A stretch of 33,257 bases of DNA, from positions 1-33,257 of IMG/VR virus record IMGVR_UViG_3300032309_001493; one strand, written 5' to 3'. Source of the DNA: a virus. The position numbers and the translations under genes were made by a program. Positions within the stretch are counted from its first letter, which is position 1. Each line of letters opens with the position of its first letter. Below, one piece after another: positions 1 to 33,257 of the stretch. The notes beneath the pieces are model-generated. The model ran no database searches. It was not told where the DNA came from and saw only the letters and a list, made by a program, of their open reading frames with translations.

Positions 1-45
1 CATAAGCGCCGCCATGAGGCGTTGTTCTTCTTCGGCACTGGCCAT
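1..45 (-). CDS. Terminase large subunit, N-terminal end only (partial)
   Basis: Only the first 15 codons lie in the window, reading leftward off the edge (MASAEEEQRLMAALM). The ATG overlaps the stop of the small terminase gene in a TAATG arrangement, which is typical of translationally coupled terminase pairs. The identity is inferred from position alone: the gene directly after a small terminase is nearly always the ATPase/nuclease large subunit. The visible residues, polar and helical, carry no diagnostic motif. Confidence 0.4.
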   Translation of the reverse strand, partial: MASAEEEQRLMAALM

Positions 46-488
46 TAGGTTACATCCGTTACGTTGTCGAGGTAAAGAGCAGACACACGACGGTCGGCTT
101 CTTCGATGGCAGCACTAATCGAAATAGACTGGGTCACGTCGATCTGCTTGACATCTCCAAAACGTTTGCGGTTCCAATTTGCCATTTGTTTGCGATACTC
201 GGTACAACGAAACTTAGAGCGATCAATGTCTTCCATCGTATCAACGCCGTCAGCGATAGAAATGATTTCTTCTGAGAGAAGCTCCGCTCGGGTTTCGAGT
301 GCTTGGTAGTATCTGGCTTTCCGTTCAGGGTTGGCAAGGATCCAGTGCATCATCGAGCCTGGATTAATGTTTCGATGGTCTTCGCGAACAGCGTTGATGA
401 ATGAAACTTTCTCCATCATCCGTTCGAGAACAGTCTCGAAAGCAATCTCGTAATTAAAATGTGCGAGGGGTGCGTTATCTGCTGCCAT
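45..488 (-). CDS. Terminase small subunit
   Basis: This 147-residue protein would recognise the packaging site on concatemeric phage DNA and deliver it to the large terminase. The pattern seen is that of the Sf6-type small terminases: an N-terminal helix (EIAFETVLERMMEKVSF), a helix-turn-helix-like stretch with GSMMHWILANPERKARYYQA near residues 43-62, an acidic helical segment (EEIISIADG), and then a run (EYRKQMANWNRKRFGD) matching the usual C-terminal motif of the form R-K-W-x-x-x-K-x-x-P-K-x-Y-G. Length fits the family (about 140-180). There is no clear Shine-Dalgarno site before the ATG, but a possible leftward promoter lies so close that the message may be leaderless. It heads the presumed late transcription unit. 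Confidence 0.8.
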   Translation of the reverse strand: MAADNAPLAHFNYEIAFETVLERMMEKVSFINAVREDHRNINPGSMMHWILANPERKARYYQALETRAELLSEEIISIADGVDTMEDIDRSKFRCTEYRKQMANWNRKRFGDVKQIDVTQSISISAAIEEADRRVSALYLDNVTDVT

Positions 489-494
489 GATACT

Positions 495-522
495 ACTGTA
501 ACATTTTAGGGAATTGAATCAA
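495..522 (-). promoter_or_regulatory. Possible leftward promoter for the terminase/late genes
   Basis: On the minus strand TTGATT (517-522) is followed after 16 bases by TACAGT (495-500). Four of six bases match consensus in each box. Transcription would start almost at the small terminase ATG (488), giving a leaderless or near-leaderless message, which agrees with the lack of a Shine-Dalgarno site there. The boxes are weak. Confidence 0.25.
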
Positions 523-554
523 GACGATGCAGAAATTTACGATGGTGGCGGGTA

Positions 555-599
555 GGGTATGGTTGAAAAGGGTATGGTTGAAAAGGGTATGGTTGAAAA
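555..599. repeat. Three perfect tandem copies of a 15-base unit
   Basis: GGGTATGGTTGAAAA is present three times without mismatch at 555-569, 570-584 and 585-599, followed by an A-rich tract. It lies about 70 bases upstream of the leftward small terminase gene. Evenly spaced copies suggest an array of protein-binding sites such as terminase, initiator or activator sites. Which of these is unknown. Confidence 0.85.
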
Positions 600-646
600 A
601 AATAAAAAAAAATTTTCTAGTAGAGCTACCGTAGCCGCAGCGGGCC

Positions 647-660
647 GGTAGGGCCCTACC
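647..660. repeat. GC-rich perfect palindrome
   Basis: GGTAGGGCCCTACC is a perfect 14-base palindrome. A nearby GCTACCGTAGC (about 625-635) and the word CTACCG can also pair with CGGTAG. This GC-rich block sits between an A-rich tract and a long AT-rich stretch. It resembles the compact palindromes found at protein-binding or origin sites more than a terminator, since no T-run follows. Confidence 0.6.
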
Positions 661-702
661 CGGGGGGTATAGATAAAATTTTAGTAGTTCAAATTGTATT
701 AG

Positions 703-714
703 TTAAAATTTTAA
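703..714. repeat. AT palindrome
   Basis: TTAAAATTTTAA is a perfect 12-base palindrome inside the AT-rich tract. In such AT-rich sequence a palindrome of this size may arise by chance. It is listed because a longer inverted repeat follows 35 bases later. Confidence 0.4.
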
Positions 715-748
715 TTAAATTATATCAATTATTACAACGTAAGATTGC

Positions 749-775
749 ATACAATTTTAATTAATAAAATTGTAT
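749..775. repeat. Inverted repeat with 11-base arms
   Basis: ATACAATTTTA (749-759) and TAAAATTGTAT (765-775) are perfect inverted copies around a 5-base centre (ATTAA). The 27-base site has the size and spacing of an operator for a dimeric DNA-binding protein, or of an element extruded or melted at an origin. It lies just before the first promoter-like element at 793. Confidence 0.6.
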
Positions 776-792
776 TGTCTGTTAACAAAATT

Positions 793-813
793 TTAACGAA
801 TTGATGCTACGAT
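793..813 (+). promoter_or_regulatory. Degenerate copy of the early promoter-like element
   Basis: TTAAC (793-797), ten bases, then TACGAT (808-813). This has exactly the spacing of the six elements found between the early genes, though the second box matches them less well. No hairpin and no gene follow directly, so it is the least certain member of the set. Confidence 0.3.
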
Positions 814-1027
814 GTTAGGTGACGACGCATGGCCATCGGGTATTCTCGAAAGCGCATTTAACATAATAAAGATTATCGGACGTTCAGGCTGATTCGTTCG
901 AGTGTTTTTCGACGGGTGATGTTGCGTTAATGTTTTGTTAACCATAAAGATAATTTTGACTTTTTGTTAATTCCGTGAGAGACTGTGAAAAAAACCTAAA
1001 TTTAGAATTGTCAAGCTTTGGTGCATA

Positions 1028-1049
1028 TTTTTACGATGTTTTTACGATG
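1028..1049. repeat. Direct tandem repeat of 11 bases
   Basis: TTTTTACGATG occurs twice back to back (1028-1038 and 1039-1049). A cluster of GGCAA words follows at about 1078-1113 (four copies, irregular spacing). These could be iteron-like binding sites; no function can be assigned from sequence alone. Confidence 0.5.
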
Positions 1050-1333
1050 TGTTTGTTGTCTATGGTTAACAAATTAAGGCAAAATAAGGCAAATTTTAGG
1101 CAATTGTGGCAAAAAACCAAAAACTCACTAAAAATATTTTTTTCCACGGCGGTTTAAATTGCAGCAAAAAATCATCGTCTTTTTAAGTTTCTTACTTTAT
1201 CGATTGCATCTTATCAACAACTCAAACATTCCCTCTAAACCTTTTATCAAGCCATTTAACTCATCGATAAGAATTTTCTTAACAATATATAAGAGAGGAA
1301 TAAAAAATGTCTATAAGAATCCCTTTTTTCAGC

Positions 1334-1362
1334 TTGACAAGTCATAACTTTCCCTTTACGGT
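1334..1362 (+). promoter_or_regulatory. Candidate sigma-70-type early promoter
   Basis: A perfect TTGACA (1334-1339) is followed after 17 bases by TACGGT (1357-1362), about 55 bases before the first early gene. The -35 box lies in the word GCTTGACAAGTC, which recurs exactly at the promoter near 11604. The -10 box matches only three of six bases, so initiation may need an activator or be weak. Confidence 0.45.
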
Positions 1363-1415
1363 TCTCTTACGGCGAATCAACCCGTCGTAAACACTCGTTA
1401 ACGAAAGGCAATCGA

Positions 1416-2084
1416 ATGTTTCAGGCTAAGCAGATTGACGTTTCACGCGTTCGTGATCTTTATAAATTGTCACCTGACGGATTGCTTGCGAATCATGACG
1501 GCACAATCGCGCACACGATTAAAAGGGGCATTCAATTAACCGTTCCACTCGCAAACGGTGAATTGATATCTTTGCGCCGTGCAATCTGGGCATGCGCTTA
1601 TGATTCACTTCCTGAAAAGATTCACAAAAAGCGAATTTCGGATATTGAACGCTTAGATAACCTAACCGACAAGCCTTTAAACCGTCGCAGGCAATATCAA
1701 GCGCGCGTAATGGTAAACGGTCGATCAACTAGTCTAGGTTATCACGCGACGCAAAGGGAACGTGACGAAGCGATTGAAGAATATGAGAAACACGGCGAAA
1801 CGTTGCTGATTAAAGCAGTGCAAAACGAATTCAAAGTCATTCGTCACGTCGGCACAAGAATGACGTCGCTAGGCATTTATCCTACTCGAGACGATGCGGA
1901 GCAAGTCGTTCGTGGTCGCTACAAATACGGCCTGAGAGTACCGGGATTCGCTTATTCCAGCGTCACTGGCGAGCGCAGAGCGGTCGGTATGTTTCGCGAT
2001 GCATTCGAAGCTAAAAACGCCGTTAATCGCTGGATTATCATAGAAGGCTTTTTGCTGGGGTTTGATCAATTCGAGAAAATTTGA
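1416..2084 (+). CDS. AP2/HNH-like DNA-binding protein with degenerate HNH core
   Basis: This 222-residue protein heads the early cluster; its start is supported by GAAAGG eight bases upstream. Residues about 15-80 follow the layout of phage HNH endonucleases (a start like LYKLSPDGLLANHDG, then SLRRAIWACAYDSLPEKIH and ISDIERLDNLTD, where active members read H-R-L-x-W, D-H-I-N-G-D and D-N-R-x-x-N-L). The catalytic histidines are absent. Three AP2-like segments follow, each with a basic beta-strand patch and a helix, of the form QARVMVNGRSTSLGYHATQ and TRMTSLGIYPTRDDAEQVV. I infer a protein that binds DNA but no longer cuts, possibly a regulator of the nearby repeated elements. Family placement is by pattern only. 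Confidence 0.5.
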   Translation: MFQAKQIDVSRVRDLYKLSPDGLLANHDGTIAHTIKRGIQLTVPLANGELISLRRAIWACAYDSLPEKIHKKRISDIERLDNLTDKPLNRRRQYQARVMVNGRSTSLGYHATQRERDEAIEEYEKHGETLLIKAVQNEFKVIRHVGTRMTSLGIYPTRDDAEQVVRGRYKYGLRVPGFAYSSVTGERRAVGMFRDAFEAKNAVNRWIIIEGFLLGFDQFEKI

Positions 2085-2103
2085 ATTACCCGTTTACCCT
2101 TCG

Positions 2104-2134
2104 TTAAGGACTGGCTGCTATTCTACAATCATAG
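2104..2134 (+). promoter_or_regulatory. Early promoter-like element, copy 1 (no hairpin)
   Basis: TTAAG (2104-2108), ten bases, then TATTCT (2119-2124) and ACAATCATAG. It shares spacing and -10-like box with the copies at 2389, 2810, 3165, 3492 and 3910. No hairpin follows. The next gene starts at 2159 after AAGGGAG. Confidence 0.45.
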
Positions 2135-2158
2135 AGACAACAAAGGGAGTTAACGAAA

Positions 2159-2380
2159 ATGGAAACGCTTCAAAATCTTTATTACGAATTGCGAATCAAA
2201 ACCGTCGGCATCCGCACAAAAATCTGGTACATTTTAAATTATCGCACCCTTCGTGCCAGTCGTCAAAACTACGCTAATTTCAATGCCGTTTGCGATGCTT
2301 ACGATGCATTATGCGAAAAGCAAGGGATTAAACCAAAAACTTTCAAAGCCTTCGGGTGGACAAGATATTATCCCGAATAA
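2159..2380 (+). CDS. Small hypothetical protein
   Basis: This 73-residue basic protein is not recognised. It contains a long helical, arginine- and tyrosine-rich segment (RTKIWYILNYRTLRASRQ) and ends KAFGWTRYYPE. The start is supported by AAAGGGAG at about 2142-2149. It is preceded and followed by promoter-like elements, so it may be expressed as a single-gene unit. Small basic early phage proteins often bind a host protein or DNA, but nothing in this sequence decides that. Confidence 0.65.
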   Translation: METLQNLYYELRIKTVGIRTKIWYILNYRTLRASRQNYANFNAVCDAYDALCEKQGIKPKTFKAFGWTRYYPE

Positions 2381-2388
2381 ACACTAAA

Positions 2389-2435
2389 TTAACCTTTATC
2401 GCTTAATCTAAAATCATGGGGCGAGCAATCGCCCC
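2389..2435 (+). promoter_or_regulatory. Early promoter-like element with 5' hairpin, copy 2
   Basis: TTAAC (2389-2393), ten bases, TAATCT (2404-2409), then a hairpin: GGGGCGA (2418-2424), loop GCAA, TCGCCCC (2429-2435). GCAA is a GNRA tetraloop, unusually stable in RNA. If TAATCT is the -10 box, the transcript would begin about at the hairpin. The next gene starts 21 bases later with its own AAGGGA. Confidence 0.55.
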
Positions 2436-2456
2436 GTTAACCAAGGGAATAAGACA

Positions 2457-2801
2457 ATGACAATCGCAGTTAATAGAGACTTCAAAGCCTATCAAGGCAA
2501 GAATCAGGAAAATCTGGTATTCGCTCTAATCGGCATGTTTCGTGGGCGGATGCATGAAACGACGCCCGTATTCATGACATACAAACAAGCGCAGGAATTA
2601 GGTGGCCAGGTGCGCAAAGGCGAAAAAGGCCATTTAATCGGATATTACGGTACTGCCGAAAAAACCGACAAACAAGGCAACGTTTACACCGACAAACACC
2701 GTAAAAGCTATCGTGTTTTTAACGTGTCGCAGATTGACGGATTGCCAGAGCAATTTTACTTCAAGATTGATCTAACCGTCGATAACGCCGACGCAGCGTA
2801 A
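2457..2801 (+). CDS. ArdC-type N-terminal ssDNA-binding domain protein
   Basis: The 114 residues match the N-terminal domain of ArdC-type antirestriction proteins (DUF1738). The recognisable run is MTYKQAQELGGQVRKGEKG near residues 41-59, followed by a strand pair and YRVFNVSQIDGLPE near residues 89-102. In ArdC this domain binds single-stranded DNA and is followed by a zinc metalloprotease domain. Here the protein stops after the first domain and no HExxH motif is present. The natural length of the stand-alone domain and a good AAGGGA site argue for a complete gene rather than a fragment. Possible role: protecting entering DNA from host restriction, or DNA processing early in infection. Confidence 0.75.
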   Translation: MTIAVNRDFKAYQGKNQENLVFALIGMFRGRMHETTPVFMTYKQAQELGGQVRKGEKGHLIGYYGTAEKTDKQGNVYTDKHRKSYRVFNVSQIDGLPEQFYFKIDLTVDNADAA

Positions 2802-2809
2802 ACACTAAA

Positions 2810-2860
2810 TTAACCTTTACCGCGTATTCTAAAATCATGGGGAGGCGATCAAGCCTTCCC
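2810..2860 (+). promoter_or_regulatory. Early promoter-like element with 5' hairpin, copy 3
   Basis: TTAAC (2810-2814), ten bases, TATTCT (2825-2830), then GGGGAGGC (2839-2846), loop GATCAA, GCCTTCCC (2853-2860), an 8-pair stem with one G-T pair. The lead-in AACACTAAATTAACCTTTA is identical to that of copy 2, so these two units are closely related duplicates. GGGGG before the ATG at 2880 is the ribosome site. Confidence 0.55.
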
Positions 2861-2879
2861 GCAACATGGGGGTTTAACA

Positions 2880-3161
2880 ATGGTTGACTTAGTTTATGGC
2901 GACAACGGAATTTTTACTTGGTTTTTACCAGAATCCGTTGACGGTGAAAATGCATGGCGGCAGATTGCCGTTGCGTATGAAAAAACAGACGAAAATATGC
3001 GCCCTAGAGCTGGCAGCGTTTACACCGCGCATTTACCGGGATTGTTGCGCAAGCTGCGCAAAGCGGGCTACGTCGTCAAAAAATCGCCCAAGATCAAAGG
3101 CAAAGTGATCGATCATCTAACGGCCGAGGACTTAGCGCTTTTAGATCAACTTGGTAACTGA
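2880..3161 (+). CDS. Small hypothetical protein
   Basis: This 93-residue protein is not recognised. It is basic in its second half (LLRKLRKAGYVVKKSPKIKGK), and ends with an acidic helix (TAEDLALLDQLGN). The layout, a mixed N-terminal part, a basic linker and a short C-terminal helix, would suit a nucleic-acid-binding accessory factor, but that is a guess. It is transcribed from its own element (2810) and followed by the next element (3165). Confidence 0.65.
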   Translation: MVDLVYGDNGIFTWFLPESVDGENAWRQIAVAYEKTDENMRPRAGSVYTAHLPGLLRKLRKAGYVVKKSPKIKGKVIDHLTAEDLALLDQLGN

Positions 3162-3164
3162 AAA

Positions 3165-3213
3165 TTAACCTTTACCCACTATCCTACAAATAGGGCAGTT
3201 ATGGTGACTGCCC
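3165..3213 (+). promoter_or_regulatory. Early promoter-like element with 5' hairpin, copy 4
   Basis: TTAAC (3165-3169), ten bases, TATCCT (3180-3185), then GGGCAGT (3193-3199), loop of 7, ACTGCCC (3207-3213). It begins right after the stop of the previous gene. It is almost identical to copy 5 at 3492, including the sequence between hairpin and ATG. Confidence 0.55.
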
Positions 3214-3233
3214 AAAACAATCAAGGGCACAAA

Positions 3234-3491
3234 ATGAAAAAAGTATTTTTTAACATCGTAGTCAATCCGATGATCGTTGATAGTGACGGTCGTTGCTCTA
3301 TCGTTGTGGGTTTACCGATTGCGCGATTCATTCATGATAATCATGCAACGCTGCAAGAAAAAGTGAATGAGGTTTACAACGAATTACGGGCAGAAGGTAA
3401 AGAAAATTTTGAAATTTACGCCTATCAAAGCAATGGCCGCAAAGTTAGAAATTTCAACCCTATTACAAAACGCTTTAAAGGCAACCCTTAA
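3234..3491 (+). CDS. Small hypothetical protein
   Basis: The likely start is ATG 3234, since CAAGGG lies seven bases upstream and the in-frame ATG at 3201 falls in the hairpin loop. The 85-residue product (MKKVFFNIVVNPMIVDSDG...) begins with a beta-strand, has an amphipathic helix (ATLQEKVNEVYNELRAEGK) and ends in a basic tail (RKVRNFNPITKRFKGNP). I do not recognise the family. Alternating strand-helix-strand suggests a small folded alpha/beta domain. Confidence 0.65.
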   Translation: MKKVFFNIVVNPMIVDSDGRCSIVVGLPIARFIHDNHATLQEKVNEVYNELRAEGKENFEIYAYQSNGRKVRNFNPITKRFKGNP

Positions 3492-3549
3492 TTAACCTTT
3501 ACCCACTATTCTACAAATAGGGCAGTAATCAAGCTGCCCAAAACAATCA
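3492..3549 (+). promoter_or_regulatory. Early promoter-like element with 5' hairpin, copy 5
   Basis: TTAAC (3492-3496), ten bases, TATTCT (3507-3512), then GGGCAG (3530-3535), loop of 8, CTGCCC (3544-3549). It overlaps the last base of the previous stop codon. The element, hairpin stem and the following spacer with its GGGCACAAAATGA start are nearly the same as in copy 4. Confidence 0.55.
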
Positions 3550-3559
3550 GGGGCACAAA

Positions 3560-3721
3560 ATGACAATCGCACCAAACGAAACACAAGAGCAATACGATCG
3601 TAAAAACGAATTGTTTAAAATTCGTGAACAACGCGAATTAACAATGTTAGAATTATACGAATTGCGGGACTTGACGCGCATTGCAACAGAACACTTATTT
3701 GTTATCGGGAAGGGAGTTTAA
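3560..3721 (+). CDS. Small helical hypothetical protein
   Basis: A 53-codon gene starting MTIAPNETQEQYDRKNELF and ending TEHLFVIGKGV. It is strongly helical and charged (about half its residues are D, E, K, R or Q), suggesting a coiled-coil or helical hairpin. The start is supported by AGGGG eight bases upstream and by the conserved spacing seen before gene 3234. Its stop TAA is one base before the ATG of the next gene, so the two are probably translated together. No family is recognised. Confidence 0.6.
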   Translation: MTIAPNETQEQYDRKNELFKIREQRELTMLELYELRDLTRIATEHLFVIGKGV

Positions 3722-3722
3722 C

Positions 3723-3902
3723 ATGCGCCAGTTTGATCTATCTTACAGCACGCAAGGCGGACGCCTTACGTTCAAAGCGCTTAATGAGAACGGCGAGCGT
3801 GCGCTTTGGGAGGTTATCAGCCTTATGCAGGAGTCGGATACCTTAGAGAGCGTGCTACTGACGCTCAAACGCAAGGGATTCACCGTTCGCAAAGCTCGTT
3901 AA
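3723..3902 (+). CDS. Small hypothetical protein
   Basis: ATG 3723 is chosen because GAAGGGAG ends seven bases before it; an upstream in-frame ATG at 3681 has no such site. The 59-residue product (MRQFDLSYSTQGGRLTFKAL...) shows an N-terminal beta-hairpin, a central helix (GERALWEVISLMQE) and a basic C-terminal strand (LKRKGFTVRKAR). The compact beta-alpha-beta layout resembles many small phage proteins of unknown function. Confidence 0.65.
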   Translation: MRQFDLSYSTQGGRLTFKALNENGERALWEVISLMQESDTLESVLLTLKRKGFTVRKAR

Positions 3903-3909
3903 TCATTCT

Positions 3910-3930
3910 TTAACTTTTTGCTGCTATCTT
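3910..3930 (+). promoter_or_regulatory. Early promoter-like element, copy 6 (no hairpin)
   Basis: TTAAC (3910-3914), ten bases, TATCTT (3925-3930). The word GCTGCTATCTT resembles GCTGCTATTCT of copy 1, so these two hairpin-free copies form a subtype. GGAGG at 3949-3953 serves the next gene. Confidence 0.45.
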
Positions 3931-3958
3931 AAAAATATACACAAACATGGAGGTTACA

Positions 3959-4141
3959 ATGATAAAGTTTTTACAAAAGCTTTTTGGTAAAAAACAACCA
4001 AAATTAATTATTAAAAACGATCGTTTTTGGTTTACTCATTGTGAATGTATTAAATCTAAACCAGAGTTTTGTTATTTTCCTGTAAATTTAGATTTCACCA
4101 ACGGTGACAATAAATTTAGCAAAAAAGAGATTAAAAAATGA
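3959..4141 (+). CDS. Small basic hypothetical protein
   Basis: ATG 3959 is preferred over the in-frame ATG 3947, because GGAGG at 3949-3953 would then lie at a normal distance. The 60-residue product (MIKFLQKLFGKKQPKLIIK...) is lysine-rich, with two cysteines in FTHCECIK and a third in EFCYF. Base composition is more AT-rich than that of its neighbours, as is the lysine content, so it may be a recent arrival. The stop overlaps the next start (ATGA). No family is recognised. Confidence 0.6.
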   Translation: MIKFLQKLFGKKQPKLIIKNDRFWFTHCECIKSKPEFCYFPVNLDFTNGDNKFSKKEIKK

Positions 4142-4641
4142 CAAAATCACTTTTTCAATACCACGGGCATACAGTCGAGAGACTGTTACCCCGTAGCACG
4201 CCGATAAGGCACCACCAGAGCCTGCTTGATACAATCGGGCATGATCGTATGGTTTTGCACCATGATAGCGGCTATTTCGTGTTTAACCCACCTTTGCCAG
4301 CGGATACGCCGCACCATGCATCGCTGGCAATCACTCAACCATTCAACCAACCTGAACAACCATCGACACAATCGGAGGCTAAGGTGAACACAACTAAGCT
4401 ATCAAGCATCCAGGACACGCTGGCATTGGCGTACCTGAAGGCTAACGACTATTTCGATTCTTTGTATGACGAAACACCCGAAGTAAATCAGCTGATACAG
4501 CTTAACGACTCTGGTTCAGAGTTGCGCTTTGTATCCGATGTGCTCAACACTTTAACCGACCTGATTGCCAGGATCGACAACCAAATAGGGGTGTTACCTG
4601 AACCAGAAGATTACTACGAACCAGATACAATTTATTATTGA
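4138..4641 (+). CDS. Hypothetical protein, two-part
   Basis: This 167-residue protein has no recognised domain. The first 75 residues are rich in histidine and proline (PIRHHQSLLDTIGHDR, LPADTPHHASL). After a Q/P/S linker (about 76-93) comes an acidic helical part (DTLALAYLKANDYFDSLYDE) that ends in a run of D, E and Y residues (EPEDYYEPDTIYY). A GTG at 4384, preceded by GGAGG, could start a shorter product consisting of the acidic helical part alone, an internal start worth noting. The gene is coupled to the previous one by ATGA. Confidence 0.65.
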   Translation: MTKSLFQYHGHTVERLLPRSTPIRHHQSLLDTIGHDRMVLHHDSGYFVFNPPLPADTPHHASLAITQPFNQPEQPSTQSEAKVNTTKLSSIQDTLALAYLKANDYFDSLYDETPEVNQLIQLNDSGSELRFVSDVLNTLTDLIARIDNQIGVLPEPEDYYEPDTIYY

Positions 4642-4655
4642 GAAGGGGTAAGACA

Positions 4656-4808
4656 ATGACACGCAAAAACTTAGAGCAATCGATTGCGGCTAAATGGCAG
4701 GCCGTTAAGACCATTGAGGCGCAAGAGCTAAAGGCTACGCCTCAAGAGATACAAGAGCAGATCATGGCCATGTTTGCCGCAATCAATGAGGGAGAAAACA
4801 ATGCGTAG
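4656..4808 (+). CDS. Small helical hypothetical protein
   Basis: A 50-codon gene beginning MTRKNLEQSIAAKWQAVKT and ending AAINEGENNA. The start is supported by GAAGGGG about ten bases upstream. It reads as two helices rich in alanine, glutamine and glutamate. Its 3' end supplies the GAGGGAG ribosome site for the overlapping next gene. The function is unknown. Confidence 0.6.
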   Translation: MTRKNLEQSIAAKWQAVKTIEAQELKATPQEIQEQIMAMFAAINEGENNA

Positions 4809-4893
4809 TTTAATTCTTAGCAAGCTGATCGACTTGATGCTGGTGATCGTCGGCATTGTAGCTTTCTTCGCAATCGTTGGAGGTATGGTATGA
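4801..4893 (+). CDS. 30-residue single-pass membrane peptide
   Basis: The peptide MRSLILSKLIDLMLVIVGIV continues with AFFAIVGGMV and is almost entirely one hydrophobic helix after two basic residues. GAGGGAG lies seven bases before the ATG. It overlaps the previous gene by 8 bases and the next by ATGA, which supports real translation. Peptides of this sort in early phage regions often target host membrane proteins, or act in lysis timing or exclusion; no homology is claimed. Confidence 0.6.
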   Translation: MRSLILSKLIDLMLVIVGIVAFFAIVGGMV

Positions 4894-5135
4894 GCACGGA
4901 AAAAGTTATCCGTAAACGCTTGTCACAAGTGTTCAAAGACGATCAGATTAAAACCCTGATCGACTCAATCAGCCGAATGCACAATGAGCGCATTCCGTTA
5001 GCCGTTGCGCAGATCAATTTATCAATCTTGGACTCTGAGTTAGAGAAGCATGGCGAGAAGGGCACACAAGCCTTGTGCGCAATACGCTGGCTGCTTCGCT
5101 CTATGTATGCCTCAAACACTGGAAAGGACTTTTAA
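4890..5135 (+). CDS. Small hypothetical protein
   Basis: An 81-residue protein (MSTEKVIRKRLSQVFKDDQI...) not recognised. It is mostly helical and mildly amphipathic, with a basic N-terminus and one cysteine in QALCAIRWLLRSMYASN. The start overlaps the preceding membrane peptide stop (ATGA). GGAGG at about 4879-4883 sits inside the previous gene and serves as the ribosome site. Confidence 0.6.
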   Translation: MSTEKVIRKRLSQVFKDDQIKTLIDSISRMHNERIPLAVAQINLSILDSELEKHGEKGTQALCAIRWLLRSMYASNTGKDF

Positions 5136-5136
5136 C

Positions 5137-5298
5137 ATGTATAAACTGGCAGCAATTTTCCTGATTATCGTTGTGCTATTCGGACAAGCTAAGGCTGAAA
5201 CGATTCAGCTTGTTTGTACGCAAACGACGATCCATTCAAACACCGCAGACGACATATTCATAATGGTTGATTGCAAACAACCAAAGGGGGCAAAATGA
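5137..5298 (+). CDS. Small exported protein
   Basis: The start is ATG 5137, after GGAAAGGA; the longer frame from 5050 lies inside the previous gene. The 53-residue product begins with a clear signal peptide (MYKLAAIFLIIVVLFGQAKA, likely cut after AKA). It leaves a mature 33-residue part with two cysteines (VCTQTTIHSNTADDIFIMVD then CKQPKG) that could form one disulfide in the periplasm. It overlaps the wall hydrolase start by ATGA. It may be a periplasmic partner or inhibitor of that enzyme; this is inferred from position only. Confidence 0.65.
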   Translation: MYKLAAIFLIIVVLFGQAKAETIQLVCTQTTIHSNTADDIFIMVDCKQPKGAK

Positions 5299-6035
5299 GC
5301 AGTGCAGAGAAAATTGCAAAGAAACCCCGACCTGTAGGGGCAATGCTGGCCAGTGCGGCTTGTGGTTCGTTGTGGCTGGCTTACTTGGGCTTAGAAGCCG
5401 TTGATATGACCAACAACGTGACTGGTGTTTTACACAAGGCTAAAACCTACGATGTAGCAATGGAAAAGGTTAAGAAATTAGAGACAGATAACGAAAAACT
5501 AGCGAGTAATCAAGTTGATCCGTCAATGGTGCAGTTACCGTTGAAGGTAGCAGAAAAGGTAGTTAAACAGTTCCCCACGTCGTTCAGCAAGCTCGATGTA
5601 GCGGCTACGATCATTGCAATGAAGGGAGAGGCAGGCAATCAAAGCGAAGAGGGTAAGCAGGCTGTAGCGGCCGTTATAATCAACCGTGTCAAAATGAACA
5701 TGGCACGAACGGCAATGGACGCCATTGTAGCACCGGGACAGTTCGAGTTCGCGCACTCTGTACCCGTTCTTACGGGCAAGTCGCAAGACGCCATCTTAGA
5801 ACTTGCGATGCGCCCTGAATACGCATCGGAACGACTGGCCTTTAATCGTATGGTACGAGGTATGCGGTACGTTGATCCAACGAGTGGAGCAACGCACTTT
5901 GCAAACTTGGACATTGTGCATCAACGTGCTGCGAAGGGTGATAGTGCATCGAAACGAGCTGCAGCCTACTTCAAGGGTTTATGGCACGTTGTCACTATCG
6001 GAGACCACACTTTTTATAAAACACGAAAAGGGTAA
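5295..6035 (+). CDS. SleB-type cell wall hydrolase with membrane anchor
   Basis: The start is ATG 5295 after AAAGGGGG, overlapping the previous stop by ATGA. The 246-residue product has a basic N-terminus, a transmembrane or signal-anchor helix at about 15-36, a coiled coil (AMEKVKKLETDNEKLA, 55-70) and a SleB/hydrolase_2 domain from about 95. Family marks are AMKGEAGNQSEEGKQAVAAV with the probable catalytic Glu112, QFEF at 149-152, and the C-terminal GATHFAN and IGDHTFYK motifs. SleB enzymes cleave peptidoglycan glycan strands. An anchored version in the early cluster, apart from the lysis cassette at 19016-20472, suggests either release by signal-arrest or a role in controlled wall remodelling. 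Confidence 0.8.
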   Translation: MSSAEKIAKKPRPVGAMLASAACGSLWLAYLGLEAVDMTNNVTGVLHKAKTYDVAMEKVKKLETDNEKLASNQVDPSMVQLPLKVAEKVVKQFPTSFSKLDVAATIIAMKGEAGNQSEEGKQAVAAVIINRVKMNMARTAMDAIVAPGQFEFAHSVPVLTGKSQDAILELAMRPEYASERLAFNRMVRGMRYVDPTSGATHFANLDIVHQRAAKGDSASKRAAAYFKGLWHVVTIGDHTFYKTRKG

Positions 6036-6238
6036 TGTATGAACTATGATTATGATTACAAAGAACCAACGCCTTATGAAATCATCTCAGAAGAAATAAA
6101 CATAGCATTTAATGAAAGCTGCACCAATATTTTTCATGACATGATAGATCATCTTGTGTCATGTGGTTATGTTACATTTCTACATTCTTATATTGACAAC
6201 GTGGAAAAAATTGAAACACGGAAAGGGTAACGTATGAA
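6021..6238 (+). repeat. Direct repeat of a gene-end/ribosome-site/start unit bracketing gene 6039
   Basis: The 23-base sequences at 6021-6043 and 6216-6238 differ at two positions. Each comprises the last codons (TRKG), the stop, the ribosome-binding AAAGGG and the next ATG. They bracket exactly one gene, as expected if the gene entered or was duplicated by recombination between short homologies. Confidence 0.6.
6039..6230 (+). CDS. Small hypothetical protein
   Basis: A 63-residue acidic protein (MNYDYDYKEPTPYEIISEEI...) not recognised. The gene starts three bases after the SleB stop, using AAAAGGG inside the end of the SleB gene. Its last codons (ETRKG) and the following start region repeat the SleB gene end almost exactly (6021-6043 versus 6216-6238, two mismatches in 23). 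This indicates a duplicated junction by which the gene was inserted. It is more AT-rich than its neighbours. Confidence 0.55.
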   Translation: MNYDYDYKEPTPYEIISEEINIAFNESCTNIFHDMIDHLVSCGYVTFLHSYIDNVEKIETRKG

Positions 6239-6371
6239 AATTGCTATTGTGCTGATTACGACTTTGCTTTGTGCTGGTTGCGCACCTAGAGTGCCGCCCG
6301 GCTACGCTGACGCTTCGCGTGCGGCTCCGATTAAAACGATCATTGTCGCACTGAACAATCGGGGATTATAA
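6234..6371 (+). CDS. Small lipoprotein
   Basis: A 45-codon gene with a typical lipoprotein signal: MKIAIVLITTLLCAGC, where C16 would be lipidated, though the -3 residue is Cys instead of the usual Leu/Val. The mature part (CAPRVPPGYADASRAAPIK...) is short, proline- and alanine-rich. Small proline-rich lipoproteins occur as outer-membrane spanins (Rz1) in phages of Gram-negative hosts, and this gene follows a wall hydrolase by one small gene. However, no Rz-like inner-membrane partner overlaps it, so the spanin role is only a possibility. Confidence 0.6.
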   Translation: MKIAIVLITTLLCAGCAPRVPPGYADASRAAPIKTIIVALNNRGL

Positions 6372-6373
6372 GT

Positions 6374-6472
6374 ATGTACGGCATATGCATGTTTATTCTG
6401 CTTGTTTTTCTAATCATGAACGGGTTTGTACTGACAAGCCTATTCGTTTTAGCTACTTTGTTTTTGTTTTGA
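6374..6472 (+). CDS. 32-residue membrane peptide
   Basis: MYGICMFILLVFLIMNGFVL continues with TSLFVLATLFLF. It is almost wholly hydrophobic, either one long helix or a tight hairpin around MNG. It starts two bases after the lipoprotein stop; GGGGAT in the end of that gene is the only candidate ribosome site, so translation is probably coupled. It has no recognisable relatives. Confidence 0.45.
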   Translation: MYGICMFILLVFLIMNGFVLTSLFVLATLFLF

Positions 6473-6482
6473 TGGGTGATGT

Positions 6483-6569
6483 ATGGGTAAATCTTTATCT
6501 TTGTTTGTTGTCTATAACGTGATCCTTTTTGTAATCGTTCTTTTTGTGAAAGGTATGAGCAATGACTGA
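6483..6569 (+). CDS. 28-residue membrane peptide
   Basis: MGKSLSLFVVYNVILFVIVL continues with FVKGMSND. It is a single hydrophobic helix with a basic start and a short polar end. TGGGTGATGT precedes the ATG. The stop overlaps the next gene by 8 bases, which makes sense only if both are translated. Confidence 0.45.
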   Translation: MGKSLSLFVVYNVILFVIVLFVKGMSND

Positions 6570-6735
6570 CTTGTTCTTAAAAGTGCATGGTGATCTGACT
6601 GACAGTATCATCGACATGGGCGATGTTGATTGTGACGAACGGTATGCGTTTTTTACGATCCTTGAACGTCTTGTAGCAGAAGGGAAGACTGATGCACTGA
6701 AGACATACATTGCTCTTGTGGCAAATACGCAATGA
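6562..6735 (+). CDS. Small acidic hypothetical protein
   Basis: A 57-codon gene starting MTDLFLKVHGDLTDSIIDMG and ending KTYIALVANTQ. It is acidic, with a strand-like start and a C-terminal helix (RYAFFTILERLVAEGKTD). AAAGGT precedes the start at a usable distance. Not recognised. Confidence 0.55.
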   Translation: MTDLFLKVHGDLTDSIIDMGDVDCDERYAFFTILERLVAEGKTDALKTYIALVANTQ

Positions 6736-6758
6736 TTCACACAACAAAAGGAGACGGT

Positions 6759-7091
6759 ATGTCAAATGCAAGGGAGTTGCAAAAAATTGCTTGTGACAAA
6801 ATGGAAAATTTACATGTAAGAATTGACTATTGGATTAACGTTTTTGTCATATATCTTCTTTTTATAAGTGTAATCTTTGTAATAATAACACTTTTTAATA
6901 AAATGTATGAAATTTTTACACCTTTTAGTATGTTTTTAATTATGACTAATACACTTTTATTGGTTGCTGTTGGTATGTTAAGTTATTTTCTTAAGCGTGA
7001 ATTGATGAAAGCAGATGCTCATAAGGCGATTGAAGATTACCTATGGGCTGACCTTTTAGACTATGAAAGAAAATACGGAGGAGATAGATAA
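6759..7091 (+). CDS. Two-pass membrane protein
   Basis: ATG 6759 is preferred, because AAAGGAGA ends six bases before it; the frame also offers ATG 6732 overlapping the previous stop. The 110-residue protein has an amphipathic N-terminal helix, two transmembrane helices (about 27-46 and 55-77: INVFVIYLLFISVIFVIITL and FLIMTNTLLLVAVGMLSYFL) and a charged cytoplasmic tail ending YERKYGGDR. The coding sequence is clearly AT-rich. The two-helix layout resembles holins or superinfection-exclusion proteins, but nothing specific can be assigned. Confidence 0.6.
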   Translation: MSNARELQKIACDKMENLHVRIDYWINVFVIYLLFISVIFVIITLFNKMYEIFTPFSMFLIMTNTLLLVAVGMLSYFLKRELMKADAHKAIEDYLWADLLDYERKYGGDR

Positions 7092-7096
7092 CGTTT

Positions 7097-7789
7097 ATGG
7101 ACGAACCGAAGCTTGACAAAAACAAGAAGTACTATGCAAAACTGCGTAATGATCCCGTTCGATGGGCTAAGCACCTTGCAGCGGACAAAGTGCGTAAAGA
7201 GCGAGCTAAGCATAAAGACTCTTTAGATCCTGAACGATTGAAGTATGCAGCTGAGATGGCTCGCGCAAGACAAGATCGCTTTAAAGCAAAAAAAGCCGCT
7301 GAGATGTTGGGTTTACCAGTACCTACGATTATTTCTAATTGCTCGACCAAAAAAGAAAAACCGAAGTTTTCTAATGTAGCGCAACGGATCATTGACTCGG
7401 TTGAACGCATTAAAGAGAAGAGAGTCTTACAGACGCCAGAAGAGCGTGCAGAAAAACGTCGTTTGTGTACGCTTAAATACACTGCAATACGCAACGAAAA
7501 GCGCAAGCTAGAGCGCGAGCTAAACCCACCAGCGACGAAGCACCGTCGTGTAACCCTAAACGACACAGCACGCCATTTTGAGATAATAAACAGCTACTCG
7601 GTTAGTTCAAGGTTAATGTCTATCACTGAGGCAGCGCATTACCTTGACATTTCACCTGGCGAATTGATAATGGCGGGGCTGAAAGGCGAGGCACCAAGAC
7701 CAAGTGGTATGATACACGGTGGGGTAATAGCCTATGCTATTGACGCAATCAGGGAATACAAAAACAATCAAAAGGGACAAGATAAATGA
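7097..7789 (+). CDS. MerR-like helix-turn-helix protein with long basic middle
   Basis: The 230-residue product has three parts. The start carries YYAKLRNDPVRWAKHLAADK (about 12-31), a lysine/arginine-rich middle follows (about 60-150), and an excisionase/MerR-like helix-turn-helix ends the protein (SITEAAHYLDISPGELIMAG near 176-195, then APRPSG and IDAIREYKN). Gene 8567 shares both ends but lacks the middle, so the two are paralogues. GGAGGA lies before the ATG. A DNA-binding regulator or recombination accessory factor is likely; its exact job is unknown. The stop overlaps the next gene by ATGA. Confidence 0.65.
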   Translation: MDEPKLDKNKKYYAKLRNDPVRWAKHLAADKVRKERAKHKDSLDPERLKYAAEMARARQDRFKAKKAAEMLGLPVPTIISNCSTKKEKPKFSNVAQRIIDSVERIKEKRVLQTPEERAEKRRLCTLKYTAIRNEKRKLERELNPPATKHRRVTLNDTARHFEIINSYSVSSRLMSITEAAHYLDISPGELIMAGLKGEAPRPSGMIHGGVIAYAIDAIREYKNNQKGQDK

Positions 7790-7947
7790 TTATCGTGCTA
7801 TCCCGAAAAGATGATGGACAACCCTATTTGCTCCATGCTGTGGGGCAAACATACGAAGACTTAGAAAAGTGCATCAACATCCTTAATTGTGAACTTCAGA
7901 CCATGTTACAGACTTTCACAGTCGATATGTGCCAAGAAAATCAGTAA
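7786..7947 (+). CDS. Small hypothetical protein
   Basis: A 53-codon gene (MIIVLSRKDDGQPYLLHAVG...) overlapping the previous stop by ATGA, with AAAAGGGA upstream. It reads as a beta-hairpin followed by a helix (TYEDLEKCINILNCELQTML). Gene 8883, which follows the paralogue of the preceding gene, has the same layout and a similar D/E-x-G-x-Y-x-L pattern. The two genes may therefore be parts of a duplicated module. Confidence 0.6.
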   Translation: MIIVLSRKDDGQPYLLHAVGQTYEDLEKCINILNCELQTMLQTFTVDMCQENQ

Positions 7948-7964
7948 TTCAAAAAGGACAGAAA

Positions 7965-8234
7965 GTGAACAATGTAAACAAGATGCAGTATGGTGGTAAT
8001 CACTACGTCGAAATGACCATTCAACCATGGGACATTATCCAACAATGGCCAGCTGAAGAGCAGGTGGCCTACTATCGCGGCAATCTGCTGAAGTACGCCA
8101 TGCGTGCGACTGCTAAGGACACACCGCTGCTGAACGCACAGAAGGCACTGCATTACGCACAGAAATGGGTTGAGGTAGAACAAAACCGTTTAGCAATGCA
8201 GGAAGAGTTTGTGAATGGGGTGGTAGTGATATGA
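7965..8234 (+). CDS. DUF3310 family protein
   Basis: The start is probably GTG 7965, after AAAAAGGAC; the frame continues upstream to ATG 7929 inside the previous gene. The 89 residues fit DUF3310: NKMQYGGNHYVEMTIQPWDI near 5-24, YYRGNLLKYAMRAT, and a C-terminal helix with AQKALHYAQKWVEVEQ. Members are common in phages and sometimes annotated as nucleotide kinase-like, but the protein lacks a P-loop and its activity is not established. It sits between two copies of the MerR-like module. Confidence 0.8.
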   Translation: MNNVNKMQYGGNHYVEMTIQPWDIIQQWPAEEQVAYYRGNLLKYAMRATAKDTPLLNAQKALHYAQKWVEVEQNRLAMQEEFVNGVVVI

Positions 8235-8551
8235 TGGCTAAGATTCAAAAGCTTGCTTTCAAACTGACACCTGTTATTGACGCCATTAAGTTAACTTCTT
8301 GCTTACTTTTCTTCTCTGGTTTGTTCATGTTAGGGATCATCATGGGCAACCTTATGGGACTTGCTATTGTGTTCAGCTTAGTCGCGATTGGGGTATTCGT
8401 ACTGCTGCGTAAAGCAACCGTCGTATCACAATCACCAACACTTCGAATCCAGATACGTCATGAATGTGACTCTTGTGACGAAACGATCGAGGCATACAAC
8501 GAACTAGCACAGCGCTATGAAGCGTTAACGAAATTACGGGTGGTGAAATAA
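8231..8551 (+). CDS. Membrane protein with two hydrophobic helices
   Basis: The 106-residue product (MMAKIQKLAFKLTPVIDAIK...) has two hydrophobic helices at about 21-38 and 41-59 (CLLFFSGLFMLGIIMGNLMG and LAIVFSLVAIGVFVLLRK) separated by a very short turn. A C-terminal soluble part has a CxxC (CDSCDE) and a helix (EAYNELAQRYEALTK). It starts by overlapping the DUF3310 stop. It could be a holin-like or host-membrane factor; the CxxC could bind metal or be redox-active. Confidence 0.6.
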   Translation: MMAKIQKLAFKLTPVIDAIKLTSCLLFFSGLFMLGIIMGNLMGLAIVFSLVAIGVFVLLRKATVVSQSPTLRIQIRHECDSCDETIEAYNELAQRYEALTKLRVVK

Positions 8552-8566
8552 CCATGTGGGGTCAAA

Positions 8567-8905
8567 ATGTCTAGAGTTGAGCAAAAAAGACGAAGTTACG
8601 AGAAATTAAGGAAAGACCCAGCGCGATGGGAAAGAGAGATGCTCCTTCAAGCTGAAAGGCGCAAGAGATATAAAGAGGCATTGAAAAACAATAGTGAAGA
8701 CGAAGGTGTCAAAACTTTAACCTTTAAAGAAGCAGCTGACTATCTTAAGATTGACGTCAGCAGTCTTATCATGGAGTGTATAAAAGGCGTCGCACCACGA
8801 CCCAACCAAGTAGATCGCAATGGAGAACCGACCTACGACGCGCGTGACATAAAGCAGTACCGTCTAACAAGGAAGAATGAAAATGCAGATAACCATAACG
8901 TGTGA
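8567..8905 (+). CDS. MerR-like helix-turn-helix protein, short paralogue of 7097
   Basis: The 112-residue product starts with RSYEKLRKDPARWEREMLLQ and ends with a helix-turn-helix (TFKEAADYLKIDVSSLIMEC, then GVAPRPNQ and ARDIKQYRL). Both ends align with gene 7097 (YYAKLRNDPVRWAK... and SITEAAHYLDISPGELIM...GEAPRPSG), but the 110-residue basic middle of 7097 is absent. A small DNA-binding protein is likely. The ribosome site is weak (GGGGTC). Confidence 0.65.
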   Translation: MSRVEQKRRSYEKLRKDPARWEREMLLQAERRKRYKEALKNNSEDEGVKTLTFKEAADYLKIDVSSLIMECIKGVAPRPNQVDRNGEPTYDARDIKQYRLTRKNENADNHNV

Positions 8906-9071
8906 CGAAAAAGGTTACCACCTTGAGGGCAGTGCATACACGTTGAACGACCTAGCGCGTGTGATTGACCTTATTGAGAACACAATCATTGAAAGCATTG
9001 TGAGCAATCGCAACGAACTAATTCATGACCGTGTCATTGACATCATCGGATTAATCAACCGCAAGTGTTGA
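8883..9071 (+). CDS. Small hypothetical protein
   Basis: ATG 8883 is preferred over ATG 8877, because AAGGAAG would be too close to the latter. The product is 62 residues (MQITITCDEKGYHLEGSAYT...): a beta-hairpin followed by a long helix (LNDLARVIDLIENTIIES). It resembles gene 7786 in layout and in its place after a MerR-like paralogue. This is the last gene of the early cluster, ending before the terminators. Confidence 0.6.
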   Translation: MQITITCDEKGYHLEGSAYTLNDLARVIDLIENTIIESIVSNRNELIHDRVIDIIGLINRKC

Positions 9072-9097
9072 CACAAAACTCGTAACCAGTTACATTG

Positions 9098-9125
9098 CCC
9101 CTACCATGCTTCAACATGGTAGGGG
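9098..9125. terminator. Rho-independent-type hairpin ending the early cluster
   Basis: CCCCTACCATG (9098-9108), a 6-base loop, CATGGTAGGGG (9115-9125), then TTTCT. The 11 pairs are perfect. The T-run is short, and the left side lacks a strong A-run, so it serves mainly rightward transcription from the early genes. Confidence 0.8.
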
Positions 9126-9191
9126 TTTCTCCTATCCCCTAAGAGTGTCCTTGGTTACTGCCTTTCTTGTCTTCCTTTTTGTTGATAGCCA

Positions 9192-9232
9192 AAAAACCCC
9201 TTGTGTGTACCCCATGCACACAAGGGGTTTTT
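9192..9232. terminator. Bidirectional terminator between convergent genes
   Basis: A perfect 16-pair stem: AAAAACCCCTTGTGTG (9192-9207), a 9-base loop, CACACAAGGGGTTTTT (9217-9232). Flanking A and T runs make it work in both directions. It ends two bases before the stop of the leftward primase gene and blocks rightward read-through. Confidence 0.9.
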
Positions 9233-9234
9233 CT

Positions 9235-11574
9235 TTATGTGTTGATGCGTTGATGTGCCTCAGAGATACGCTCTCTGCGCTGTTTGGTTAGCTCTTCTAA
9301 CTCAGGGTTGATCGCCCACTCGGCATAACCCAGACGCTCCTTCTTGCCATCATCTAGGCGAGTCAACCATGATGCATCTTCAAGCTGTTTGATCGCAACC
9401 AGAAGCATGTCTTCGATTTGCCCAGAGTGCAGGTTCTTGAAGTAGAGCATGGCACCACGACGTAGATCGGCCAGTGTGATTCGCTGATTGTCACCGTCTT
9501 GTATGATCTTTTCGGCAACCCAGACCACCACGTTGCGCAGCCCAGTGATCTCGATCAGGGCGTACTTCAACGACGGGATGATGAACGACTTAACAAGCTG
9601 CGTGACACGCTTCACTGTGTCCACCTCGATGCGCTGCTGGTGTGGTTTCTCCATGATGTGGAACAGCAGGATCAATCGGGCGCATGTACCTTCGATCTTG
9701 CCGTAAGCTGTCATGAATGTGTTGTCTGTACCCACCATGCGCTCGTCTTTCTTCCGCTGCTCGTAGTGACCTTGGAAGTCGCGATAGACAGCATACGAAT
9801 CGGGGGACAGGTAATACGATTGTGCTTCAGTCGCGTAGATGCGTCGGATCATCATCTCATACGCTTGCTCGATCTTAGTGTTCTCAACAGGGACACCTAG
9901 TCGAGACTGAGACGGCCGCAAGCATGCAGGAATGAAGCGCTGCAACAACCCGTCGGCGGAGAGTGCATCGCAGTTACGACGGAGAACATCAGGCTGGATG
10001 TTACCGTAGATCGACACAGCGAATCGGTCACAACTGATCGTCCCTGAGCCAACGCGATCCATCGTGTACGAATCACCCTCGTAAGCCACGACCCATGCAG
10101 AACGATCTTCAGCACTGCCCTTGTCGGTCATCTTCTTGACCCACGACGCCATCTCATCAAGGTGACACAGTAAGCCAGCAGGGTTATCGGCAGCTAAGCG
10201 CACCAGCTTCTGCGAGGTAACATCCTTGACCACCATCCGTAACGGCTCAGGTCGAGGTGGTAACGTCGGCACATCAATCACAGCATCGTTAGGCGCTGAG
10301 CTGCTGGCATGTTTGAGAAAATCCTTTTTCGATGCTGCGTAGAATGCCTCGTGTGCCTCCCACTCCAGAATCTTTTTTGAGTAGCGAGGACGGTCTTCCT
10401 TCTCCAGCTCGCTTAAGATCTTGAGCATCGGTCTGGCGCCAGGTGTCTTCTTATCCGCTGGGTCGCCAATAGTCATCAACCACAGGATCGGCGGAACGCT
10501 AAACCCTTTCGTGACGATCAGGTCTGTACCCGAGTTGACCACAGCACACACAGCAGATAGGCCAGCATATAACGACACCAAGGGGTCGCAACCAATGCTG
10601 CCCGAGGTATGTATGGCCATGTCACGTAGCTCTTGAGGCCACAGCTCAATCAACGGATCGGGCATTGGTGTTTTGAACTTGTCGAAGATATCCACAGGCT
10701 TTGCAAACAAGTGTGAAACATCTGGCGCTGGGCGTGTGTAGCCATGCTTACCTGCTATGTCGAACAGAGTGCCGAGTGTCACAGGGTTCTCGTCGTCCAT
10801 GTCGAAGGACGACCACTGTTTCCAGAGCTGCTCTTCACCTGGGTACTTCGATTTAGCGGTTGCCGACCAGTCGTTCCACACATCGAACAGAGACGAATCA
10901 CCGTTCGACACCGACGCATGATGCAACGCCATACCGATTCGGATCCATTCGTCACGACTGACGTCAGCGGGTACAACGTTCAACGCATCCAACACGTCGT
11001 TGGTCTCAACGCTCTTAAACTCTCTCGACCTCGCGAGGCGTTGGGGTAGCAACGACTGCCAAACTGACAGCAGTGATTCGGGAATGGTTGGTAGATTCTC
11101 AAAGCTACCGTGTCCCGTCCACTTATATGCCTGATTCGTGTCAGGATGGATCGACGGAGGGAGCACGTTTTGCAACGTGTATCCAGCATGCGACGCGCAC
11201 AAGAACTCAAGGTACACGTCCCCGTTGATGTGTAACCGCTTCGATGGAAGCACTAACCCCTTAGGCATCTTGTATAAAAGCTTTCCACGCCCCTTTACGC
11301 CACTTTCAATGCACACTGCGTCTTCAGCCATACACAGAGCTTTCAGGTCAACCTTGTGCCCTGCAAGGAAGGCAGCAGCCACTTTGAAGTTGTCTATGTC
11401 AACACACATCGTGCCGCTGTATGCGTGTGCAATCCCGACGCCTTCTCCTGGTAATAGATCGTCGACGGTCTTGATAGCGCTTTCCCGACGGTTCCATTTG
11501 AGGCACCGAGGTGATTTAGATCGTGGCTTTATGGGGATAAGTGCCCATCCCAAATCTAAAAACTTCTGAATCAC
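9235..11574 (-). CDS. Prim-pol primase / DUF3987 helicase-like replication protein
   Basis: This 779-residue protein would prime and help unwind phage DNA. Domains in order: a bifunctional primase/polymerase (prim-pol) domain at about 1-165 with the catalytic DxD (VDID, D59 and D61) and the family signature LPPSIHPDTNQAYKW near 138-152; a PriCT_2 domain at about 195-278 (DEWIRIGMALHHAS...YPGEEQLWKQWSSFD); and a DUF3987 domain from about 320 to 700. The DUF3987 domain has a degenerate P-loop (GDPADKKT, 369-376) and a Walker-B-like LLCHLDEMASW. The start is GTG 11574 after AAGGGAG. It is the only leftward gene between two rightward blocks, and is followed by a strong terminator, so it is separately regulated. 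Confidence 0.88.
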   Translation of the reverse strand: MIQKFLDLGWALIPIKPRSKSPRCLKWNRRESAIKTVDDLLPGEGVGIAHAYSGTMCVDIDNFKVAAAFLAGHKVDLKALCMAEDAVCIESGVKGRGKLLYKMPKGLVLPSKRLHINGDVYLEFLCASHAGYTLQNVLPPSIHPDTNQAYKWTGHGSFENLPTIPESLLSVWQSLLPQRLARSREFKSVETNDVLDALNVVPADVSRDEWIRIGMALHHASVSNGDSSLFDVWNDWSATAKSKYPGEEQLWKQWSSFDMDDENPVTLGTLFDIAGKHGYTRPAPDVSHLFAKPVDIFDKFKTPMPDPLIELWPQELRDMAIHTSGSIGCDPLVSLYAGLSAVCAVVNSGTDLIVTKGFSVPPILWLMTIGDPADKKTPGARPMLKILSELEKEDRPRYSKKILEWEAHEAFYAASKKDFLKHASSSAPNDAVIDVPTLPPRPEPLRMVVKDVTSQKLVRLAADNPAGLLCHLDEMASWVKKMTDKGSAEDRSAWVVAYEGDSYTMDRVGSGTISCDRFAVSIYGNIQPDVLRRNCDALSADGLLQRFIPACLRPSQSRLGVPVENTKIEQAYEMMIRRIYATEAQSYYLSPDSYAVYRDFQGHYEQRKKDERMVGTDNTFMTAYGKIEGTCARLILLFHIMEKPHQQRIEVDTVKRVTQLVKSFIIPSLKYALIEITGLRNVVVWVAEKIIQDGDNQRITLADLRRGAMLYFKNLHSGQIEDMLLVAIKQLEDASWLTRLDDGKKERLGYAEWAINPELEELTKQRRERISEAHQRINT

Positions 11575-11605
11575 GCGTCTTGTCTCCCTTGGTTGTAACC
11601 TTGGC

Positions 11606-11635
11606 TTGACAAGTCTACACGAAACGTGCTAGAAA
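11606..11635 (+). promoter_or_regulatory. Rightward promoter in the divergent primase/replication gap
   Basis: TTGACA (11606-11611) is followed after 18 bases by TAGAAA (11630-11635). It lies 29 bases before GTG 11664. The -35 box lies in GCTTGACAAGTC, the same 12 bases found at the early promoter near 1332. The inner CTTGACAAG is an odd-length near-palindrome and might be a shared operator. Both diverging genes use an AAGGGAGACA ribosome site, which forms an inverted repeat around the promoter. Confidence 0.5.
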
Positions 11636-11663
11636 AGCAATGCAAAGACAAGGGAGACAGAAA

Positions 11664-12011
11664 GTGAGCAGGTCGATTAACATAAGGGTCAACATCCGTC
11701 TTCGGTTGGAGGACAGACAGCGACTTTTTGATTGTTTTGAAAACCGTCGTGATGCTATCGAAACCTTGGCTTTGCGACTTACCGAGTTAGCAGACGGTGA
11801 GATTCCTTTCAATTACCTATGCCGTTTTGATAACAAGACGATTACTCGACAAGAGCACTCATTGGTTCAGCCTTCTGTACCGATGGAGATTGTGAAGAAG
11901 CTTCATGACCTGTGTGACAGAAACGAGCAACCGTTGACTGATGTTGTCGAACGGTTGGCCTACTATCTAATCGAGGAAAAGGAGACCAAACTATGGACAC
12001 TAGAGAACTAG
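11664..12011 (+). CDS. Possible ribbon-helix-helix regulator
   Basis: The start is GTG 11664 after ACAAGGGAG; the upstream in-frame ATG 11640 overlaps that site. The 115-residue product appears to hold two similar strand-helix-helix units: SINIRVNIRLRLEDRQRLFD followed by a second helix (AIETLALRLTELA), and QPSVPMEIVKKLHDLCDRNE followed by DVVERLAYYLIEE. That is the outline of ribbon-helix-helix DNA-binding proteins, which usually dimerise. First in the replication block and divergent from the primase gene, it is well placed for controlling both promoters. Family assignment is from pattern only. Confidence 0.5.
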   Translation: MSRSINIRVNIRLRLEDRQRLFDCFENRRDAIETLALRLTELADGEIPFNYLCRFDNKTITRQEHSLVQPSVPMEIVKKLHDLCDRNEQPLTDVVERLAYYLIEEKETKLWTLEN

Positions 12012-12292
12012 CAGCAAGACGGATTTCGGAAGCCGTCGCGAACTACATCCATTTATGCATCAACGAACACATGAGTAGCAACGCTACCCCTGAGAATGAA
12101 AAGGTAGTTATTGCAAGCGACTTCGCCACGTTTTCTGAGGAAGTCAGAAAGAACTGGCAAGAGTGTGACTTTAAACAACGCGAGTTTATCAAGAAAATGA
12201 TCGACCACCAAGGTGGATTAGCCAACATCAACCCGATGCACTACGAGGCATTTGTGCAGAAGGTTATAGCGGTGAAGGAGAACTCGCGATGA
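11993..12292 (+). CDS. Hypothetical protein
   Basis: This 99-residue protein (MDTRELAARRISEAVANYIH...) is not recognised. It is helical throughout, with an acidic first half and a final basic helix (YEAFVQKVIAVKENSR). AAAAGGAGA precedes the ATG, which lies inside the last codons of the previous gene. It is followed by an ATGA overlap, so it belongs to the replication operon. Confidence 0.65.
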   Translation: MDTRELAARRISEAVANYIHLCINEHMSSNATPENEKVVIASDFATFSEEVRKNWQECDFKQREFIKKMIDHQGGLANINPMHYEAFVQKVIAVKENSR

Positions 12293-12570
12293 GTGACTAC
12301 GCTATCTATTACGATGTGGCGTATGCCAACGAGATGGTGCAGCAAACGAGTGGTCTAAAGCAAGAACTTGAGATCACCAAGAACCAGCTTGAAGCAACAC
12401 GACATAGGCTTGAGGATCAAGTTAAGGTGACTGCTGAACTCCGTCGCCAGTATGAACAATTAGATGGGGACTACCAGCGACAATACGATAGAACGAACCA
12501 AGTCATTAACGAAAACGCCGTGCTACGCCAGCAACTTCAACAAGTTAGAGATGAAAGGCTGATTAAATGA
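12289..12570 (+). CDS. Coiled-coil protein
   Basis: The 93 residues are dominated by a long coiled coil from about 20 to 90 (LKQELEITKNQLEATRHRLE..., LRRQYEQLDGDYQRQYDRTN...). The start overlaps the previous gene by ATGA and the end overlaps the DUF2800 gene by ATGA. Such a protein could be a structural or dimerisation partner in the recombination complex. No specific family is recognised. Confidence 0.65.
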   Translation: MSDYAIYYDVAYANEMVQQTSGLKQELEITKNQLEATRHRLEDQVKVTAELRRQYEQLDGDYQRQYDRTNQVINENAVLRQQLQQVRDERLIK

Positions 12571-13322
12571 GTAGCGAACCAGCACACTCACGCTTCTCAC
12601 CCAGCAGTCGGGAACGATGGAGCGAATGTCCTGCGTCGATCCATATGCAAGAGGACTATGAGAACGTAACGAGCCCAGCAGCAGAACAAGGCACGCGAGT
12701 GCACGTCCTATTACATCATTTACTTACGGATAAACCCTTACCAGACAAGGTAGACCGTGAAGAGCTAGCGCGTGCTCAGTACGCGTTTGAATTAGTCATG
12801 GGCTTGATAAAATCGCACTTGTATCGAGGAACCAGTGTTAAGTTACACACCGAAGAAAAGGTTCACCTTAATGATAATCCTGAACTTCGAGGAACCCTCG
12901 ATATTGCAATCCTGGTCGAAAAAAGAACCGAATGGGCGTCTAAGTTGATTACCGACGTTTACGTCATTGATTACAAAGACGGTAACGTACCAGTGCAGGT
13001 AACTGATAACAAACAGGTTGAGTACTATGCAGCAGCGTTCGTAAATGAATTGGAAGGATACCACGAGATAGATAGAGACAATACAAAGTTTCACATTGGT
13101 ATCATCCAACCCCGTGTGGCAGAAGGTATCCAGTGGGACAAAGTTAGATATTACTGGCACCTAGCTGCTGTTAGAACCAACATCGAGGAAGAGGTAGACA
13201 TCTGCGAGACACGACCATTTACCAAAGCGGGTGAATGGTGCAAGTACTGCCTTGCATCGGGTGCTTGTAAGGCCAACGCTGAACGACTTATGGAATTGGT
13301 AGGAGTGGACATCAATGTTTGA
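12567..13322 (+). CDS. DUF2800 protein, N-terminal (RecB-like nuclease) part
   Basis: The 251 residues match the first two-thirds of DUF2800 proteins, which resemble RecB/Cas4-type PD-(D/E)XK nucleases with an iron-sulfur cluster. Seen are SPSSRERWSECPASIHM near 12-28 (first Cys), EQGTRVHVLLHHLL, the core strand VYVIDYKDGNVPVQVTDNKQ near 131-150 (D-x-K signature followed by Q-EYY), and the C-terminal CKYCLASGACKA with the remaining three cysteines. In other phages the same polypeptide continues with the part found here in the next gene. Neighbours (DUF2815, polymerase, VRR-NUC, helicase) form a common phage recombination/replication set. Confidence 0.8.
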   Translation: MSSEPAHSRFSPSSRERWSECPASIHMQEDYENVTSPAAEQGTRVHVLLHHLLTDKPLPDKVDREELARAQYAFELVMGLIKSHLYRGTSVKLHTEEKVHLNDNPELRGTLDIAILVEKRTEWASKLITDVYVIDYKDGNVPVQVTDNKQVEYYAAAFVNELEGYHEIDRDNTKFHIGIIQPRVAEGIQWDKVRYYWHLAAVRTNIEEEVDICETRPFTKAGEWCKYCLASGACKANAERLMELVGVDINV

Positions 13323-13788
13323 CAAGGAAGCACACACGCTATCTGACGCGCAGATAGCGAAGATTATCCAATACGCGCCAACGATCGAAAAGTTTCTGAA
13401 GAACGTCAAAGCTGAAGTGGTTATGCGTGCTGAACGTGGGCAAACCGTTGAGGGTGTAAAGGTCGTCGATGGTCGTGCAAGTTACGATTGGGCGATCCCT
13501 GAAGACAAATTGCTGAAGGTCTTCAAGAAACTTGGCGTGCCAAAAGAGTGCTGGCATGAGCATGAGGTGCTGTCTCCAAACAAGCTAAAGAACTTGACTT
13601 GGCAGGACAAAGACGGTAATCCAGACGGGCTAACGTCGGAGCAAGTCGAACTTGTTTACCGTGAGTATGTTAAAAAAGTACCCGGTTATCCGACGGTAGT
13701 ACCCAAAAATGACAAGCGGAAACCTAAAGACTTCGCCGCAGCGGGTGAACTAGACAATCTCTTTAAACAAGCAAACAGCAAGGAATAG
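13315..13788 (+). CDS. DUF2800 protein, C-terminal part as a separate gene
   Basis: The 157 residues correspond to the C-terminal part of full-length DUF2800 proteins: a helical start (LSDAQIAKIIQYAPTIEKFL), the segment VEGVKVVDGRASYDWAIPED (usual form: G-W-K-L-V-E-G-R-S-N-R-K-W), the helix LSPNKLKNL, and the end VPGYPTVVPKNDKRK. The gene overlaps the previous one by 8 bases in another frame and has its own AGGAG at a normal distance, so it is translated on its own. A natural gene split is more likely than a sequencing error, because both stop and start signals are well formed. Confidence 0.75.
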   Translation: MFDKEAHTLSDAQIAKIIQYAPTIEKFLKNVKAEVVMRAERGQTVEGVKVVDGRASYDWAIPEDKLLKVFKKLGVPKECWHEHEVLSPNKLKNLTWQDKDGNPDGLTSEQVELVYREYVKKVPGYPTVVPKNDKRKPKDFAAAGELDNLFKQANSKE

Positions 13789-13791
13789 AAA

Positions 13792-14466
13792 ATGACTAAA
13801 GAAAAAAAGTTTACCAACGCAACCGTTTTGTTTACAAACGTTGATATTAACTTCCCTAATCTGTTGACACCTACAGGAAGTCCTTTAAACCCCGATAAGA
13901 AAAGCTACAGCGTGACTATCCCATTACCGAAAAACGAAAAAGTTATTGTTGACGGTAAAGAGCGCGACATCGTGGAATTGTCGAAGGAACTTCTGAAGCG
14001 TCATTTTGGCTCTGAGGCCGAAAAGGTGTTTGTCAAGATTGAGAACGACAAACAAAAAATCTTCATGGTTGACGGCGACCAAGTCAAGAAGAAAGACGGC
14101 ACACCCATCGAGTACTTGAAGGGCAAGCACCAGATTAAAGTGGCGACTGGTGAGGATGCTCCTCACATATATTACGACGCGGATAGCCGCAAGGTAACGT
14201 TCGCTAACACCTCGGCTTGGGAAGAAGAAGGTCGTAAAATCAAGCAAGGTGCGGTTGCCAACGTAGCTGCGCAAATCTGGGTTCAAGACAACAAATATGG
14301 CTTTGGTTTGCGTGGCAAACTGCTTGCCGTTCAGTTTGTTAAAACGGGAAGCTCTGGTCAAGACGTTGACACTGAAGCGTTGTTTTCCCCGATTGAGAAG
14401 CCAGCAGTACCAGTCGTAGCGTTTGGCGGAACTGCCCCTTCGTTTGCGGACGAAGACGAGGATTGA
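13792..14466 (+). CDS. DUF2815 single-stranded DNA-binding protein
   Basis: The 224-residue product matches DUF2815, an OB-fold single-stranded DNA-binding family common in phages. Seen: TNATVLFTNVDINFPNLLTP near the start, YSVTIPLPKN, a charged middle, IYYDADSRKVTFANTSAWEE, and VAAQIWVQDNKYGFGLRGKL near the end of the fold. An acidic tail (FADEDED) closes the protein, as in SSB and T7 gp2.5, where the tail contacts replication partners. It follows the DUF2800 pair and precedes the polymerase, in a typical order. Confidence 0.85.
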   Translation: MTKEKKFTNATVLFTNVDINFPNLLTPTGSPLNPDKKSYSVTIPLPKNEKVIVDGKERDIVELSKELLKRHFGSEAEKVFVKIENDKQKIFMVDGDQVKKKDGTPIEYLKGKHQIKVATGEDAPHIYYDADSRKVTFANTSAWEEEGRKIKQGAVANVAAQIWVQDNKYGFGLRGKLLAVQFVKTGSSGQDVDTEALFSPIEKPAVPVVAFGGTAPSFADEDED

Positions 14467-14473
14467 TAGACAA

Positions 14474-14495
14474 GCGCCCGTGTAATAGCGGGCGC
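14474..14495. other. Intergenic hairpin before the polymerase gene
   Basis: GCGCCCG (14474-14480), an 8-base loop, CGGGCGC (14489-14495), with no T-run after it. It is more likely to be a partial attenuator or an mRNA processing and stability element, lowering polymerase relative to ssDNA-binding protein, than a full terminator. Confidence 0.55.
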
Positions 14496-14517
14496 ATAAG
14501 ATTGACATGGGGAAAAT

Positions 14518-16368
14518 ATGGAAAAATGGATCTATGATATAGAGACGTATCCAAACGTCTTCACTATAGCGCTTGAGCGTACGGACACCGACGACAAAGC
14601 ATCGTTTGAGATCAGCGATCGAGTCAATGACTCACGCAAGATCGCTGCATTTTTAGACAACAATGTTACCCTGATGATCGGATTCAATAACCTTGGGTTC
14701 GATTATCCTGTGCTGCATATGCTTCTGACGATGGGTGTGTCTGACGCTAAGACGCTCTACAACAAGGCTCAGGCAATCATCGACTCACAATCGAGTGGTG
14801 GGTATGACTTCACACACCTAATCCCGTCGTGGAAGCACATGCACCCACAGATGGACTTGTTCAAGATCCACCACTTTGACAACCCTAGTCGTAAGACAAG
14901 TCTTAAAGCGCTTCAATTCGCCATGCGCATGGACACACTGGAAGACCTACCATTTGACGTAGGTATGACGCTTAGCCATGAGCAGATCGACGTGCTGAAG
15001 AAGTACAATGCTCACGACGTACATGCCACGAAACTCTTTTATCAGCACACGTTGCCGATGATTGAGTTCCGTGAAAAGCTGTCAGAGAAGACGGGGTTCA
15101 ACTATACCAACCACAGCGATACCGCTATCGGCAAGAAGTTTTTTATCAACGCACTTACCGAAGCAGGTATCCAGTGCTACGACGAGAACAGAAAACCAAG
15201 ACAAACCCCTCGACCGTTTATCGACCTGAAGAACTGCATCGCACCATGGATCAAGTTTAAACACGAGGGACTGGAGAAAATCCGCTTGTGGTTGCTGGAA
15301 CAGACGATCACTGAAACCAAGAGCGTTTTTAAAAAACTCAGCACCGTCGTCAAAGGTACCACAGTCGTTTTTGGTTTAGGTGGAATACACGCCTCGATCA
15401 AAAACACTGCGGTGCGTTCTGACGACAACACGCTTGTGATAGACCTTGACGTTGCATCGTATTACCCCAACGTCTCAATCGCTAATAGGTTTTATCCGCA
15501 GCACCTTACAGAGAAATTCTGTGACGTGTATGACGACTTGTTTGACATAAGAAAACAATATGCAAAAGGTACGGCCGACAATGCAGCCTACAAGCTAGCC
15601 TTGAACGCCGTTTATGGTGACAGCAACAACCCTCGCAGTCCATTCTTTGACCCGCAGTTCACGATGCGGGTGACGCTGAATGGCCAGCTGTTGTTGTGCA
15701 AGCTGATCGACCTGCTACTTAAGATCGACAGTCTTCAGGTTATCCAGATGAACACAGACGGGATAACGATCACCATCGATAAGGCAGACGAAGAACGGTT
15801 CAGCACGATCGTTGATAACTGGCAGACCCAGTTGAAGTTTGTGATGGAGAGAACCGACTATAAGGCGATGTGGGTAAGAGACGTTAATAATTACATGGCG
15901 TTGTCCACTTCTGGAAAACTGAAAAAGAAGGGGGCATATGCTCACGAGATAGAATGGCACAAGGATCACGGTGAGTTAATAGTGCCGAAGGTGGCGGAGC
16001 TGGTGCTAACACAAGGCAAACCAATACGGAAAACTGTTGAGGAATGGCAAGATCCTTATGACTTCCTTATCCTCGGCAAGGTCAACCGAACCGATCGGTT
16101 ATCGCTGACTGAGGAGAACGACAAGGAAGGGGAACACGAGTTCATACAACGAGTATCACGCTACTACGTCGCTGATGGGGGTAAATACATGTGGAAACAT
16201 ATGCCCTCAATCATGAGTAAGAAGGGTGAGACAGGCCCACGGATAAACGCAGTTAAAAGTGGATGGAGGGTGCATGTCTGTAATGACATAAAGGATTTTG
16301 GTAAGTATGCAATCGACTACGATTATTATGTAGAGGAAGTGGAAAAGCTATGTCTAATTCTGAAATAG
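14518..16368 (+). CDS. Family-B DNA polymerase with 3'-5' exonuclease
   Basis: The 616-residue product joins a DEDD proofreading exonuclease and a polymerase domain. Exo I is YDIETYPNVF (D7, E9), Exo II is GFNNLGFDYPVL (D62), Exo III is YNAHDVHATKLF (D167). A GLGGIHAS motif (286-293) leads to motif A IDLDVASYYPN (D311), motif B KLALNAVYG (359-367) and motif C MNTDGITI (D414). Family-B enzymes usually have D-T-D in motif C; here it is N-T-D-G. Only about 48 residues separate motifs A and B, too few for the TPR1/TPR2 regions of protein-primed enzymes, so priming by the prim-pol protein is more likely. GGGGAAAAT is the ribosome site. Confidence 0.82.
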   Translation: MEKWIYDIETYPNVFTIALERTDTDDKASFEISDRVNDSRKIAAFLDNNVTLMIGFNNLGFDYPVLHMLLTMGVSDAKTLYNKAQAIIDSQSSGGYDFTHLIPSWKHMHPQMDLFKIHHFDNPSRKTSLKALQFAMRMDTLEDLPFDVGMTLSHEQIDVLKKYNAHDVHATKLFYQHTLPMIEFREKLSEKTGFNYTNHSDTAIGKKFFINALTEAGIQCYDENRKPRQTPRPFIDLKNCIAPWIKFKHEGLEKIRLWLLEQTITETKSVFKKLSTVVKGTTVVFGLGGIHASIKNTAVRSDDNTLVIDLDVASYYPNVSIANRFYPQHLTEKFCDVYDDLFDIRKQYAKGTADNAAYKLALNAVYGDSNNPRSPFFDPQFTMRVTLNGQLLLCKLIDLLLKIDSLQVIQMNTDGITITIDKADEERFSTIVDNWQTQLKFVMERTDYKAMWVRDVNNYMALSTSGKLKKKGAYAHEIEWHKDHGELIVPKVAELVLTQGKPIRKTVEEWQDPYDFLILGKVNRTDRLSLTEENDKEGEHEFIQRVSRYYVADGGKYMWKHMPSIMSKKGETGPRINAVKSGWRVHVCNDIKDFGKYAIDYDYYVEEVEKLCLILK

Positions 16369-16377
16369 GAAGTGAAA

Positions 16378-16704
16378 ATGAGTGAGAAAAAAGTAGAAGA
16401 TAAAGGTGGTAAATTATGCAAGGAGTTAGGTCTTGAGCACCGTAAATTCACGTCTCCGTCACGCCGTTCCGTTCCTGATCGGCTTATTCTGGGTTGTATC
16501 CCCCCCGAGGATCGAGAAACCGTTGCAAAGTATGTACGTTTTGTTGAGTACAAATCGGAAAAGGGAACTCTCACCCCCGGACAAGTCCGAGAGCTAAACC
16601 TACTGCACGCCCTTGGGTTCTACACCGAGGTTGTGCGCAACGTTGATGGACAAAGAGATGTCTACGAGGGGATGACTGGTGTCAAAAATACTGAAACCAA
16701 GTGA
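16378..16704 (+). CDS. VRR-NUC domain nuclease
   Basis: ATG 16378 is chosen because AGGA lies seven bases upstream; an in-frame GTG at 16372 is too close to it. The 108 residues match the virus-type replication-repair nuclease domain: SVPDRLILG near 32-40 (catalytic Asp), YVRFVEYKSEKGTLTPGQVR near 54-73 (E-x-K core) and LHALGFYTEVV. In phages this domain is a structure-specific DNA endonuclease, normally next to the SNF2-type helicase as here. The helicase gene starts inside its last 26 bases. Confidence 0.85.
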   Translation: MSEKKVEDKGGKLCKELGLEHRKFTSPSRRSVPDRLILGCIPPEDRETVAKYVRFVEYKSEKGTLTPGQVRELNLLHALGFYTEVVRNVDGQRDVYEGMTGVKNTETK

Positions 16705-19015
16705 TCTCCACGATTACCAGAAGCGCGCAATTGCACATCAGTGTACCAACCCTTATACGATGCTCTGGCTCGACATGGGTCTGGGTAAGACCATCATAAC
16801 GTTGAGCACCGTAGCACACCTTCTCAATCAAGGTGTGTTGAAGTCCGTGCTTGTCGTGGCACCATTGCGCCCGTTAAAGGGCGTATGGCGTCAACAGGCA
16901 CTCGAATGGGCACAGACGAAGCACCTTACGTTCTCGCTTATCTCAGGTACACCAGACCAGCGCTTTAGGGCGCTCAATCGCAAAGCTAACGTGTACCTAA
17001 TTAATAATGAGAACCTGAAGTGGTTGAGTGATGTTGTTAAAAAGAAGCTAATCGACAATGGTAAAGATCTACCGTTCAACGGTATCGTCTGGGACGAAGT
17101 GACGAAGATGAAGAACAGCACGAGTAAGAGAAGCAAAGCTGTGTTACCGATTGTGGCCAAGATGGACTGGATCACGGGGTTGACGGGGACACCAGCATCA
17201 AACGGTTTCCCTGACCTTCACGGGCAGTTCTTGGTCGTCGATAAGGGACAAAGACTGGGTGTCTACAAGACTCACTTTTTGGAGAATTATTTCTCTAAGG
17301 ATGGGTACAAACTAAAGCCTCATAACTTCTCGCTTGATGAGATCAAGCAAAAGATCGCAGACATAACGCTGGAGATGTCTGCTGAGGAGTACAACAAGCT
17401 ACCTGACATGGTGATTAACGACTTGCTGATCGAGTTACCCGACGAACTACGGGCAGATTACGACGGGATGGAGAAGGAGTTTTTCCTTCAACTCGATGCA
17501 CAGACCCACGTCGAGATCTTCAACAAAGCGTCGTTGACCAACAAGTGCCTTCAGTTCTCTAACGGTGCGATGTATTTGGAAGCTGGTAAACCAGAGTACC
17601 ACGTTATCCACGACTTGAAGCTGGATGCCTTGGAAGACATCATCGACTCGGCACAAGGTAACCCAGTGTTGTGTTCCTATGCGTACAAAAGCGACGCAGA
17701 CAGGATCATGAAGAAATTTAAATCACTCAATCCTATCAACCTGACTGCATGTAAGAGTGACGCACAACTGAACAACGCCATGAAGCGGTGGCAGAGTGGC
17801 GATTGTCCCTTGATGATTGGGCACCCTATGTGTTTAGCTGCCGACACTGAGGTTTTAACTGAACTGAGAGGTTGGGTTAAAATTACAGAGGTCCTACAAA
17901 CCGAGAAGGTTTTTGATGGTGTGGAATACGTCACCCATGATGGTTGCTCGTACTCAGGGTACGAAAAAACTATCGACCTATTTGGGATAACTATGACCTC
18001 AAACCATAAGATTCTTGTTGACGGAAAATGGAAGGAAGCCAGACATGTACAAGATACTGAGGAAAACAAGCGAAAAAGTTTATACAAATGGCAAACGCCA
18101 TCCAATTGTGGAGGCGGAATGTCTACGATGTGGCAAGATTCACGAGTTGATACGTCAAAATGCCATAAAGTCCAATCGTCAAAAGAGGGAGAATTGTCCT
18201 CATTGTATCGAGGAAACTTTTCATCGACTTACAGGATCACGAATATGGAGGATCTGGCAGGGTATCAAGAACCGTGCGACCGATACAACAGACAAAAATT
18301 ACGCGGGTCGCGGGATAACTATGACCAAGGAATGGACACACTTCGAGAAATTCTACGCCGATATGTCGATCGGTTACGCCGACGGGCTGACGATAGAACG
18401 AATCGACAACAATTTACCATACTCTCGTACCAATTGTCGTTGGGCGACCAATATGGAACAGCAGAGAAACAAACGAAACAATCGGTATTTGGAATATCAA
18501 GGAGAGAAAATTCATTTGGCGGAGCTGGTTCGTCGATCGGGGTTTTCCAAAATTATGCTTACGAAACGGTTGAATCAGGGAATGTCTGGAGACGAAGCAG
18601 TGGAAAGTTGCAAGCAGTCTCCGTACGGGAAAAGTCAGGAACCGAAGAATGTCAAAAAGAGACAAGGACGCATGTCTACGACCTTGTTAACTGTGGACCA
18701 CGAAACAGGTTCTTAATACGTAATAAGGACGGTGAAATGTTCATTTCACATAATTCCATGGGACACGGGATTGATGGGCTACAGAAAACAGGGTCCATCC
18801 TTGTGTGGTTTGGTCTGACATGGTCACTCGACCTATACAGTCAGTTCAATGCACGGATACGACGGCAGGGACAAAAGAAGCCAGTAGTATGCCATCGAAT
18901 TTTCACCAAGGACACGTTAGACCAAGCACAGGCAATGGCTCTGGACGAAAAAGCCGCTGGCGAAAATTCACTGAGAAGAGCAATCGGAGAGTATCGGAGA
19001 ATGAAATACGGGTGA
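16679..19015 (+). CDS. SNF2-type helicase interrupted by an intein
   Basis: The 778-residue precursor should splice to a 470-residue DNA-dependent ATPase (residues 1-384 joined to 693-778). Seen: motif I MGLGKT (33-38), motif II WDEVTKMKN (DE at 139-140), motif III TGTPASNG (169-176). The intein lies between residues 384 and 693, splitting motif V (HPM before it, SMGHGIDGLQ after it). Motif VI is QFNARIRRQGQ near 722-732. SNF2-type phage helicases assist replication or recombination and pair with VRR-NUC. The start is GTG 16679 after GAGGGG. The stop abuts the stop of the leftward holin gene without a gap. Confidence 0.85.
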   Translation: MSKILKPSDLHDYQKRAIAHQCTNPYTMLWLDMGLGKTIITLSTVAHLLNQGVLKSVLVVAPLRPLKGVWRQQALEWAQTKHLTFSLISGTPDQRFRALNRKANVYLINNENLKWLSDVVKKKLIDNGKDLPFNGIVWDEVTKMKNSTSKRSKAVLPIVAKMDWITGLTGTPASNGFPDLHGQFLVVDKGQRLGVYKTHFLENYFSKDGYKLKPHNFSLDEIKQKIADITLEMSAEEYNKLPDMVINDLLIELPDELRADYDGMEKEFFLQLDAQTHVEIFNKASLTNKCLQFSNGAMYLEAGKPEYHVIHDLKLDALEDIIDSAQGNPVLCSYAYKSDADRIMKKFKSLNPINLTACKSDAQLNNAMKRWQSGDCPLMIGHPMCLAADTEVLTELRGWVKITEVLQTEKVFDGVEYVTHDGCSYSGYEKTIDLFGITMTSNHKILVDGKWKEARHVQDTEENKRKSLYKWQTPSNCGGGMSTMWQDSRVDTSKCHKVQSSKEGELSSLYRGNFSSTYRITNMEDLAGYQEPCDRYNRQKLRGSRDNYDQGMDTLREILRRYVDRLRRRADDRTNRQQFTILSYQLSLGDQYGTAEKQTKQSVFGISRRENSFGGAGSSIGVFQNYAYETVESGNVWRRSSGKLQAVSVREKSGTEECQKETRTHVYDLVNCGPRNRFLIRNKDGEMFISHNSMGHGIDGLQKTGSILVWFGLTWSLDLYSQFNARIRRQGQKKPVVCHRIFTKDTLDQAQAMALDEKAAGENSLRRAIGEYRRMKYG
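17831..18754 (+). other. Intein in helicase motif V (308 codons)
   Basis: The insert runs from Cys385 to Asn692 of the precursor and is followed by Ser693. Block A is CLAADTEVLTELRGWVKI, block B is GITMTSNHKILVDGKW with the T-x-x-H motif, block F is VYDLVNCGPRNRFLI, and block G is FISHN with penultimate His, terminal Asn and Ser as +1. All chemical residues for class-1 splicing are present. The roughly 200 residues between blocks B and F (about 18050-18660) have no in-frame endonuclease motif and are polar and biased in composition; this stretch instead carries an HNH gene in the +1 frame. Confidence 0.9.
18045..18716 (+). CDS. HNH homing endonuclease nested out of frame inside the intein
   Basis: Read in the +1 frame relative to the helicase/intein, 223 codons are open from ATG 18045. 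GGAAGGAAG at 18030-18038 is a good ribosome site at normal distance. The product starts with a zinc-ribbon-like part (CLRC at 26-29 and CPHC at 51-54). It continues with the phage HNH core: RIWRIWQGIKNRA, NYAGRGITMTKEW (85-97), FEKFYADM, LTIERIDNNLPYSRTNCRWA (115-134), EQQRNKRNN. It ends with a helix-turn-helix segment (YQGEKIHLAELVRRSGFSKI...) typical of homing endonucleases. The gene begins right after splicing block B and ends inside block F coding. It would cut intein-free helicase genes and so spread the intein. Confidence 0.9.
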   Translation: MYKILRKTSEKVYTNGKRHPIVEAECLRCGKIHELIRQNAIKSNRQKRENCPHCIEETFHRLTGSRIWRIWQGIKNRATDTTDKNYAGRGITMTKEWTHFEKFYADMSIGYADGLTIERIDNNLPYSRTNCRWATNMEQQRNKRNNRYLEYQGEKIHLAELVRRSGFSKIMLTKRLNQGMSGDEAVESCKQSPYGKSQEPKNVKKRQGRMSTTLLTVDHETGS

Positions 19016-19435
19016 CTATTTACTAGTCCCCTTCACCTTATCGAAGCTACGCATACCACCAAGACCTAACATGCCCATCAACAGGGTCATCAGCGTGTCC
19101 ATGTTAAACTGAGGAAGTGTGACTTGGACACCAAATGCTGACAGTGTGAATGCCAAACATGGTTGAACGACGTAATGGTAACCAAACGCAACAGCGCATA
19201 CCCACCCACAAGCTGGGCGCCAAGATGATACAAACCAGTTGGAGCTTTGAGCTTCTTCCTTGTTGATGTCCGTCTGCTGCTGTGCAATTTGTAGAGCAGC
19301 ATCAATCTGTTTGAAATCATCAGCTTGCTTGAGCTTTGTGAGCTCGAGCTGCATCTGGGCTTGTGCTTGTGGGTCAGGGATGAACTTGTTCACCACCTGA
19401 ACCACACCGCCGATGATGTCATCGAGTCCTAACAT
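19016..19435 (-). CDS. Holin, 3-TM gene-transfer-agent type
   Basis: The 139-residue product matches the family of 3-TM holins named from gene transfer agents. It has an amphipathic start, a Q/K-rich helix (AQAQMQLELTKLKQADDF), then the signature SSNWFVSSWRPACGWVCAVA near 78-97, a second hydrophobic part (QPCLAFTLSAFGVQVTLP) and the end LMTLLMGMLGLGGMRSFDKV. Holins form lesions in the inner membrane that release or trigger the endolysin. Placed last in the late unit, it starts within the stop of a 12-codon ORF (TAATG). Confidence 0.8.
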   Translation of the reverse strand: MLGLDDIIGGVVQVVNKFIPDPQAQAQMQLELTKLKQADDFKQIDAALQIAQQQTDINKEEAQSSNWFVSSWRPACGWVCAVAFGYHYVVQPCLAFTLSAFGVQVTLPQFNMDTLMTLLMGMLGLGGMRSFDKVKGTSK

Positions 19436-19473
19436 TAGCAGCCTTTGGGTTTGGGTTTTTTAGTCGGTTTCAT
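19435..19473 (-). CDS. 12-residue basic micro-ORF between lysozyme and holin
   Basis: The ORF reads MKPTKKPKPKGC. A strong GGAGGTGG lies just before its ATG, stronger than most sites in this genome, and its stop overlaps the holin ATG (TAATG). It could be a translated coupling leader that sets holin expression, or a functional micro-protein. Evidence is limited to the ribosome site and the overlap; 12 codons alone prove nothing. Confidence 0.45.
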   Translation of the reverse strand: MKPTKKPKPKGC

Positions 19474-19488
19474 TGTTACCACCTCCAT

Positions 19489-19935
19489 TCATTGAGATAA
19501 AAACAAAGCTTTTTCGGCTGCACGGCGCTTAACAAGTCCGGGCAGCACTTTACCGCCTCCGTGTACCCATTTGTCAAATTCAAAAGCAGCACCCTTCACA
19601 TCGCCCTTGTTCAACTTATTGAGCAAAGTGCTTCCACGAAGTTGACCGACTCCGAGGTTGTAGGCAAATGACACTAACGCATCGAATTGGTTTTGAGTCA
19701 GTGCTACGGTGACAGCGTTAAGAACACCCTTTTCGTATTTACGAAGCATAATCTTCAGCAAACTATCGGCATATTTTTTGCTGATGACAGGGTCATCCAT
19801 CGCTACAGGTTCGTCGTTGTCGTAGTAAGTGCTACCGTATCCGATGGTAGGGACACCTGCTGGGCAGAGGTAAGGTTTTTCTGAAAAACCTTCATACGTC
19901 TTGATGAGGTCGATTCCTTTTTGTGATGTCTGCAC
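19489..19935 (-). CDS. Lysozyme (endolysin), GH24 family
   Basis: The 148-residue product is a T4-type/P22-type lysozyme that cleaves the MurNAc-GlcNAc bond. The catalytic E-x8-D/C-x5-T arrangement is present as E15, C24 and T30 in KTYEGFSEKPYLCPAGVPTI. Further marks are GYGS after it, the NQFDALVSFAYNLGVG helix (about 95-110), and GLVKRRAAEKALF at the end. There is no signal peptide, so it depends on a holin for release. The start is GTG 19935 after AAGGGAGACA; it overlaps the previous gene by 44 bases. Confidence 0.9.
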   Translation of the reverse strand: MQTSQKGIDLIKTYEGFSEKPYLCPAGVPTIGYGSTYYDNDEPVAMDDPVISKKYADSLLKIMLRKYEKGVLNAVTVALTQNQFDALVSFAYNLGVGQLRGSTLLNKLNKGDVKGAAFEFDKWVHGGGKVLPGLVKRRAAEKALFLSQ

Positions 19936-20158
19936 GCACTGTCTCCCTTGCTAAGTCAACAAAACCTAGTAGTATTTGAGATAGTCCCCATAGCAATGCG
20001 CTAACGTAGTACATTTTAAAAAAGATTGCAAACGAAGCTGTTGCGACCAGTGCATGAGACAGTGAAATTGCGACGTTTTCCTTTGGGTCAAGGTTATTGC
20101 ACACGCAAGCACTATGTATAAATGCACCAATCCCAATAACTTCATTGAGCAAAATCAC
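19892..20158 (-). CDS. Lysis-cassette membrane protein
   Basis: The 88 residues (MILLNEVIGIGAFIHSACVC...) include two hydrophobic segments at about 30-46 and 49-68 (LSHALVATASFAIFFKMYYV and SALLWGLSQILLGFVDLA), and a charged end (RETVRADITKRNRPHQDV) that lies over the lysozyme start. It follows gene 20155 with an ATGA overlap. With two membrane proteins here and a third (19016) below, a holin/antiholin set is plausible, but which protein plays which role cannot be told from sequence. Confidence 0.6.
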   Translation of the reverse strand: MILLNEVIGIGAFIHSACVCNNLDPKENVAISLSHALVATASFAIFFKMYYVSALLWGLSQILLGFVDLARETVRADITKRNRPHQDV

Positions 20159-20472
20159 GATTTTCTCCAGTTTTTAAGTTTGTCGAAAGCTATACCGACC
20201 AAGGTCGGCCAACATCCACCTAAAAACAAAGCACACGCCTTCCTAATTGTCCCGACTGGTGTATGAGTAAACAGATTAAAGTTATAGATAAGCAAGTCAA
20301 GCAATAAATCGGAACCAACACCAGCTATCAAAACACTGGATAAGATCTTGCTAAACGCCTCCGCCCTTGTGGTGCGCGGAGAACGGGCGACCATTATTAA
20401 CGCTCCGAATAAACCGTATAACACAGCATCAGAGGGCATACCGATGATATACTTAATTTCGAACGCCTCCAT
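20155..20472 (-). CDS. Lysis-cassette membrane protein, possible holin
   Basis: The 105 residues carry hydrophobic segments at about 16-29 (AVLYGLFGALIMVA), 44-62 (ILSSVLIAGVGSDLLLDLL) and 79-98 (KACALFLGGCWPTLVGIAF), separated by a basic loop (RSPRTTRAEAFSK) and ending in a basic tail (DKLKNWRKS). Size, three helices and basic tail fit a class I holin, directly upstream of another membrane protein and the lysozyme. No clear Shine-Dalgarno site precedes the chosen ATG, so the start is uncertain. Confidence 0.6.
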   Translation of the reverse strand: MEAFEIKYIIGMPSDAVLYGLFGALIMVARSPRTTRAEAFSKILSSVLIAGVGSDLLLDLLIYNFNLFTHTPVGTIRKACALFLGGCWPTLVGIAFDKLKNWRKS

Positions 20473-20530
20473 TTGCGTGTTTTACTCACAATGCAAGTTA
20501 CCATCTAAGTACTTGTGTCGCAACCATGAG

Positions 20531-22951
20531 TTATATACCAGTTAGCCAATTCCGCAAGTTATTGACGATGTTGTTTTTGGTTGGTTCTATCTCTCTAAGT
20601 AATGGGGTTTTACGACCAACTGTGGAGATAACGTTACCCGCTCCTCTTAATGCGTTTTCAGTCTTTTCGATTGCTCGGTAAGTTGGCAGTGCTTTATCAA
20701 GCTGTGCGGCAAACTTAGCAGGGTCTTGCAAATCAAACCCGGCTTGCTTGAGATACTCACTACTAAAGACGTTCTTGATGTACGCTAATGCCTTGTTGCC
20801 TACCTCGACAGCAGCTCGGCTATTAGCTGTAGTAGTTACGTTACCCCCTGGGATCTTACCTTCTGGTAACTCCGCTCTGGTACGTGCATACGAATCGGCC
20901 TTATTGCGGCGGTTCAGTTCGTCAAGAACGTCAACCAAGCGTTGTTTGTCTTCGGGTGTGATGATGCTGTCTAAGCGACGTTCACCAGAGATCTTTTTGT
21001 TGTTGTAGCTAGATTCTAACACCTCATCAATGATTTTACTTGGGTTATCGAAAGAAGTTGCAAAAGCACGGTTATTGACAGAATCACCCTCGAGTAATGG
21101 TGCTAGTTTCTCTTTGAACTTCTCCATAACTGCTGAACGATTGATACTTTTAGAATATTTCTCAAATATTTTATTAGCTTGCTCGATGGTGGGGAGAACT
21201 TTATCTCTCCATGCTTTTACATCATCGAGGTGAGACGACAGTGCTTTAAATTCTTCGGTCCCAGGGTTAATCGCGGTTTTTCCTCCGATTTTCTTTTCAC
21301 CGTATATTTCCGTTTCAATGTTACGGATGTGCTGATTAATTTCATTACCCTTCATTTGGGTAATACTGGTGTTAGACGGAATCATTTCCTGACCTTGGTA
21401 TTGACGACCAGTATTAATTCCACGTTCTCCGTCAAAGGATTCCTTGTACACTTTTGGAAATTGTTTGGCGTTGTCGATAAGAGCATTAGTTGGTACATCT
21501 ACGACTGTATCGTCAGCCTGTTTGTACAAAGGTTTAGTTAATTTACCTCTCATGTCTTTTAAATTTTGAGATGGTATAACACCTTGATCAACGTTGCTGG
21601 TTAAAGCCATGTCATTGGCTTGATCCAGCTCAAGTCTCTGCTTGGACGGGATCGTCTTACGTTGGAAAGGTGCTACCTCTGGAGCAATGTCTTCTACAGT
21701 TCGCCGATAGCCTGGTACGTTCGACCGTGCTTCAGCCTTCAAAGCGTTCGATATTTGAGCTGCGTTGGCCGAGTTACCAAGCTCGTTAATGTACCCGCCA
21801 CCTTGCTTAGGCACTACTGCAAGCTGGGCTAGTGTCTTTGCTCCTCCTACTAGACCACGACCGACAAACTCAACGGGCTTCATGACAGCTTGATTGGTCA
21901 CTAAGTCGGCAGCACCTGCCACTTTACCGACGCCACGAGCTGTAGCACCTAGAGCTCCAGTGGCTGTAACCCCTTTTAAAGGAGTTAAGACTGGAGCGAC
22001 TGTAGCAAGTGTACGAGCGGGGTCATCGCGCAGTTGACGACCAGCTGCTTCGATTGTTCCCTTAGGGTCATTAGCGGCAGCAGTCACATCTTGCACGAGG
22101 GGTGAATTTGTTACGTTCGTTGGTTGATCCTCACCCGCTGGAATACCAACGTAATCACCAAGTTTGCCAGCAGCGACGTATGCTGCTTTTGCAGTTTGAA
22201 CAGGACTCTGGATAGCCTGTGCTATACCCTGATAGGTATCAAGAGCTAGATTACCAAGACTCGGGAGGAAATTCTTCCCCGTGGTGGCGACGTTATCTAA
22301 AAACGACGGATCTTGCTTCTGCTCAGGCGTGGCCTGAGGTTGCGAGGGGGTAGGTACGGGTGATTGCGAACTGTCAGTACCACCATGCTTGGCAATGATG
22401 TCACCAAAAAGATCTTTGGGTTTGTCGCCAGTGGATTCGGTTTGAGTCTGGGGACTAATGTCAGGCAATGGCGCTTTGCTCTCACCACCCTTACCACCAT
22501 GCTTGGTAATGATGTCACCAAAAAGATCTTTGGGTTTGTCAGCTGCTGCCATTTGCTCACCTTCAAAACCACCAATGACTCGTTTGGTGTACGCGTTGGT
22601 TATTGGTCCATGGTTACGAGGGTTCGTACCACCATGATACTCGGCCACAGCGGCAGCAGGGTCTTGTTTATTTCGATCGAGTCCCTCTTTAACCACAAGA
22701 GCAGATGCCCGTGCTTGTTCTTTAAGATCAGGGCTGTAAGCGTCAACACCGTATTTTTGCTTCAATGCGTTACGAGTAGCTGGTATAATTTGGAACACAG
22801 TGCGTGCACCAGCTGGCGATATTTGATCCGAGTTGCTACGTTCACCATTTACGACGATCGACTGCATCAACCCAGATGGAATACCAAATTCATCCTCAGC
22901 AGAATTAATAGCGGCTAAGACATTCGGGTCATTAAATTTAGTAACTGCCAT
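20531..22951 (-). CDS. Ejection protein with lytic transglycosylase domain
   Basis: The 806-residue product begins with an SLT-like transglycosylase domain (about 1-130): EFGIPSGLMQSIVVNGERSN with probable catalytic Glu37, SPAGARTVFQIIPATR and AAVAEYHGG. This is followed by a linker with a duplicated segment DKPKDLFGDII(T/A)KHGG, a glycine/alanine-rich helical region (about 310-390), and a long helical C-terminal part. Such proteins travel into the host envelope ahead of phage DNA and locally open peptidoglycan, like internal virion proteins of podoviruses. It comes third in the run of ejection proteins, with an AGGAGG ribosome site. Confidence 0.8.
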   Translation of the reverse strand: MAVTKFNDPNVLAAINSAEDEFGIPSGLMQSIVVNGERSNSDQISPAGARTVFQIIPATRNALKQKYGVDAYSPDLKEQARASALVVKEGLDRNKQDPAAAVAEYHGGTNPRNHGPITNAYTKRVIGGFEGEQMAAADKPKDLFGDIITKHGGKGGESKAPLPDISPQTQTESTGDKPKDLFGDIIAKHGGTDSSQSPVPTPSQPQATPEQKQDPSFLDNVATTGKNFLPSLGNLALDTYQGIAQAIQSPVQTAKAAYVAAGKLGDYVGIPAGEDQPTNVTNSPLVQDVTAAANDPKGTIEAAGRQLRDDPARTLATVAPVLTPLKGVTATGALGATARGVGKVAGAADLVTNQAVMKPVEFVGRGLVGGAKTLAQLAVVPKQGGGYINELGNSANAAQISNALKAEARSNVPGYRRTVEDIAPEVAPFQRKTIPSKQRLELDQANDMALTSNVDQGVIPSQNLKDMRGKLTKPLYKQADDTVVDVPTNALIDNAKQFPKVYKESFDGERGINTGRQYQGQEMIPSNTSITQMKGNEINQHIRNIETEIYGEKKIGGKTAINPGTEEFKALSSHLDDVKAWRDKVLPTIEQANKIFEKYSKSINRSAVMEKFKEKLAPLLEGDSVNNRAFATSFDNPSKIIDEVLESSYNNKKISGERRLDSIITPEDKQRLVDVLDELNRRNKADSYARTRAELPEGKIPGGNVTTTANSRAAVEVGNKALAYIKNVFSSEYLKQAGFDLQDPAKFAAQLDKALPTYRAIEKTENALRGAGNVISTVGRKTPLLREIEPTKNNIVNNLRNWLTGI
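22379..22540 (-). repeat. 48-base direct repeat inside the transglycosylase gene
   Basis: Copies at 22379-22426 and 22493-22540 differ at one position and lie 114 bases apart, a multiple of three. Each encodes DKPKDLFGDII(T/A)KHGG. Near identity at DNA level points to a recent duplication, or to gene conversion between the copies. The repeated peptide may be a short interaction motif. Confidence 0.85.
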
Positions 22952-24230
22952 CCTTTGCCTCCTGCTCTAACGCTCTATTAAGATCTTCGTACGCTGCTTT
23001 GGCTTGCTCTGGTTTTTCAAATGTGTGTTTTCGACCGTCGGGTGATATTAAAGTAATACCGTCGGGTGAAAGCATGGATTTAAGTGGTTGACTGGCAAAA
23101 TCTTCTACATAGGTACCTTTAATTATACCGTTCTTTTTAACCGAGCGTGCTTTTCTAATAGCATTGTTCTCAATCTGAATTCTGCTATTTGCTCCTATTC
23201 TCAACACCCTTTTCAAATTTTCAACGGTCATTGGCAGTTCTCCCGATTTAACTCTTTCAACAAATTGAAGATCGGCGTCGGTTAAACCCGCCTTTCCCTT
23301 GACTGGTGTCGTTATTGCCGCGACTTCCGTAATATCCTTAAGAGCTTTTTGTAAATTTTGAGTAGTAGTCAGTGTTTGTTTTTGTTCTGGTGTTAGATCA
23401 TAAACAGAACTTAGAGCATTGAGGACCGCAAGACGCTCTTCGGCTAGACCTCCTGTAATAGGACCACCTTGATTTGTCGATTTGTCTAAAACAGCAATCG
23501 ATTTGTTCATATTCTGAAGCGCTGCCACATGATCTGGATAAGTTTTGGCAAACTGTTCTACTTCATCATTACCAGCAGAATCTATCTTAGTTTGAGCTAT
23601 TAACCCGGGACCACTTCTAGCAGCTCTAGTTGCATTGGAACCAGCTATGATAGTTCCAGTATCTGCTTTTTGTTGATCGATACCCAATTGCCGCTCTTTA
23701 AATGAATAGTCCATTTGATTTTTCATCATTGCTTGAGTTTGTTCTTGTATTTTAGCTAAACCAATCCCCATCTGTTGTATTTTCTGTTTACCTAACTCGT
23801 CATATATTTCCGGAAGGTGTGACTCCCCAAAGGTTTTCATTGACCACTCTCGTGCTTTATTAAGAGATGCTTGGTCAACGATGGTGGGAAGTATTTTAAA
23901 TGCAGCGTCCATATTCTCGGATGTCAATTTACTATAATCTGCCTGAGTACCAAATCTAGCACTCGTCATCTTCATTCCAGTTTCACCAAAAGGAGCAGCA
24001 GCCTTGATTAAATCTTGCCCTTGAAGATCTGGATTAGAGAGTACATTTTGAGCACCCACTTTGTTGTTATATTCAAGCTGATCTCCTTGAGCCAAAATGT
24101 TGTTACGAGCGGTCTGTGACCGTGCTTGGTCAGCAGCCGCAAACTGGCTGGAAATAGCACTGATGTCAGGTACTTGATTGTACTTAACTTCACCAAGGTT
24201 GTTTGTCAACAAACTAGCATCTACAGCCAT
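22938..24230 (-). CDS. Internal (ejection) virion protein
   Basis: The start is ATG 24230 after GGGAGG; a longer frame to 24275 would overlap the previous gene and lacks such a site. The 430-residue product (MAVDASLLTNNLGEVKYNQV...) is mostly helical and alanine/glutamine-rich, without recognised domains: AAADQARSQTARNNI near the start, a long helix around 150-175 (AKIQEQTQAMMKNQMDYSFK) and a helical end (QAKAAYEDLNRALEQEAKDG). It lies between two ejection-type proteins and overlaps the transglycosylase gene by 14 bases. This is the usual three-gene layout of podovirus ejection proteins. Confidence 0.7.
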   Translation of the reverse strand: MAVDASLLTNNLGEVKYNQVPDISAISSQFAAADQARSQTARNNILAQGDQLEYNNKVGAQNVLSNPDLQGQDLIKAAAPFGETGMKMTSARFGTQADYSKLTSENMDAAFKILPTIVDQASLNKAREWSMKTFGESHLPEIYDELGKQKIQQMGIGLAKIQEQTQAMMKNQMDYSFKERQLGIDQQKADTGTIIAGSNATRAARSGPGLIAQTKIDSAGNDEVEQFAKTYPDHVAALQNMNKSIAVLDKSTNQGGPITGGLAEERLAVLNALSSVYDLTPEQKQTLTTTQNLQKALKDITEVAAITTPVKGKAGLTDADLQFVERVKSGELPMTVENLKRVLRIGANSRIQIENNAIRKARSVKKNGIIKGTYVEDFASQPLKSMLSPDGITLISPDGRKHTFEKPEQAKAAYEDLNRALEQEAKDGSY

Positions 24231-24243
24231 TAGAGCCTCCCTT

Positions 24244-25572
24244 TTATTGTCGATTAGTGAAGTTAGTAGAACCACTAAGTTGGTTTAAACTACCGCCAAG
24301 GACTTGCCCAGCAGCACCCATGATACCACCAATACCGGCGTTATAGGCATTGGCTTGACCGATGTACCCCTGAGCTTTTGCTTTAGCGCCAGCAAGAATA
24401 ATGTTTGAAATGTTAGATGCACTGTTAGAACGCTGACCACCATAATTCTGAGCATAAGTGTTCAACATGTTTGATTGATTGTTAGCAGCGTTTTGATAAA
24501 TATTCGATGCTTGGTTTGCATATCCCGTATTGGCATTGGTCATCCCAGTACCGTAGTTTTGATATGCGTTCATGGCGCTGTTTGCATAATTTTGATTCGC
24601 ATTCGTCACCCCAGTACCGTAGTTCTGATAAGCATTTCCAACACTATTTGCTAAATTGTTGTTAGCATTGGTCATACCAGTGCTGTAGTTTTGGTTATTC
24701 GCATTGGTAGCGTTGGCGTAATTTGTACCATACCCAGCAATTTGATTACCAGCATTCATACCGTTGTTAATTGCACCTGATAGCTGACCAGCGGTAAATT
24801 GACGATCTTGGTTAAACCGATTGTAGGCGTTTTGATATTCATTCGATGCAAAATCTTGCCCGTACCGTTGACTGGCTTTGATCTGAGCACCACCAAGCAA
24901 CCCACCTTTGGCAGCAGCACTTCGTTCTAATGCTTTCAAGCCTTCTTGGAAGCGAAAACCGTAGCCCGGATCTTGCTGAAAGTCGTTGTTGGTAAACCCT
25001 TGTGTGAATCTTCCGTAATTAGGATCAGTTTGGCTGCCACCTAATCCAAGGTAATTTGCCATCTTGGCGTTGGCGTCAACACCCGTCTGATAAAATGGTT
25101 GTTGGATAGCGGCATTGGTGTTGTAGACGTTTGCTTGCGTGGTATTGTTTTGGTTACGTGTGTCAGTCAGATTGCCTTGGATGTTGTTATAAGCTTGTTG
25201 TTGAGCCGCAACGGTTTGATCGCGAGTATCGGTCAGAGCAGTGCGACTGTCGTTTAACGCGTTCTGTTGAACACCGACGCTGTTGTTGCGGGCGTCAAGA
25301 AGGGCAGCTTGCGAAGTGTTTAGAGCGTTCTGTTGAAGGTTTAATGATTGGTCGCGCGACTGGTTAAACAGGTTCGTACTTTGGTCACGAGCTGCATCTG
25401 CACGAGTCTGGTAATCCTTAAAAGCATCTTCTTCGTTGTAAACTGCCTGTTGAGCACCTTTTTGCTGTGCTTTGCTAGCTTTATTAGCGGCATTGGCACC
25501 AATGACGGATTGAGCTACTGACCCGACAGCGATGACTCCTGCCGTTACTGCGGCAGCTATTCCGAAGCTCAT
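24244..25572 (-). CDS. Repeat-rich internal virion protein with N-terminal membrane segment
   Basis: The 442-residue product starts with a hydrophobic, glycine/alanine-rich helix (GIAAAVTAGVIAVGSVAQSV, about 4-23). It continues with alanine/glutamine coiled-coil repeats of about 21 residues (LNLQQNALNTSQAALLDAR, GVQQNALNDSRTALTDTR...). A globular part follows (about 170-265: FRFQEGLKALERSAAAKGGL), then N/Y/G-rich 22-residue repeats (NAYQNYGTGVTNANQNYAN). It ends with another hydrophobic stretch (IGGIMGAAGQVLGG). Proteins of this plan in P22-like and related phages are ejected into the host envelope and may form part of the DNA conduit. Confidence 0.7.
   Translation of the reverse strand: MSFGIAAAVTAGVIAVGSVAQSVIGANAANKASKAQQKGAQQAVYNEEDAFKDYQTRADAARDQSTNLFNQSRDQSLNLQQNALNTSQAALLDARNNSVGVQQNALNDSRTALTDTRDQTVAAQQQAYNNIQGNLTDTRNQNNTTQANVYNTNAAIQQPFYQTGVDANAKMANYLGLGGSQTDPNYGRFTQGFTNNDFQQDPGYGFRFQEGLKALERSAAAKGGLLGGAQIKASQRYGQDFASNEYQNAYNRFNQDRQFTAGQLSGAINNGMNAGNQIAGYGTNYANATNANNQNYSTGMTNANNNLANSVGNAYQNYGTGVTNANQNYANSAMNAYQNYGTGMTNANTGYANQASNIYQNAANNQSNMLNTYAQNYGGQRSNSASNISNIILAGAKAKAQGYIGQANAYNAGIGGIMGAAGQVLGGSLNQLSGSTNFTNRQ
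24541..24672 (-). repeat. 66-base tandem repeats coding N/Y/G-rich units
   Basis: Two adjacent units with a 66-base period (for example CCAGTACCGTAG at 24545 and 24611) encode NS(V/A)(G/M)NAYQNYGTG(V/M)TNAN followed by two variable residues and YA. Less perfect copies flank them on both sides. Unit numbers in such arrays often vary among related phages. Confidence 0.7.
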
Positions 25573-25976
25573 TGTTCAGTCTCCGTTGTTAACTGGTTGC
25601 TCCGATAGTCGGCTGGATAAACCAAAGTTTGAACGAGGTCATCCACTTCGCGCATGTTATCAGGATTATGATGAACATTCATCAAGATTGAATCTTCTTT
25701 GGCAAGAAAAGCTTTTTTTGTGTGTGCTGGTACTGTAATGACCGTACCAGCTTCAAAGTCAAAACGTCCATTCTGAGTAACCAAAACCCCACCACCTTTG
25801 ATACATGCAATCAGGTGTTCTGTCTTATGTATCTTACCCGTGCTCATAACACCAGCAGGGATATACATGCAACGAGCGTACACACCATCTGCAAAATGAT
25901 GAGACACAGCAAGATCGAGTGTAGGAAGAACAGCAATTTTATCTTCCAACTGCTCTATCTTCTCGATTGCAACCAT
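25569..25976 (-). CDS. Cupin-fold protein
   Basis: The 135-residue product has the two cupin motifs: GVMSTGKIHKTEHLIACIKG near 43-62 (with H52, and E54 followed by H55) and FEAGTVITVPAHTKKAF near 75-91 (H87). The single small beta-barrel with conserved His/Glu could bind a metal. It overlaps both neighbours (ATGA with 24244; TGATG region with 25976), so it is made with virion proteins. Whether it is an enzyme, a virion component or a chaperone-like factor cannot be said. Confidence 0.65.
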   Translation of the reverse strand: MVAIEKIEQLEDKIAVLPTLDLAVSHHFADGVYARCMYIPAGVMSTGKIHKTEHLIACIKGGGVLVTQNGRFDFEAGTVITVPAHTKKAFLAKEDSILMNVHHNPDNMREVDDLVQTLVYPADYRSNQLTTETEQ

Positions 25977-26311
25977 CAGCTCACCTCTCTACCAGACGCC
26001 CTAATTGTAACGCTTGTAGCAGCACTTGCAACAGTTGATATGAACCCACCAGCTTGGATAATGTGACCCACGATCTCGGGGAAATTGTAAGTTGTACCAG
26101 CAGCAATAGATACCAGCTTAGCAATCAAGTTCTGGTTTCCAGCCGTGTCACCAGATGTTACAAGATTGACCGATACAGTTACCGCCGACCCGCTGTAGTT
26201 GGTGACGGTGAATTTGTCGATGATCGTCGTAACGTTCGTCGCGGTGTACTGCGTTGTCTGTGTGTTCTCAAGAATCTTGGCTGGGATGATCGTTTTAGCG
26301 ATGATGGCCAT
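25976..26311 (-). CDS. Small beta-rich virion-associated protein
   Basis: The 111 residues (MAIIAKTIIPAKILENTQTT...) form alternating beta-strands rich in T, V, S and G (TNYSGSAVTVSVNLV, AAGTTYNFPEIVGHII, SVTIRASGREVS). There is no signal peptide. This is the composition of small phage tail or fibre-accessory proteins, and the gene lies directly after a tail fibre gene, starting within its end region. Family not recognised. Confidence 0.6.
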   Translation of the reverse strand: MAIIAKTIIPAKILENTQTTQYTATNVTTIIDKFTVTNYSGSAVTVSVNLVTSGDTAGNQNLIAKLVSIAAGTTYNFPEIVGHIIQAGGFISTVASAATSVTIRASGREVS

Positions 26312-26313
26312 TT

Positions 26314-27564
26314 TTACAACTCCGCTGAGAATTCAGCACTGGCAGTGATTGATGTGCCGATAGTCCAGTTAGCTGCTGAATTGTACAGCCTTGCACCTTT
26401 TGTTCCTATGTTATTAGACGCAAAAGTACCAGCATTAAAACTACCATTTGTGATAGTAGGTGCTACACGCATTTCCACAGGGTATGTGTATCTTCCTGAT
26501 ATAGCACTGGTAGAAAATGCATCTCCTATATAATCAGAAGTTAATTTGTGGTAATATCGTTGACAATTAATTAAATTAGCAGCATACGGGATATTTTCAT
26601 ATCTAGTAGCAATCGATCCTTCCTCTAATTGAAAACCCCAATAATAAGTAGGAAACGCACTTGCACCATTCTCAGTTGTTGTTTGAATTTTTACATACAA
26701 ATGGTCATCACCATTTGTCCCAACGGTACCAAAAGCATATTGAAGTGAAAACGTTATACTTGCTCTAACGGCAGCATAAGACGACAGGGTAATATTACCA
26801 GTATGGGTTACTGGGGCAGATGGAGATCCACCTGTGCCATAATTCTGAATTATGGAAACAGCACAAGTTCTTGGTATCGCGCCAGAATAATAATAAAAAG
26901 ACAATGTTACTGTTTTACCACTTAAAGTTTGAACACCCTCTATTCGAGTGCCTAGTTCATAAGTTATATAGTTATAATAATCACTGTTATAAATTCTAAT
27001 CGCATACTCATTGCCATTCTGTGCGTTCCAAGTTTGACTTGAAACAGCATAGCGAGAAGCTTCAACGCTACCAGTTCCCGAGACCAATTTACAAACCCAA
27101 CGGTCGGCTGTATAACCGTATACTCCTGCGGTCCCTAAACTAAAACTAGTACCTCTTTGCCATACATCAAAATTACTATTTATTATATAATTCCTATTAG
27201 AAAAATTATCAATTCCTAATATTGATTTTTGGGCAGGAACATCTGCCGCAGAAATTAGAGCGTTTCCTGCTACTGTCGGTTTAGCGATAGTGGTAATTTG
27301 GTCAATAGTTTTAATTGTTACATCTGCTGAATTTCTTATTAAAAATTTATAAGACCTATCAGTATATAAATAAACTAATGCTTCACCATTAGAATCAAGT
27401 ATGATTGGGTTAGTGTTAATAACCGTCGTGTAAGGATCTTGGAAAGTTGCTGCTAGTGTCGTTGTCCCAGCTAAGTAAGTATATATCTTACCCCCTGCAA
27501 GAGGATTATTATTATTATCATAAAACCGAAGAATTGGGTACGGAACATAATTAGCATAGGCCAT
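26314..27564 (-). CDS. Tail fibre / receptor-binding protein with head-binding N-terminus
   Basis: The 416-residue product begins with a typical virion-attachment domain of podoviral fibres: PYPILRFYDNNNNPLAGGKI near 8-27, TYLAGTTTLAATFQDP, NPIILDSNGEALVYL and SYKFLIRNS. A linker (about 90-115) leads to a carbohydrate-binding-like beta domain: NYIINSNFDVWQRGTSF near 124-140, YTADRWVCKL, QNYGTGGSPSAPV and CQRYYHKL. The C-terminal part is clearly related to that of gene 27612. It ends in SAEL, where the paralogue ends in DAEL. The protein most likely binds the host surface. Confidence 0.75.
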   Translation of the reverse strand: MAYANYVPYPILRFYDNNNNPLAGGKIYTYLAGTTTLAATFQDPYTTVINTNPIILDSNGEALVYLYTDRSYKFLIRNSADVTIKTIDQITTIAKPTVAGNALISAADVPAQKSILGIDNFSNRNYIINSNFDVWQRGTSFSLGTAGVYGYTADRWVCKLVSGTGSVEASRYAVSSQTWNAQNGNEYAIRIYNSDYYNYITYELGTRIEGVQTLSGKTVTLSFYYYSGAIPRTCAVSIIQNYGTGGSPSAPVTHTGNITLSSYAAVRASITFSLQYAFGTVGTNGDDHLYVKIQTTTENGASAFPTYYWGFQLEEGSIATRYENIPYAANLINCQRYYHKLTSDYIGDAFSTSAISGRYTYPVEMRVAPTITNGSFNAGTFASNNIGTKGARLYNSAANWTIGTSITASAEFSAEL

Positions 27565-27611
27565 AGTTCACCCTATCATAAAACCAAACAGGTTCCAATG
27601 ATAAACTATAA

Positions 27612-28775
27612 TCACAATTCTGCGTCTAACGCAAGAAGTGCGTCTGAGGCACCTGCTGACGCTGTTTGTTGACGAATAGAGGAGAAACCGTATGGTGCTC
27701 CTCCAAACGTTGCGCCATTCAAGGAACCAGCTTTAACGGATAGCGTTGGCGCAGCACGCATGGTTGTCGGCAAGCTCGTGTAGGCGTAAGTAGACAATGT
27801 CGTAGGAGTCACTGACACCTCGGTGTAATATCGCTGACACAACGCCAATTCCTCTGCTATGAGGCGGCGAGAAAAGGTTGATGGACTTGTAGCTCCAGCG
27901 GTTGAGTGTTCCAACTGGCAGTCGCTCAACCAATAAGTGCTACTAAAACCAGAAAGAATGTTAATTTTAAAAGAAAGATAACTGTCGTTATTCGTACCAA
28001 AAGTTTTTGCGGTAACGGTTCCAAGTTGAAAAAGAACCGCGTACCTAGCCCAAGCTGATGACGGGGAGGTAAGCGTTGCACTTGTCAGGACAACTGGTGA
28101 AGACGGAGAACCACCTGTCCCGAAATTTTGTGTTAATTCGATGTTAAACGTACAACTACCTGCAAAATAAATTGACGCCATGACGTACTTGCCCTGCAAA
28201 GTAAGTGCGTCTTCGATTCGTTGCTCAAAGGATGCGCTTGTTCCAGATGACATTGAAACAGTTATTGCGTACCGACTGTAGCCACTAGATGGGTCATTTT
28301 TAGCGCTGTATTGTTGAAGAGTGAAACTTCCAGATCCACCAGACGTAAAATTAAACTTCCAGCGATCTGCAAGGTATGTCGAAGAGGAAGCACCCGTATA
28401 ACTAAAAGCCGTAGCACGTTGCCAAATATCAAATGCGCCGTTAATCAGATAATTACGGACGTTATAATTAGTAAGTCCATTAACAGTGTTAGTGAGAGTA
28501 GTAATATTATTGTTAATTGTTGTTAAATTAGAATTTGTTTTATTTGAAAATGAATAAAATTCTTCCTTAGTTGAGTTTGTATCTAGTTGTAAATCAAGGG
28601 TTTTCGAACTGGTAGTTGTAGGTTGTAATTGAAGATCCAACAAACTGACATCATTTTGACCAGATCCTGTCAATGAAGACAAACCAGAGAAAAAACGATA
28701 CCACTCGCGAGTAATGAACCCCCCTTCGTCTAGAACAGGAACTCTTGTTGCTGGAATGATAGACGTATTCGTCAT
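27612..28775 (-). CDS. Second tail fibre / receptor-binding protein (paralogous C-terminus)
   Basis: The 387-residue product has another anchor: a short N-terminal peptide of the form PATRVPVLDEGGFITREWYR, common at the start of phage fibre proteins. A coiled-coil-like linker follows (about 70-100, TTINNNITTLTNTVNGL), then the same receptor-binding-like fold as gene 26314: NYLINGAFDIWQRATAF, LADRWKFNF, QNFGTGGSPSSPV, LCQRYYTEV. Position right after gp10 is where P22 encodes its tail needle; no needle-like protein (gp26) is visible. This protein may therefore plug or cap the tail, or carry adhesion, or both. Confidence 0.72.
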   Translation of the reverse strand: MTNTSIIPATRVPVLDEGGFITREWYRFFSGLSSLTGSGQNDVSLLDLQLQPTTTSSKTLDLQLDTNSTKEEFYSFSNKTNSNLTTINNNITTLTNTVNGLTNYNVRNYLINGAFDIWQRATAFSYTGASSSTYLADRWKFNFTSGGSGSFTLQQYSAKNDPSSGYSRYAITVSMSSGTSASFEQRIEDALTLQGKYVMASIYFAGSCTFNIELTQNFGTGGSPSSPVVLTSATLTSPSSAWARYAVLFQLGTVTAKTFGTNNDSYLSFKINILSGFSSTYWLSDCQLEHSTAGATSPSTFSRRLIAEELALCQRYYTEVSVTPTTLSTYAYTSLPTTMRAAPTLSVKAGSLNGATFGGAPYGFSSIRQQTASAGASDALLALDAEL

Positions 28776-30226
28776 TAAAACTTCCTATCTGCAAGAGCCA
28801 CGCCCTCAATAGACGCACCATTGATAATTACTTTAACGGGATCAGTACCAGAAATCTCATAGACCCGATCGCGAAGTTTTTTTGTTTGTCCTAATCGACG
28901 GAAAATAACTTTTTCGTAATATTCTCCAATTTTACCCATTCCCGATTGTCGTTCATCCGACCAAGTGTGTCCACCATCGTCAGACCAACGAAGCATAATT
29001 TGAGGATTGCTTCCTTGTCCATCATTCAAACCCACACCAGCTTCGCAGTCAATGCGTAATCCATGATGCAATTGTCCTTTAAGATCATCTGTTCCCGGTG
29101 CTAATGCTCTCCAAGAACGAAGCCATCGAATTGGATTACCATCATCATCGTAAGTCTCTCCATCTAATTGATAAATTTTCCCATTGTTATAATCACCAAC
29201 GATATTTTTCCCATCATAAAATGTATGACAATTTGCACGATGTCTTTCAAATAAACCAGTTGATGTATTGTGGTAACCTCTTTCATGCCAAGTTTGAGTT
29301 ATAGCATCATAAACCCAAGTAATATTTGCTGAAGGAAAAGATAGCACATAAAACTCATGCCCATCTTGACGATAAGAAAAAGCAACAGCGTCATCAACAC
29401 GGGCGTAATTATTAATTTGCCATTCAACGGCATGAGTACTTATTCTCTGTGAATTGTAACCATTGGTTCGATAAACGCTGTATGATCCTCGATTATCTGT
29501 CCCTAACCAAAAAATACCCCCATCGAGTTTTGCTGGTGACGCAGTGGCGGCGCACCCAACCTCAATAAAAGCACCTTGAATTCTTTGAAAAGGGAAATCA
29601 GCAGCACCTGCGTTATACCATACCTCAACACTATTTGTACCAAACAACCATATTTCACGATGGTCGATTAATAAAGACACAAGATTATCTGGTGATCCTT
29701 CGGCACTAGCAAAATCAAGAGGATTAATTTCTGTTCCGTCTAAAATACTTGTCACCCACAACTTTTGGGTGTTAGGTTCTATATACACGAAATATCCATC
29801 TAAATAACCAACTGATTTAGCACCTTGGAAATCAGGATCATAAGTATCAAGATTAAACATTGAATTTAACGTAAAATCATAAATAAAAGCCGATGGGTTA
29901 GCAGCAATAAAAAGTTGGTTACCGTTATCAGATATACTAACAGCTGGTGTACCAGTAATTCCTCCAATTATTATTGGAATAAAATCATTACCCATAGCAT
30001 ATAAAACATTACCAGATACAACAAAAATTAAATCTTTAAACGCATACATTCCACGAATAGGTCCATCACCAACAGTGGCGAGAAGTTTCAAACCTGGGCA
30101 TTTGCGCAAAAATCCAGTTTCTTTGCCACCCTCAGCGTTGAGCTCTGGGTACAAGTTGACCATTCGGTTGCATGCGGCATTCGTGCTAACCGCAACGTAA
30201 GACCCACCTAGGATCGGCGTCTTCAT
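28775..30226 (-). CDS. P22 gp10-like tail protein (DNA stabilisation)
   Basis: The 483-residue product matches the packaged-DNA-stabilisation family of P22 gp10. The start MKTPILGGSYVAVSTNAACN and NLYPELNAEGG is the family signature (TNLYPE-like), followed by a series of beta-propeller-like blades: IRGMYAFKDLIFVVSGNVLY, GDYNNGKIYQLDGETYDDDG, and the Y-x-x-W/Y-rich LRSWRALAPGTD. In P22, gp10 forms the tail hub below gp4 and closes the head after packaging. The gene starts by an ATGA overlap with gp4, the same order as in P22. Confidence 0.85.
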   Translation of the reverse strand: MKTPILGGSYVAVSTNAACNRMVNLYPELNAEGGKETGFLRKCPGLKLLATVGDGPIRGMYAFKDLIFVVSGNVLYAMGNDFIPIIIGGITGTPAVSISDNGNQLFIAANPSAFIYDFTLNSMFNLDTYDPDFQGAKSVGYLDGYFVYIEPNTQKLWVTSILDGTEINPLDFASAEGSPDNLVSLLIDHREIWLFGTNSVEVWYNAGAADFPFQRIQGAFIEVGCAATASPAKLDGGIFWLGTDNRGSYSVYRTNGYNSQRISTHAVEWQINNYARVDDAVAFSYRQDGHEFYVLSFPSANITWVYDAITQTWHERGYHNTSTGLFERHRANCHTFYDGKNIVGDYNNGKIYQLDGETYDDDGNPIRWLRSWRALAPGTDDLKGQLHHGLRIDCEAGVGLNDGQGSNPQIMLRWSDDGGHTWSDERQSGMGKIGEYYEKVIFRRLGQTKKLRDRVYEISGTDPVKVIINGASIEGVALADRKF

Positions 30227-30927
30227 TGATACCCATCCGTGTAAATGTTGTATCTGAGAGAAGCACCGATCGGGTTGTTAAGCTCATTGACCGATTGGTT
30301 TAGCCGTCGGATCTTCTCTTTGGTGTCCACAGCAATACGAAGGATATCGTTGGACACAGGAACACCAAACTCAGGAGCTAACACAGTTGCCAAGTTGAAC
30401 CTAAACGCTTGCGAGTATCCTGGTGGGAACGACAAAACAGTCGTTAGGTTTGCAGGCTGTGTCAATTCACGACGGGAGAAAAGGTTGAACTCCTTTGCCG
30501 TGGTGAGTTTTGGAAAGATGTTAATCTCTGCGTTTGGGTATGCGTAATTAACGTATAGCATCTCGGGGTACGTCGATGAGACGTTTGGATACGCCACAGA
30601 GTAAAACTCTTTCTCGCCCACAATTCGAGTGCTATACCGAATGTTGCTCACGGTATCACGAAAGAAGCTTGCTCGGCTAACCTCTAACGGGCGATATCCA
30701 ACCACAGTTCCCGTAGGACCGACTGTAATCTGTTCGGTGTCTGCAGGCCATGTCAATACTTGCTTGTCAAGGTCATATAACAAGATGCCCTCTAATACCC
30801 ATGCCTCAATCATCTGATTCATGGCCATCAGGGCATCTTGGGCTTCTTTAGCAGTGATAGTCTCACCGTCCGCAACAACGCCAGCCAAACGCATCGCGCC
30901 GTCAATAATCTCTTGGACGGTTGTCAT
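30223..30927 (-). CDS. P22 gp4-like tail accessory (head completion) protein
   Basis: The 234-residue product matches P22 tail accessory factor gp4, which binds below the portal first in tail assembly. Seen are helix-rich TVQEIIDGAMRLAGVVADGE and DALMAMNQMIEAWVLEGILL near the start, the ARDL-like loop TVGPTGTVVGYRPLEVSRAS, and a long C-terminal helix (RIAVDTKEKIRRLNQSVNEL). In some relatives gp4 has muralytic activity; no clear catalytic motif is seen here. It is followed by gp10 as in P22. Confidence 0.85.
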   Translation of the reverse strand: MTTVQEIIDGAMRLAGVVADGETITAKEAQDALMAMNQMIEAWVLEGILLYDLDKQVLTWPADTEQITVGPTGTVVGYRPLEVSRASFFRDTVSNIRYSTRIVGEKEFYSVAYPNVSSTYPEMLYVNYAYPNAEINIFPKLTTAKEFNLFSRRELTQPANLTTVLSFPPGYSQAFRFNLATVLAPEFGVPVSNDILRIAVDTKEKIRRLNQSVNELNNPIGASLRYNIYTDGYQ

Positions 30928-30933
30928 CAGACT

Positions 30934-31185
30934 TTACTCCACGAAAGAAGGCTTGTTTTTTCTGCTTTTAACTGGGTTTTCCTCAACCACTTCCTCTTCG
31001 ATTGGATCTTCCTCAGTAATTTCTTCTTCAGCTGGTTCTTCTTCGACGGTTTCGTCAGTCTTATCTACCATAACACCGTCTCGGTAGATAAATTCTATCC
31101 AACCGTTCGCCATATCTTCTTCTACTTCCAAAAGTAGAGAAGCTGTCTTCGTACCGTGTACTGGATGACGTAAAAGATATTCCAT
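30934..31185 (-). CDS. Small acidic protein of the head-tail region
   Basis: ATG 31185 is preferred because GGGAG lies six bases upstream. The 83 residues have an N-terminal part (MEYLLRHPVHGTKTASLLLE) and a very acidic stretch (VEEEPAEEEITEEDPIEEEV), ending in a basic tail (KSRKNKPSFVE). Such an acid/base layout suits a small chaperone or a protein that binds the inside of the capsid. No family is recognised. It lies directly upstream of gp4. Confidence 0.6.
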   Translation of the reverse strand: MEYLLRHPVHGTKTASLLLEVEEDMANGWIEFIYRDGVMVDKTDETVEEEPAEEEITEEDPIEEEVVEENPVKSRKNKPSFVE

Positions 31186-31207
31186 GACCACTCCCATAAT
31201 GAAAGTA

Positions 31208-31231
31208 GGTCGTGATGAACCCATCACGACC
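31208..31231. other. Hairpin between decoration-like gene and acidic protein gene
   Basis: GGTCGTGATG (31208-31217), loop AACC, CATCACGACC (31222-31231): ten perfect pairs. There is only a weak T-rich tract on the leftward side, so it may act as a partial terminator that lowers expression after the abundantly needed coat and its partner, or as an mRNA stability element. Confidence 0.6.
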
Positions 31232-31239
31232 AGTTATTA

Positions 31240-31641
31240 TCAACCGATACGGTAAACAATCCAAGTGCCTACGTCGGTCTTGCGGAACCGAAACAACGAT
31301 GAGCTAGTGATAGCAATTGTGGCACTGCCAACCAACGTCGTACCAGTACCACCTGCAACCGTGATTACACCAGTGGACGTACCAAGGTTGATGATTGAGC
31401 AATCAAAAGCACTGTTCGGTTGAGCATTGGAAAACTCAGCATCCAACAACGCACCAGTCGGGAACGTGTAAGTTGCCGCAGTCGTGCTTGGGTTACCAAC
31501 AAGAATGCCGTACGACAATTGAAACGCGGTTAGCGTTGCAGTCGCCGTGGCAGTTTGAGGCACCCCTTGAGTTCGGAAGATTGACGTATTCGGATTACCA
31601 TCGTTAAGTTGGTACCCGTCACCATATGTACCGTAAGCCAT
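31240..31641 (-). CDS. Probable capsid decoration or structural protein
   Basis: ATG 31641 is chosen because AAGGA lies eight bases upstream; an in-frame GTG at 31647 is too close. The 133-residue product is almost all beta-strand and rich in T, G, S and A (GVPQTATATATLTAFQLSYG, IITLG-like turns such as GGTGTTLVGSATIAITSSSL, ending GTWIVYRIG). Small beta-rich proteins encoded directly after the coat gene are often decoration proteins that stabilise the head. Specific homology is not recognised. Confidence 0.6.
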   Translation of the reverse strand: MAYGTYGDGYQLNDGNPNTSIFRTQGVPQTATATATLTAFQLSYGILVGNPSTTAATYTFPTGALLDAEFSNAQPNSAFDCSIINLGTSTGVITVAGGTGTTLVGSATIAITSSSLFRFRKTDVGTWIVYRIG

Positions 31642-31666
31642 GTTCACTATCCTTCAAAGGTTGAGA

Positions 31667-32887
31667 TTAAACTTGTGCGCCCCAGACACGGACTGCGCCG
31701 AGGGGGCGAAGAGCACCATCACCAGCAAGGATGTCAAAGCGCAACGGATGCGTATCGTTGTTAATATCATAATTCTTAACGATTCGCATGCTGACACCTT
31801 TGTAATTCTCACGCTTCGCCAGCTCAACGTTTTGCGGAAGAGCCAAATCGGCCGTGATGAAGTACAGAGCGTCTTCGTGAAGTGCCAACGACTGTTGGTA
31901 AGTAACTGCACCAGTTCCTTGCATGGTTACGGTAAAACCAGACCCAGGCATAGCATGGACAGTAGTATACGGAGAACCAGAAGCAGGAGACGTCAGTTCT
32001 GGAAACACAGTTAAAGTGGCACTACTTGTACCAGTGACAGTTTGCAAAACGGTAAAGCAGCGAGAGACACCAGTGTTAAGACGGGTAAGGGGGTTCACCG
32101 ACCGGCAACCACCAATGGTGAGTACGTCTCCCCGGTTAAAGGTGGCGGTTCCTGTAAAGCTAATACCAATTTGGTTTGAACCTTCGGTCGGGGTAGAAGA
32201 CAAAGTAATAGTACCAGCACTTTGCCACGATCCGTTAGTATGGTTTGGTAACGAAGCCGTGACCGAAATTTCCTTGAAGCCAAGAATACCTTCAGCAACC
32301 AAACCAGAGTTAAATTGACGAGTCAGTTTATCAACTGGATTGAACAACCCCTGCAATGCTGGGATCAACGATGTGTTTGTCGCTGGGTTCAACAACAAGC
32401 TAATTTTCGGACTGTTCCCGTAACCTTCCTCACGAAAGCGCTGCATCGCTTGAAGAAGAACAGTAGTGGTCGCAGGAGCAGTGCCAGGCGTACCAACCGT
32501 CGTCGGAATGCGCCAGTAGTTGCTCAGCACCTGAGTGTCCATGTCGGACGCCAGCTGCTCCATGCGAGGGGCAAGCACACGCTCCTCGAAGTCTTCCATC
32601 TTCAACGCAAGTTCGGCGCTGGCGAAGTTGACCGAAGATTGGTATTGCTCACTTACGGTAACTGGAACAGAACGCTGCTCCGTGTCACGAACTTGCAACG
32701 CTGCACCACGAGCGGTAAACACACGCTCTGGCAGGCGAACGTTCAGCGTATCGCCGATCTTCGCACCAGAATTCGCAAAACTGGAGTCATACTGACGATT
32801 AACCGCACGCAAAGCAACGTAGTTGTTGCTTAACAAGGCAAGCGGTTTTTTCGTCAGAATAGAGTTAGTAAGTAACGTATTCGACAT
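31667..32887 (-). CDS. Major coat protein, P22 gp5 type
   Basis: The 406-residue product matches the P22 coat family (HK97 fold). Seen at the N-terminus are MSNTLLTNSILTKKPLALLS and VNRQYDSSFANSGAKIGDTL, with the family's RLPERVFTARGAALQ, QYQSSVNFASAELALKMEDF and ERVLAPRMEQLASDMDTQVL runs. The C-terminal region (GVSMRIVKNYDINNDTHPLR and LAGDGALRPLGAVRVWGAQ) is the usual end. A good AAGGAG precedes the ATG. It lies after scaffold and before a decoration-like gene. Confidence 0.9.
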   Translation of the reverse strand: MSNTLLTNSILTKKPLALLSNNYVALRAVNRQYDSSFANSGAKIGDTLNVRLPERVFTARGAALQVRDTEQRSVPVTVSEQYQSSVNFASAELALKMEDFEERVLAPRMEQLASDMDTQVLSNYWRIPTTVGTPGTAPATTTVLLQAMQRFREEGYGNSPKISLLLNPATNTSLIPALQGLFNPVDKLTRQFNSGLVAEGILGFKEISVTASLPNHTNGSWQSAGTITLSSTPTEGSNQIGISFTGTATFNRGDVLTIGGCRSVNPLTRLNTGVSRCFTVLQTVTGTSSATLTVFPELTSPASGSPYTTVHAMPGSGFTVTMQGTGAVTYQQSLALHEDALYFITADLALPQNVELAKRENYKGVSMRIVKNYDINNDTHPLRFDILAGDGALRPLGAVRVWGAQV

Positions 32888-32913
32888 GATGGCTCCTTAA
32901 AGCGGGTGAACCG

Positions 32914-33257
32914 TCAAAGCCTAGAAGCAACCTTTTTTTTCCAAGCTTGAACCCAGTCGTCCATTGAAACATCGTCATCAGGGTTATAAACGTCGATAAC
33001 ACGAGAATCACCGCCTCTGACAGGCTTAATGGGGGGTGGGGCTTTGGATGAGGTCACTTTTGCTTTTTCGGATTTAGTTTCATTTTTTAGTTCTTTTTTC
33101 ACCGTATCCTCAAGCAGTGCCATTTCACGAGCTTGCTTCAACGGAGTCATTTTAGAGATCTTCAAAGCAACATCTGGATTATTGGCGAGGTAGTAGGTCA
33201 CATCTGCAAAATTAGGCGAGTCAATGACGGATTCCACCATTGCGCTTGTAAAATGCA
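32914..33257 (-). CDS. Scaffolding protein, C-terminal part (cut by window edge)
   Basis: The frame is open to the right edge, so the start lies outside; ATG 33240 is likely an internal Met. At least 114 residues are seen: SPNFADVTYYLANNPDVALK and SKMTPLKQAREMALLEDTVK match the C-terminal helical part of podovirus scaffolds (usual form: AYYLAKNP...LSPxxQARELGRLE). A lysine-rich low-complexity linker (about residues 55-85 of the visible part) and the end SMDDWVQAWKKKVASRL follow. In P22-type phages the basic C-terminal end of scaffold binds coat protein. Its position just upstream of coat supports this. Confidence 0.7.
   Translation of the reverse strand, partial: HFTSAMVESVIDSPNFADVTYYLANNPDVALKISKMTPLKQAREMALLEDTVKKELKNETKSEKAKVTSSKAPPPIKPVRGGDSRVIDVYNPDDDVSMDDWVQAWKKKVASRL

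Follow-up and report, generated by a model that had tools for sequence, protein, structure and literature searches.

The motif TTAA-N7-TTAA is the CtrA box of Alphaproteobacteria and occupies the -35 position in most CtrA-activated promoters, and some of these boxes have an imperfect distal half such as CTAA or AAAA (PMC11264516). Clustered CtrA boxes at phage promoters are already known, and both CtrA binding and CtrA-dependent expression were demonstrated for promoters of phiCbK (PMC9437464). The stretch of DNA analyzed here, 33,257 bases long and hereafter called the window, contains comparable elements. As in phiCbK-like and other LPEG phages, TTAA-N7-TTAA replaces the -35 element, TAnnnT follows at the same distance, and the boxes are repeated before small early genes and clustered in one region (PMC9437464). 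Hairpins also follow most copies in phiCbK-like phages. In contrast to the phiCbK-like and LPEG phages, the window represents a podovirus lineage with a P22-type coat, and its early cassettes lie behind a divergent gap instead of in terminal repeats.

The PeSL of T4-type phages, as summarized in PMC4503421 and PMC3950731 (Arbiol 2010; Comeau 2014), consist of a promoter plus a stem-loop between variable small genes, and there too such repeats are associated with the shuffling of these genes. However, if compared to the PeSL as outlined in these summaries, the window elements lack a sigma-70 -35 at the usual distance, and their stem-loop has no U tract, is not terminator-like and sits between promoter and gene start; moreover, the phage is not of the T4 type. 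In one part of its genome, the archaeal virus HGTV-1 likewise has a promoter-like motif and an inverted repeat ahead of most ORFs (PMC3950731), but its promoter is archaeal (TATA-box-like) and comprises no CtrA box. In the middle promoters of T4, a regulator box also replaces the -35 before a host-type -10; it is a single box centred at -30, 12 ± 1 bp from the -10, and MotA is a phage-coded activator (PMC2988021), whereas the window elements show a direct repeat with the proximal TTAAC 10 nt from the -10 and not TGCTT at 12. Finally, the stabilizing 5'-terminal stem-loops of ompA and papA (PMC3997798) resemble the window hairpins in being stable, in lying at the inferred 5' end and in leaving the ribosome-binding site unpaired, but the window hairpin is part of a mobile phage cassette.

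The window is a 33-kb, incomplete IMG/VR record of a podovirus which encodes P22-type coat and head-closure proteins, a phage DNA polymerase, a primase-helicase and a SNF2-type helicase, with the small terminase gene at its left edge on the minus strand. Its kin in IMG/VR are three: G001 (38.9 kb), which shares many blocks of about 90% nucleotide identity with the window, G002 (26.3 kb), and G004 (40.9 kb), which mostly shows 67–76%. Among named records, DSL-LC05 and MW202483 come closest, but they are distant (43–59% amino acid identity for polymerase, coat and head-closure proteins). Judged by sequence, the elements are probably, with a likelihood of roughly 70%, CtrA-type promoters packed as cassettes and putatively read by the CtrA of the host. 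Element copies from the four genomes fall into six sequence classes, A to F, which are otherwise little alike. The features of the window are:

782..813, + strand: class D element, TTAAC-N6-TTAAC-N10-TACGAT, conserved in the four genomes and present twice in G002; missed in the first-pass annotation
927..941, + strand: exact TTAA-N7-TTAA box lacking a -10 at the usual distance; shared with G001 and G002
1334..1362, + strand: canonical sigma-70-type promoter of gene 1416, TTGACA-N17-TACGGT, its TTGACA conserved in the four genomes
1416..2084, + strand: gene 1416, the constant first early gene, with HNH-like and AP2-like parts and no invariant histidine; rival candidate for the regulator
2104..2124, + strand: first copy of the first-pass annotation; the -10, TATTCT, is conserved but the TTAA box is not, and a hairpin is absent
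2159..3721, + strand: variable block of small genes 2159, 2457 (ArdC-N-like), 2880, 3234 and 3560, most of them behind an element
2378..2409, + strand: class A element, TAAAC-N6-TTAAC-N10-TAATCT
2418..2435, + strand: hairpin GGGGCGA-GCAA-TCGCCCC at the inferred 5' end
2799..2830, + strand: class A element, TAAAC-N6-TTAAC-N10-TATTCT
2839..2860, + strand: hairpin GGGGAGGC-GATCAA-GCCTTCCC
3154..3185, + strand: class A element, GTAAC-N6-TTAAC-N10-TATCCT
3193..3213, + strand: hairpin GGGCAGT...ACTGCCC
3481..3512, + strand: class A element, GCAAC-N6-TTAAC-N10-TATTCT
3520..3539, + strand: hairpin GGGCAGT-AATCAA-GCTGCCC
3899..3930, + strand: class B element, TTAAT-N6-TTAAC-N10-TATCTT; hairpin absent; orthologous copies across the four genomes

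The first-pass annotation had described six copies of the pattern TTAAS-N10-TAWYYT on the plus strand, and all six are found at 2104, 2389, 2810, 3165, 3492 and 3910, compared to 0.40 matches expected in the whole window. One further, overlapping match lies on the minus strand, and none of 100 shuffles reached seven. The list of members held in part: the copy at 2104 lacks the full motif described below, its box reading TTAGG in G001 and G002 and thus not being conserved, and the element at 782-813 had been overlooked. Likewise, the first box is real, yet it is only one half, the proximal one, of the direct repeat TTAAC-N6-TTAAC. Comparison of the four genomes gave the full layout TTAAC-N6-TTAAC-N10-TAnnnT with an 11-bp direct repeat. 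Allowing two mismatches in the distal TTAA, this motif matches six times in the window, always on the plus strand (proximal TTAAC at 793, 2389, 2810, 3165, 3492 and 3910), and all matches are confined to the early region 782-3930 of the 33,257 bases. Such a concentration of CtrA-type sites agrees with the placement in one region by which LPEG phages are recognized, a second criterion for them being a normalized positional entropy of less than 0.75 under the published matrix. A search of related phage genomes, proposed at the first pass, revealed the full motif in all three relatives: there were 6, 4, 7, and 4 plus-strand and 0, 0, 0, and 1 minus-strand matches in the window, G001, G002 and G004, respectively, compared to 0.3–0.6 in shuffles. 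The same scan of DSL-LC05 and MW202483 yielded no matches.

Across the six classes, 4.25 of the five letters of TTAAC were matched (class-weighted) at offset -11, compared to mostly 1–2 at other offsets, although this test and that of the full motif are partly post hoc because the offset itself came from scanning. Enrichment of TTAAC-N10-TANNNT was restricted to spacing 10 on the plus strand. Repeat, spacing and -10 recur in otherwise dissimilar sequence classes, and the elements look like the promoters that the first-pass annotation had taken them for. No TTGACA-like hexamer (at least 4/6) was found 15–19 nt upstream of the -10, with the exception of CTGAAA (4/6) at the 3165 copy. TTAACC itself was also considered as a -35 paired with a more distant -10, and this was rejected: spacing and letters do not agree with it, and transcription would start within the hairpin. 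An Rfam search gave no match, nor did a search of a genome contig collection for a bacterial or proviral home of the element or of gp1416.

The CtrA box at the -35 position is exact at 782 and 3899, while at 2378, 2799, 3154 and 3481 one half is degenerate. In class A the distal half reads GTAA, GCAA, TAAA or TATA, and part of the likeness within this class is due to descent, because its copies are recent duplicates; the pairs 2389/2810 and 3165/3492, called near duplicates at the first pass, proved to be such by sequence comparison. Degeneracy and descent both count against the CtrA reading. The comparison of spacing with Caulobacter phages is, in contrast, not post hoc. phiCbK shows TTAAC-N10-TAnnnT at 5 of 9 sites, and at 16 of 19 CcrColossus sites TAnnnT lies 11 nt past TTAA, in both cases the same distance as in the window elements. 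In CcrRogue the distance is 11 or 12. The phiCbK gp018 promoter has a distance of 12, one base more, and its gp005 promoter has no TAnnnT at 11–13. Lacusarx counts as CtrA-rich in the literature, yet the two stretches of it that were examined did not show the spaced motif, a further point against CtrA.

Stem-loops had been reported in four copies, and those at 2389, 2810, 3165 and 3492 were confirmed, folding at -13 to -17 kcal/mol (z about -4); their first paired base lies 7–9 nt past the second box, at the presumed 5' end of the mRNA. Among all hairpin copies of the four genomes this distance is 6–9 nt after the -10, where transcripts should begin. Six variants of the stem keep all seven pairs, while the letters change in 6 of 7; these counts stem from a hand table aligned on the stem, as MAFFT misplaced the loops, and are descriptive only. 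In the window no hairpin accompanies the class B element at 3910; the orthologous element of G001 has an unrelated one in that position. Intrinsic termination was considered and rejected for the four window hairpins: none was called terminator-like on the plus strand, and no T run follows. At most sites of phiCbK, CcrRogue and CcrColossus, too, the -10 is followed by a hairpin, although this likeness is weakened by the GC-rich background, in which 6–12% of random positions fold no less stably than the median. Neither the CtrA-phage paper (PMC9437464) nor the phiCbK genome paper mentions a hairpin or stem-loop, and the hairpin would be an added part of CtrA phage promoters which both leave undescribed. 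Protection of the mRNA by the element hairpins is plausible by analogy, given that 5'-terminal stem-loops impede RppH and stabilize some messages (PMC3997798). Elsewhere in the window (9192-9232), convergent genes are separated by a hairpin of 18 pairs with A and T runs on its flanks, likely a two-way terminator.

The suggestion that gene and control unit move as a cassette was corroborated, as one and the same element precedes different genes in the relatives. The four genomes differ in the small genes that lie between element B and the constant gene 1416, most of them standing behind an element, while the window, G001 and G004 share gene 3723, which precedes element B. Window and G002 have the ArdC-N gene, together with the element behind it, at 95% identity over 411 nt, whereas the neighbours differ. 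In G002 (L020) and G004 (L018), the TTAAC box provides the stop codon and a C-terminal YTEN to otherwise different upstream proteins. Canonical promoters exist alongside: the replication operon has TTGACA at 11606, and only a weak hairpin (z -1.4) was found after the promoter of gene 1416. A clamp-like gene with a DNA polymerase III beta domain, part of the variable block in G002 (L020:3284-4021, minus strand) and G004 (L018:9281-10033), has an element plus hairpin upstream in the former and TTGACA-N17-TAAGAT in the latter, and this swap supports a promoter role of the element. The clamp-like gene had no match in the phage collection.

As to the regulator, the first-pass annotation had proposed that the first box binds an activator or repressor, with the products of genes 1416 and 11664 as candidates. 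The box indeed looks like an activator site replacing the -35, but it is half of a CtrA-type 11-bp repeat. No T7-type (single-subunit) RNA polymerase was detected in the four phages (the T7 control was positive), nor a sigma factor, nor an OmpR-type DNA-binding domain or GcrA, while the GcrA of phiCbK was recovered as control; the searches for polymerase, sigma factor and OmpR-type domain all had positive controls. The window record is incomplete, but the lengths of G001 and G004 are close to those of the circular relatives. Thus the regulator is probably the host's, and the lack of a phage protein with an OmpR-type DNA-binding domain makes host CtrA the more likely reader, if compared to the product of gene 1416 or 11664. 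A T3-like promoter, which the letters AATTAACC recall, was rejected because no single-subunit phage polymerase to read it was found.

A direct-repeat promoter of this kind might instead be read by another OmpR/PhoB-family regulator, ArcA-like or PhoP-like, in a gamma- or betaproteobacterial host. Regulators of these types likewise recognize 11-bp direct repeats with similar letters (GTTAAT, GTTTA) ahead of a -10. DSL-LC05, the nearest named relative, is listed with a gammaproteobacterial host, which speaks against CtrA, and relatives by coat protein infect Rhodoferax, Vibrio and Xanthomonas. We nevertheless regard this alternative as unlikely: the conserved fifth letter C as well as the exact layout TTAA-N7-TTAAC and its spacing agree with what is seen at CtrA promoters of Caulobacter phages, and ArdC-N (14 of the best 15 matches are plasmids of Alphaproteobacteria) and the endolysin (its only matches are Agrobacterium phages) point to Alphaproteobacteria. 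GANTC avoidance in the window is only mild and not specific, and as such does not favour CtrA.

Control by phage gp1416, acting as activator or repressor through its three AP2-like DNA-binding repeats, appears quite improbable to us. Its gene is the first early one, has a canonical promoter and is constant in the four genomes; the protein has three strand-strand-helix repeats, and in structure it weakly resembles a plant AP2 domain (Z 5.0 over 67 residues). The degenerate HNH-like part lacks an invariant histidine across the four homologues, so that gp1416 is probably not an HNH nuclease; it is possibly a homing endonuclease turned DNA-binding protein. However, the co-occurrence is based on four related genomes only, and the match of box and spacing to the CtrA promoters of phiCbK and CcrColossus would be left unexplained. 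One could also imagine that the elements have no promoter role and mainly represent joints of recombination or remnants of duplication, as near-identical copies flank exchanged genes. We give this little credence, since repeat, spacing and -10 are kept between classes with little other similarity and the clamp gene trades its element for a canonical promoter.

Returning to CtrA-type promoters, we infer an alphaproteobacterial host whose OmpR/PhoB-class response regulator, most likely CtrA, would bind the direct repeat TTAA-N7-TTAAC at the expected -35 place and activate rather than repress, recruiting host RNA polymerase to the TAnnnT that follows TTAAC after 10 nt. Transcription would begin at, or 1–3 nt before, the hairpin of 6–8 bp, which most likely would shield the triphosphate 5' end from RNA-decay enzymes of the host, with the ribosome-binding site following unpaired. 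Element and gene would be swapped between relatives as one unit, and newly acquired genes would thereby come under the host regulator at once. While CtrA-driven phage promoters as such are known, their presence in this podovirus lineage, their shuffling and their hairpins appear to be unreported. One might speculate, tentatively and with some doubt, that unrelated phages of Alphaproteobacteria arrived independently at, or passed between them, a single plug-in cassette (CtrA box, -10, 5' hairpin and ribosome-binding site) that serves both as a host-cell-cycle switch for early genes and as a joint for gene swapping. If the elements are indeed CtrA-type promoters, control by host CtrA ("lytic deferment") would extend to an unrelated, uncultured podovirus lineage, and the phage may time its cassette genes by the host cell cycle. 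The signature TTAA-N7-TTAAC-N10-TAnnnT plus hairpin could then serve as a metagenome marker for phages of CtrA-bearing hosts and for accessory early genes.

Some further observations were made along the way. Three tandem, iteron-like copies of GGGTATGGTTGAAAA at 555-600 of the window adjoin the AT-rich divergent gap. In DSL-LC05, a different leader, CCCGTAACCGTAAAGGAACC, is repeated before early genes (L016:33480-34750), and many operator-like CCCAGTGGGTCA repeats lie upstream. The exonuclease of the window (12567-13788) consists of two overlapping ORFs on consecutive parts of phrog_69, compared to one ORF in DSL-LC05, and two tandem tail-fibre paralogues of the same family, phrog_4492, are located at 26314-28775. 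Across the whole window, GGNCC and CCGG are strongly avoided (0.22 and 0.31 of expected, respectively), which suggests restriction pressure.

What the first reader, a model, noticed from the sequence alone, without database searches (positions are those of the whole stretch)
17831..18754. Complete HNH homing endonuclease encoded in the +1 frame inside an intact intein
Two long open frames overlap for 669 bases. The helicase frame keeps all intein splicing blocks and stays open through the whole insert. The +1 frame encodes a 223-residue HNH endonuclease with zinc-ribbon cysteines, HNH core and C-terminal helix-turn-helix. It has its own ribosome site (GGAAGGAAG, 18030-18038) and ATG (18045) placed right after block B, and ends inside block F. 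Known homing inteins normally carry the endonuclease in frame, as a domain of the intein. Here homing and splicing would be two separately translated proteins from one stretch of DNA. A 223-codon run without stops in a second frame is unlikely by chance (about 2 in 100,000 for even base composition), so the intein frame is probably kept open by selection for helicase splicing. From memory, the odd middle sequence of some other phage inteins looks like an out-of-frame HNH translation too, so this may be a recurrent class; I cannot cite a description.
Basis: partly seen in the sequence, partly recalled or inferred. Interest (0 to 1): 0.93.

Follow-up and report, generated by a model that had tools for sequence, protein, structure and literature searches.

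The report
Hidden endonuclease gene overlapping phage intein
A self-splicing protein insert (intein) in a phage helicase carries its presumed DNA-cutting homing enzyme as a separate gene written in a different reading frame of the same DNA, and about 140 related phage inteins, including those of well-studied Salmonella phages, do the same.

Summary
Confirmed and extended. Window 17831-18754 is an intein in a phage SNF2-type helicase, open throughout. A complete 223-residue zinc-ribbon HNH nuclease gene lies in its +1 frame (18045-18716). Selection maintains this: shuffling the HNH gene's synonymous codons gives on average 16 intein-frame stops (minimum 6 in 20,000); none is observed. About 140 distinct relatives in phage helicases and DNA polymerases have the HNH in the +1 or +2 frame, never in frame; they include Salmonella jerseyviruses, Dhillonviruses, APSE, Caulobacter and Streptococcus phages. 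The HNH is under purifying selection (about 0.3); the intein linker is near neutral (about 1) but stop-free. Where the intein has split into two genes, the same region is full of stops. Close relatives of the window have an empty site, or the intein with its HNH core deleted in frame, as a homing cycle predicts. A cyanophage terminase intein carries a different HNH family in its +1 frame, suggesting a second origin. Published pieces exist (ShiLan out-of-frame HNH without an intein; APSE-1 P46; Sodalis gp39 labelled an intron). I found no paper describing the intein class, but one relevant preprint could not be read. Splicing, expression and cleavage are untested.

The parts
16679..19015 (+). 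Helicase precursor ORF (GTG start, 778 aa): N-extein 16679-17830, intein 17831-18754, C-extein 18755-19015
   Evidence: Open ORF; SNF2-rel_dom E 6e-18; intein-free homologue in phage DSL-LC05 joins GHPA^SMGHGIDG
17831..18754 (+). Intein, 308 aa, Cys1 to His307-Asn308, followed by Ser+1
   Evidence: Invariant C1, T56xxH59, D284, N308; profile matches solved inteins, E 1.2e-5; model matches PDB inteins at probability 1.00
17831..18094 (+). N-terminal Hint half (residues 1-88), blocks A and B
   Evidence: pLDDT about 96-98 up to residue 80, 88 after
18110..18628 (+). Intein-frame linker (residues 94-266): unconserved, mostly predicted disordered, but stop-free
   Evidence: pLDDT mostly under 50; no invariant residues; dNN/dNS about 1
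18656..18754 (+). C-terminal Hint half (residues 276-308), blocks F and G
   Evidence: pLDDT about 97; D284, H307, N308
18030..18038 (+). Purine-rich ribosome-binding site (GGAAGGAAG; AAGGA core), ATG 8 nt after the core
   Evidence: Sequence; 57 of 61 relatives of the +1 class have an SD match against 139 of 274 background windows, P 4e-11
18045..18716 (+). HNH endonuclease gene in the +1 frame, 223 aa plus stop
   Evidence: phrog_3377 E 3.6e-40; model pLDDT 89; dNN/dSN 0.33
18120..18206 (+). Zinc ribbon of the HNH protein (C26, C29, C51, C54)
   Evidence: Invariant in 62 sequences
18273..18476 (+). HNH-like core (R77 to R144; R119, Y126, N130 invariant)
   Evidence: structural second look: PacI, Z 6.9 over residues 58-144
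18516..18614 (+). C-terminal helices of the HNH protein (158-165, 169-177, 182-190), likely helix-turn-helix
   Evidence: predicted secondary structure
18194..18626 (+). Stretch missing in the close relative L195/L008 (net 438 nt), which keeps both intein halves in frame and loses the HNH core

Best explanation
This is a mobile intein whose endonuclease is an overlapping gene. Shown from sequence: (1) the helicase frame makes a precursor whose intein halves have the class 1 splicing residues, joined by a long unconserved linker; (2) the +1 frame of the same DNA holds a complete HNH nuclease gene with its own ribosome site, a start after block B and a stop at block F, kept by purifying selection; (3) the intein frame across it is selected only to stay free of stops. 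Inferred: ribosomes read through the helicase, the intein splices out and the linker is discarded with it; other ribosomes start internally and make a free HNH protein, which cuts intein-less alleles so that repair copies the element in. A stand-alone gene with its own stop codon can sit inside an intein only out of frame, which would explain why only +1 and +2 are found.
For: 0 intein-frame stops against a mean of 16.1 in shuffles; 0 in all 88 intact relatives tested. Out of frame in all HNH-bearing relatives, never in frame. HNH dNN/dSN 0.33 and 0.31; intein linker dNN/dNS 1.07 and 0.84. Split relatives have 5-27 stops over the same stretch. Six free-standing HNH relatives have 7-45 stops in the shifted frames. 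SD excess in the +1 class. Empty (L196, L197) and HNH-deleted (L195) alleles with 90-95% identical flanks. Hint fold confident. A second HNH family in the +1 frame of a terminase intein.
Against: No experimental evidence of splicing, HNH expression or cleavage. The first His of the HNH motif is Arg. The SD excess is not significant in the +2 class (P 0.06). Mobility is inferred from presence/absence. Relatives are not independent events.
Confidence: 0.85

Rival explanations
1. The HNH is made by programmed ribosomal frameshifting, as a fusion to the N-extein and N-terminal intein half, not by internal initiation.
For: The +2 class has no significant SD excess; the +2 frame could be reached by a -1 shift.
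Against: No conserved slippery heptamer: any in 8 of 32 (+2) and 11 of 62 (+1). Start codons cluster just after block B in the +1 class and 57 of 61 have an SD match.
Confidence: 0.08
2. The insert is a group I intron carrying an HNH gene, removed from the RNA (as annotated for Sodalis phage SO-1).
For: HNH genes are common in phage group I introns; SO-1 annotators named it so.
Against: No Rfam family matches anywhere in the window. The frame stays open with all intein splicing residues conserved and a Hint fold. HNH-less deletion forms keep the intein frame.
Confidence: 0.02
3. Real overlapping genes, but the HNH does something other than homing of this intein, for example general phage competition or DNA processing.
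For: Many phage HNH proteins are not homing enzymes (established knowledge); the target site was not tested.
Against: Its position inside an intein, empty/full/deleted alleles in one phage group and presence at many unrelated insertion sites fit homing.
Confidence: 0.12
4. Chance ORF or decaying remnant without function in the second frame.
For: None found beyond general caution about overlapping ORFs.
Against: HNH-frame purifying selection; invariant zinc and core residues; confident fold; homology E 3.6e-40.
Confidence: 0.01

Closest known systems
Canonical bifunctional inteins (Hint domain with an in-frame homing endonuclease domain)
   Same: Hint splicing halves, insertion in conserved replication genes, an endonuclease coding region between blocks B and F
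   Different: The endonuclease is a separate gene in another frame with its own start and stop; the intein frame there codes only a disordered linker
[quoted passage not shown]
   Same: HNH in a shifted frame, host frame kept open, patchy distribution suggesting homing
   Different: ShiLan has no intein splicing motifs and is thought to stay in the protein; here the carrier is an intein with all splicing residues. ShiLan has no detectable ribosome site; here the +1 class has one
Overlapping annotations in phage DNA polymerases: APSE-1 P45/P46 and Sodalis SO-1 gp38/gp39; Salmonella Ent2 polymerase intein
   Same: They are members of this class (+1 in APSE-1, +2 in SO-1 and Ent2)
   Different: Records name the HNH without an intein (APSE-1), call it an intron (SO-1), or name the intein as splicing domains only (Ent2)
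Fractured genes: split inteins with a free-standing endonuclease gene between the halves (Dassa et al. 2009; paper not held, from memory)
   Same: Endonuclease gene between the intein halves; relatives L013, L032, L065, L081, L125, L158, L187 have this form with the same HNH family or GIY-YIG
   Different: The window's intein is contiguous and read through; the endonuclease overlaps rather than separates the halves

Membership tests
Intein (class 1, Hint superfamily) | Block A Cys1, block B TxxH, block F Asp, block G His-Asn and Ser/Thr/Cys at +1 | tested here: met
   (C1, T56xxH59, D284, H307, N308), Ser+1
Intein (class 1, Hint superfamily) | Hint fold | tested here: met
   AlphaFold halves at pLDDT about 97; PDB inteins at Foldseek probability 1.00, E about 2e-3
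Intein (class 1, Hint superfamily) | Protein splicing | not testable with these tools
   Needs expression and mass spectrometry
Bifunctional intein with an in-frame endonuclease | Endonuclease domain in the intein reading frame | tested here: not met
   HNH found only in +1 here and +1 or +2 in relatives
ShiLan-type out-of-frame HNH insertion | HNH in a shifted frame with the host frame open | tested here: met
ShiLan-type out-of-frame HNH insertion | No intein splicing motifs | tested here: not met
   All splicing motifs present
Fractured gene with split intein | Host gene split into two ORFs inside the intein | tested here: not met
   The window's frame is contiguous; seven relatives are split
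Group I intron | Conserved intron RNA structure | tested here: not met
   No Rfam match at gathering threshold in the window
HNH (His-Me finger) endonuclease | Sequence homology to HNH families | tested here: met
   phrog_3377 E 3.6e-40, phrog_374 E 1.6e-35
HNH (His-Me finger) endonuclease | First catalytic His of the motif | tested here: not met
   Invariant Arg119 at that place in this family; catalytic meaning untested

The most novel reading that the evidence does not exclude
A widespread, stable third architecture of homing inteins, the overlapping-gene intein, has been overlooked because profile libraries miss it. It arose at least twice with different HNH families, and it is an intermediate from which split inteins with a free-standing endonuclease between the halves arise.
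Probability: 0.55. Interest if true: 0.9.

Novelty: new variant of a known kind. Interest (0 to 1): 0.8.

Why it matters
Homing inteins are described as two-domain proteins read in one frame. Here a whole phage clade uses one DNA stretch for two separately encoded proteins, which explains why many phage inteins, including the annotated Salmonella jerseyvirus polymerase intein, seemed to lack an endonuclease. It suggests a route for how inteins gain endonucleases (capture of a complete gene, possible only out of frame) and how contiguous inteins might become split ones. It is also a clean natural data set on overlapping genes: one frame is constrained in sequence, the other only to stay open.

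Tried and rejected
Group I intron: no Rfam match. Frameshift sequencing error: excluded by the relatives; one relative, L092, does look like a single 1-nt indel that shifts both frames. Programmed frameshift: no conserved slippery heptamer. The conserved +2 start codon (94%) overlaps the TGG of the conserved Trp, so it is largely forced and not counted as evidence. A close-relative search with the whole intein failed because the linker is unconserved; N-block and C-block alignments worked. An HNH profile search failed for lack of a conserved stretch. Foldseek of the HNH model in the PDB gave no significant match; PacI came up only in the second look at Z 6.9, below the level to trust alone. 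Bacterial genomes gave one apparently degenerate prophage copy (Arsenophonus, L103). Whether preprint 10.1101/2025.01.02.630785 (Actinobacteriophage inteins, non-canonical architecture) already reports out-of-frame HNH inside inteins could not be checked; the ShiLan paper cites it for overlapping frames.

Full report
What is there. The helicase frame 16679-19015 is open for 778 codons, and 17831-18754 translates to 308 residues that begin with Cys and end with His-Asn before a Ser. Aligned to 52 relatives, the invariant or near-invariant positions lie in the first 70 and last 27 residues: C1, T56-x-x-H59, D284, H307, N308 and others. A profile of the family matches solved inteins. The AlphaFold model has both Hint halves at pLDDT about 97 and a linker mostly below 50; its best PDB matches are inteins. 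Pfam finds nothing in the window's own intein, NCBIfam does not reach its cut-off, and few relatives match Pfam, so such inteins are easily missed.

The second gene. In the +1 frame, from ATG 18045 to the stop at 18714-18716, lies a 223-residue protein with a zinc ribbon, an HNH-like core and C-terminal helices fitting a helix-turn-helix. A purine-rich ribosome site precedes it. Where the classical motif has its first His this family has an invariant Arg, so catalytic details are open; the best structural second-look match is the HNH restriction enzyme PacI at Z 6.9, which is below the level to be trusted alone.

Not chance. Shuffling the HNH gene's synonymous codons 20,000 times, keeping its protein and codon usage, gave a mean of 16.1 stops in the intein frame and never fewer than 6; the real sequence has none, while the third frame has 9. 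In 88 inteins with an intact HNH (the window among them) the expected mean is 8.0 (+1 class) or 3.9 (+2 class) and the observed count is always 0. Six free-standing relatives of the HNH gene have 7-14 and 18-45 stops in the two shifted frames.

A recurrent class. Searches with the N block and with the HNH gave 100 distinct intein rows: HNH in +1 with the intein frame open in 61, in +2 in 31, no HNH in 3, broken in 5, in frame in 0 (a few of the 92 keep only an HNH remnant). The C-block search added 38 and 8 more, none in frame. Named phages include Hamiltonella APSE, Caulobacter RW, Shewanella SFCi1, Gardnerella AB1 and Streptococcus Javan255 (+1), and Vibrio 97.13, Pseudomonas MR14, EBPR siphovirus 2, Sodalis SO-1, Shigella EP23, Salmonella Ent2 and Pseudomonas LDT325 (+2). 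The N block matches 145 Salmonella phage records, of which I read Ent2. Insertion sites differ: several places in DNA polymerase and more than one in helicases. On intein and HNH trees the frame changes about three times, one of them the L092 indel, so the frame is inherited stably. All seeds of the survey had out-of-frame HNHs, so the absence of in-frame cases applies to this intein clade only.

Which frame is constrained. Over 27 hand-chosen pairs (some sharing sequences, no multiple-hit correction), changes altering the HNH protein are about three times rarer than those silent in it (dNN/dSN 0.33 and 0.31), while changes altering the intein linker are about as common as silent ones (1.07 and 0.84). 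So the HNH protein is selected for its sequence and the linker mainly for lacking stops.

Natural controls. In seven relatives the polymerase gene is split inside the intein: N-extein plus IntN, then the endonuclease, then IntC plus C-extein, with its own start codon in the cases read closely. There the intein frame has 5-27 stops over the same stretch. In one, L125, the enzyme is GIY-YIG. Conversely L195/L008, a close relative of the window, has lost 438 nt of the HNH core and keeps both intein halves in frame; L037, L073, L126, L148 and L172 also lack an intact HNH and stay open. Two further close relatives, L196 and L197, lack the intein precisely, with 90-95% identical flanks. Empty, full and endonuclease-less alleles in one phage group are what the homing cycle predicts.

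A second origin. The terminase intein of Synechococcus phage S-EIVl and its relative L206 carry a different HNH family (PF01844, above the curated cut-off) in the +1 frame, with 13.0 and 11.5 stops expected and none observed. A Mycobacterium terminase intein read as a control carries an in-frame LAGLIDADG-like motif and stops in other frames.

Translation of the HNH. In the +1 class 57 of 61 have a Shine-Dalgarno match before a start codon against 139 of 274 background windows (P 4e-11, sequences not independent); in the +2 class the excess is not significant (P 0.06). No shared slippery sequence was found. Internal initiation is the best-supported route for the +1 class and inferred for the +2 class.

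Relation to what is known. The ShiLan domain (PMC11855218) established out-of-frame HNH insertions in a phage gene, without splicing motifs. APSE-1 P46 and Sodalis SO-1 gp39 were annotated as overlapping HNH genes, the latter as an intron, and the Ent2 intein as splicing domains only. I found no paper in the library that describes HNH genes out of frame inside inteins, but most subscription papers and the preprint 10.1101/2025.01.02.630785 are not held. I rate it a new variant of a known kind.

Limits. No splicing, expression or cleavage was tested. Most relatives are metagenomic contigs. Counts are of distinct sequences, not independent events.

Noticed in passing
L205 2501-3430 (Synechococcus phage S-EIVl) and L206: Terminase intein of another family with a PF01844 HNH gene in its +1 frame; intein frame stop-free against 12-13 expected stops.
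   Followed up: partly
L125 629-3816: DNA polymerase split inside the intein with a GIY-YIG endonuclease gene between the halves; the endonuclease and IntC ORFs overlap by 8 nt.
   Followed up: partly
L065, L013, L032, L081, L158, L187: Polymerase genes split inside the same intein family with the HNH gene bridging the halves; possible natural trans-splicing inteins.
   Followed up: partly
L200 1094-4282 (Sodalis phage SO-1): HNH gp39 is annotated as part of a type I self-splicing intron; it looks like an out-of-frame gene inside an intein.
   Followed up: yes
window 1416-2084 (+): 222-residue ORF weakly matching an HNH endonuclease family (phrog_99, E 7e-7): possibly a second, free-standing endonuclease.
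   Followed up: no
window 7097-7789 and 8567-8905 (+): Two small proteins that look like paralogues (shared C-terminal pattern), without PHROG match.
   Followed up: no
window 18757-19008 vs L196/L197: The stretch just after the intein site is about 95% identical to the intein-less alleles against about 90% upstream; possible co-conversion or simple conservation.
   Followed up: no
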